From a virus: a stretch of DNA of 35,238 nucleotides. The stretch's first letter is position 1. Each line of letters opens with the position of its first letter. Of this stretch, positions 1 through 35,238 are shown piece by piece. Made by a program: the position numbers and the translations under genes. The notes under the pieces were generated by a model. The model was given only the letters and a program-made list of their open reading frames with translations, was not told the DNA's origin and searched no databases. The DNA lies in the IMG/VR virus record IMGVR_UViG_3300031758_000267, positions 1-35,238 of that record; one strand, 5' to 3'.

Positions 1-438
1 TTACAGGATAATGATGAATTGTCCTATGACTCTCCTGAAGTGGTATTCCCTTTGTGGAATAATATTGTTGAAACAGCAGGAATGAAAGATGTTGCTGTTG
101 ATATCTATGGCGTTCATGTTGAAGTAACTTGTGCTTATTGGCGCAAGGCTAATCAGATACACGCTTGGTTTGTAAAGAATGTTCAAGGTGGAGAAGATAA
201 TTGTGGAGAATACTATGTATCCCATGAGAAATTGAAATCTCTACTTGATCTTGTGAATAAGGCTTTGGCAGAGCGTAATCCTAATTTGCTACCGCCACAA
301 GAAGGATTTTTCTTTGGCTCTACTGATATTGATGAATGGTATTGGAAAGACCTAAAGAATACTAAGGCTAAATTGGACAGAGTATTCTCCCTACCCGAAA
401 TGTCCAAATTGTCCTTTTACTACACTTCCTCATGGTAG
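1..438 (+). CDS. Conserved phage protein, 5' end outside window
   Basis: The frame is open to the first base of the window, so the true start lies upstream; a TTG at 19 is only an internal candidate. About 145 codons are visible. The motif GSTDIDEWYW near residue 105 and the flanking acidic and aromatic pattern resemble a small hypothetical protein frequent in actinobacteriophages. No catalytic motif, signal peptide or membrane segment is seen. It is the first of a row of + strand small genes. Function unknown; coding status is well supported by length and composition. Confidence 0.75.
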   Translation, partial: LQDNDELSYDSPEVVFPLWNNIVETAGMKDVAVDIYGVHVEVTCAYWRKANQIHAWFVKNVQGGEDNCGEYYVSHEKLKSLLDLVNKALAERNPNLLPPQEGFFFGSTDIDEWYWKDLKNTKAKLDRVFSLPEMSKLSFYYTSSW

Positions 439-452
439 AAGGGCGAGGGGAT

Positions 453-481
453 TTGATTTTGTCAGTCCCCCATGATAGGCT
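453..481 (+). promoter_or_regulatory. Putative promoter for the 510-1617 gene block
   Basis: TTGATT (453-458), a 17-base spacer, and TAGGCT (476-481). The -10 is weak, but the spacing and the downstream leader (ACGAAAGGAAATG) match other promoters of this arm. Confidence 0.35.
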
Positions 482-509
482 CTAGGTATTGAACGAAAGG
501 AAATGAAAA

Positions 510-722
510 ATGGATAAATTAGAATACGCACTAAAGGTTATTGCTAACTGCGACCTATGCTATGGCAAGGGTTATCAAGGTTGGGCTAATGGCGAGGACT
601 TTGATATTGAGGACTGCGAGTGTAATATTTATGGAATTATTTTAGATGATGACGGCTCAGTAATCTATGATAATGGTTTGCTAAGTGAGCCAGAATTATT
701 TTTGACTAGAGAGGCTAACTAA
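510..722 (+). CDS. Small protein with DnaJ-like CxxCxGxG motif
   Basis: 70 residues. CDLCYGKGYQGW near residues 15-26 followed by DCEC near 35 gives four cysteines arranged like half of a DnaJ-type zinc finger, so zinc binding is plausible. The C-terminal half is acidic. It is preceded by a strong AAAGGAAATG ribosome site and starts a block of closely packed genes (next start 2 bases after its stop). Seen: the cysteine pattern. Inferred: zinc binding. Biological role unknown. Confidence 0.7.
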   Translation: MDKLEYALKVIANCDLCYGKGYQGWANGEDFDIEDCECNIYGIILDDDGSVIYDNGLLSEPELFLTREAN

Positions 723-723
723 A

Positions 724-1023
724 ATGGGAAGTAATTTTGCTAACGAAATGGCTAGTGGCGTGTTAGATGATTTAGGTATTCACTTAGATTTGGAAACTCA
801 GATAGGAATTCACTTGTCGTCTAATCACTATCCGCCAGTGCCTAAATTTATGGTTCCAATTTGTATTGAAGCGATAGATGCCGTCAATGATGCTGGACTT
901 TGGGATTTAGAAATTCCTATGCCTGAAGGAGTGACCTATAAAGGTTTGACTACTGCGCCAGCATGGGCTATTATTGAACAACACCACTTACAGGCTTGGC
1001 TAATTGAAAGAGAGGAAGTCTAA
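724..1023 (+). CDS. Hypothetical phage protein
   Basis: 99 residues, soluble, no recognised motif. It begins two bases after the preceding stop, and its stop shares a base with the next start (TAATG at 1021-1025), so it is probably co-transcribed and translationally coupled with its neighbours. Role unknown. Confidence 0.7.
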   Translation: MGSNFANEMASGVLDDLGIHLDLETQIGIHLSSNHYPPVPKFMVPICIEAIDAVNDAGLWDLEIPMPEGVTYKGLTTAPAWAIIEQHHLQAWLIEREEV

Positions 1024-1163
1024 TGAAATTTGATGAAATGCTAGGAAAGGTGCTTGAAATATTCCCTGAAGCACTATTCCACGATGATGAAACAGGTGAG
1101 GTAGTAATCTCAACAGGCTTCAGACTTGTAAATGATGAATTAGTAGCGATGGAGGAAATCTAA
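1023..1163 (+). CDS. Very small acidic phage protein
   Basis: 46 residues beginning MKFDEMLGKVLEIFPEALF. Start overlaps the previous stop by one base (TAATG), and the next gene starts 2 bases after its stop; AGAGGAAG upstream serves as ribosome site. Such ultra-small acidic proteins are common in actinophage early regions. Function unknown; kept because of tight operon packing and coding-like composition. Confidence 0.65.
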   Translation: MKFDEMLGKVLEIFPEALFHDDETGEVVISTGFRLVNDELVAMEEI

Positions 1164-1164
1164 A

Positions 1165-1374
1165 ATGGAATACACTTATGCCCTTACCACTTCCTATGAC
1201 GGAGAATTGGTAAATACCCTGCGAGTTTCAGACATGATGACTGCGGTTGATGCTTGGACTAAATGCGTAGACTGCGGAGATGCTAAGGAATACGCAACTT
1301 ATAATCTTTCAGACCCAACAGGCAAGATGTATACTAAAACTTTTTATCGTAATGGAGAGGTAGTGATGCGCTAA
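1165..1374 (+). CDS. Hypothetical phage protein
   Basis: 69 residues. A CVDCGDA stretch in the middle has only two cysteines, so a full zinc site is unlikely unless the protein dimerises. Preceded by GGAGGAAATC as ribosome site. Part of the 510-1617 block. No recognised family. Confidence 0.65.
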   Translation: MEYTYALTTSYDGELVNTLRVSDMMTAVDAWTKCVDCGDAKEYATYNLSDPTGKMYTKTFYRNGEVVMR

Positions 1375-1617
1375 ATGTCTGATACAATAAACAGTATGAA
1401 GTTAGTTCCAGCGGATCTACTAAAGCCAGACCAACTAATGGAGGGCGACCTAATAAAAATTGGCGAAGATATTGTAGAAGTAATTGAAATATCTAGCGAT
1501 GGCGCTGCCGATAATTGGTTTATTGAAACTAAAGATGAGTTTGGTGAAAAAGAAACTTTTACTTTTCACTATACTGAATCTATTCCGCTTTATGTATTTA
1601 TTGAAACAATGGAATAA
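1375..1617 (+). CDS. Hypothetical phage protein, SH3-like pattern
   Basis: 80 residues. The stretch from about residue 22 (EGDLIKIGEDIVEVIEI) has the alternating hydrophobic pattern of a small beta-barrel (KOW/SH3-like), an inference from pattern only. It starts directly after the preceding stop, with GGAGAGG in the upstream gene as ribosome site. Last gene of the block before a hairpin and a new promoter. Confidence 0.65.
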   Translation: MSDTINSMKLVPADLLKPDQLMEGDLIKIGEDIVEVIEISSDGAADNWFIETKDEFGEKETFTFHYTESIPLYVFIETME

Positions 1618-1626
1618 ATAAAAAGT

Positions 1627-1652
1627 ATTTTGTGTGCTTCCCCGCACAAAAT
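1627..1652 (+). terminator. Hairpin downstream of the first gene block
   Basis: ATTTTGTG (1627-1634) pairs with CACAAAAT (1645-1652) around a 10-base loop. It lies 10 bases after a stop codon and before a new promoter. No U-run follows (C-run instead), so it may be an RNA end-protecting hairpin rather than an intrinsic terminator. Confidence 0.35.
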
Positions 1653-1688
1653 GCCCCCGTGCTGTCCGATTTGTACCAATTGTTCTCA

Positions 1689-1763
1689 TGTGTTTAAGAT
1701 CACATTAAAAAGCCCCCCGAAATCTCCCCCTGGATTGAAATTGTCAGTCGCTTCTGATAAGAT
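1689..1763 (+). promoter_or_regulatory. Promoter with Crp-like dyad and C-rich element
   Basis: TGTGT-N6-TCACA at 1689-1704 is one mismatch from the Crp/GlxR consensus TGTGA-N6-TCACA. It is followed by a C-rich element (about 1711-1731), then TTGAAA (1735-1740), a 17-base spacer, and TAAGAT (1758-1763). It drives the gene at 1789. Similar arrangements recur at 2539, 3578, 3870 and 4860. Confidence 0.55.
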
Positions 1764-1788
1764 TATTTATCTAAACGAAAGGCAAGAA

Positions 1789-2061
1789 ATGTTATCAACC
1801 GCATTAGCAATACAAACAGCAACACAAGACGCAGTTATGGACGAAGTAATTATGTCTATGGCTGCCGCTATGTATCAAAACAAAGACAGTATGGACTCAG
1901 ATGAATTCGCAAAAGCACTATTTCATTATTCTGCTAGTCTTTCAGCACTTACCGCAACACTCGTTACAACTGTCTGCTTGACAGAAAGCCAGTTAGATGA
2001 GATGATGAATACTATAAAAGAATTTGACTCACTAGGAAAGGACATAACAAATGGAAACTAA
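1789..2061 (+). CDS. Hypothetical phage protein
   Basis: 90 residues, mostly helical and rich in Ala, Met and Thr (MLSTALAIQTATQDAVMDEV). The frame extends upstream to 1630, but that part crosses the promoter and hairpin; the ATG at 1789 is preceded by ACGAAAGGCAAGAA, the ribosome-site type used throughout this arm, so it is chosen. The end overlaps the next gene by 11 bases. No recognised family. Confidence 0.7.
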   Translation: MLSTALAIQTATQDAVMDEVIMSMAAAMYQNKDSMDSDEFAKALFHYSASLSALTATLVTTVCLTESQLDEMMNTIKEFDSLGKDITNGN

Positions 2062-2491
2062 TGAAACAGTAGCGCCTGAGCATTATAACCCCAACCAACT
2101 CGTAACCTATAAAGTTATTGAGAGTGGTACTGCAAAATATCCAACTGTAAAGGTTGTAGACCTTGAATGGGATTTACATCAGAATCGTTCGAATGTTGCA
2201 AACCTATCTCAATATATTTCTAAAGTAAATCAGTTAGAGAATCAACTTGCTAACTATCTTGAAATGGATTCAGAAGAAATTGTTTCAGATATTTGTAGCA
2301 TCTTTGGATTCAATCCAACTAAGGAGATTGAATTTGAAGCAACTGCAACAATTACTGGTCGTGTATTAGTTGCACTATCAGACCTTGCAAACTTTGATAT
2401 TGATGACATTGATTTGACTGTTTATGCAGATTCACACTCACATGATGTTGAAGTTGATGTGGAGGTTGACCACATTAGTCGCATAGACTAA
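2051..2491 (+). CDS. Hypothetical acidic phage protein
   Basis: 146 residues, with an acidic C-terminal third (DIDDIDLTVYADSHSHDVEV). Starts inside the end of the preceding gene with CTAGGAAAGG upstream as ribosome site, so it is translationally coupled. Predicted soluble; no catalytic motif. Followed by copy 1 of the hairpin repeat. Function unknown. Confidence 0.75.
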   Translation: METNETVAPEHYNPNQLVTYKVIESGTAKYPTVKVVDLEWDLHQNRSNVANLSQYISKVNQLENQLANYLEMDSEEIVSDICSIFGFNPTKEIEFEATATITGRVLVALSDLANFDIDDIDLTVYADSHSHDVEVDVEVDHISRID

Positions 2492-2500
2492 AAAAAAAGA

Positions 2501-2525
2501 CCTGAGCAAGTCTATAAACTGCTCC
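2501..2525 (+). repeat. Hairpin repeat copy 1 (CCTGAGCA...AAACTGCTC)
   Basis: TGAGCA (2503-2508) and TGCTCC (2520-2525) form a short stem around an 11-base loop ending in AAAC. Located 10 bases after a stop codon. Other copies at 4149, 4669, 6004 and, on the - strand, 24393; a degenerate copy lies at about 4775-4812. Confidence 0.7.
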
Positions 2526-2538
2526 TGCCCACGTGCGG

Positions 2539-2592
2539 TGTGATCTTTATCACATTTGAGATTTTGACATTTTTATGTGTTTATGATAAGAT
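2539..2592 (+). promoter_or_regulatory. Promoter with perfect Crp-type operator
   Basis: TGTGA-TCTTTA-TCACA at 2539-2554 is a perfect match to the Crp/GlxR core. TTGACA (2564-2569), a 17-base spacer and TAAGAT (2587-2592) follow. The ATG of the next gene is at 2599, six bases after the -10 box, so the transcript should be leaderless. Confidence 0.7.
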
Positions 2593-2598
2593 TATTTT

Positions 2599-2748
2599 AT
2601 GAAGAAAACACCAGAGGAATTACGCAGGCTTATGGAATTACGCCGTAGCAATGCTGCCTCTGCCGTACCCTCAAAAAAGAAATACAATAGAAAGAAAAGT
2701 CAGTCCTCGCTGATACAATTGAGGAAAGAAAGGGCCCCCCATGACTAA
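2599..2748 (+). CDS. Small basic protein, leaderless
   Basis: 49 residues, strongly basic in the middle (SKKKYNRKKSQ), with a short helical N-terminus (EELRRLMELRR). It may bind nucleic acid or be an RNA-binding peptide, an inference from charge only. No ribosome site; the -10 TAAGAT ends six bases upstream of ATG. It overlaps the next gene by 8 bases (ATGACTAA). Confidence 0.6.
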   Translation: MKKTPEELRRLMELRRSNAASAVPSKKKYNRKKSQSSLIQLRKERAPHD

Positions 2749-3463
2749 ACTAAAACGCTCTAATGATAGGAAAGTGGCTAATGCTGTATCAAAAAACGGA
2801 AAGACCCCAACAATTGCCAACACTTTTGGATTGCCTAGTGGTAAGGCTTACTCATGTCCTGGTGAAACCTCTGTATGCAGCAAAGTATGCTACGCAGGAA
2901 AACTCGAAAAAATCTATAAAGGTGTAAGAGATAATCTGCTACACAATTGGAATTTACTAAAAGACGCTAACTATGAAGAGATGTATGACTTACTTTCTGC
3001 AATGATAAAAGAGTTTATTGTTGATTGTGAAAAGAAAGACGCTCCTAAACTATTCCGCATTCACTGGGATGGTGACTTTTTCAATGACGAATACGCAAGG
3101 GCCTGGAAGCATGTCATCCTAAATAATCCTGATGTTCAATTCTGGGTATACACTAGAGTGAAATCCGCTGCCCTAATTCTCAAGGGTATGGATAATCTAT
3201 CACTATACTATTCTGCAGATAGCGAGAATGTAAAAACCGCTGTAGACCTAAAACTAAATCATGGTGTACGCATGGCATACCTTGCACAAAACTTTGCAAC
3301 TGGTAAAGCAGATGTAAAAGAAATGATTGGAAGACCTGCTGCAAAATGTCCTGAAAATGCAAAACAAATTCCACTAATCTCAACTAAGGGCTCGGCTTGC
3401 GTTTCGTGCTCACTTTGTGTATACTCTAAGAGCGACATAATTTTCTCTGCGAGTAAGAAATGA
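2741..3463 (+). CDS. GP88-family phage protein
   Basis: 240 residues. Cysteine clusters CPGETSVCSKVC (about 39-50) and CPENAK...CVSCSLCVYSK (about 203-229) bracket a central domain with FRIHWDGDFF and FWVYTRV. This layout matches the actinophage 'gene product 88' domain (PF17338), whose role is unknown; the cysteines could hold zinc or an iron-sulfur cluster. The length is typical. Its start overlaps the preceding small gene, with GAAAGG as ribosome site. Family assignment rests on remembered motif pattern. Confidence 0.75.
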   Translation: MTKLKRSNDRKVANAVSKNGKTPTIANTFGLPSGKAYSCPGETSVCSKVCYAGKLEKIYKGVRDNLLHNWNLLKDANYEEMYDLLSAMIKEFIVDCEKKDAPKLFRIHWDGDFFNDEYARAWKHVILNNPDVQFWVYTRVKSAALILKGMDNLSLYYSADSENVKTAVDLKLNHGVRMAYLAQNFATGKADVKEMIGRPAAKCPENAKQIPLISTKGSACVSCSLCVYSKSDIIFSASKK

Positions 3464-3468
3464 GATAA

Positions 3469-3531
3469 ATGGATACCAAACAAGTTATTTTATTATTGCT
3501 GTTTTTATTTATTTTCTTTTTATATCAGTGA
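3469..3531 (+). CDS. Possible 20-residue membrane peptide
   Basis: ATG six bases after the preceding stop; MDTKQVILLLLFLFIFFLYQ is almost entirely one hydrophobic helix. No clear ribosome site beyond GAGATAAATG. It could be a genuine micro-membrane protein or chance. Kept as low confidence because phages often encode such peptides. Confidence 0.3.
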   Translation: MDTKQVILLLLFLFIFFLYQ

Positions 3532-3577
3532 AAGGGCGGCACGTCCGCAAAATCTTTGGTTTGTCAAGTCATTACAA

Positions 3578-3657
3578 TGTGATTATAAACACTTTATAAA
3601 TCCCCCCGCAGATCCCCCTGAATTGTATTTTTGACATTTTTCTGCTAGACTTATACT
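3578..3657 (+). promoter_or_regulatory. Promoter with degenerate Crp-like dyad and C-rich element
   Basis: TGTGA-N6-ACACT (3578-3593, two mismatches), a C-rich element (about 3602-3619) close to that at 1711, TTGACA (3631-3636) and TATACT (3652-3657) or TACTAT (3654-3659) as -10. The leader AGCAATAACCCC...AACGAAAGGAAACACA is nearly repeated before the gene at 3961. Confidence 0.6.
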
Positions 3658-3690
3658 ATAAGCAATAACCCCACAACGAAAGGAAACACA

Positions 3691-3861
3691 ATGACCCTCG
3701 GAGGATACACTTATCAGATTGGTGACCTATTCACCACCAGCAAGACAGGCGTTACAGGTCGTATCGCAAGTTTCGCACCAATGTCTAACAGTGTTACTAG
3801 AGTTAGTCTTGTCTTGGCAAATGGCTCTCGCCGTTTGGCTATGGTAAAGACCAGCAAGTAA
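3691..3861 (+). CDS. Small phage protein, paralog of the next gene
   Basis: 56 residues. The pattern Y-x-I-GD-x-FTT-x-K-T-x-VTG-R-I is shared with the 54-residue product at 3961, and both end in a Trp/Val-x-K-x-(A/S)K tail. Likely a small beta-barrel. Strong ribosome site GAAAGG. Gene, leader and promoter look duplicated in tandem. Function unknown. Confidence 0.7.
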   Translation: MTLGGYTYQIGDLFTTSKTGVTGRIASFAPMSNSVTRVSLVLANGSRRLAMVKTSK

Positions 3862-3869
3862 TCTCAAAA

Positions 3870-3921
3870 TGTGAGAAATGTCAGACCTAGATTTGACATT
3901 TTTCTCCAATAATGTCATAAT
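3870..3921 (+). promoter_or_regulatory. Duplicate promoter with Crp-like dyad
   Basis: TGTGA-GAAATG-TCAGA (3870-3885, one mismatch) followed by TTGACA (3893-3898), a 17-base spacer and CATAAT (3916-3921). The transcribed leader from 3922 nearly repeats that at 3652-3690. Confidence 0.55.
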
Positions 3922-3960
3922 TATACAATAAGCAATAACCCCTAACAGAAAGGAAACACA

Positions 3961-4125
3961 ATGTCAGTAGCAACAGCAACATACAAGGTAGGCGACACCT
4001 ACACCACACAGAAGTCAAAGGTCACAGGAGTAATCACAGAGATTACACCACAAGCCAATGGTAATGTTCGTGTAAAACTTGATGTCAATGGTAAGTCACG
4101 CTATACCACTTGGACAGCAAAGTAA
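3961..4125 (+). CDS. Small phage protein, paralog of the preceding gene
   Basis: 54 residues: YKVGDTYTTQKSKVTGVI aligns with YQIGDLFTTSKTGVTGRI of the 3691 product. The second half (VRVKLDVNGKSRYTTWTAK) continues the beta-rich pattern. It has its own promoter and GAAAGG ribosome site, so the two copies are independently expressed. Followed by hairpin repeat copy 2. Confidence 0.7.
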   Translation: MSVATATYKVGDTYTTQKSKVTGVITEITPQANGNVRVKLDVNGKSRYTTWTAK

Positions 4126-4148
4126 TCTTAGCAATAACGCTAACCTCT

Positions 4149-4176
4149 CCTGAGCATGAGAAGGATAAACTGCTCA
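4149..4176 (+). repeat. Hairpin repeat copy 2
   Basis: CCTGAGCA then TGCTCA (4171-4176) with a 14-base loop ending in AAAC. Lies 23 bases after a stop codon and directly before the next promoter. Confidence 0.7.
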
Positions 4177-4178
4177 AC

Positions 4179-4207
4179 TTGATTTTCTAGTATAGAAATG
4201 CTAAACT
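4179..4207 (+). promoter_or_regulatory. Putative promoter
   Basis: TTGATT (4179-4184), 17 bases, TAAACT (4202-4207); followed by leader with AACGAAAGGACAG and the gene at 4240. Confidence 0.45.
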
Positions 4208-4239
4208 AGATACACCCCACTAACGAAAGGACAGACCCA

Positions 4240-4659
4240 ATGTCAAGAGGCAAAGCCATAAATGTCAAGATTGCTACAACTAAAGTAATCAAGGCTCTTG
4301 AAACAAAACTAGCCCAAATCCAAAAGGATAAGGCTAATCAGAAAGTAAATGAGGAGAAATACTCAAAGGCAACAGAGAAGTGGAACAAGGAAATTGCTAA
4401 GTTAGCACTTGCTCAAATCTCTAAGGCAACAGACTTATCTGCTAATGTTCGCTGGAACGGCGAAGTAAATGTTGATTTCAATTTACCAAAAGGTTCTATT
4501 GAATTACCTGTAATGCCTGAGAAAGATTTTGAGTCTTTCAATGATTGGCAATACAAGGAAATGGTAGATGAAATTGAAAACGCTATTCGTATCCTAAAGA
4601 TGACAGATGAGGAAGTAGTTTCCACATCTACTTACAACGCTATCGCTAGATACTTGTAA
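4240..4659 (+). CDS. Hypothetical phage protein with coiled-coil N-terminus
   Basis: 139 residues. About the first 65 are charged and helical (ETKLAQIQKDKANQKVNEEK), suggesting a coiled coil; the rest (about 70-139) is mixed alpha/beta. ACGAAAGG upstream sets the start. It stands alone between two promoters and is followed by hairpin repeat copy 3. No recognised family. Confidence 0.75.
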   Translation: MSRGKAINVKIATTKVIKALETKLAQIQKDKANQKVNEEKYSKATEKWNKEIAKLALAQISKATDLSANVRWNGEVNVDFNLPKGSIELPVMPEKDFESFNDWQYKEMVDEIENAIRILKMTDEEVVSTSTYNAIARYL

Positions 4660-4668
4660 TAAAACTTT

Positions 4669-4693
4669 CCTGAGCAAGAAATAAAACTGCTCA
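4669..4693 (+). repeat. Hairpin repeat copy 3
   Basis: CCTGAGCA...AAACTGCTCA: TGAGCA 4671-4676 and TGCTCA 4688-4693, 11-base loop. Located 10 bases after a stop codon. Confidence 0.7.
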
Positions 4694-4714
4694 CCAATAA
4701 AACTAAATAAAATT

Positions 4715-4803
4715 GGGTGACAGCCTGCGTTCAAGGCAGATCTATCTGCGAAAGTCCCCTGGCACTCCCTAACACCTGAGTATGGAGGAAATCCTTTAGT
4801 GTC
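4715..4803 (+). other. Possible structured RNA in a gene-free stretch
   Basis: No open frame is credible between 4660 and 4977. Within it GGGTG (4715-4719) can pair with CACCT (4773-4777), GCAGA (4736-4740) with TCTGC (4745-4749), and GGCACT (4761-4766) with AGTGTC (4798-4803). A degenerate hairpin-repeat copy (CCTGAG...TAAACTGCTCC, about 4775-4812) overlaps. The helices partly compete, so this is only a candidate. Confidence 0.3.
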
Positions 4804-4836
4804 TAAACTGCTCCACCTCAAAATCCCCCCGTGCCG

Positions 4837-4860
4837 TTATCCACAGGTTTATCCACAGGT
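4837..4860 (+). promoter_or_regulatory. Tandem pair of DnaA boxes
   Basis: TTATCCACAGGT occurs twice in direct succession (4837-4848 and 4849-4860). Both contain the consensus DnaA box TTATCCACA. The same 24-base unit occurs inverted at 11320-11343. Confidence 0.55.
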
Positions 4861-4946
4861 GTGAATTTGCTCACATTTACGAGATGTCCGATTTATCCCC
4901 TATCTAACTATACAGATTTGCATTTGTCAGCCTATCCTGCTATACT
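4860..4946 (+). promoter_or_regulatory. Promoter of the DUF932 gene with perfect Crp-type operator
   Basis: TGTGA-ATTTGC-TCACA at 4860-4875 is a perfect Crp/GlxR core. Downstream are TTGCAT (4918-4923), 17 bases, TATACT (4941-4946), and the leader ACTACGAAAGGATAA before ATG 4978. Confidence 0.6.
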
Positions 4947-4977
4947 TGAAATTCAATAACTACGAAAGGATAAATAA

Positions 4978-5994
4978 ATGGCGCATGAACTAGAAACGCA
5001 AAACGGCGTTGCTTCATTTGCTTCTTTTCGTGAACCTGCTTGGCATGGTCTAGGCACAGTGTTCACAGAAGAAAAAACAACAAGCGAAATGCTTGCTGCT
5101 GCTAATCTAAATAATTGGAATGTTAGATTAGTTGATGTTGAGATTCCATCTACTCTTACATCTGATAAATCTTATCAGTATGTTGTTCGCACTAACCCCA
5201 CAGATAACAATCAAACAGATATTCTTGGTGTTGTCGGTGAGCGTTATCATGTTTTGCAGAATGAAGATTTATTCTCATTCGGTGATAATATCCTTGACGG
5301 CGGAGGTCGTTGGGAAACTGCTGGCTCAATCAAGGGTGGTCGTGTTGTATTCGGCTCTCTCGCTCTTCAGCGTGAAACAGTATTAGACCCTAGCGGTGTT
5401 GCAGATAAGGTAAAGACTTATTTACTTATCAATACATCACATGACGGCTCAATCGCTATTCAAGCAAGCATTACACCTGTTCGTGTTGTGTGTGCTAACA
5501 CTCTCAATCTTGCACTAGGTGGCAAGAAAAAGAAAAATGGTATCAAGCAATCATTCAAGATTCGCCACACTCAAACTGCCAATGGTAAAGTGCAGATTGC
5601 TCGTGAAACTCTTGGGCTTGCTAATGCTTACATGGACGAATTCGACATCATGGCTAAGGCTATGTTCGAGAAGGAAGTCAATGCTAAACAATTCAATGAT
5701 ATTATTCTTGCTGCTTATCCAAAGCCTGATAAAGATGCTAAGGGTTCAATCAAGAAGTGGGAAAATAAAGTTGATGTTATCAATGACATCTATACAGGCG
5801 AATTCAATGGCATGATTGCTGGAAACGCTTGGGGTGCTTTCAATGCACTAACCGAACGCCTTGATTGGTATCGCTCCGCAAGAGGTGGTTCTAACGAATC
5901 AATCCTTGCATCTGCAAGTGGTTTTGACCCTGCTATCAATGCAGAAAAAAATCGTTTGCTAAAAGTTGTGCAGAATGTAATGCAACTCGCATAA
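4978..5994 (+). CDS. DUF932 / phage-plasmid-like protein
   Basis: 338 residues. The N-terminus (FREPAWHGLGTVF at about 18-30) and the order of conserved blocks (VVGERYHVLQNEDLF, GGRWETAGSIKGGR, RVVCANTLNLAL) match DUF932, known also as TIGR03299 phage/plasmid-like proteins, usually about 300-380 residues. The molecular role of the family is not established. ACGAAAGG fixes the start. It is the largest gene of the left arm, has a Crp-like operator and DnaA boxes upstream, and is followed by repeat copy 4 and tRNA-Asp. Confidence 0.88.
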   Translation: MAHELETQNGVASFASFREPAWHGLGTVFTEEKTTSEMLAAANLNNWNVRLVDVEIPSTLTSDKSYQYVVRTNPTDNNQTDILGVVGERYHVLQNEDLFSFGDNILDGGGRWETAGSIKGGRVVFGSLALQRETVLDPSGVADKVKTYLLINTSHDGSIAIQASITPVRVVCANTLNLALGGKKKKNGIKQSFKIRHTQTANGKVQIARETLGLANAYMDEFDIMAKAMFEKEVNAKQFNDIILAAYPKPDKDAKGSIKKWENKVDVINDIYTGEFNGMIAGNAWGAFNALTERLDWYRSARGGSNESILASASGFDPAINAEKNRLLKVVQNVMQLA

Positions 5995-6003
5995 CAAAAA
6001 ATT

Positions 6004-6028
6004 CCTGAGCAAGAATTCAAACTGCTCA
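6004..6028 (+). repeat. Hairpin repeat copy 4
   Basis: TGAGCA 6006-6011 and TGCTCA 6023-6028 with an 11-base loop, between the DUF932 stop and tRNA-Asp. Confidence 0.7.
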
Positions 6029-6034
6029 GCAATT

Positions 6035-6110
6035 GGTTCCGTAGATTAGTCTGGTTTAAATCGCTACACTGTCACTGTAGAGATCGTGGGTTCAAATCCC
6101 ATCGGAATCG
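6035..6110 (+). tRNA. tRNA-Asp (GTC)
   Basis: Acceptor 6035-6041 pairs with 6103-6109 (one G-U); D stem GATT/AATC; anticodon stem CTACA/TGTAG with loop CTGTCAC, anticodon GTC at 6071-6073; T arm GTGGG-TTCAAAT-CCCAT; discriminator G. No encoded CCA. Seven bases after hairpin repeat copy 4, so possibly processed from the DUF932 transcript. Confidence 0.9.
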
Positions 6111-6232
6111 CAAAGAAAATCGGGACGTGGGAATTCGGACATTTTGGACATAAAAATATCAATCTTAAATTAAATTACGAAGAACGAAATAAATCCCCAA
6201 AAATATCAAAATCAAAAACAATTACGATAGAG

Positions 6233-6261
6233 TTGACATTTCCCCGATTATCTGCCATAAT
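6233..6261 (+). promoter_or_regulatory. Strong promoter for leaderless gene 6268
   Basis: TTGACA (6233-6238), 17 bases, CATAAT (6256-6261), then ATG six bases later. Confidence 0.65.
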
Positions 6262-6267
6262 TAATAC

Positions 6268-6426
6268 ATGACCCAAACATACAAACCATACACCATAAAT
6301 GAACTAGTCCAAGAAATCTACGAGGACAACCTATCGCACTTTGAATTTGAGGAAAACATGGGTGGAGACCCTTGTGACTGCAGCCTACACATCACAATGA
6401 ATACTATCATGAAATACTGGGAATAA
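6268..6426 (+). CDS. Small acidic phage protein, leaderless
   Basis: 52 residues with GGDPCDCSLH in the C-terminal half. The predicted transcription start coincides with the ATG. Two bases separate it from the next gene, so it heads a three-gene operon (6268-6907). No recognised family. Confidence 0.6.
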   Translation: MTQTYKPYTINELVQEIYEDNLSHFEFEENMGGDPCDCSLHITMNTIMKYWE

Positions 6427-6428
6427 CA

Positions 6429-6626
6429 ATGAATCTAGAAACATTAATTGAATTTATCAAGATTACTATTATTAGTCTTGAACAAGACCTAGAAGGGCTT
6501 AATGAACAAATGGAAGCATTAGACCCTGCTTGCAAAGACTTTGCTGATTTAGATATTGAATATAACTTCATAAGTGGACAAGTGACAGGTATGCGGTATA
6601 TACTTAGTCAAACACAGGAAGGATAG
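6429..6626 (+). CDS. Small helical protein, distant relative of the next gene
   Basis: 65 residues, two predicted helices. The C-terminal pattern E-Y-N-F-I-S-GQV-TGMRYILSQT resembles ERKYWEGQVDALVHLYSLT in the following product, suggesting an old duplication. The ATG follows the previous stop by two bases; coupling is likely because only a weak ribosome site is visible. Confidence 0.65.
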   Translation: MNLETLIEFIKITIISLEQDLEGLNEQMEALDPACKDFADLDIEYNFISGQVTGMRYILSQTQEG

Positions 6627-6628
6627 TA

Positions 6629-6907
6629 ATGGAGATATCACCAACAACCCTGGACCCATATCTTCAGCGACAGGTCGACCATGGTATCAGCGGTATCGAT
6701 ATAATGCATGGTCACCTAAAGGTATTAATGCTAGAGGCTGAACAACAACTAACAGAGGCACAGAGGATTGAGGAAGAGAATGACTATTCCGACGCCATGG
6801 AATCTATGGAGCGCAAGTACTGGGAGGGTCAAGTAGACGCCTTAGTACATCTATATAGTTTGACATATGACCTATCATTCGCCATTGCTGCGAGGGTAGA
6901 TGAGTGA
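6629..6907 (+). CDS. Small helical phage protein
   Basis: 92 residues, helix-rich and acidic in the middle (RIEEENDYSDAMESMERK), possibly a coiled-coil hairpin. CAGGAAGG upstream is a ribosome site. Shares a C-terminal GQV motif with the preceding gene. Function unknown. Confidence 0.7.
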   Translation: MEISPTTLDPYLQRQVDHGISGIDIMHGHLKVLMLEAEQQLTEAQRIEEENDYSDAMESMERKYWEGQVDALVHLYSLTYDLSFAIAARVDE

Positions 6908-6937
6908 GGAGATCTATGCAAATCACATTAAGAAGGT

Positions 6938-6966
6938 TTGATTTATTTTCCCGATTCTGCTAGAAT
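6938..6966 (+). promoter_or_regulatory. Promoter of the Api92-like gene
   Basis: TTGATT (6938-6943), 17 bases, TAGAAT (6961-6966); leader with CTAGAAAGGACC before ATG 6996. Confidence 0.55.
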
Positions 6967-6995
6967 TGGATTACGACCACTAGAAAGGACCCCAC

Positions 6996-7730
6996 ATGCC
7001 AAACTGGGTATATAACTCGTTAGCAATAGAAGCAATAGAGGCTGACCCTAGTCAGATTACTAAACTAGTTTCTCAAGTCAATCAACCATTTCAAAGACAG
7101 CATGACCAATGGAACTCTGATACACATCAAATGGAATTGTTAGATGTTGAGTATTCCAATCCTGTCTTTGCATTCTGGAACATTGTAAAACCTACAGACC
7201 TAGAAACCTATGCATTACAGAAAGACCCTAACCATGATGATTCTATTATAGATTTTATGGGTAATAACTGGTATGACTGGAATGTTCGCAACTGGGGAAC
7301 TAAATGGGATGTTGCTGTTCATGATAAGGAACAGTATCCTGAAACTACTATGGAGCATGGTGATAAGTCAGTTATTTATAGTTTCAATACTGCTTGGTCC
7401 CCTCCGATTCCTGCGGTGCTTGCCCTATCAGAGCAGTATCCTGATTTAGTCTTTCATCTGTTCTACCAAGAAGAAACAGGGTGGGGTGGAGACATGCAGA
7501 TTATGGGTGGTGCCACAATCAGAGAGCAACACTATGAATCACAGTGTAGAGATTGTGATGCAACTGACTGCATGGAGTATTGCGATAACGACTGCGGTGA
7601 GATTTGTAATGAGTGTAACTATCTAGGTGAGGCTGACCTTGATGCAGTATCAGAATGTGAGATTCACAAGGCATACCTAGATGAGGAGCATGTGCCCGAA
7701 TACCGCAGACTTGACAAAGCCAACGCATAA
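6996..7730 (+). CDS. Api92-like (DUF1281-type) protein with Cys-rich tail
   Basis: 244 residues. MPNWVYNSLAIE at the start, NWGTKWDV in the middle, FNTAWSPPIP and a GWGGDM motif match the ferredoxin-like domain of Api92/YubB-type phage and plasmid proteins (DUF1281), whose function is unknown. From about residue 183 follows a dense cysteine stretch (CRDCDATDC, CDNDCGEICNEC) probably binding zinc, an addition not typical of the basic family. GAAAGG sets the start; it heads the block to 8454. Confidence 0.78.
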   Translation: MPNWVYNSLAIEAIEADPSQITKLVSQVNQPFQRQHDQWNSDTHQMELLDVEYSNPVFAFWNIVKPTDLETYALQKDPNHDDSIIDFMGNNWYDWNVRNWGTKWDVAVHDKEQYPETTMEHGDKSVIYSFNTAWSPPIPAVLALSEQYPDLVFHLFYQEETGWGGDMQIMGGATIREQHYESQCRDCDATDCMEYCDNDCGEICNECNYLGEADLDAVSECEIHKAYLDEEHVPEYRRLDKANA

Positions 7731-7764
7731 TGAGATAATTGAACAAACGACCCAAGGAGATAAC

Positions 7765-8091
7765 ATGGCAAAAATAGATATGGATAAATTAGAACTAATC
7801 GGCAGTTTCGGTGTCGATAGTGGACAAGCAATGGTAGGTGACCCCTGCTATCTTGATGAGTGGAAAACTAATCGTGATGAGGAGTGGGACTTGGCAGGCA
7901 AAATAGGCCAATACTCCTATCAAGGTGCTAGTGCCACCACTATTGATAGTTCTGCTGGAGTATTAGGCAACGGTAGGTCAGTAGTATTCAACACAGGCTA
8001 CGGCGACGGCGTCTACCCTGTTTATGCTGAATTCAATGACGACGGTAGAGTTGCTCGTATTGTTATTGAATTTGTTAGTGATGAGGAGTAA
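7765..8091 (+). CDS. DUF4241-like phage protein
   Basis: 108 residues from the ATG at 7765, chosen because AAGGAG lies six bases upstream; an open frame reaching back into the preceding gene has no such site. VDSGQAMVGDPCYLDEW near the start and FNTGYGDGVYPVYAEF near residue 80 match DUF4241-type proteins found in phages and bacteria; function unknown. Co-directional, 34 bases after the Api92-like gene. Confidence 0.7.
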   Translation: MAKIDMDKLELIGSFGVDSGQAMVGDPCYLDEWKTNRDEEWDLAGKIGQYSYQGASATTIDSSAGVLGNGRSVVFNTGYGDGVYPVYAEFNDDGRVARIVIEFVSDEE

Positions 8092-8094
8092 TTA

Positions 8095-8454
8095 ATGGGA
8101 GCCCGCTGTAATTTCGTTTTTAAACAATCAGAGGACCTGGCAGTTACGTTGTACAGCCACTGGGATGAGGACAACATGTACACTGTCCTGGCCCATGCGC
8201 TGCAGCATGCTCGTCCTAGGCTGCAAATGGGAGATATCCCATATGCCACTCGAATGGCCATCAGTTATATCATCCAAGACTCAATCCTGGAAGAGACTGG
8301 CTATGGAATCTATGCAATGGACCCTAGCGACCAGGCCTTTCTGGACCACCCAATCACAATTGACCTTACAGATATGACAGTAGGCAGCGGTGATGACTGG
8401 CACACCATAGAAGAATTTATTTCATATCACTCAAATTTAATTGCGAAGGTCTAG
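8095..8454 (+). CDS. Hypothetical phage protein
   Basis: 119 residues. The opening (MGARCNFVF...YSHWDED) resembles a group of phage proteins starting MGxRCN and containing YxHWD; no function is known. Begins three bases after the upstream stop with GATGAGGAG as ribosome site. Last gene of the block before a promoter. Confidence 0.72.
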   Translation: MGARCNFVFKQSEDLAVTLYSHWDEDNMYTVLAHALQHARPRLQMGDIPYATRMAISYIIQDSILEETGYGIYAMDPSDQAFLDHPITIDLTDMTVGSGDDWHTIEEFISYHSNLIAKV

Positions 8455-8495
8455 GTTGGGTCACCTGGATCTTGGGTGGAGGGGGCAGCGTGGGG

Positions 8496-8524
8496 TTGCC
8501 CTTTCCACCAACTTTTGGTACAAT
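8496..8524 (+). promoter_or_regulatory. Promoter of the 8542-8995 operon
   Basis: TTGCCC (8496-8501), 17 bases, TACAAT (8519-8524), followed by GGAGGAGG and ATG 8542. Confidence 0.55.
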
Positions 8525-8541
8525 GATAATGGAGGAGGACT

Positions 8542-8748
8542 ATGCGTATCAGACGAAAACTAACTGATGAGGAAAAAGTTGCTAACAAAATTGGTAATGA
8601 GATTGCTGACCTCAGAGTAGACTTAGAACTAGTAGGTCAATATATGGCACAGTCACAGCCTTATGTGGTGTATAATCGTTTACAGGTAATAGCAGAAGCA
8701 GCCAAGGAAACCAAGGAGGGCACCAACTATGCCAGAAACAACTTTTGA
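8542..8748 (+). CDS. Small helical phage protein
   Basis: 68 residues, helical, charged N-terminus (RIRRKLTDEEKVANKIGNEI). Strong GGAGGAGG ribosome site. Overlaps the next gene by 20 bases, so the two are probably coupled. Function unknown. Confidence 0.7.
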   Translation: MRIRRKLTDEEKVANKIGNEIADLRVDLELVGQYMAQSQPYVVYNRLQVIAEAAKETKEGTNYARNNF

Positions 8749-8995
8749 GAACAAAGCCCTTATATTGGGACAACTCTGGTTAAACTATAAATCAGATGAT
8801 GAGTTAGCAGATTTCTTTGAGTACAACGACTTGGGGCTGCCGCTTGCCTTTGCATTTGCCGAGGGGATAATTAATAGTACTCCTACACTAGAGCAGTATA
8901 TCAACGAGTCCTGGTTCTTATTGTTAGAGGGACTAGGTATTGAGGATACAGGGTTTGAAGACATTACCGATCTTCTGGAGGAAGAAGAGGCGTAA
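8729..8995 (+). CDS. Acidic hypothetical phage protein
   Basis: 88 residues, very acidic C-terminus ending DLLEEEEA. AAGGAGGGC upstream inside the previous gene is the ribosome site. No recognised family; acidity could fit a DNA-mimic or inhibitor, but nothing proves it. Confidence 0.7.
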   Translation: MPETTFENKALILGQLWLNYKSDDELADFFEYNDLGLPLAFAFAEGIINSTPTLEQYINESWFLLLEGLGIEDTGFEDITDLLEEEEA

Positions 8996-9167
8996 AATCG
9001 CCCGTGCCATATTTTTATCTGTTTGTCAAACCATCAAACCTTATTACGAAAAGACATTACGAACCCCTAAAACTTTCCCCCTGCTGAACATTACGATCTA
9101 AACCTTTATATCCCCAAACCTTATACCATGGATATCCTGGTTTGTCAAATAGGTGTATAATTGTATT

Positions 9168-9395
9168 ATGCCAAGACACTTTGCAAACCTTTATAACCAG
9201 AAGTCTCATAGGCATGATTCTAAAAGAGAATATGATCAATTCACTGAAGACATGAATACTCTAACAGGTATGTTGTATTCTATTGTTACTCTTAAGGCTT
9301 TCTTTCCTTCTAAATCCCCCGCCAAAAACGCAGATCAAGCGGGCGGGCCCGCTCCCTATCCACTACCGCTGCAAAAAGCGGGGGACAAAGAATAG
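9168..9395 (+). CDS. Small hypothetical protein, leaderless
   Basis: 75 residues from ATG 9168; TATAAT (9156-9161) ends exactly six bases before it, and no ribosome site is present, so this start is preferred over the upstream GTG in the same frame. N-terminus rich in His, Arg and Lys (QKSHRHDSKREY), C-terminus Pro/Ala-rich. No family recognised. It lies in repeat-rich DNA, which lowers confidence. Confidence 0.5.
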   Translation: MPRHFANLYNQKSHRHDSKREYDQFTEDMNTLTGMLYSIVTLKAFFPSKSPAKNADQAGGPAPYPLPLQKAGDKE

Positions 9396-9730
9396 CCAAA
9401 CTACCCCCTATACAATAACAAACCTTTTCTCCTGGTTTCCTATATATTTTATAAAGTTTTGTTAAAAAACATTACGATATTGGCAAATTTTCCCCTGGTT
9501 TTGGTATATTTTTATGGGCATATTTCATGCATACAAGGACTTGACAAACCACTATTTTGCATGTATAATGCCCAAACCTTATATCGGGATATGATGGTTT
9601 GACAATATCGGGCATATGTGGTACGAAGGTTTGAAGGTTTGGGATATGAAGGTTTGTCGGTTTGACATTACGAACAATCTATGGTAAGCGCTCCCTACTC
9701 CACTATCCTCCACTTTACTCCACTTTAACC
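9396..9730. other. Gene-free stretch
   Basis: No credible gene on either strand. It contains repeat motifs, one consensus promoter (9541-9569) and the hairpin at 9574-9600. A 23-codon frame from about 9615 has no support. Confidence 0.6.
9541..9569 (+). promoter_or_regulatory. Perfect consensus promoter without a gene
   Basis: TTGACA (9541-9546), 17 bases, TATAAT (9564-9569): both boxes are exact. The predicted start near 9576 is not at an ATG. AAACC (9574-9578) pairs with GGTTT (9596-9600), with ATAT/ATAT (9581-9584, 9589-9592) nested inside, suggesting a short structured transcript. Confidence 0.6.
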
Positions 9731-10303
9731 CTATCTAATAATATTATCAGTAACATTTTTCTGTGGATAACTTATAACTGTAGGGTCAATCCACCAATCT
9801 TCAAATGGAAGACCGTAGTGTGGTTCTGTAACATTTTCTCTAACTAACTCATATCCCAAACCAGACAACAACTCTTTCTGCCTATCTTTGATAGCCATGT
9901 TGTCTGGATTCATATAAAGATCATGCTCAAAGGTTATAGTAGAAAATCTGTATTTTTCCAAGGGCAAAGCAAGCAATGTCATAAGTGAGGCTTCTGCTGG
10001 ATCAATATCTATCTGGAGATAATCTATCTGCTTAGGAAGGCTTAGCCTATCAAACAAAGACTCATAGTCAAATACTGTGGCATCACCAATATAGCACTTA
10101 TTGACCCTATTGAGGTTAAACTCATTAACCCTATCTTGGACTATCTCAAAGGATATGCCTGTCCAGCCATGCTCTTTCTCTAACATATATGTATTGCTTC
10201 CATCTGTTGAGTGGTATGCTCCTATTTCCACATAAAAACCTTCTCGCTTATTATTAAGCATATCCAATGCAAATTGATCTTGACCTACTTGACTATATTG
10301 CAT
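9731..10303 (-). CDS. FkbM-type SAM-dependent methyltransferase
   Basis: 190 residues. SQVGQDQFALDML at the N-terminus and FYVEIGAYHSTDGSNTYMLE (about 23-42) match the motif I region of FkbM-type methyltransferases (Methyltransf_21), and DYLQIDID near residue 94 fits the acidic strand of the fold. Such enzymes methylate sugars or small molecules; phages carry them sporadically. Leaderless: TATAAT on the - strand (10310-10315) ends six bases before ATG, in a TGA-TATAAT extended box. Substrate unknown. Confidence 0.75.
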   Translation of the reverse strand: MQYSQVGQDQFALDMLNNKREGFYVEIGAYHSTDGSNTYMLEKEHGWTGISFEIVQDRVNEFNLNRVNKCYIGDATVFDYESLFDRLSLPKQIDYLQIDIDPAEASLMTLLALPLEKYRFSTITFEHDLYMNPDNMAIKDRQKELLSGLGYELVRENVTEPHYGLPFEDWWIDPTVISYPQKNVTDNIIR

Positions 10304-11104
10304 ATTTTAATTATATCATCAAAAATATAGACAAACCTGTGGATAAACTAATCAAAAATACCAAGACTATTTCTAAAATCTGTTGGAGCCTTAAGAATTT
10401 TATCGTCTGGAACTGAAAGGTGTGAATAATCTGACAGGTTTTCTTCATTAAAGAACCTTGCAAAAACCATTAAAACATGCTCTCCTTCTTTAAACCTTTT
10501 ATGAACTCTCCAATGAACCTCTTCATTTGCATTAAAAATTAAAGCGCAGTTGTCGTTCAATCTGTATGTTTCTAAGTTTAAACCAATATCCCAGAAAGTG
10601 TTAGAGTCTAACTGAATATTTATTATTAGGTCATTAGAATCTCCATCAAAATGTGGGGGTAGGTGTGGCTCTCCATACAAAGGACTATAATCTACAGACA
10701 TGACAGAACCCATCTTTAAAGGAAGTGTACTAATATTTTTAACAATATTATTAAATTTTTCAATGGTTTCTGGCAATAAACCATGCTCTAGGTCAGAAAC
10801 ACGAAGTCTACCATACCTAGCATCAATATGAGAATCACCTTCTGATATTATTTTAAGCATATGATCTATTTCTTTTTGTGAAAAAATGTTATCAATTCTA
10901 GTTATAGACATATAAAAATTATACCATGTGCTGTGGATAACTTTCGACGGTATACATAAAAACCCCATATGGACATATGCTACAATGAATATATGTACTG
11001 GTCATGGATCTTAGCAGTTATAGGCGTAGCAGGTATATACTTTGTTGGCCGTAAGGACAAATGGGGATGGTTTGTCCTATTATTCAACGAATGCCTGTGG
11101 ATAA
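9762..11104. promoter_or_regulatory. DnaA-box cluster
   Basis: Perfect DnaA boxes, read as TGTGGATAA on +, lie at 9762-9770, 10338-10346, 10932-10940 and 11096-11104, all in the same orientation, with a tandem pair following at 11320-11343. The first and fourth are inside genes. Another perfect box sits in the hsp20 gene (24674-24682). Confidence 0.45.
10348..10911 (-). CDS. 2OG-Fe(II) oxygenase-like protein
   Basis: 187 residues from the ATG at 10911. HFD (His87, Asp89) and His133 (EVHWRVH) fit the HxD...H iron triad of prolyl-hydroxylase-like dioxygenases, though the fold is more divergent than in its neighbours and no clear GG[EL]-F-P block is seen. The start is chosen because TATAAT on the - strand (10918-10923), in a TGG-extended box, ends six bases before it. 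Separated from the FkbM gene by 44 bases containing a DnaA box. Confidence 0.65.
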   Translation of the reverse strand: MSITRIDNIFSQKEIDHMLKIISEGDSHIDARYGRLRVSDLEHGLLPETIEKFNNIVKNISTLPLKMGSVMSVDYSPLYGEPHLPPHFDGDSNDLIINIQLDSNTFWDIGLNLETYRLNDNCALIFNANEEVHWRVHKRFKEGEHVLMVFARFFNEENLSDYSHLSVPDDKILKAPTDFRNSLGIFD

Positions 11105-11223
11105 CCTATGCCATATTAACAAACCAGTATGGATTCATATTCTCAGCATTGGCCTATGCTATTGTCTATATCAGGTCATATATTCATTGGTCTAAAGAAC
11201 CAGTAAACGATATACATCTATAG
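10993..11223 (+). CDS. Integral membrane protein, three segments
   Basis: 76 residues, hydrophobic stretches about 4-18, 26-42 and 48-63, with RKDKW in a loop. The WGW...NECLWITYA...QYGFIFSA pattern resembles small actinophage membrane proteins reminiscent of half a PnuC transporter. Leaderless: TGC-TACAAT (10981-10986) ends six bases before this ATG, preferred to the upstream in-frame ATG at 10969. Role unknown. Confidence 0.7.
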   Translation: MYWSWILAVIGVAGIYFVGRKDKWGWFVLLFNECLWITYAILTNQYGFIFSALAYAIVYIRSYIHWSKEPVNDIHL

Positions 11224-11319
11224 GCATTATAGACGATACTAACCGATAGTGCTCTTATAGAGCATATGAAGGTTTGTTATTCTATTTTCCGCCGAACTTT
11301 ACATACCGCCGAAATTTGA

Positions 11320-11343
11320 ACCTGTGGATAAACCTGTGGATAA
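11320..11343 (-). promoter_or_regulatory. Tandem DnaA boxes, inverted copy of 4837-4860
   Basis: Two direct copies of the complement of TTATCCACAGGT. The 24 bases equal the reverse complement of 4837-4860 without a mismatch. Intergenic, seven bases before the -10 box of the next gene. Confidence 0.55.
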
Positions 11344-11364
11344 CTATGATACAATGGGATTATT

Positions 11365-11484
11365 ATGATTAGAATACTATGCTACAAGTGCGGAGTCGTA
11401 TTTGAAAAAGATTACGATACCAAGACTTTATGCCCGAACTGCGAAGATAAACTATTCGAGCAACAATCCTCTTTTGAAGAATAA
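11365..11484 (+). CDS. Zinc-ribbon mini-protein
   Basis: 39 residues with CYKC (6-9) and CPNC (27-30), a classical rubredoxin-like zinc ribbon. TACAAT (11350-11355) ends nine bases upstream, so the leader is at most a few bases; no ribosome site. Probably a nucleic-acid or protein-binding module; target unknown. Confidence 0.6.
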   Translation: MIRILCYKCGVVFEKDYDTKTLCPNCEDKLFEQQSSFEE

Positions 11485-11508
11485 TACAGTGCTATAATAT
11501 TTTTGTAT

Positions 11509-11652
11509 ATGGATCAAGAAATGCTAGACAAGATAGCCAAGATCATATCTCCCTATCTCAAAACCAAGCATAAAGAAAAAGAATCTCATAAACTGGCAAT
11601 ATTAATACTTGAGGCAGTACAAGGCTCAGATATCACGAACACTCTTTTATAG
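11509..11652 (+). CDS. Small helical protein
   Basis: 47 residues, helical and charged (MLDKIAKIISPYLKTKHKEK). TATAAT at 11493-11498 lies ten bases before ATG; no ribosome site. It converges with and overlaps the end of the - strand GIY-YIG gene by 20 bases. Function unknown. Confidence 0.5.
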   Translation: MDQEMLDKIAKIISPYLKTKHKEKESHKLAILILEAVQGSDITNTLL

Positions 11653-11947
11653 CCCTATTGACCATACGGATCAAACCCTTACGAGTTATTTTCGACGCAT
11701 CAAATGTCTCTGTATAACCACCTTGGGGCATATCGTCCTTATCCAGGAAATGTCCATGTTTGTCTCTTAGTGTATTTAGTACTAGGGTTTCTACGGCTCT
11801 TGCTTCATCCCGCCGAGAAAATGACCAATACTTGATTAGTATCCAACCCTTGGTCCTATGGCTTGCAAACCTTTTACCCGACACATCGGATATACCCACC
11901 TTTATAGCCTTGTATATAGGGCTATAGAGGATATATAGTAGGGTCAT
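11633..11947 (-). CDS. GIY-YIG-like endonuclease (T5orf172/MUG113 type)
   Basis: 104 residues from ATG 11947. LYILYSPIYKAIKVGIS (about 4-20) is the GIY-YIG core in the variant found in T5orf172/MUG113 proteins; an Arg (GKRFASHR) and a Glu (RAVETLV) sit where the catalytic Arg and Glu are expected. Start fixed by TATAAT on the - strand (11954-11959) ending six bases before ATG. May be a free-standing homing-type or repair nuclease. Divergent from the HNH gene. Confidence 0.7.
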   Translation of the reverse strand: MTLLYILYSPIYKAIKVGISDVSGKRFASHRTKGWILIKYWSFSRRDEARAVETLVLNTLRDKHGHFLDKDDMPQGGYTETFDASKITRKGLIRMVNRAIKECS

Positions 11948-11953
11948 TAGTCT

Positions 11954-11989
11954 ATTATACTTGACATACCCTTCCAAATTTGAGATAAT
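11954..11989. promoter_or_regulatory. Divergent leaderless promoters
   Basis: In 48 bases between two start codons lie a - strand TATAAT (11954-11959) and a + strand TGA-GATAAT (11981-11989), each six bases before its own ATG. The upstream parts of the two promoters overlap, so they may compete. Confidence 0.6.
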
Positions 11990-11995
11990 GGTTTA

Positions 11996-12481
11996 ATGAA
12001 AATGTGTAGCGATTGTAAGGTTGCTGAGGCGAAACATACTTATTGTAGGCAATGTCAATCTATTCGTAATGCTGCATACCATAGAGCCAATCCAGAAAAA
12101 AGCAGACAAACTAGCAAAAAATATGATAAAGCAAATAGAAACAAAAGAAAAATTCACGAAGAAAAATATAGAAAAGCCAACCAAGACAAGGTTAGAGAAT
12201 GGGGAAGAAGAAAGAACAGAAAGCGTGAAGCATTAAAAAGAAATAATGGACATTCTCCCTACTCTGAAAAACAAGTTTTAGATACATATGGAACCATATG
12301 TTACATATGTAAAATAGAAATAGATTTATCTGCTCCAAGAAAATGTGGAGAACCTGGATGGCAAAAAGGTCTTCAGATAGATCATTTTATTCCAATATCT
12401 AAAGGTGGGCCAGACATGCTAGAAAATGTTAGGCCATCACATGGTAAATGTAATATTGATAAGAAAGCAAATACGGTATAA
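11996..12481 (+). CDS. HNH endonuclease with N-terminal zinc knuckle
   Basis: 161 residues. CSDCKVAEAKHTYCRQC (4-20) is a zinc-binding head, followed by a basic, repetitive linker (KANRNKRK, KANQDKVRE), then the HNH core: CYIC (about 101-104), LQIDHFIPISKGG, and NVRPSHGKCN. Free-standing HNH nucleases of this type are common mobile genes in phages. Leaderless: GATAAT ends six bases before ATG. Confidence 0.85.
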   Translation: MKMCSDCKVAEAKHTYCRQCQSIRNAAYHRANPEKSRQTSKKYDKANRNKRKIHEEKYRKANQDKVREWGRRKNRKREALKRNNGHSPYSEKQVLDTYGTICYICKIEIDLSAPRKCGEPGWQKGLQIDHFIPISKGGPDMLENVRPSHGKCNIDKKANTV

Positions 12482-12488
12482 TTGATAT

Positions 12489-12584
12489 ATGAACGAAGAC
12501 AAAGTAAACCAAAGCGTTAAGGCTCTAACAATCCTGTTTGGCATCATTATTGCCATTGCCATTGTCGGCGCTATACTTGCTTGA
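12489..12584 (+). CDS. Single-span membrane peptide, leaderless
   Basis: 31 residues: polar N-terminus, then one hydrophobic helix (ALTILFGIIIAIAIVGAILA). TATAAT (12477-12482) ends six bases before ATG. Its stop codon lies within the -35 box of the next promoter. Function unknown. Confidence 0.55.
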   Translation: MNEDKVNQSVKALTILFGIIIAIAIVGAILA

Positions 12585-12609
12585 CATACTCTGACAAATC
12601 TGTCATAAT
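12581..12609 (+). promoter_or_regulatory. Promoter for leaderless gene 12616
   Basis: TTGACA (12581-12586), 17 bases, CATAAT (12604-12609), six bases, ATG. Confidence 0.7.
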
Positions 12610-12615
12610 AGTAGT

Positions 12616-13122
12616 ATGCAAACATTTCTACCTTCTCAAGATTTTGTGCAATGTGCTAAAATATTAGACTCAAAACGCCTTAATAAGCAAATTCTAGAGT
12701 GCTATCAAATTCTAAATGTTTTATCTGGAATGTCGCCTACAGGTGGCTGGCGCAATCATCCAGCAGTATTAATGTGGAAAAATTTTGAACGAGGCTTATG
12801 GTATTATGTACAGGCTATGATTGTAGAAGCAAAATCTCGTGGCATTAAAACTGAAAACAATGAAGCAAACCTCAATAAACTAAAAGATCAGTGTTGGGAT
12901 GATTGGGGCAATGACGCTCCAGAGTTTTGGTTTGACGATAATAAGTTATCTAGGGTTACCACTACACACAGAGTTAGTTTATTTAACAAAGATCCTTTAT
13001 ACTATGCAAGTTTTCAACCACAGATAAATAGTTTCTTTAACTCCCCTTGCTGTCCTGAACGCAAACTCCCCTGCAAATATTATTGGCCGACACACGAAAA
13101 GGAAAATAATGTACTCGTATGA
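12616..13122 (+). CDS. Pyrimidine-dimer glycosylase-like (MSMEG_6728-type) protein
   Basis: 168 residues. MQTFLPSQDFVQCAKILDS, the RLNKQ motif and GGWRNHPAVLMW follow the pattern of MSMEG_6728-family proteins, frequently annotated as pyrimidine dimer DNA glycosylase/endonuclease V-like; enzymatic activity of this branch is not established to my knowledge. Leaderless promoter. Its end overlaps the next gene by 14 bases. Could help repair UV damage, if the annotation is right. Confidence 0.65.
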   Translation: MQTFLPSQDFVQCAKILDSKRLNKQILECYQILNVLSGMSPTGGWRNHPAVLMWKNFERGLWYYVQAMIVEAKSRGIKTENNEANLNKLKDQCWDDWGNDAPEFWFDDNKLSRVTTTHRVSLFNKDPLYYASFQPQINSFFNSPCCPERKLPCKYYWPTHEKENNVLV

Positions 13123-13747
13123 CAATAAAATACATGTAATAGAAAATTTTATCAGTAAAGAAACCTCACAATTTTTAGTAGAGAATATTAAAGATCGTAC
13201 CGTATTGTCTCCAGATCCTACAATATCTGCTGGCCCAATGCTTAGTGTTGGATTAGAGAATATAAGTCAATCTAATAAAATGCCCTGGCATGTTGAAAAT
13301 TTTAAAAATAAAGAAATTGTTATTGATGTTGTTACTATGATATTAACATCAATGAGTAAAACTGTTTGTGATTTTTATAATTTAGATTATGTACCAACTA
13401 ACTTTTTTTATTCTAAAATGACTAAAGGTGGTAAAAATATTTTACACATGGATAATTTTTATAATATATCGCATGATAAAATAATTCCAAAGCCTCATAA
13501 CAGCGAAGACAGATCTGGACTTTTATACCTAAATGATGATTACGAAGGTGGTCTACTTAGATTTCCAAAACAAAATTTGGAACTAAAGCCAAAACCTGGA
13601 ACATTTATTTTTTTTATGGGGGATGATAGTTTGCCTCATGAAGTAACAGAGGTTACGTCTGGAGAAAGGCACAACATTATTTCTTTTTATTGGCCTAGGA
13701 ACAAAGTGGGAAATAGGCAGGATAGGTATATGCCTACAGAAATATGA
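13109..13747 (+). CDS. 2OG-Fe(II) oxygenase, prolyl-hydroxylase-like
   Basis: 212 residues. N-terminal 'ENFISKE' cap typical of the family, then HMD (His113, Asp115), LLYLNDDYEGG, a KPKPGT-F-F turn, distal His177 (LPHEV) and Arg187 (GERHN) for 2-oxoglutarate. All iron and co-substrate ligands are present, so it is probably active. These enzymes hydroxylate protein, nucleic-acid or small-molecule targets; substrate unknown. Starts within the preceding gene, with AAAAGGAAAATAATG as ribosome site. Confidence 0.88.
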   Translation: MYSYDNKIHVIENFISKETSQFLVENIKDRTVLSPDPTISAGPMLSVGLENISQSNKMPWHVENFKNKEIVIDVVTMILTSMSKTVCDFYNLDYVPTNFFYSKMTKGGKNILHMDNFYNISHDKIIPKPHNSEDRSGLLYLNDDYEGGLLRFPKQNLELKPKPGTFIFFMGDDSLPHEVTEVTSGERHNIISFYWPRNKVGNRQDRYMPTEI

Positions 13748-13775
13748 AAAAATAAAAGTATGGTATTATTGACAC

Positions 13776-13910
13776 ATGATAAAAGATCAACAAACTAAAT
13801 GTTTTTTTTGTAACAAAGACGCACAGTACTTTGATGTTGTTTTAAACAATAAAGACTATATTGTTGCAGATGTTTGTAATGACCATGTTTCTATAGAATA
13901 TGTATCATGA
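13776..13910 (+). CDS. Treble-clef-like zinc mini-protein
   Basis: 44 residues: CFFC (9-12) and CNDH (34-37) give a CxxC...CxxH zinc site. The same spacing appears in the C-terminal domain of the 17627 product and in the DUF7455-like protein at 31201. Leaderless: TGG-TATTAT (13761-13769) ends six bases before ATG. Its ATGA stop overlaps the next start. Confidence 0.6.
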   Translation: MIKDQQTKCFFCNKDAQYFDVVLNNKDYIVADVCNDHVSIEYVS

Positions 13911-14503
13911 TCATGAGCAATATAATTAACTTAAATAATTTTGATACTATAGGCGATAAAATATATGTATATAAAAATTTTTTATCACACGATGAGTTGG
14001 AATCAATACTGTCATATATAAATAAAATTGATAAATGGGCCAAGGAGTATAATACATGCGAATCATCCTATCATGATAAAGTTTCTTTTATTCAAGAAAA
14101 AATACAAGACCTTCTTTCAGATGGATATTTTTCAAATCCCACAAATGTTATAAAAAAAATGAGTGTTGGAAATTTTTGGAAAGCACACTCAGATGTTCAT
14201 GACTATGAAGAAATTGAAAAAAAATCTTTAAAATATGTTGATGGCGATGATTTTGTAGAAGAGAAACTTTCTGTCTTTGGCACAATTGTTTACTATAAAA
14301 TGCCTGAAATTGGTGGTCAACTATTTTATCCCAAACAAAAAATAGAATATTTTCCTTCTCCTGGAGATTTAGTAATTCATGGATCTGGTCCAGATTGTGA
14401 GCATGGGGTTTCTAAAATAATAAGTGGTGAAAGGCTTTCTACTCCAAGTAATATTTTTAAATATGTAAAAATAAAAAAAGAAAATTATAATGAAAAAAAA
14501 TAG
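13907..14503 (+). CDS. 2OG-Fe(II) oxygenase, prolyl-hydroxylase-like
   Basis: 198 residues. HSD (His94, Asp96), GTIVYYKMPEIGGQLFYP, SPGDLVIHG, His166 (CEHGV) and Arg176 (SGERLS) complete the double-stranded beta-helix motif set. Start overlaps the zinc mini-protein stop by 4 bases (ATGA), so the pair is co-expressed; a second in-frame ATG lies two codons later. Substrate unknown. Paralogous in layout to the genes at 15445, 16101 and 23206 but clearly diverged. Confidence 0.85.
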   Translation: MIMSNIINLNNFDTIGDKIYVYKNFLSHDELESILSYINKIDKWAKEYNTCESSYHDKVSFIQEKIQDLLSDGYFSNPTNVIKKMSVGNFWKAHSDVHDYEEIEKKSLKYVDGDDFVEEKLSVFGTIVYYKMPEIGGQLFYPKQKIEYFPSPGDLVIHGSGPDCEHGVSKIISGERLSTPSNIFKYVKIKKENYNEKK

Positions 14504-14726
14504 AAGAATTTTAATAGATGGGTCTGAGGTAGAATCTTATGATAAACCAGTTGATTTAATTATTCATACAAAAGCCCCAGCAAAATGGAAACTTATAGAC
14601 CTTGAAACTGGTCAAGAATATATTGGATCTGAAATACCACATTTGTCTTTTGCTGAAATATTAAGAAATAAGGTAGTTAATGGCTTTATAGGATCATGGA
14701 CAAAAACAAAAGACAGAGATATTTGA
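14490..14726 (+). CDS. Hypothetical phage protein
   Basis: 78 residues; AKWKLIDLETGQEYIG resembles a small hypothetical protein frequent in actinophages. Starts inside the end of the oxygenase gene (14-base overlap). Likely co-transcribed with it. Function unknown. Confidence 0.7.
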   Translation: MKKNRRILIDGSEVESYDKPVDLIIHTKAPAKWKLIDLETGQEYIGSEIPHLSFAEILRNKVVNGFIGSWTKTKDRDI

Positions 14727-14751
14727 CAATTAAATGAATATAAGATATACT
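14723..14751 (+). promoter_or_regulatory. Promoter of the 14783-15425 operon
   Basis: TTGACA (14723-14728), 17 bases, TATACT (14746-14751). Confidence 0.65.
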
Positions 14752-14782
14752 TAACATATAGATAAGATATAGGAGGATAGTA

Positions 14783-14872
14783 ATGGTTGCTGCATGGTTT
14801 TTAATTCCCGCTTTTATTGCTGGATATGTTTTTTGTTATTTTGTAATGACATTAGGAGTTGATCAAAATTAA
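14783..14872 (+). CDS. Single-span membrane peptide
   Basis: 29 residues, nearly all one hydrophobic helix (WFLIPAFIAGYVFCYFV). Excellent ribosome site AGGAGG seven bases upstream and a good promoter make it credible despite its size. Two bases before the next gene. Function unknown. Confidence 0.6.
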   Translation: MVAAWFLIPAFIAGYVFCYFVMTLGVDQN

Positions 14873-14874
14873 TT

Positions 14875-14979
14875 ATGAGTAAAACTCTAGAGTGTCCAAT
14901 TTGTAAAAAAGAATGGGAATTAAGATGGGGAATCATGGCAAATGAGTCTTTATCTAGACATATGAAAGAACATAAGTGA
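14875..14979 (+). CDS. C2H2 zinc-finger mini-protein
   Basis: 34 residues with CPIC (7-10) and H-x3-H (SRHMKEH), a complete classical zinc finger. Starts two bases after the preceding stop; its stop overlaps the next GTG start (GTGA). Perhaps a DNA- or protein-binding partner of its operon. Confidence 0.6.
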   Translation: MSKTLECPICKKEWELRWGIMANESLSRHMKEHK

Positions 14980-15425
14980 AACCAAAAGCACACATTTATG
15001 ATGTAGATGGAACACTTGCAAATGTAGACCCATTTCTGCACCATGTTCGTGGTGGGAATAAAGATTATGATGCGTTTCATTACTCCTCTATTGATGCCCT
15101 GCCAAATTTTGATGTCATTGAGATGTTAAATAATTCTTACAATGATAAATATTCAGTAATTATTGTTACATCTAGAAAAGAAAAATATCGTGGAATAACT
15201 TCTTTATGGCTGCAAAAAAACAACATAAGAAGCCATGCTCTTTTTATGAGGGCAGATGAAGACAATAGGCCTGACTATGAAGTAAAGAAAGATATATTAA
15301 ATAGCATTAACAAACTTTGGGATGTAGAGCATGCTGTTGATGATAACCCTCATGTAATAAGACTTTGGGAAGAGAGCGGCATACCAACAACTAAAATAGG
15401 AACATGGGATGGAGACCGTTCATAA
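14976..15425 (+). CDS. HAD-superfamily phosphatase (polynucleotide 3'-phosphatase-like)
   Basis: 149 residues. DVDGT (Asp9, Asp11) is HAD motif I; VTSRKEKYRG is motif II; a Lys in YEVKKDIL and AVDDNP are motifs III and IV. The layout, including RADEDNRPDYEVK, resembles the 3'-phosphatase domain of T4-type polynucleotide kinase without the kinase. GTG start within the ATG-less GTGA overlap. Could mend RNA or DNA ends, for instance after nuclease attack; alternatively a nucleotide phosphatase. Confidence 0.82.
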   Translation: MKPKAHIYDVDGTLANVDPFLHHVRGGNKDYDAFHYSSIDALPNFDVIEMLNNSYNDKYSVIIVTSRKEKYRGITSLWLQKNNIRSHALFMRADEDNRPDYEVKKDILNSINKLWDVEHAVDDNPHVIRLWEESGIPTTKIGTWDGDRS

Positions 15426-15444
15426 AATATGGTATTATTGATAT

Positions 15445-16104
15445 ATGGGCAAAATATTTTGTAATCAAATTTCTAAACTTGGCATAGAATATAAAGAGAT
15501 TTTTGAAGATATAATTGAAATAGAAAATTTTATATCTAAAGAAGAAATAGACAGCCTTTTTGACCTAATTAAAGAAACTAAAGAAGAAGACTGGACAACT
15601 GCATATATGGATCAAATTAAAAGGTTTGCCTTTCTTAAATATGGAAGAGATGATGTTGACAATCTTGTTGCAGAGGGCAAAGTTGAAATCACTGATAGGT
15701 GGACAGACAAAACTCTTGTAATTGATAAACATCCTATTACTGAAAAGATTCATGAAAAAATTAAAACGATAGTAAAAATGACAGATGAAAATTTTATTTT
15801 TACTGGAGGAGATACTATACAAAGAATGTATGATGGAGTTAAACTTCATGAGCATACAGACCAACATACAGATCCATCCGTACAATATGCCAGCATACTA
15901 TACCTAAATGATGATTATTCTGGCGGAGAATTATTTTTCCCTAACTTAAACATAGACATAAAACCAAAACCAGGTACGCTTTTAATTTTTCCAGGATCAG
16001 ATAAATATAATCACGGAGTAAGGGTTGTAAATAAAGGACCAATAAGGTATGTGATTGTTGGTTTTATAAAGATAAAAGATTTTTATAAAAACAATAAGTT
16101 TTAA
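15445..16104 (+). CDS. 2OG-Fe(II) oxygenase, prolyl-hydroxylase-like
   Basis: 219 residues. HTD (His137, Asp139) within a His-rich stretch, LYLNDDYSGGELFFP, KPKPGTLLIFPG, His190 (YNHGV) and Arg201. All ligands present. Leaderless: TGG-TATTAT (15430-15438), identical to the box at 13761, ends six bases before ATG. Convergent with the next - strand oxygenase, overlapping by 4 bases. Substrate unknown. Confidence 0.88.
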   Translation: MGKIFCNQISKLGIEYKEIFEDIIEIENFISKEEIDSLFDLIKETKEEDWTTAYMDQIKRFAFLKYGRDDVDNLVAEGKVEITDRWTDKTLVIDKHPITEKIHEKIKTIVKMTDENFIFTGGDTIQRMYDGVKLHEHTDQHTDPSVQYASILYLNDDYSGGELFFPNLNIDIKPKPGTLLIFPGSDKYNHGVRVVNKGPIRYVIVGFIKIKDFYKNNKF

Positions 16105-16796
16105 ATATATTTTTGAGGCTCATTGTCTAAAACAATTATATTTTCATTAAGTTTTAATGGATGAAGCCACTTACTTACATTCTCTGGAGTTTTATCTTTT
16201 AATAATTCACAATACTCTTCAGACTTATAATTATAAAATGTTCCTGGATTTTTATCTGCTCTTAAACAGAAATTAGAATATGCAAATCTTGAACCAGAAA
16301 GAACTTTTTTAACTCCATGGCTATAATCTTCTAATGCTCCATGAATAACGAGATCTCCAGGCTGTACGGCAATAGTTATATCTTGGTTTGGATAATAAAC
16401 TTCTCCTCCAGTAAAATCTCCAAAATAAGTAATAACTCCAAATTCTAAAAGACAACAGGTAGACCACACATCTGGAAGAGTTAAGTCTTCGTGATTACCT
16501 TCCCCTGGACTATCACAGTGAGGCAACATTTCAGCACCTTCTTTAAAATGTAAACATGTCAATAGTGGATGAACTACATAGTCTGGTGCTAAAAGTTCTG
16601 AAACCTTTTCCCATACTGGAAAAAGTTCTATAATTTGTGGAGTTGTTCCAAAATTCATTTCTTCAAATGGATGCTTTAATGATTGCTCTTCATCAATTGA
16701 AGCATTTATTTTAGCAACATCTTCTTTGCTAACAAAATTAGGGAAATAGTATATTTTTTCATGCAACTGTTGCAGTCCTGGGGCGCTAAATGTCAT
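16101..16796 (-). CDS. 2OG-Fe(II) oxygenase, prolyl-hydroxylase-like
   Basis: 231 residues from ATG 16796. HCD (His93, Asp95), GDFTGGEVYYPN, QPGDLVIHG, His160 (YSHGV) and Arg170 complete the site; a C-terminal extension of about 55 residues follows. The start is chosen because TGG-TATAAT on the - strand (-10 at 16803-16808) ends six bases before it; an upstream in-frame ATG would lie before that promoter. Divergent from the CDGSH-cupin gene. Confidence 0.85.
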   Translation of the reverse strand: MTFSAPGLQQLHEKIYYFPNFVSKEDVAKINASIDEEQSLKHPFEEMNFGTTPQIIELFPVWEKVSELLAPDYVVHPLLTCLHFKEGAEMLPHCDSPGEGNHEDLTLPDVWSTCCLLEFGVITYFGDFTGGEVYYPNQDITIAVQPGDLVIHGALEDYSHGVKKVLSGSRFAYSNFCLRADKNPGTFYNYKSEEYCELLKDKTPENVSKWLHPLKLNENIIVLDNEPQKYI

Positions 16797-16858
16797 AAAA
16801 TTATTATACCATAAGTTATTAATATCTGAATTTACGCTCAATATGGTACAATTAAAGC

Positions 16859-17623
16859 ATGAAACAGTGCCTTTGTGGAAGATCTAAAACATACCCATAT
16901 TGCGATGAGACACATAAAATAAAAAAAGATATGAACTATAAGTCTGAAGATTTGAATAAAAAAACAGATATTAAATTAAAAATTGAAGAGGCTAATAAAA
17001 CTGGGCAGGTACTATTTTTAAAAGGCTTTATGAAAAAGTCTCCAGACTGGAAAGATTTTGTCGAATTAATAGATCATCAATATAATAATCCTTTAACCAA
17101 TGAAAATACTGAGCAACTATTTAAAGAGAGAGTAAAAAATAAAAATACTCAACCACAATTTGTAGTTAATAACAAAAACATTAACACAAATATTCAACAT
17201 TTCCAAAGTCTTAGTATGGAAATGTGGTTTGTTCGTCAAAATGGTCCAGGTATTGAAAATAAAAATTGGTATCAAAATAGTTTAATTGATGAGTTTTTGT
17301 ATTTTTTTCATAAAGATGGAACAACTACAACACTAAAGTCTTTAATAAATTTTGCAGGAAATGAATTAAATGGCAATATTCATTCAGATTATCAGGATGT
17401 GGTGTCTTGGACATGTGCTGGGGAAATTGAATACAGAATTTATAAAGTTGATAGAAATTTTGAAAGACATGCTATTAGCAATGAGGAATCAAAAAATCTT
17501 GAATATGATTCATACATTATGACTGCTGGAGATGTCATATACATGCCGAAAGGTACATATCATAAAGCAATTGCACATAAGCCACGAGCATCATTAATTT
17601 TGGACTACCCTCACGAAGAATAA
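16859..17623 (+). CDS. CDGSH iron-sulfur domain fused to JmjC/cupin-like oxygenase
   Basis: 254 residues. Residues 4-19 read C-x-C-x2-S-x3-P-x-C-D-x-T-H, the CDGSH [2Fe-2S] motif (Cys4, Cys6, Cys15, His19). After a basic linker, residues about 115-254 form a cupin/JmjC-like domain: HSD (His175, Asp177), AGEIEYRIY, AGDVIYMPKGTYHKA (His235). So a redox cluster is joined to a probable Fe(II) oxygenase. Leaderless TGG-TACAAT box six bases upstream. The C-terminal domain is paralogous to the 20964 product. Target unknown. Confidence 0.75.
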   Translation: MKQCLCGRSKTYPYCDETHKIKKDMNYKSEDLNKKTDIKLKIEEANKTGQVLFLKGFMKKSPDWKDFVELIDHQYNNPLTNENTEQLFKERVKNKNTQPQFVVNNKNINTNIQHFQSLSMEMWFVRQNGPGIENKNWYQNSLIDEFLYFFHKDGTTTTLKSLINFAGNELNGNIHSDYQDVVSWTCAGEIEYRIYKVDRNFERHAISNEESKNLEYDSYIMTAGDVIYMPKGTYHKAIAHKPRASLILDYPHEE

Positions 17624-17626
17624 AAA

Positions 17627-18445
17627 ATGAAAAATATAAACAATTTAAAAATACATGGATTTACAATTAATCCAGTCACACATCCAGATATTTTAAAAAA
17701 TATTATTAGAGGATTAGCAAGTTATTCAGATATGCATAAATGTGACTTTTTAGAAGAAAACAAACCTAGAAAAATTCATAAAAACTATTTAGGAAAACTT
17801 TTAAATATATCAGATGTAATTGAAATTAAAAAAGAAGGTTTTAGCGGGCTTATTGGTCATTGCATTCTTGAAAATGGTTATTTTAATTTAAGAATTTGGA
17901 ATGACGTATATCCATCAGAAATACACTTTAACTTATTTTTAGAAGACGATATTTTAGATGCAGACTTAATAATAGATCATTTATCTGCTCCAGCAGTTCC
18001 AAATGATGGTATCGGAATGTTTGATTATACTTATAGTATAAATAAAGAAATACTTACATCTAATCCATTACAAAAATTTTCAAAATCAGAAAGTTCATAC
18101 TATGTTAACGATCCAATAAGACTAAATGGTGAAGAGTGGGAAGTTACTTTGAATAAATTAGGCCAAACCACTTGTCATTTTTGCGAATCAACACCACATT
18201 ATTGGCTGTTTGTAAAGAATGAAGAAAATTATCATTCAAGGTCTAGTGCTGTAATTGTTTGTAAAGATCACATGAAAATGGGTAGGACAACAGAATTAGG
18301 AAATGCTAATCCAGATTTTATATTTGTCAATCCTATTAATCAAACTAACGAAACATATAATTCAAAAAATATGAAAAAATTTAAAATGCACAGTAGTTTA
18401 AACAAAGAAAACAACACAACAATAACAGAAAACTTGTCAGAATAA
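17627..18445 (+). CDS. SpeD-like fold with C-terminal zinc domain
   Basis: 272 residues. Around residues 30-125 the order 'MHKCD', a GFSGLIG turn, ENGYFNLRIW and a FNLFLED strand parallels S-adenosylmethionine decarboxylase (GxSG, SHxxIHTWP, DxFTCG), but the pyruvoyl-forming Ser is replaced (ENGY), so classic decarboxylation is unlikely. Residues about 183-220 hold CHFC...CKDH, a zinc site like that at 13776. The Asn-rich tail is poorly conserved in character. Follows the CDGSH-cupin gene by three bases, so co-expressed. The SpeD link is tentative. Confidence 0.5.
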   Translation: MKNINNLKIHGFTINPVTHPDILKNIIRGLASYSDMHKCDFLEENKPRKIHKNYLGKLLNISDVIEIKKEGFSGLIGHCILENGYFNLRIWNDVYPSEIHFNLFLEDDILDADLIIDHLSAPAVPNDGIGMFDYTYSINKEILTSNPLQKFSKSESSYYVNDPIRLNGEEWEVTLNKLGQTTCHFCESTPHYWLFVKNEENYHSRSSAVIVCKDHMKMGRTTELGNANPDFIFVNPINQTNETYNSKNMKKFKMHSSLNKENNTTITENLSE

Positions 18446-18499
18446 TAAATCCTATAACTATAGTTTGATTATTTTTTGATAATGTGATATCATATATGT

Positions 18500-18667
18500 A
18501 TGAAAAAAACAAACAATAAAGTATCCCAACACAAGGCAAAACGTTATGCAAAAAATAAAAAAAGAATGAAAGACAAGCCGTATCTTTCTAAGTTTGAGCG
18601 ACAACAGTTAGCAAAGCGAGCAGAAATCTTAGGAGCATCTTTAAGTGTTCTCAGAAACAATGCTTGA
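18500..18667 (+). CDS. Small very basic protein, leaderless
   Basis: 55 residues, 18 or more Lys/Arg (HKAKRYAKNKKRMKDKP), probably nucleic-acid binding. TGA-TATCAT (18485-18493) ends six bases before this ATG; another ATG four bases earlier runs into a stop after seven codons. Overlaps the next gene by 23 bases. Confidence 0.6.
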   Translation: MKKTNNKVSQHKAKRYAKNKKRMKDKPYLSKFERQQLAKRAEILGASLSVLRNNA

Positions 18668-18923
18668 TCATATAACTAGAGTTCTGTTTTCATGGGAAAG
18701 ACTTCGTCTTTTTATTTTTGCTGAAGTTGATTGGTATAACTCGATTACTCGCACATTAAATGATCCAGAGGCTATGAAAACTGCATCAGCAATATGGTGT
18801 GAACAAGATGGTTGGCGTGGATGGAATATAAAAGAAAATGGATCATACTATTTTCATGATATTCCAGAAAAAGGTTTATCAGATATTTTTGATATAATTT
18901 ATTACAAAGAAAAGGAGATGTAA
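18645..18923 (+). CDS. Hypothetical phage protein
   Basis: 92 residues. GTG start chosen because AGGAG (18631-18635) lies nine bases upstream; ATG 18660 is the alternative. Aromatic-rich (SWERLRLFIFAEVDWY, WRGWNI). No family recognised. Heads a run of three closely spaced genes. Confidence 0.65.
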   Translation: MFSETMLDHITRVLFSWERLRLFIFAEVDWYNSITRTLNDPEAMKTASAIWCEQDGWRGWNIKENGSYYFHDIPEKGLSDIFDIIYYKEKEM

Positions 18924-18924
18924 T

Positions 18925-19116
18925 ATGGCATGCAGTTGTGGTTTTTCAACAGACTATCCAAATTGCAATGGAACACATAAAATAGTAAAGTCGGTAAAAG
19001 ACAAGATAATTCAAGAAGTAGAAAAAATACCACTTGAAAGTAATGGTGCACAATTAAATGCGTTAGGTATGAGAATGCTTGTAGTCGATGTGATTAAAAA
19101 GGTAAAAGGTGTCTAA
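18925..19116 (+). CDS. CDGSH-type iron-sulfur mini-protein
   Basis: 63 residues. Cys3, Cys5, Cys14 and His18 in C-x-C-x2-S-x3-P-x-C-N-G-T-H match the CDGSH [2Fe-2S] motif except Asp to Asn. The remainder is an amphipathic helix. GGAG ribosome site. Same motif as the N-terminus of the 16859 product, so two CDGSH modules occur within 2.3 kb. Probably an electron-transfer or redox-sensing partner; the partner is unknown. Confidence 0.65.
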   Translation: MACSCGFSTDYPNCNGTHKIVKSVKDKIIQEVEKIPLESNGAQLNALGMRMLVVDVIKKVKGV

Positions 19117-19411
19117 CTGGGTCTGCCCCTGTAATGGCTGTAAAAAGGCACAGAAGGTCATTATAGACCAGATCATTGAAGAGTATAGGTCTTGTCCCAA
19201 CATTGTAGAGTCTGAAGAAAGATTGTTTTGTTATACATGGTGGAGACATGATGATTGTGAAAGATTGAGAAGTTTATTATATAAGATTACAAAGAAAGAT
19301 TTGTATACCCTGCCAGAAATGCGTCCTACTGTTAAAGAGGCATTAGAAGAAATGATTAATGATCCTAAAACTGCTGAGATATTACGAAGGCTTGAAGACG
19401 ACGGTATTTGA
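19109..19411 (+). CDS. Hypothetical phage protein with N-terminal Cys cluster
   Basis: 100 residues, GTG start overlapping the preceding gene by 8 bases. CPCNGC near residues 6-11 plus later Cys could bind metal. C-terminal two-thirds helical. Its last codons lie in the -35 box of the tRNA promoter. Function unknown. Confidence 0.68.
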   Translation: MSNWVCPCNGCKKAQKVIIDQIIEEYRSCPNIVESEERLFCYTWWRHDDCERLRSLLYKITKKDLYTLPEMRPTVKEALEEMINDPKTAEILRRLEDDGI

Positions 19412-19436
19412 CAATACATATCGTGTAAACTATAAT
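19408..19436 (+). promoter_or_regulatory. Perfect promoter of the tRNA cluster
   Basis: TTGACA (19408-19413), 17 bases, TATAAT (19431-19436); predicted start near 19443, two bases before the first tRNA. Confidence 0.75.
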
Positions 19437-19444
19437 TAAATAAT

Positions 19445-19518
19445 GGAGCAGTAGCCAAGTTGGTCAAGGCCCCGAACTCATAATTCGGTTATCGTAGGTT
19501 CAAGTCCTACCTGCTCTA
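19445..19518 (+). tRNA. tRNA with anticodon CAT (Met or Ile)
   Basis: Acceptor GGAGCAG/CTGCTCT with a G-U first pair; anticodon stem CCGAA/TTCGG, loop CTCATAA, anticodon CAT at 19479-19481; T arm GTAGG-TTCAAGT-CCTAC. Lacks the initiator GGG/CCC anticodon stem. Elongator Met or lysidine-modified Ile cannot be distinguished here. CCA not encoded. Confidence 0.88.
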
Positions 19519-19519
19519 C

Positions 19520-19592
19520 GCCCCTATAGCCCAGTGGTAGAGGCATACGACTTAAAATCGTCCAAGCGTTGGTTCAAATCCAACTGGGGGTA
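19520..19592 (+). tRNA. tRNA-Leu (TAA) with short variable arm
   Basis: Acceptor GCCCCTA/TGGGGGT (two G-U pairs), anticodon loop CTTAAAA with TAA at 19553-19555, T arm GTTGG-TTCAAAT-CCAAC, discriminator A. The variable region is only five bases (CAAGC), whereas bacterial tRNA-Leu has a long arm. Unusual class I tRNA with a Leu anticodon. Confidence 0.75.
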
Positions 19593-19596
19593 CTAG

Positions 19597-19669
19597 ACCC
19601 TCGTAACTCAGGGGATAGAGTAGCGGACTTCTAATCCGTTTGTCGTTGGTTCAAATCCAATCGAGGGTG
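19597..19669 (+). tRNA. tRNA-Arg (TCT)
   Basis: Acceptor ACCCTCG/CGAGGGT, D stem ACTC/GAGT, anticodon stem GCGGA/TCCGT, loop CTTCTAA, anticodon TCT at 19630-19632; T arm GTTGG-TTCAAAT-CCAAT. Reads AGA, a codon favoured in AT-rich phage genes. CCA not encoded. Confidence 0.9.
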
Positions 19670-19670
19670 C

Positions 19671-19749
19671 TATAATATATAGTAGAGGGGTGTAGTTAGA
19701 ATATATTTGTCGGGAAACACTTATAGCCTATGTTGCAACACTACACCCC
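19671..19749 (+). promoter_or_regulatory. Promoter and long hairpin leader of ahpC
   Basis: TGC-TATAAT (-10 at 19671-19676) directly follows tRNA-Arg. The transcript would contain GGGGTGTAGT (19687-19696) perfectly complementary to ACTACACCCC (19740-19749), a ten-base stem enclosing 43 bases. It ends 36 bases before the ahpC ATG. Could be a regulatory leader. Confidence 0.5.
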
Positions 19750-19785
19750 CCCTATTTTTGATCAAAAATAAAAGAAAGAGATATA

Positions 19786-20358
19786 ATGAAAACAATTGGA
19801 TATAAATTAAATCCGTTTCGCATTGTTGGTGTAAAGCCAGGAAGACTAGATGGTGCTGATGATGTTTTTGAAACATTAAACGAGAAATGGTTTCCAGGAA
19901 AATGGAAAGTTCTTGTGTATTACCCTAAAGATTTTACCTTTGTGTGTCCCACAGAAATTGTTGCTTATGACAAACTTGTAAATGATTTTAATGATCGTGA
20001 TGCAGTATTACTGACAGGATCAACAGATAATGAATTCTGTAAGGTTGCGTGGCGCAATGCCCATGAAGATCTGAAGAAAACCAACTCGTGGTCTTTTGCT
20101 GACCAGGTTCGCAATTGGCAATATAATGGAGATGATGAAGGGTACACTGGTTTAGCAGAACAACTTGGAGTTCTCAATGAAGACGGAGTTGCCCTTCGTG
20201 CAACCTTTATTATTGATCCAGACAATATTATTCAGCATGTTACAGTCAACAATCTAAATGTTGGTCGTAGTCCTGAAGAAACATTGCGTATTCTTGATGC
20301 TCTTCAAACAGGAGAACTCTGTGCTTGCAATAGAAGTCTCGGTGGAGAAACCTTGTGA
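19786..20358 (+). CDS. ahpC: Alkyl hydroperoxide reductase AhpC (peroxiredoxin)
   Basis: 190 residues, normal length. Peroxidatic Cys54 in DFTFVCPTEI; resolving-type cysteines Cys179 and Cys181 in ELCACN near the C-terminus, the three-cysteine arrangement of mycobacterial AhpC. ATFIIDPDN is the family's conserved strand. Reduces peroxides and probably peroxynitrite in the cytosol. The stop overlaps the ahpD GTG start (GTGA), so the pair is one operon. Ribosome site AGAAAGAG. Unusual cargo for a phage. Confidence 0.93.
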   Translation: MKTIGYKLNPFRIVGVKPGRLDGADDVFETLNEKWFPGKWKVLVYYPKDFTFVCPTEIVAYDKLVNDFNDRDAVLLTGSTDNEFCKVAWRNAHEDLKKTNSWSFADQVRNWQYNGDDEGYTGLAEQLGVLNEDGVALRATFIIDPDNIIQHVTVNNLNVGRSPEETLRILDALQTGELCACNRSLGGETL

Positions 20359-20867
20359 GTTGGGTAGATGAAGTAAAGGAACTTGTTCCTGAGTATGCTA
20401 AAGACATTAAGTTAAATCTTGATGCTGTGATTAATAGAAGTAGTTTTGATTACGATTACTCTTCATCCCTCGCACTTGCAGCAGCCCTTGCAACAGGTAA
20501 TCAGGACATTGTCGCTATGGTTTCTGCTGGTGTTACAGATGAGGTAGAAAAAAATGCAGCCTTTACTGCAGCAGCATTGATGGCACAAAATAATGTTTGG
20601 TATCCATACACTGAGATGGCTGATGATCCCAATTTAACTGGACTACCTGCACAACTTAGAATGAATGCTATTACATCTCATGGCGGTACAACAAAAGATA
20701 AGTTTGAAGCATATGCATTAGTAGCATCAATTATCGGCAAGTGTCATTTCTGCGTTAAGGCTCATTACGAAACCTTAAAAAGGGAAGGGTATACAACCGA
20801 ACAACTTCGTGATATTGGAAGAATTGCTGCAACGATTAATGCTATTGCTAAAGTCGTAGTAGCGTGA
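20355..20867 (+). CDS. ahpD: AhpD-type alkylhydroperoxidase
   Basis: 170 residues. Glu118, Cys130, Cys133 and His137 match the AhpD active site in position. The CxxC is CHFC; in mycobacterial AhpD it is CSHC, so the second in-loop residue (position 132) is Phe rather than His, with His moved to 131. AhpD reduces AhpC using dihydrolipoamide-linked enzymes of the host. GTG start, 4-base overlap with ahpC. tRNA-Thr begins 7 bases after its stop. Confidence 0.92.
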   Translation: MSWVDEVKELVPEYAKDIKLNLDAVINRSSFDYDYSSSLALAAALATGNQDIVAMVSAGVTDEVEKNAAFTAAALMAQNNVWYPYTEMADDPNLTGLPAQLRMNAITSHGGTTKDKFEAYALVASIIGKCHFCVKAHYETLKREGYTTEQLRDIGRIAATINAIAKVVVA

Positions 20868-20873
20868 AGGATT

Positions 20874-20945
20874 GCCTCCTTAACTCAGGGGTAGAGTACC
20901 CGCCTTGTAAGCGGGTTGTCGTAGGTTCAAATCCTACAGGAGGCT
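20874..20945 (+). tRNA. tRNA-Thr (TGT)
   Basis: Acceptor GCCTCCT/AGGAGGC, anticodon stem CCCGC/GCGGG, loop CTTGTAA, anticodon TGT at 20906-20908, T arm GTAGG-TTCAAAT-CCTAC. CCA not encoded. Possibly processed from the ahpC-ahpD transcript. Confidence 0.9.
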
Positions 20946-20963
20946 CTGGTGTATAATAATATT

Positions 20964-21557
20964 ATGATTACAGAGTATTTAACAAAAATAAAAAATGATA
21001 TTAATCAAAGTAGAAAAACAAACACCTTACTTCATATTAAAAATTTTTATAATAATGTTCCAAAATGGACAAACATAATTAACAATATAAATTATAAATA
21101 CAATTCAGGAAAAGAATCAACTCTTGTTGACGGTAGATACTTAATCAGACTTAATGAAAGCAAAGATGTTTTAGCATACAGTCCTCTTGATTTACAAATA
21201 ATGCATGCTGTTTCATATAAAAATGATAATTATAGGTTAAACTTACTATTTGAAAATAACAATATTATTTCTGAACTATCCTATATTTGTGGACATAATT
21301 TTCCAAATATAAAAACAATAGTAACTTTTGCAATTGGAGACAATGAATACAGTATACACAAAGATGATCATGATGTAGTACTTTTGCAGTGCGAAGGTAC
21401 TTTAGAATGGAGAATATATGACTCATTTGAAACAGAAGATTATTTATCATATATTATAAAACCTGGAGATTTAGTTTTTGCTCCCAGAGGAATTATCCAT
21501 AAAGCAGTAGTGACGGAGCCTAGGGCTACAATTATTATGGATCATAACTATGAATAA
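20964..21557 (+). CDS. JmjC/cupin-like oxygenase
   Basis: 197 residues from ATG 20964. HKD (His132, Asp134), LQCEGTLEWRIYD, KPGDLVFAPRGIIHKA (His179) and EPRATIIMD correspond block by block to the C-terminal domain of the CDGSH fusion at 16859. No iron-sulfur motif here. Start fixed by TATAAT (20952-20957) six bases upstream; the GTG at 20949 in the same frame would lie upstream of the predicted transcript start. Probably an Fe(II)/2-oxoglutarate hydroxylase. Confidence 0.7.
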   Translation: MITEYLTKIKNDINQSRKTNTLLHIKNFYNNVPKWTNIINNINYKYNSGKESTLVDGRYLIRLNESKDVLAYSPLDLQIMHAVSYKNDNYRLNLLFENNNIISELSYICGHNFPNIKTIVTFAIGDNEYSIHKDDHDVVLLQCEGTLEWRIYDSFETEDYLSYIIKPGDLVFAPRGIIHKAVVTEPRATIIMDHNYE

Positions 21558-21753
21558 AATTGAAAATGAAATAAAAAATATATTATTTGAAATAGGGAAA
21601 GATATTAAAATTCATAAATTAATTGATGGAAACCTTATTGTTGAAATTGATTATGATAAATATACAAAACAATTAATTAATTTATTTAATAAAAATTATC
21701 CGAAAAGTGATTTTACTACAAATTCAGAAACAAGTCCAGAAACACGGTCATGA
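21550..21753 (+). CDS. Small hypothetical protein
   Basis: 67 residues, Lys/Ile/Asn-rich, helical. Starts within the end of the oxygenase gene (8-base overlap). Its last 58 bases overlap the convergent thioredoxin gene, so the tail sequence may be unconstrained. Function unknown. Confidence 0.5.
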   Translation: MNKIENEIKNILFEIGKDIKIHKLIDGNLIVEIDYDKYTKQLINLFNKNYPKSDFTTNSETSPETRS

Positions 21754-21947
21754 ACTTTTCCATCAATTTTTGATACTAGTGTAGGTACTGATTGAATATT
21801 ATAAAGTTGTGCAGTCCTATAATCTGAATCTACATCAATTTTTATATATTCTATATCCTTATTTTCATCAATAAACTTATCTATAACAGGCTTCATTCTT
21901 TTGCATGGAAGACACCAATCAGCGGTAAAATGTATTAACTGTTTCAT
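21696..21947 (-). CDS. Thioredoxin-like protein
   Basis: 83 residues, short for thioredoxin (about 105) but with the active site WCLPCK (Cys12, Cys15) and the cis-proline SVPTLV near residue 55. Leu replaces the usual Gly in the loop, closer to phage-type or glutaredoxin-like redoxins. Likely reduces phage or host disulfides, perhaps the nearby peroxidase. Start overlaps the preceding stop by one base. Confidence 0.85.
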   Translation of the reverse strand: MKQLIHFTADWCLPCKRMKPVIDKFIDENKDIEYIKIDVDSDYRTAQLYNIQSVPTLVSKIDGKVHDRVSGLVSEFVVKSLFG

Positions 21948-22099
21948 TAATTATCCTTTTTGTTGTACTCTCCATACTTTCCAAGGATTGCTTTAACAGT
22001 CCCGTCTTTCCTGAGACGGACCACCATTCCATTTTTAATCTGTATTGGATTAAATGGATGTTTTGATCTATATTTTCCAGATGATTTAGATGAGGCCAT
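21947..22099 (-). CDS. Small basic phage protein
   Basis: 50 residues from ATG 22099; the frame continues upstream but inside another gene. Basic N-terminus (ASSKSSGKYRSKHPF), then a NGMVVRLRKDGTVKAIL hairpin. Overlaps the end of the large upstream gene by 14 bases and abuts thioredoxin. Function unknown. Confidence 0.6.
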   Translation of the reverse strand: MASSKSSGKYRSKHPFNPIQIKNGMVVRLRKDGTVKAILGKYGEYNKKDN

Positions 22100-23162
22100 T
22101 ACCGCTACCACGAGTTTTTGATTGTTTTTGAATAGGACTAAAAACATCAGCAAACAATGCTTTATCTTTTTCACGATTAACAATGCCTCTTGACCAGGAG
22201 AATCCTGCGTCTCCGCCCCATGCTAACCACATGATATATCCGTTTGATGGGTTTGCTGAGTTACCCCAGTCCTTACCCTTCTTGTCTACTTCATGTCGTG
22301 AGAAGTATGAATACATTCTTTTAACAGTACTAAGAGACAAGGTTTCTCCTCTTGCTAACTGCCCTGCACGAGTCCATCCAACTGAAGTTCCTGCACCTTT
22401 TGCCTTACCATCTTCTTTAAACTTAATTGCTTTGCGAGCAGCAGCCCTTGCTCCTGCAGGTGGAGAATACCCTTCTGCCTTGGATACAGAGTCTGTATCA
22501 TACTCAACTGTATCGTCATCTTCCCAAAGATCGTCTGCCTTTGCAGCAGGTACGCAGTTAGGAACTGGCTTACCATTTGCACCTGGCTTCATACCACGCT
22601 GAACATATCCATCCCAACATGGTGCTTGTTTGTTTACATTAGCACAGCAATCTGATTTCATTTCTCCAGACTGACATTGAGGACATTGCTCACATGTTAC
22701 ATTTAATTCTTTACACATTGGACATCCGCATCCTTCGTATGCTTTATCCATTCCTACATTTGATTCTAATGACGACATTGCCATTACCTCTGATGCTTTC
22801 GCTCCAACAAAATATTCAGTCTCTTCAAGACCGCCCTCTTCCATTTCAAAAAGTTGTATTAGTATGGCTGGTTCTGTTGGGCTTGCTTCAAGAGCATATT
22901 CAGATCCTGGAGTTCCAAGCATTCCTTCTGTCATAACATGAACAACACGACCTACATATATTTCCTCATCATGTGGGGCCATTACCATATCGCCTTCTTT
23001 AACCATTGCCTTGCCTATATTGCCCTCAGAGCGGTTTATGGCGTAGATCTGTGCTGCAGCCTCAGAACGAGTCTCATGGCATCCCATAACCTCTCCTGTG
23101 TCCTTTAAAGCGGGGTATCCAGAACAACCATTAGACCCCTTAGCACCTATACGATACGGCAT
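22086..23162 (-). CDS. Large phage protein with Cys-rich centre and WGGDAG domain
   Basis: 358 residues from ATG 23162. N-terminus CSGYPALKDTGEVMGCHET resembles a module often found in actinophage protease/head-region proteins. Residues about 160-210 hold many cysteines (CGCPMC, CEQCPQC, CC) and probably bind zinc. The C-terminal part (SPPAGARAAARKAI, SYFSRHEVDKKGKDW, WLAWGGDAG) matches a conserved phage domain of unknown role. Start chosen by TGG-TATACT seven bases upstream. An extended frame to 23285 crosses the divergent gene's promoter and is rejected. Confidence 0.7.
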   Translation of the reverse strand: MPYRIGAKGSNGCSGYPALKDTGEVMGCHETRSEAAAQIYAINRSEGNIGKAMVKEGDMVMAPHDEEIYVGRVVHVMTEGMLGTPGSEYALEASPTEPAILIQLFEMEEGGLEETEYFVGAKASEVMAMSSLESNVGMDKAYEGCGCPMCKELNVTCEQCPQCQSGEMKSDCCANVNKQAPCWDGYVQRGMKPGANGKPVPNCVPAAKADDLWEDDDTVEYDTDSVSKAEGYSPPAGARAAARKAIKFKEDGKAKGAGTSVGWTRAGQLARGETLSLSTVKRMYSYFSRHEVDKKGKDWGNSANPSNGYIMWLAWGGDAGFSWSRGIVNREKDKALFADVFSPIQKQSKTRGSGNGLI

Positions 23163-23205
23163 AACAAATAGTATACCATATTTTATTGTACGATATAATA
23201 GTATT

Positions 23206-23781
23206 ATGAACATACATAGGCCGTTTAATAATGAGATTATTGTAATAGATGACTTTATAAGTGATGATGAAGTAAAAAATATCATGGATTTGGCAGACTC
23301 TGACCCTAAACTATGGGATGGGTCAAACGATGGATCTGGTTTAAAAGAATGGTACGGAAATCAACTTAGGATTACTAGTGATAACATTAAAGAAAAATAT
23401 AATTTTTATAGGAATTTATTAGACAACATACAGAATAGATCAAAAGATATATTTTCACAAGAATATAAAATAGTTGATTTTCAATATCTTCCAATAAACT
23501 CCATATCAAGAAGAATTGGTCCAGGACTGGGAGTTCATACAGACGAGATACATCCAAAACATCCACAATATAATCCAAATGAAAAAATAATTACACATGG
23601 GTTTGTTGTATATATAAATGACGACTATAGCGGTGGAGAAATATTTTATCCACAAAAAAATTTATCAATAAAACCAAAGGCTAAATCATTAGTAATGCAT
23701 CCTGGAAATAAGGAATATGAACATGGAGTAAATGAGGTTTTTGATACCGTAAGATACAGTTTGTCATGGTGGACAAGATAG
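23206..23781 (+). CDS. 2OG-Fe(II) oxygenase, prolyl-hydroxylase-like
   Basis: 191 residues. FISDDEV cap, HTD (His111, Asp113), VYINDDYSGGEIFYP, a basic KPKAKSLVMHPG turn, His173 (YEHGV) and Arg183. Complete ligand set. Leaderless: TATAAT (23194-23199) ends six bases before ATG; a longer frame to 23098 lies upstream of that promoter. Divergent from the large - strand protein with 43 bases between starts. Substrate unknown. Confidence 0.87.
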   Translation: MNIHRPFNNEIIVIDDFISDDEVKNIMDLADSDPKLWDGSNDGSGLKEWYGNQLRITSDNIKEKYNFYRNLLDNIQNRSKDIFSQEYKIVDFQYLPINSISRRIGPGLGVHTDEIHPKHPQYNPNEKIITHGFVVYINDDYSGGEIFYPQKNLSIKPKAKSLVMHPGNKEYEHGVNEVFDTVRYSLSWWTR

Positions 23782-23790
23782 TTTTATTGT

Positions 23791-24378
23791 TTAAAAATTT
23801 ACTTTATTCATAACAGACTCATCAATATCACAAGTCAGATTTATAACAACAGAAAGTCTGAAATCATTTTTTTTTGGATACTCCCAATTATGAAAAATAT
23901 CTCCATCAAAAAATAATGCATACCCATCTTTTGGACTAAAAGATTTAAATAATTCTAGACTGTCTCCATCTATTTTTTCTCCAGTATATTTTTTTTTATA
24001 AAGATTGGTGTTTCCGTCAGAATTATTTGCATAGTATACAAAATTAAAATTCTTTTTTATTCTTTTAAGATCAACATGAGGTTCCATTGGTCTTTCATCA
24101 ATAGATCTAAATGTAAAATTAGACCTTCCTCTTAATATTTCTTTTATTACTATATTATTTTTTTGAGCAAATTTGTTAATTAAAAATTCTACAATATCTT
24201 GTTCTAGTGGTTCTCTACACATAATGCCACTATCAGAATATTTTTCACCTATAAGGCCAACTACTTCATCTTTAGCAGCACGAATAGATGGTAAAAAATA
24301 ATATGGAATATTTAATAATCTGTTTCTAATAAAAATTTTTTCTTCTTCTGTTAAAAAATTATTGGTGTAGAGGTACAT
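23791..24378 (-). CDS. 2OG-Fe(II) oxygenase-like protein
   Basis: 195 residues from ATG 24378. HVD (His101, Asp103), His163 (FHNWEYP) and Arg174 form the site; the region before is basic. Closer to the type with a GYALFFDGD strand than to the GGE-F-P type. An upstream GTG (24408) sits inside hairpin repeat copy 5, so the ATG is preferred, with AAGAG as weak ribosome site. A TGA-TATAAT box (24453-24458, -) could drive it with a leader that contains the hairpin. Confidence 0.75.
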   Translation of the reverse strand: MYLYTNNFLTEEEKIFIRNRLLNIPYYFLPSIRAAKDEVVGLIGEKYSDSGIMCREPLEQDIVEFLINKFAQKNNIVIKEILRGRSNFTFRSIDERPMEPHVDLKRIKKNFNFVYYANNSDGNTNLYKKKYTGEKIDGDSLELFKSFSPKDGYALFFDGDIFHNWEYPKKNDFRLSVVINLTCDIDESVMNKVNF

Positions 24379-24392
24379 TTTTCTCTTTTCTT

Positions 24393-24417
24393 TGAGCAGT
24401 TTATACACATGCTCAGG
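24393..24417 (-). repeat. Hairpin repeat copy 5 (minus strand)
   Basis: Read on -, CCTGAGCA...TATAAACTGCTCA with an 11-base loop, as in the left-arm copies. Lies between hsp20 and the oxygenase, 20 kb away from the other copies. Confidence 0.7.
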
Positions 24418-24462
24418 TGTGTATTTATGCTAATGTCAAACGACATCACTTTATTATATCAT

Positions 24463-24882
24463 TTAATTTATTTTAATTGCTTTGGGCTTCTTTTCTTCGG
24501 GGATGTTTCTTTCCACAAAGACGCTAAGAATACCGTCTGCCATTTCAGCACGATCTACCTCCATATACTCTCCAAGAGCAAAGGTGCGTGTGAACTTTCT
24601 GGTTGCGATACCCTTATGTAGGACATTATTTACGTCCTCTTCGGTTTTCTCACCCTTGATAATTAAACTTCCGTTATCCACAGAAACCTCTACCTCATTC
24701 TTACTGAAACCAGCAATGGCTAAAGATAGTTTGTAAGTGTCTTCATCAAGTTTTACCACATCATATGGTGGATAAGATTGACGAGTTGCCTCACGATGGA
24801 TATTTGAAAGACGGTCCAACTCTCTGTTGAAACCAATAAAAAATGGATCTTTAAAAAGATCCAATGACCATGAACTTACCAT
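24463..24882 (-). CDS. Hsp20 small heat-shock protein
   Basis: 139 residues from ATG 24882, with AGGAGG seven bases upstream; the longer frame is discarded. The alpha-crystallin domain spans about 45-130 (YDVVKLDEDTYKLSLAIAGF, LIIKGEK, FTRTFALGE), ending in AIKIN, an I-x-I tail. Acts as an ATP-independent holdase chaperone; in phages it may aid virion protein folding. A TGA-TATAAT box (24941-24946, -) lies upstream. Contains one DnaA box sequence. Confidence 0.93.
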   Translation of the reverse strand: MVSSWSLDLFKDPFFIGFNRELDRLSNIHREATRQSYPPYDVVKLDEDTYKLSLAIAGFSKNEVEVSVDNGSLIIKGEKTEEDVNNVLHKGIATRKFTRTFALGEYMEVDRAEMADGILSVFVERNIPEEKKPKAIKIN

Positions 24883-24941
24883 TATTTCCTCCTTGTTAAG
24901 CGAGTTCAATTTATACCCCCCATTGGGCAGGTACAGATTAA

Positions 24942-25805
24942 TTATATCATACTGTATATTGACTCTGACATATGTATCTGTGTGTGGAAATTCCAATGTC
25001 CAGGCGGCCAATAGTCGTAGTCTGCTGCATAATGAAAAAAAGGATTGTCTGCAAATTCAGAATGGCATTTTTTTTCTATAGGTTGATTTTGGTATGGGCT
25101 TTCAAAATATCCATTATGAAATTCTTTTAATGAGGAAGTATTTAACTTTATATCTTTACAGTCAGTCCATATTAATTTTATGTCATTGGCTTCACAATAC
25201 TGAATTAAAATTTTAATAAATAAAATATTATAAAAAAATGCAAACTCTTCTGGTAAAACACTTTCTATTTTATATGGCGCTTTAGAATATTTCTCAAGCA
25301 ATCCATTATTAAGGATTGCTTTACCTATTTTAATTTTCCCTTCATTCTTATTGTCTTCAGGAAATCTCGTTTTCAACCTGGGATCCATAGGCGACCTATT
25401 AGAATTTCTTGTAGTAAGTCCAATTAGGGGGACATCGATTCTTGCCATTGGAAATGCTGCAAATATATATTTAGGATGATAGAATTCTTCAAAAAATTTA
25501 AATGCCTTTACTACTTGTGACTGTGCCCCCTCTCCACCTTTTGCTAAATTAATATAGTTTTTATTCATTTTTTTTGATATTAGATATGGCCAAGTTAGAT
25601 CTATTGGAAGACCATGTCCTTCTGTTTGAGAACATCCCAAAGTTAATATCTCCTGATCTTTAAATTCATCACATCTATAGCCATAGGAATTTAAATTATA
25701 TTCTATTTTTACAGAATCAGCATCTTGGTTTGGCATAGCATAACCACTCATCTCTTTTAAAGATCTATATAAAAATCTGTCTTGAAAACTATATTCGCCA
25801 ATCAT
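24942..25805 (-). CDS. SGNH/GDSL-type hydrolase-like protein
   Basis: 287 residues. ILTLGCSQTEG (about 53-63) is the block I region with Ser59; NLAKGGEGAQSQ fits the Gly/Asn blocks; DYDYWPPGHWNFHTQIH near the C-terminus contains the D-x2-H-like catalytic end. Members act as esterases or deacetylases on lipids or glycans. Leaderless: TGA-TACAAT, ATG six bases on, embedded in the last codons of the carbamoyltransferase gene. Specificity unknown. Confidence 0.7.
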   Translation of the reverse strand: MIGEYSFQDRFLYRSLKEMSGYAMPNQDADSVKIEYNLNSYGYRCDEFKDQEILTLGCSQTEGHGLPIDLTWPYLISKKMNKNYINLAKGGEGAQSQVVKAFKFFEEFYHPKYIFAAFPMARIDVPLIGLTTRNSNRSPMDPRLKTRFPEDNKNEGKIKIGKAILNNGLLEKYSKAPYKIESVLPEEFAFFYNILFIKILIQYCEANDIKLIWTDCKDIKLNTSSLKEFHNGYFESPYQNQPIEKKCHSEFADNPFFHYAADYDYWPPGHWNFHTQIHMSESIYSMI

Positions 25806-25809
25806 TTAT

Positions 25810-27231
25810 TTATTGTATCACATTACTGTTGTAGATGCTTTGCCATTTTTTTATGTCGTTTTTATCATTAAGCAATGGTTGACCTTTTATATTTAAACTT
25901 GTATTTAATAATACTGGAACTCCTGTAATGGCATACCAATTGGATAGTACTTCATACAGTCCTGTGTGCTGTTCTTTATTTACCGTCTGCACTCTTGATG
26001 TACCATCTTTATGAACCACAGATGGTATGCGATCTGCCTGCAAACATTTTACTGCATATTGCATATATGGAGAAGAAAATTTCATATCAAACCATTTATC
26101 AGCATGCTCTTCCATAACGACTGGAGCAAAAGGTCTAAATAATTCTCTTTTTTTAATAAGATTGACCTTGTCTTTTATAAATGGATCTCTTGGATCAGCA
26201 AGAATAGATCTATTGCCCAAGGCCCTTGGACCATATTCTGCTCTTCCTGTTGCTACTGCTGCAATTTTATCTCTAATCAAACTAGTAATAATTTCTTTTA
26301 CTGGATATTCCCCGCCTAAATCATAGCCAAGATATGGGCCTTGCCAATTTAAATGTTTTCCATAAAGTGCTGCTGCTGCGCCAAGGGATGATCCTGCATC
26401 ACCTGGATTAGGCATGATCCAGACATCATCAAACATTTTCCAAAGCATGGTATTGGCAGAACAGTTTAAGGCACATCCACCCATAAACACAAGATTGCGC
26501 TTTCCTGTAAGTTTTTGTGCCATTGACATAAAATTTACTAATCTATTTTCATATACCTTTTGTACTGCTGCTGCAATATCAAATTTATCTTGCTCAGTAA
26601 TAGGCATATTCCAATCTAAAATTCCTTGATGAAAGTTGTATTTTTGTTTTTGTAAATCTGGAAAATATTCATTTACTTTAAGAAAATATTTTGCCCAATC
26701 TCCATATGCAGCCATACCCATAAATATGTATTCTTCTTCATTGGGCTTTAGACCCACTAATTGCGTGAATGCTGAATAAAATAATCCAAAACTAAATGGA
26801 TAATTTTTTTTATGAACAGATTTTATATTTGAACCTTCACCTATCCAAATGCTTGAGGTGTTATACTCTCCAATTGCGTCTAGTACAACTATAACTGCAT
26901 CATTGAACTTACTTGTATAGTATCCAGCACATGCGTGGGAGTAATGATGATTAAAGTGTTTAACTGGTAGATCAATTGGAATATTTGGCTTCCAGTCTGC
27001 AGCCCCTCCTCTTAAAAATATGCGAGATCTTTTTAATTGAGGCTGTTCGTAATATGCTATATGTGTTGGTGTTCCATAATTAAACATATCTTTATATATG
27101 TTTTCATTATTGTACCAATCATTTTTCTTCTTGCTATACCTTTCAGCGTGGGCAGCAAAAAGTATATCTCCATCTTTTATTAAAGATACTGATGCATCAT
27201 GAGATGTTTCATTAATTCCAAGAATGATCAT
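25810..27231 (-). CDS. NodU/CmcH/TobZ-family carbamoyltransferase
   Basis: 473 residues (family usually about 550-600, C-terminus shorter here). N-terminal domain: GINETSHDAS, HFNHHYSHA (His95, His99 region), LDAIGEY, GMAAYG, GGCALNC; C-terminal domain: GRAEYGPRALGNRSILADPR, LFRPFAPVV, HKDGTSRVQTV, PVLLNTSLN. These motifs bind carbamoyl phosphate/ATP and transfer carbamoyl to a hydroxyl group. In phages such enzymes are known in DNA-base hypermodification; sugars are the alternative target. GAAGG ribosome site nine bases upstream. Confidence 0.9.
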   Translation of the reverse strand: MIILGINETSHDASVSLIKDGDILFAAHAERYSKKKNDWYNNENIYKDMFNYGTPTHIAYYEQPQLKRSRIFLRGGAADWKPNIPIDLPVKHFNHHYSHACAGYYTSKFNDAVIVVLDAIGEYNTSSIWIGEGSNIKSVHKKNYPFSFGLFYSAFTQLVGLKPNEEEYIFMGMAAYGDWAKYFLKVNEYFPDLQKQKYNFHQGILDWNMPITEQDKFDIAAAVQKVYENRLVNFMSMAQKLTGKRNLVFMGGCALNCSANTMLWKMFDDVWIMPNPGDAGSSLGAAAALYGKHLNWQGPYLGYDLGGEYPVKEIITSLIRDKIAAVATGRAEYGPRALGNRSILADPRDPFIKDKVNLIKKRELFRPFAPVVMEEHADKWFDMKFSSPYMQYAVKCLQADRIPSVVHKDGTSRVQTVNKEQHTGLYEVLSNWYAITGVPVLLNTSLNIKGQPLLNDKNDIKKWQSIYNSNVIQ

Positions 27232-27246
27232 TGTTTATTACCTTCA

Positions 27247-27333
27247 TTAATATATGAATCCTTTTGTTTTTTTCTTTTTCTTAAATATTTTTTTAAATTG
27301 TTGAAACATATAAAGTATTGCTATTTTTTTCAT
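27247..27333 (-). CDS. Possible 28-residue basic peptide
   Basis: MKKIAILYMFQQFKKIF followed by a run of five lysines. Overlapping TATAAT boxes lie five and ten bases upstream. Ends 15 bases before the carbamoyltransferase start, so it may be its leader peptide. Low complexity lowers confidence. Confidence 0.35.
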   Translation of the reverse strand: MKKIAILYMFQQFKKIFKKKKKTKGFIY

Positions 27334-27363
27334 AATTAATTATATTATACAGCATATTAAGCG

Positions 27364-27398
27364 TAATGGGGTACGGAATTATTTCCAATACCCCATTA
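27364..27398 (-). terminator. Hairpin terminator after the 27409 gene
   Basis: TAATGGGGTA (27364-27373) and TACCCCATTA (27389-27398) pair perfectly, with GGAA/TTCC nested inside. Lies ten bases after the stop of the - strand gene 27409-27723. Only a weak U-run follows on -, so it may also act as a bidirectional barrier. Confidence 0.6.
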
Positions 27399-27408
27399 TG
27401 ATTTTAAT

Positions 27409-27723
27409 TTATAAATGATCTGCTGGAGTTCCGCCACCAGAAGATTTCTTCTTTGCTGGAGCCTTCTTTACTGAAGTCTTATTTGCAGGCTTCTTTACAA
27501 TCTTTGCAGACTTAACTGCAGCGTCTACATCTTCTACAGATGGTAGGCGACCAAACGCTGTGTCATTTGGATTTGCTGCTCTCAATACAACTGGCACAAG
27601 TGCGCCAAGTAGTGAGTATGCTAGTGTCTTCGGATCTGTTACGCCAGAAGCATACATTGCTGTTGCTGCTCCAAGTACTGATCGTCCATAAGACGCTAGT
27701 GCTGCCTTAATTTGTTCATTCAT
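27409..27723 (-). CDS. Small membrane-associated phage protein (holin-like)
   Basis: 104 residues. SYGRSVLGAATAMYASGVTDPKTLAYSL and ALVPVVLRAANPND form one or two hydrophobic segments, then a Lys/Ala-rich tail (KKPANKTSVKKAPAKKKSS). The pattern resembles actinophage holin/lysis-cassette membrane proteins. Strong AGGAGG ribosome site. Lysis role is inferred from resemblance and the small-membrane-protein neighbourhood. Confidence 0.65.
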   Translation of the reverse strand: MNEQIKAALASYGRSVLGAATAMYASGVTDPKTLAYSLLGALVPVVLRAANPNDTAFGRLPSVEDVDAAVKSAKIVKKPANKTSVKKAPAKKKSSGGGTPADHL

Positions 27724-27733
27724 TTTATTCCTC

Positions 27734-27919
27734 CTAGGATATGAACTTCGCTATGGCTACCCAAACTGGTTGAGCAAGCCATAATCCAATTATACCAGCA
27801 ACGCCAGCGAATACTGGAGGGGCTGGGATTGGAATCTTAACTGGGGATATTGCGCTTATTGATAGGATAATTAGTCCTAAAGTAAGTCCTACTGATAGTG
27901 ATAGCAATATTTCTTTCAT
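27734..27919 (-). CDS. XapX-like two-span membrane protein
   Basis: 61 residues, two hydrophobic helices (about 4-24 and 35-58) joined by SPVKIPIPAPP, the Ser-Pro...Ala-Pro-Pro signature of XapX/DUF1427 proteins. Function unknown in bacteria. Ten bases upstream of the holin-like gene, same operon. Confidence 0.6.
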   Translation of the reverse strand: MKEILLSLSVGLTLGLIILSISAISPVKIPIPAPPVFAGVAGIIGLWLAQPVWVAIAKFIS

Positions 27920-27921
27920 TT

Positions 27922-28326
27922 TTATATCTCATTATTTTCTGGTAAAAATTTTTTTAATTCCTTAAACTCTGAAGATATTTTTTTTAAAGCAAGATCGTGT
28001 GGTGCTACCATTCCTTCTACAGCAGGTCCATACCTATCATAATAATCTAATTGTGGCTCTACTTCTTCAACAAATTTATTTAGCCCAGCCTGAACAGACT
28101 CGATGTATTTGTATGCTAAATCACGAGAATCTGAAACAAATTTTAAAAAATCCTCATTTGCCTTTTCTTTGTCTGTTTTTTTTGCCTCAAACTGTTGTTC
28201 CTGATGTATTAAAAGTTTTACAGTATTAGCAAGAATGGCATTGCTATTTCTTCTTTCTTTCAAATAAAGAAATAAAAACAAAGGTGTAAGAAAAGACAAT
28301 ATAAAAATAAGAATTGATTCTATCAT
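27922..28326 (-). CDS. Phage protein with N-terminal membrane anchor
   Basis: 134 residues. Residues about 3-22 form a membrane helix; the rest is charged and helical (QQFEAKKTDKEKANEDFLK), likely a coiled coil. Start overlaps the upstream stop (ATGA). Two bases before the XapX-like gene. Function unknown. Confidence 0.7.
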   Translation of the reverse strand: MIESILIFILSFLTPLFLFLYLKERRNSNAILANTVKLLIHQEQQFEAKKTDKEKANEDFLKFVSDSRDLAYKYIESVQAGLNKFVEEVEPQLDYYDRYGPAVEGMVAPHDLALKKISSEFKELKKFLPENNEI

Positions 28327-28562
28327 AACTCTTTTCCTCCTTCTCTAACCAAAAGAACTATAGCGCCGTTATCCTCTAAAGCCTTTTTGACACGAATCAT
28401 ATACTCTATGGCCTCTCTTTTCATCTCTACAGTTTCTAAAGACATAAAATCTTTTTCTCTAGCCTTGACTGTTAAAAAATGATCATTGTCTATAATTTGT
28501 AAAGAAAAATTTTTAGGACAAGAAATTGATCGAAATGCTCTTTTCATTGCGTCTGTATACAT
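28323..28562 (-). CDS. Hypothetical phage protein
   Basis: 79 residues from ATG 28562, two bases... just after the whiB stop with GGAG upstream; the longer frame would lie within whiB. Alpha/beta composition, no motif. Co-transcribed with whiB. Confidence 0.65.
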   Translation of the reverse strand: MYTDAMKRAFRSISCPKNFSLQIIDNDHFLTVKAREKDFMSLETVEMKREAIEYMIRVKKALEDNGAIVLLVREGGKEL

Positions 28563-28563
28563 A

Positions 28564-28845
28564 CTACTCCATTGTAAGAGACTGCCATGTTGTTCCCCAG
28601 TCACCCTTTGTTTTGTGGCTAGAAAATTCTTTCGATATTTCTCCACCCTCTAAGTATACCCCACCCCAAACTCCCCATTCTTTACCAGAAATTCCAACAG
28701 AGAAACATTCTTTTCTAACTGGACACTTAGAACATAATAGGTCTACAGCAGGCCTTAGAAGTTCGTCCTCTTCATATTTATCAAAAAAAACATTTGTGTC
28801 ATAATTTAGGCATGAAGCATTGTCTTTCCACTCATACTTATTCAT
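28564..28845 (-). CDS. WhiB-family iron-sulfur regulator
   Basis: 93 residues. Cys12, then Cys38-x2-Cys41-x5-Cys47 and GVWGGVYL give the complete Wbl signature ([4Fe-4S] ligands and the beta-turn). WhiB proteins are confined to Actinobacteria and their phages; they act as redox-responsive transcription factors with the primary sigma factor, and phage copies can override host Wbl control. It might regulate the oxygenase and redox genes here, which is inference. Confidence 0.93.
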   Translation of the reverse strand: MNKYEWKDNASCLNYDTNVFFDKYEEDELLRPAVDLLCSKCPVRKECFSVGISGKEWGVWGGVYLEGGEISKEFSSHKTKGDWGTTWQSLTME

Positions 28846-28847
28846 TT

Positions 28848-29060
28848 TTATGCTACATACTTGTCAGGTATTTCCCATCCATTTCTAGAAACGACAAAAA
28901 CTTTTTTCAAGTACCAAGCGCCATCTTTTCTTGCTCCGTACTTTGATGTTAAAGCCTTATCTGACTTTATCATTTCAACAACATTCCACCCATCCCAAGA
29001 CAAATTTTTGTTCTTGGAAATGATTGTCTCCATTTGTTCAAGAGAATTTACTGTTTTCAT
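28848..29060 (-). CDS. Hypothetical phage protein
   Basis: 70 residues from ATG 29060, with AAGGAG seven bases upstream; the longer frame is discarded. The LSWDGWNVVEMI...GAWYLKKVFVVSRNGWEIPDKYV pattern recurs in actinophage small proteins. Function unknown. Two bases before whiB, same operon. Confidence 0.7.
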   Translation of the reverse strand: MKTVNSLEQMETIISKNKNLSWDGWNVVEMIKSDKALTSKYGARKDGAWYLKKVFVVSRNGWEIPDKYVA

Positions 29061-29070
29061 TTTATACTCC

Positions 29071-29424
29071 TTAGAAGTTGTATATGTTTGTGCTAATATT
29101 TTTTGATTTTGACAGACCAACTAAGTTTGATACTCTTTCTTTTGGATTAGAAACAAAAGCAAAATGATCAAAACTATTAATATTTTCTTCAAGCCATTGA
29201 GGAGTTACCCTAAATAGTTTTATAGATCTTCCTCTAGACTTCATTCCTCTTTCAGAAAGATTTACAAATTCCATTGCCATGTCATTTACTTTATTTGGTC
29301 CAGCAGAATAAAGATTAAATTCTCTCTCTTCTGGTTTTAATTCTGACAAGGCTACAGCCATTGCTCTAAGAAAGATATTGTAGTTATTGAAGTTAGGCGT
29401 TCCCTGAACCCCTACTATCATCAC
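29071..29424 (-). CDS. SLOG-like small protein
   Basis: 117 residues. GVQGTPNF at the start, NLYSAGPNKVNDMAMEF and the FDHFAFVSNP strand suggest a Rossmann-type SLOG/DUF2493 nucleotide-binding fold. The link is weak (no GGAxGAD core). Starts inside the preceding gene's end (32-base overlap). Function unknown. Confidence 0.5.
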   Translation of the reverse strand: MMIVGVQGTPNFNNYNIFLRAMAVALSELKPEEREFNLYSAGPNKVNDMAMEFVNLSERGMKSRGRSIKLFRVTPQWLEENINSFDHFAFVSNPKERVSNLVGLSKSKNISTNIYNF

Positions 29425-29809
29425 TTGTCCCTTCTGTTAGTTTGTCTACTATGAACAACATCTTATCTAATTGTACCTTATCCATGTTGGTTGTGTCAAC
29501 TTTTTCTGCAGAATCTTTGTCAATTTTTTGATTAACAAGGGGGGCTTTATAAAATGTGTTATTTTTAATCCAGTATGCCTCATCGTCCACAACAATAACT
29601 TTTGTTGTAGAATCCTCTTGATGTTTTGCAGATTGAGTCTTTGTCTTAAACTTTCTTTTATATTTTTTAGCACCAGCATACCTGTGGTGTAGCATGGCCT
29701 GGCTTACAATTTGTCTTTGAACTGTTTTTTTTTGTACCCTAAAAAAATACAAGGATATAGGCAGCAGCATAACCGTTGTCAATAAGACTGCTCCAAAAAA
29801 ATCGTTCAT
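29393..29809 (-). CDS. Phage protein with N-terminal membrane anchor
   Basis: 138 residues. Membrane helix about 5-23, a basic stretch (KKYKRKFKTKTQ), then AYWIKNNTFYKAPL and VDTTNMDKVQLDKMLFIVDKL, a C-terminal motif recurrent in actinophage proteins of unknown role. Ribosome site AGGGGG. Membrane-tethered, cytoplasmic C-terminal domain predicted. Confidence 0.7.
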   Translation of the reverse strand: MNDFFGAVLLTTVMLLPISLYFFRVQKKTVQRQIVSQAMLHHRYAGAKKYKRKFKTKTQSAKHQEDSTTKVIVVDDEAYWIKNNTFYKAPLVNQKIDKDSAEKVDTTNMDKVQLDKMLFIVDKLTEGTSDDSRGSGNA

Positions 29810-29835
29810 TGGTGCCCCCTAAACTTATTCTATCA

Positions 29836-30162
29836 TTATTTATTAAAAAGAATTTTGATTAATTGTTTAAGGGCAGATCTTTCGTTTGCATCCAAAGATT
29901 TAACCTGCTCAATATCAAGAGATTTTTCATTAAGTTTTACTATGGGGTTTGCCTCTGTCACATCCATATCTATAAAACCTTTTTCCCACAACCTCATAGC
30001 CATTTCTGAAAAATATGTGCTTAATGCGACATCGAGTTTTGGATCTATGTCTTTTAACATTTCTGTTTTTACATACATATTTTCACCTGTTTCTGAGTCT
30101 TTACCAACAAACCTTAAAGCACCAGTTAAAACTAATTTATCAAATATTTTATTGTCCTTCAT
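29836..30162 (-). CDS. Conserved phage protein
   Basis: 108 residues from ATG 30162, the first start outside most of the oxygenase frame (14-base overlap). LKDIDPKLDVALS, LWEKGFIDMDVTEANPIVKL match a small conserved protein seen near structural or lysis regions of actinophages. Function unknown. Confidence 0.7.
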   Translation of the reverse strand: MKDNKIFDKLVLTGALRFVGKDSETGENMYVKTEMLKDIDPKLDVALSTYFSEMAMRLWEKGFIDMDVTEANPIVKLNEKSLDIEQVKSLDANERSALKQLIKILFNK

Positions 30163-30778
30163 CTTGCCATCCAATCTGTAAATTAACTCGATTTTCCCAA
30201 AATCCTGGAACAATATATTTTTGTCCAGAAAGGACTGGTTTAGATGCATGAAAGTATGGCTTTCTTGATGGGAAAACTACAATACTTCCAGCAGTTGGTT
30301 TTACAATTATCTTTTGATCTTCAAATTCTATTTCTCCGCCAGTGTAGTCTTGATTTAAATAAAGAACAACGGATATAGTTTTACCCTGATCATCGTCGTG
30401 CGTATCGGTATGTTTTCCCATTTGACTTCCCACAAAATATTTACTTATAGACATAGGGCATAACATTCCAATATCAAGTCCTGGATGCATAGATTCATAG
30501 TCTTTTGAAACGGCAACTATTCCTTCTTTTAACTGTTTTTCAATATTTCTACACTCATGATATGCTTCATGATTTATATTAAAAAAATGCTCTCTAATCA
30601 TTTTCTGTTTTCCAAATGAATAGTCAGACTGATATGCAGTCCAATCCATCCATTTAGAAATTCCTGTTTGTTCTGTTAATAAATGATCAGTTTCTTCAAT
30701 TTTATTAAGCAATATGTCAGGATTTTCTATTACATTTTCATAATAAAAAATGTTTTTTTCTAGAATAGTTCTTTTCAT
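30149..30778 (-). CDS. 2OG-Fe(II) oxygenase, prolyl-hydroxylase-like
   Basis: 209 residues. HTD (His123, Asp125), VVLYLNQDYTGGEIEF, AGSIVVFPS, His177 (YFHAS) and Lys187 where most neighbours have Arg for 2-oxoglutarate; Lys is the residue used in collagen-type prolyl hydroxylases, so activity is possible. The ribosome site is weak. Lies in a long - strand operon rather than in a single-gene cassette, unlike its relatives. Confidence 0.87.
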   Translation of the reverse strand: MKRTILEKNIFYYENVIENPDILLNKIEETDHLLTEQTGISKWMDWTAYQSDYSFGKQKMIREHFFNINHEAYHECRNIEKQLKEGIVAVSKDYESMHPGLDIGMLCPMSISKYFVGSQMGKHTDTHDDDQGKTISVVLYLNQDYTGGEIEFEDQKIIVKPTAGSIVVFPSRKPYFHASKPVLSGQKYIVPGFWENRVNLQIGWQDEGQ

Positions 30779-30793
30779 TTTATTTTTCTAAAT

Positions 30794-31201
30794 TTATTTT
30801 CCAGATTTTTTTCTAGCCTTAGCCAAGGCTTCAAAATCTTTTACCTTGGTATCTCCAAGATAACCCCATGCGTAGCCATCATTTATCATGTGATCATTAA
30901 CTGAAACCGTATCATCATTAACATATAGCCAGCCTAGAATACGGCCATACTTTTCAGATGAATCCATTTTTTCTGTTTTGATTACTATTGATTTTGCATC
31001 CTTTAAAAACTTTTTAAGATACTCTTTGGATTCTAGGCCGAGGGCTTTTTCTTTAAGATCTTTCGTGCGAGATTCTGGGGTATCAATACCAGCAAGTCTT
31101 ACACGAGATGCAAATAAAATGTCAAACCCTAAATCAATAAGAACGTCAATGGTATCTCCATCTACTACGCCCTCTACTTTTCTTACATAATATTCATACA
31201 T
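30794..31201 (-). CDS. Staphylococcal-nuclease-like (thermonuclease)
   Basis: 135 residues. VVDGDTIDV, Arg35 and Asp40 in VRLAGIDTPES, Glu43 and Arg87 in KYGRILGWLY equal the catalytic set of SNase. No signal peptide, so probably cytoplasmic, cutting DNA or RNA in a Ca2+-dependent way; host-genome breakdown is one option. Start overlaps the preceding stop by one base (TAATG). Confidence 0.9.
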   Translation of the reverse strand: MYEYYVRKVEGVVDGDTIDVLIDLGFDILFASRVRLAGIDTPESRTKDLKEKALGLESKEYLKKFLKDAKSIVIKTEKMDSSEKYGRILGWLYVNDDTVSVNDHMINDGYAWGYLGDTKVKDFEALAKARKKSGK

Positions 31202-31443
31202 TAGTAATCTTTCCCCTTTGATCTATTTTCAGTTAATTTTTCTCTTTCATCAACAATTGTAATTGCAAATTTCATCATCTTGTCATATCCAACAGCATTG
31301 TCCATGATTTTATTGTAGTGGTGCCCACAAAATAACAAATCTCCATTTAATCCAGTTACTTTGACAAGCGCTTCTGAACTACATCTATCGCACCTATCAA
31401 CAGGAGATAATTGCCACTCTTGCTTTGTTTCTTCCTTTAGCAT
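31201..31443 (-). CDS. DUF7455-like zinc protein
   Basis: 80 residues from ATG 31443. CDRCSSEALVKV (Cys about 16, 19) and LLFCGHHYNKI give C-x2-C...C-x2-H, the actinobacterial DUF7455 pattern. TATAAT on - (31453-31458) lies nine bases upstream, so the leader would be only a few bases; the earlier ATG abuts the -10 box and is rejected. Function unknown. Confidence 0.7.
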   Translation of the reverse strand: MLKEETKQEWQLSPVDRCDRCSSEALVKVTGLNGDLLFCGHHYNKIMDNAVGYDKMMKFAITIVDEREKLTENRSKGKDY

Positions 31444-31453
31444 TGTAAACATA

Positions 31454-31639
31454 TTATACCTTCCGATTGTCAGTTTTATAAAATCCAGAGCCATTGAATG
31501 TAACTCCTATACTAGAGTATACACGAACCAGGGCATTATTGCAAGTATCGCATTTGTACCCTGGATCAGTATCAGACATAGATCTAGTCATTGTATATCT
31601 TATTGCACAAGACATACAATCATATTCGTATGACGGCAT
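31454..31639 (-). CDS. FmdB-type zinc ribbon protein
   Basis: 61 residues from ATG 31639. MPSYEYDCMSC, then CDTC and VTFNGSGFYKTDNR are the FmdB signature (two CxxC pairs plus the FxGxGFYxTD tail). A putative regulatory zinc ribbon of unknown target. Start overlaps the stop of the 35-residue gene upstream (TAATG), which decides against the longer frame. Confidence 0.8.
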   Translation of the reverse strand: MPSYEYDCMSCAIRYTMTRSMSDTDPGYKCDTCNNALVRVYSSIGVTFNGSGFYKTDNRKV

Positions 31640-31746
31640 TACTTCTTTTTCTTTGCTTTTACCTGCCAAACTGGCAGTTTAAGTTCATCTCCAGACCACT
31701 CATAACCAAGTAGTTTAACTACAAACTTAATAATTTTAATACGCAT
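31639..31746 (-). CDS. 35-residue basic protein
   Basis: MRIKIIKFVVKLLGYEW start, Lys-rich end (VKAKKKK). TAATG overlaps at both ends with its neighbours, a strong sign of a real cistron within the DUF2061-FmdB operon. Amphipathic or membrane-associated. Function unknown. Confidence 0.6.
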   Translation of the reverse strand: MRIKIIKFVVKLLGYEWSGDELKLPVWQVKAKKKK

Positions 31747-31973
31747 TATCTTACCCTCCTAAATGTTTTAGGCCATATTCTTTCAAAAATATAATAGCCA
31801 AAAATTTCCCAAATAAGATAGGATATAAAACCTATACCTATAGGTTGTAAATATTCATATTCCCATTTTCCAGTAGCAACATATATTACACCAGAAAAAA
31901 TTAAAGTAGCAACAGTTACATGATATATTGTGTAACATACTGCTTTTAGTGAACTTCTTTTTCTTGACTCCAT
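31746..31973 (-). CDS. DUF2061-type membrane protein
   Basis: 75 residues. MESRKRSSLKAVCYTIYHV, two membrane helices (about 20-34 and 43-62), and YYIFERIWP match DUF2061 small membrane proteins. Start overlaps the endolysin stop by one base. Its place directly after the endolysin gene fits a lysis-cassette role, but the family has none established. Confidence 0.8.
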   Translation of the reverse strand: MESRKRSSLKAVCYTIYHVTVATLIFSGVIYVATGKWEYEYLQPIGIGFISYLIWEIFGYYIFERIWPKTFRRVR

Positions 31974-32581
31974 TACAGAGCAACCTGATCTATTCCGCTA
32001 CCGCCACCTCTTGTTGGCGCTGTATCAGATGATCCTACCTTACTAAGTAGTGGAAGATCTTCTTCTCCAACATAAACTGGACGACCCCATCCAACTACTG
32101 CATTTACTAATTTCTTTTTGTTATTTTTAACATATGCACGAGTTTTTTCAACACACATACCGCCGTTACGTTGATCACCTTTTGCAGTGCCAGAAGTATT
32201 TCCTTCTATTACCTGAATAGTTCCGTCTCCATTGTTCTTAATACAGAGACCAACATGTGAAATTCTATTTACTCCATCATCTGGAAAATCAAAATAAATC
32301 CAATCTCCTGGAGTAGGATCATCATTACGAGCATCTGCCCAACGACTATTTTTCTTAAACCAATCTGACGCTGCGACTGTTGCTGCAGTTTTAGGATACT
32401 TTTTTGCATCTAATCCTGAAGTGTATGCACACCATGAGACAAATGACTGACACCACGGTAAAAAGTTTGCTCCAGTCCACTTTCCATATTTTGTTTCATT
32501 ATCTTTTGGACCTTCAATAGTTCCAATTTCTTTTTTTGCAACATCAATAATTGCTTGTACTGAACCTTGTTTTGCTGCCAT
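31973..32581 (-). CDS. CHAP-domain endolysin
   Basis: 202 residues. CHAP amidase/peptidase: Cys44 (PWCQSFVSWC), His109 (ISHVGLC) and the acidic/Asn partner in VIEGNTSG. No signal peptide, so release needs a holin. The C-terminal about 40 residues (after GWGRPVYVG) are low-complexity rather than a known wall-binding domain. AAGGAGG ribosome site; a TGA-TATAAT box lies upstream. Cleaves peptidoglycan cross-links or amide bonds. Confidence 0.88.
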   Translation of the reverse strand: MAAKQGSVQAIIDVAKKEIGTIEGPKDNETKYGKWTGANFLPWCQSFVSWCAYTSGLDAKKYPKTAATVAASDWFKKNSRWADARNDDPTPGDWIYFDFPDDGVNRISHVGLCIKNNGDGTIQVIEGNTSGTAKGDQRNGGMCVEKTRAYVKNNKKKLVNAVVGWGRPVYVGEEDLPLLSKVGSSDTAPTRGGGSGIDQVAL

Positions 32582-32611
32582 AATATTCCTCCTTGTTAGT
32601 ATGACAATATA

Positions 32612-32617
32612 ATTATA
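32612..32617 (-). promoter_or_regulatory. Extended -10 box of the endolysin operon
   Basis: TGA-TATAAT on the - strand between tRNA-Asn and the endolysin gene; the leader would be about 25 bases and include AAGGAGG. Confidence 0.5.
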
Positions 32618-32622
32618 TCACG

Positions 32623-32695
32623 CTGCCCCACCTGGTCTCGATCCAGGGACATCCGAATTAACAGTTCGGCACTCTACCATCTGAGTTATGGAGCA
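32623..32695 (-). tRNA. tRNA-Asn (GTT)
   Basis: Acceptor TGCTCCA/TGGGGCA (one G-U), anticodon stem CCGAA/TTCGG, loop CTGTTAA, anticodon at 32662-32660; T loop reads TGGATCGAGA, with a less usual TCGA core. Discriminator G. CCA not encoded. Confidence 0.9.
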
Positions 32696-32732
32696 ATAAA
32701 GGGCAGTTTAAAGTCGTACCCAGGACATTATA

Positions 32733-33605
32733 TTAATTACGAATATAAGAAATATTATTAATCAAAATTTTTGGCAGAGATGATAGATACTCACCAAAAG
32801 TTTTAAATGTATTTCTATTTACATAAGATGCTGCAGAAACAGCAGTTGCAACAGAACTTCCAGCAGTCGATGTTGGTGCTCCGTTATACTTAGTAATTCT
32901 CACTGCTCCAGAAGAAACCATATCAAGTCCAGGGCCTGTGTTTGTTGCTGCTTCAAGTTGTGTTGCATTACCAAGTGCTCCAACACCAATAACCCCTTCT
33001 ACGCATGATGGGAAACCTACAACATCTCTGCGTCGATCATTTCCTGTAGCAGCAAAAACTGGAATATTGTTTGCAGTCAAAGATGCCACTGCATTAATAG
33101 TAACCGTATCATTTTTGCATAATGAAAGATTTCCTGCACTTACTGAAGATTGACTGACTGAAAGAGCATCAATGCTATATTTAGACGCATTCTTTGATAC
33201 CCAGTCAAATGCTAAAGCCAATGCCTTTGCATCTCCCCTTGAATTTCCAATAGAGGTTACATCATTAAATCTAATAAAAACAATCTTTAGATTTGTATTA
33301 ACAGTTAAGGCAGATTTTACCATTGCGTCTCCATGATATGTAGCATTATTTACTGATGTTGGCCATGGGGCAGACGCTGCGCCTTTGCCCTCCATAAATA
33401 GTTCACCATTTGGACATGACATATTTTGAGATTTAATATTTGACTTTACTGTAGTAAAGCATACCTCATGAATAATTTGAGGGAAATTGTTAGAGTTTAT
33501 AGCAGTATCAATAATTGCTAAAACCTTTTCATCATTTGCCTGAACAGGATGAACTGTAGTAATTACAAGTAGTGCTGATAGTATTGCTAGTAGCGTCTTT
33601 TTCAT
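32733..33605 (-). CDS. Secreted subtilisin-like (S8) serine protease
   Basis: 290 residues. Signal peptide about 1-23 (MKKTLLAILSALLV, cut near VQA-ND). Catalytic Asp33 (AIIDTAIN), His91 (YHGD), oxyanion Asn189 (ATGND) and Ser251 (TAGSSVATA); the Ser block is slightly altered from GTSMA. No pro-domain of normal size. An exported protease is unusual in a phage; it may have been taken from a host. AAAGGA ribosome site; no mature-chain membrane anchor. Confidence 0.85.
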   Translation of the reverse strand: MKKTLLAILSALLVITTVHPVQANDEKVLAIIDTAINSNNFPQIIHEVCFTTVKSNIKSQNMSCPNGELFMEGKGAASAPWPTSVNNATYHGDAMVKSALTVNTNLKIVFIRFNDVTSIGNSRGDAKALALAFDWVSKNASKYSIDALSVSQSSVSAGNLSLCKNDTVTINAVASLTANNIPVFAATGNDRRRDVVGFPSCVEGVIGVGALGNATQLEAATNTGPGLDMVSSGAVRITKYNGAPTSTAGSSVATAVSAASYVNRNTFKTFGEYLSSLPKILINNISYIRN

Positions 33606-33630
33606 TTTTATCCTTTGTTTGTAGTTTGTT

Positions 33631-33813
33631 TTATTCTTTTATTTTTACAACTAATTGACATGGGTCGCCTCCTGCTTCCCACTCTTCTTGCTCTTCTTCT
33701 GTCATGTATGGATCACCATCATGAGTATTGCAAAATGGTTCTGTTATCCAGCCTCGCTCAATACCGTTTGAAAGCCAGATACCGAACTCATCCAAGTCTT
33801 CTTCTTCGATCAT
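33631..33813 (-). CDS. Small acidic phage protein, leaderless
   Basis: 60 residues. CNTHDGDPYMTEEEQEEW and GGDPCQ form a pattern common in small actinophage proteins. TATAAT on - (33820-33825) ends six bases before ATG. Function unknown. Confidence 0.7.
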   Translation of the reverse strand: MIEEEDLDEFGIWLSNGIERGWITEPFCNTHDGDPYMTEEEQEEWEAGGDPCQLVVKIKE

Positions 33814-33828
33814 ATATCAATTATACCT

Positions 33829-34353
33829 TTAGGCAGTGACAATGTCAACTGGACCAAGGCAAGATGGACTAAATTTTATTGCTGCATTTACTGCTTGTAG
33901 AACTCTGTTTCTTGCATTTTTTTGTTTGTCTGTTGCATACAAAACACCATATGCATACTCTGCACCAGAGCCCATTGCCATGTATGGAAGTGTATATTTA
34001 GATAAAGACATATCTACAGCACTATGCTCATATACCTCTCCACGAATGGCAATAATTAAACCAAGATCTCCATCTTTAGATGTATCAACCCAGAACTCAT
34101 TATAAAATTCTCTCAGTTCTTTAATAAATTTAGTCTGCATAAATTTATCTGTATCTTTAATGTTTGGTGCGGTTGGCTTAAAATTATAACGAATTCTTTC
34201 TCCGTCTAATGCCCCTGCATATCCAATAAGGTATGGACCTATCTTCCAAACCTTGGGTGCTTCAAGAGCAAGGATCGTTCCATCATCAGATGCACCACGA
34301 TCTCCAGCCATGTAAACTTTACCTTCGTGTTTTAATACAGCAATACAGGTCAT
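33829..34353 (-). CDS. Proteasome-beta/HslV-like Ntn hydrolase
   Basis: 174 residues. After Met removal Thr1 is N-terminal (MTCIAVL); Asp17 (AGDRG) and Lys33 (APKVWKIG) complete the proteasome-beta triad, and YMAMGSGAEYA is the conserved GSG region. No pro-peptide, as in HslV. Presumably a self-compartmentalised protease or related hydrolase; actinophages are known to carry such genes. GGAGG ribosome site, with a strong promoter at 34384-34412. Confidence 0.87.
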   Translation of the reverse strand: MTCIAVLKHEGKVYMAGDRGASDDGTILALEAPKVWKIGPYLIGYAGALDGERIRYNFKPTAPNIKDTDKFMQTKFIKELREFYNEFWVDTSKDGDLGLIIAIRGEVYEHSAVDMSLSKYTLPYMAMGSGAEYAYGVLYATDKQKNARNRVLQAVNAAIKFSPSCLGPVDIVTA

Positions 34354-34360
34354 GCGAAAA

Positions 34361-34412
34361 GCCCCTCCAGGTAGGTATAGTTAAGTATACCATTCCCTGA
34401 AGGGGCCGTCAA
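34361..34412 (-). promoter_or_regulatory. Promoter overlapping a terminator-like inverted repeat
   Basis: On -, TTGACG (34407-34412), 17 bases and TATACT (34384-34389) precede the proteasome-like gene. The same DNA is an inverted repeat: GCCCCTCCAGG (34361-34371) with CCTGAAGGGGC (34396-34406), one mismatch, and GGTATA/TATACC inside, followed on - by TTTT. It can terminate upstream transcripts and hide GGAGG in read-through RNA. Confidence 0.6.
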
Positions 34413-34428
34413 GTAGGCTCAATAATGA

Positions 34429-34713
34429 CTAATTAGCCTTTTTATCTACCGTTTTGAACGCTTCATTTATTTCTGATATTGTGAGTTTTCCATCGTCCAA
34501 AAAAGCCCTTGCAAGCCTTTCAACAACAGAAGCAACACCAAGCAAACCAGCAAGCATTACTGCCTGAATTGTGTCAATTCCAACTACTGCTCCAGCACCA
34601 AGTACCGATAGACCAGACGCCGCAAATACTGCTACAATTCTCATCAACACATTTGTTAATGCTTTCTGTGGATGCTCTTTCTTAGGAGCCTCTACTATTT
34701 TTTTAGTTGCCAT
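34429..34713 (-). CDS. Holin-like membrane protein
   Basis: 94 residues. Two hydrophobic segments (about 24-43 and 48-66: VFAASGLSVLGAGAVVG, AVMLAGLLGVASVV) and an EF-like DDGKLTISEINEAF tail, as in actinophage proteins annotated as holins or tail-end membrane proteins. AAGGAGG ribosome site. Next to the 34715 membrane protein. Confidence 0.7.
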   Translation of the reverse strand: MATKKIVEAPKKEHPQKALTNVLMRIVAVFAASGLSVLGAGAVVGIDTIQAVMLAGLLGVASVVERLARAFLDDGKLTISEINEAFKTVDKKAN

Positions 34714-34714
34714 G

Positions 34715-34921
34715 TTAGTCCTCCTTTCTAAGCGGTATTGATATTAACCAGACCACTGTTGTAATTAATACTGCAAGACCAACAATATCTCTTGCTGATC
34801 CTGTTAGGGTTAACCAAGCGATAAAGAATCCAAGGAGAGTAAATGCCTGAGCAATTATTTCTACACCAGCATCCTTAAGCCATGTAAAAAATCCCTTTAC
34901 AACCTTCTTAATTATTTTCAT
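34715..34921 (-). CDS. Two-span membrane protein (possible lysis role)
   Basis: 68 residues, helices about 21-38 and 46-62, basic N-terminus (KIIKKVVKGF). Ribosome site GAGGAGG inside the preceding gene's last codons. With 34429 it could form a holin/antiholin-type pair; not proven. Confidence 0.65.
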   Translation of the reverse strand: MKIIKKVVKGFFTWLKDAGVEIIAQAFTLLGFFIAWLTLTGSARDIVGLAVLITTVVWLISIPLRKED

Positions 34922-34922
34922 G

Positions 34923-35238
34923 TTACCTCCTCATTCCAATTACCGCAGATACTATGTTAGAAACAAGTACTACTGGGATAATTACTTCCTGTGCTTTTTC
35001 TCTCTGATCATCTGTCATATCCATACCTAACTCAGAGAAATTAGATAGGAGTTCTGTAACATCCACATTGAACACTGCTCCAAGTGGATCTGCTAAAAAT
35101 GCTTCTGTTTGTACCTCAGTAATAGCATCTGCCAATGTATATGGCATTGGGGCATCTGCGTTTTCTTCTGCTCTACCCGCAAACTCTACAAATGCTACTG
35201 CTATTGCTGGGTTGTCTTTAATTGCTTCTGCAATTATT
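34923..35238 (-). CDS. Phage protein, 5' end outside window
   Basis: The frame stays open to the last base of the window, so the start is beyond it; 104 codons plus stop are visible. ATG 35147 is probably internal. Ala/Val-rich, with a hydrophobic C-terminal segment (VIIPVVLVSNIVSAVIG). Possibly a virion or membrane-associated protein. Function unknown. Confidence 0.65.
   Translation of the reverse strand, partial: IIAEAIKDNPAIAVAFVEFAGRAEENADAPMPYTLADAITEVQTEAFLADPLGAVFNVDVTELLSNFSELGMDMTDDQREKAQEVIIPVVLVSNIVSAVIGMRR

Follow-up and report, generated by a model that had tools for sequence, protein, structure and literature searches.

All CDGSH proteins of solved structure share a 17-residue module, an N-terminal strand, a P motif, and pairing of the domains (Lin et al. 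2011, PMC3174974), and within the module, D14, S7, P11, and S/T16 support the [2Fe-2S] loop (PMC3174974). Fusions of the domain are already on record: in CISD types 5 and 7, CDGSH is joined to the FMN-binding domain of glutamate synthase and to DUF1271 (PMC3174974). A literature search linking CDGSH with phages or oxygenases found nothing relevant, and CDGSH goes unmentioned in a published study of phage 2OG oxygenases.

The window analyzed here is the whole 35,238-nucleotide stretch (positions 1 to 35,238) of IMG/VR record IMGVR_UViG_3300031758_000267, in which a CDGSH-type loop is fused to a JmjC oxygenase, as follows.

16859..17623, plus strand: mini-CDGSH-JmjC fusion ORF, 254 amino acids, ATG start (ORF translation and Pfam).
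16868..16915, plus strand: mini-CDGSH module, residues 4-19 (motif scan, Pfam, and PDB profile match).
16964..17620, plus strand: JmjC oxygenase domain, residues 36-254 (Pfam, alignment, model, and fold match).
17381-17383, plus strand: H175, in the HxD of the JmjC domain.
17387-17389, plus strand: D177, in the HxD of the JmjC domain.
17561-17563, plus strand: H235, distal His of the JmjC domain.
17585-17587, plus strand: R243, Arg of PRAS in the JmjC domain.

The fusion protein begins with MKQCLCGRSKTYPYCDETHK, followed by the JmjC domain, and the motif that the original prediction placed at its extreme N terminus, CxCx2Sx3PxCDxTH, is present there exactly so, at residues 4-19 (CLCGRSKTYPYCDETH; C4, C6, S9, P13, C15, D16, T18, and H19). 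Motifs of this type occur twice in the window, against none expected from dinucleotide shuffles of the window. The predicted metal ligands are C4, C6, C15, and H19 (3Cys-1His), corresponding to C2, C4, C13, and H17 of the 17-residue loop, and their spacing is that of the CDGSH proteins mitoNEET/CISD1, CISD2, CISD3, and bacterial MmCISD (3tbn; PF09360). The supporting residues S7, P11, D14, and S/T16 are likewise retained (S9, P13, D16, and T18 in the window), and residues 3-24 match 3tbn and mitoNEET in PDB profile comparison. The phage loop nevertheless departs from these proteins in that the universal G15 is replaced by Glu17 in the window (and is Gly, Asn, or Glu in relatives), that the N-terminal strand is absent, with the motif beginning at residue 4 and Gln at the hydrophobic Phi1 position, that the GP-Phi-x-Phi lid-proline P motif is missing near the loop, and that phage forms include stand-alone proteins of about 40 amino acids and accompany Fe(II) oxygenases, either in one polypeptide or as a neighboring gene. 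The zf-CDGSH match (PF09360; 27.7 or 31.6 bits, straddling the cutoff of 29.5) covers just positions 29 or 32 to 48 of the 48-position profile. An unannotated upstream extension carrying the missing strand is ruled out by an in-frame TAA at 16853-16855, two codons 5' of the ATG, so that nothing is encoded ahead of the motif.

Because it has neither the N-terminal strand nor the P motif and its Gly is replaced, we class the phage form as a cluster-binding loop, not as a CDGSH domain; judged from its sequence, the N terminus of the fusion is the 17-residue cluster-binding loop of CDGSH with the rest of the domain absent. The fusion to an oxygenase originally predicted is therefore real, but what is fused is a loop without the dimerizing beta-sandwich and not a complete CDGSH domain. 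CISD types 5 and 7 likewise join CDGSH to another domain, but theirs are full CDGSH domains with different partners. A SEC-C zinc motif, in which the spacings of the first three Cys would fit the loop, was rejected, as Asp follows the third Cys and Pfam gave no SEC-C match. An assembly artifact as the source of the fusion was also rejected, since the same architecture appears in contigs of many samples.

The predicted Fe(II) oxygenase domain with HxD and a distal His is borne out: JmjC_2 (PF08007) matches the C-terminal part at 30.6 against a cutoff of 22, and H175, D177, H235, and R243 are conserved across homologues, with the HxD, the distal His, and the PR motif present in most. R243, in PRAS and kept in most homologues, is a candidate basic residue for 2OG. 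The HxD...H triad and the double-stranded beta-helix of JmjC 2OG-Fe(II) hydroxylases are present in sequence and model. Structure prediction, originally proposed as a check, gave a divided answer: AlphaFold with three input sequences reached a pLDDT of 45 for the fusion protein, and with 21 sequences it returned a confident JmjC core (pLDDT exceeding 90 over large parts) but a low-confidence loop (about 50, modeled without metal). The modeled domain matches the folds of YcfD, MINA53, NO66, and JMJD5, and MINA53 is also a weak profile match (E = 0.016). The covalent partner of the window module is thus a ROX/JMJD5-like JmjC protein by model and profile, predicted to be a hydroxylase. It shares the JmjC_2 profile, the HxD...H triad, and the fold with the JmjC ribosomal oxygenases (YcfD, MINA53, and NO66) and JMJD5, but the phage enzyme is short and carries the N-terminal mini-CDGSH, and its close relatives within this set come from uncultured phages only. 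The loop is absent from a JmjC paralogue elsewhere in the window and from about ten further phage homologues of the domain; since this paralogue and most relatives are without it, we regard the CDGSH part as an add-on to the JmjC domain.

Around the fusion, the window contains the following features.

16101..16841, minus strand: divergent 2OG-Fe(II) oxygenase-like ORF without the module, a homologue of the group E oxygenases and of operon gene W (both below).
17627..18445, plus strand: u3, an ORF encountered again beside W and its module in further phages.
18925..19116, plus strand: second, stand-alone mini-CDGSH protein of the window, 63 amino acids, with Asn for the motif Asp.
20949..21557, plus strand: JmjC paralogue without the module, 28% identical to residues 36-253 of the fusion.
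28564-28845: WhiB-like gene (WhiB match at 28657-28830).

The divergent ORF likely has its true start at the ATG ending at 16796, and the intergenic region between it and the fusion (16797-16858) holds two hexamers, a -10-like TACAAT (16847..16852, plus strand, 6 nt 5' of the fusion ATG) and a minus-strand TATAAT (16803-16808, 6 nt 5' of the divergent ATG), which would make possible leaderless promoters. Divergent W and downstream u3 flank the module in the window and likewise in two other loci (L017 and L031); u3 had no family match in profile searches. The stand-alone protein, with the motif CSCGFSTDYPNCNGTH, lies between ORFs at 18645-18923 (upstream) and 19109-19411 (downstream, with a CPCNGC motif), a neighborhood conserved in many phages. 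About eight oxygenase ORFs are found in the window, which also encodes a NodU/CmcH-like carbamoyltransferase (phrog_1601; 25810-27231) and an AhpC peroxiredoxin followed by an AhpD-like gene (19786-20867), both of which some 15 further loci also carry close to a mini-CDGSH gene. Because WhiB occurs in the window and in 18 of the 22 records tested (among controls, positive in Corynebacterium alone), the hosts of these uncultured phages are probably actinobacteria. The company of WhiB, AhpC, and AhpD would suit a redox or oxygen sensor, in which the state of the cluster gates the attached hydroxylase, but stand-alone copies and interchangeable partners argue against the gating of one specific enzyme, and we consider this reading very improbable.

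Pattern scans of IMG/VR gathered module copies in three forms: a stand-alone protein of about 40 amino acids (QCxCGRS type), a stand-alone protein of about 60 amino acids with CNGTH, to which the window ORF at 18925-19116 belongs, and fusions. The 27 non-redundant fusion proteins (below 90% identity), with the module at the N or C terminus, cluster at 38% identity into seven oxygenase groups, JmjC and 2OG-Fe(II); two further motif-bearing ORFs of over 100 amino acids (L081 and L110) fall outside the fusion class. By Pfam, zf-CDGSH is found in all 27, 2OG-FeII_Oxy_3 in 16, and JmjC_2 in 2, and the remaining 9, tagged at the C terminus, align with 2OG oxygenases in profile comparison (99.1% probability, E = 1.8e-18). 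The superfamily of the phage 2OG-Fe(II) oxygenases phrog_61 and phrog_2297 takes in fusion groups B, C, D, F, G, and H, which are set apart by the added module or a neighboring module gene. Oxygenases make up 7 of the 8 module-bearing clusters; in these loci as a whole, they account for 53 of 232 clusters. In group E loci (L058, L125, and others), an extra conserved Cys lies four residues ahead of the loop (FCKKKCICG).

The cultured-phage collection yielded, at the thresholds used, neither a module-encoding record nor an instance of the mini-CDGSH plus JmjC architecture; the impression that this architecture is unfamiliar from phages stands for that collection, and in the uncultured phages of IMG/VR the loop recurs with several oxygenase groups. 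A pattern scan of bacterial genomes returned 21 CDGSH proteins, all full-length. The association of the module with Fe(II) oxygenases, whether fused or as a separate gene, is well supported as recurrent across several unrelated groups.

A single CDGSH match is present in 28 of 32 records, at least three PF13640 oxygenases in 29 of 32, and record G024, whose module stands alone, gives no PF13640 match. That one module is commonly found alongside several oxygenases would be expected of a labile store or chaperone loading iron into oxygenases when many are made together, and both transfer and repair of clusters have been ascribed to mitoNEET (PMC9737848). Such delivery is nonetheless quite improbable, in that cluster transfer supplies [2Fe-2S] to apo-Fe-S proteins, whereas the oxygenases need mononuclear Fe(II). 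We know of no case of cluster transfer to a mononuclear Fe(II) site.

In a conserved operon of several oxygenases, with the layout Z-Z-u2-u1-X-slot-...-B-Y, the module occupies one slot, where it is free in L004, L018, and L022 and joined to B in L007, to C in L015, to D in L072, and to F in L126. In L004, the free module gene overlaps an oxygenase gene by 4 bp, and this oxygenase is 80% identical to the fusion partner in L007; the two loci are split and joined forms of a single gene pair. In most mapped loci, the operon also includes a gene for DUF6065 and another related to it (L022 3565-5000 and equivalents). Since nearly all neighbors in the operon are oxygenases, groups B, C, D, and F cannot serve as separate lines of proof for a link, and adjacency may explain their choice of partner. 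These four N-terminal groups from one slot, together with the lack of the module in some relatives, speak for hitch-hiking, in which a small gene in a dense oxygenase cluster is joined to the next gene by loss of a stop codon and has no functional link to it. Against this, fusions outside the slot (JmjC group A and groups G and H) or with the module at the opposite end (C-terminal group E) are again to oxygenases, and the ligands are intact in all module-bearing B loci and in all 40 group E proteins, where the tail was recovered whole by a profile that itself contained it. Hitch-hiking appears improbable.

For a sample free of bias from the motif, we used the B oxygenase domain alone as query, which yielded 70 readable loci: 21 are fused, 32 are unfused with a module no more than about 2.5 kb away, and in the other 17 none was seen, several of these last being cut by contig ends. 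None of the 21 fused loci has a second module copy nearby, and a full search of 15 records without a nearby module found no modules. As such B-oxygenase records are entirely without it, the module is dispensable, and the oxygenases can work alone. All 63 four-ligand matches in the sample keep C2, C4, S7, P11, C13, D14, S/T16, and H17, with Q1, G5, and R6 likewise unchanged in every one. The module occurs there in 28 distinct DNA versions with synonymous codon changes (the anchor used to collect the versions forced S7, P11, and S/T16 and left D14 and each single ligand free), which shows that the ligands and supporting residues are under selection.

This conservation bears on the identity of the metal. 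If the loop were a zinc knuckle or docking tag, it would bind Zn(II) and bring the oxygenases to some partner or substrate that they have in common, without redox chemistry; the 3Cys-1His spacing suits zinc as well, the loop is too short for the normal CDGSH fold and has low pLDDT without metal, and it is found at either terminus and on different folds. A plain zinc knuckle, however, would have no need of D14, S7, P11, and S/T16, which, like the ligands, are invariant across all 63 matches, and a zinc tag seems rather unlikely. Because these residues are kept, we favor [2Fe-2S] over zinc, and the module probably binds such a cluster.

We propose, tentatively, that the stripped CDGSH module is a detachable [2Fe-2S] accessory to the phage's set of Fe(II) oxygenases, which would act in trans when it stands alone and in cis when fused, returning oxidized Fe(III) to Fe(II) so that the oxygenases stay active, as a bacterial stand-in for ascorbate. 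We infer re-reduction of the iron because a CDGSH protein passes flavin electrons, mitoNEET catalyzing electron transfer from FMNH2 (Wang 2017, as cited in PMC9737848), and because 2OG oxygenases use ascorbate, a cofactor of 2OG dioxygenases (PMC4261134). An electron carrier would also fit the recurrent association with oxygenases. Several points count against the proposal: coupled turnover of 2OG oxygenases runs without external electrons, the N-terminal strand and P motif needed by solved CDGSH domains are lacking, the loop has a pLDDT of about 50, no module was seen near 17 of the 70 B oxygenases, most JmjC relatives are without it, adjacency may account for the B, C, D, and F fusions, and G024 pairs a module with no PF13640 match. 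The wider proposal, in which a NEET loop without beta-sandwich or pairing would be a transferable [2Fe-2S] electron-donor cassette reactivating different Fe(II) oxygenase families in cis or in trans as an encoded ascorbate replacement, is rather unlikely.

As to substrates, collagen-like proteins are encoded in 35 of 189 loci (L004 618-1919 and 34 others), many adjoining the oxygenase operon. Action of the oxygenases on a collagen-like tail fiber was set aside for the window, which has no collagen-like ORF, and such proteins remain a lead, as possible hydroxylation substrates, for the other loci.

Phages carry 2OG oxygenases in very large numbers, and a small partner that switches between free and fused forms offers a direct handle on how bacterial and viral 2OG oxygenases stay reduced without ascorbate. 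Should the loop bind zinc, annotation could be led astray by a well-known iron-sulfur signature; if the [2Fe-2S] reading is true, the CDGSH loop would function in the absence of a dimer scaffold regarded as obligatory (PMC3174974).
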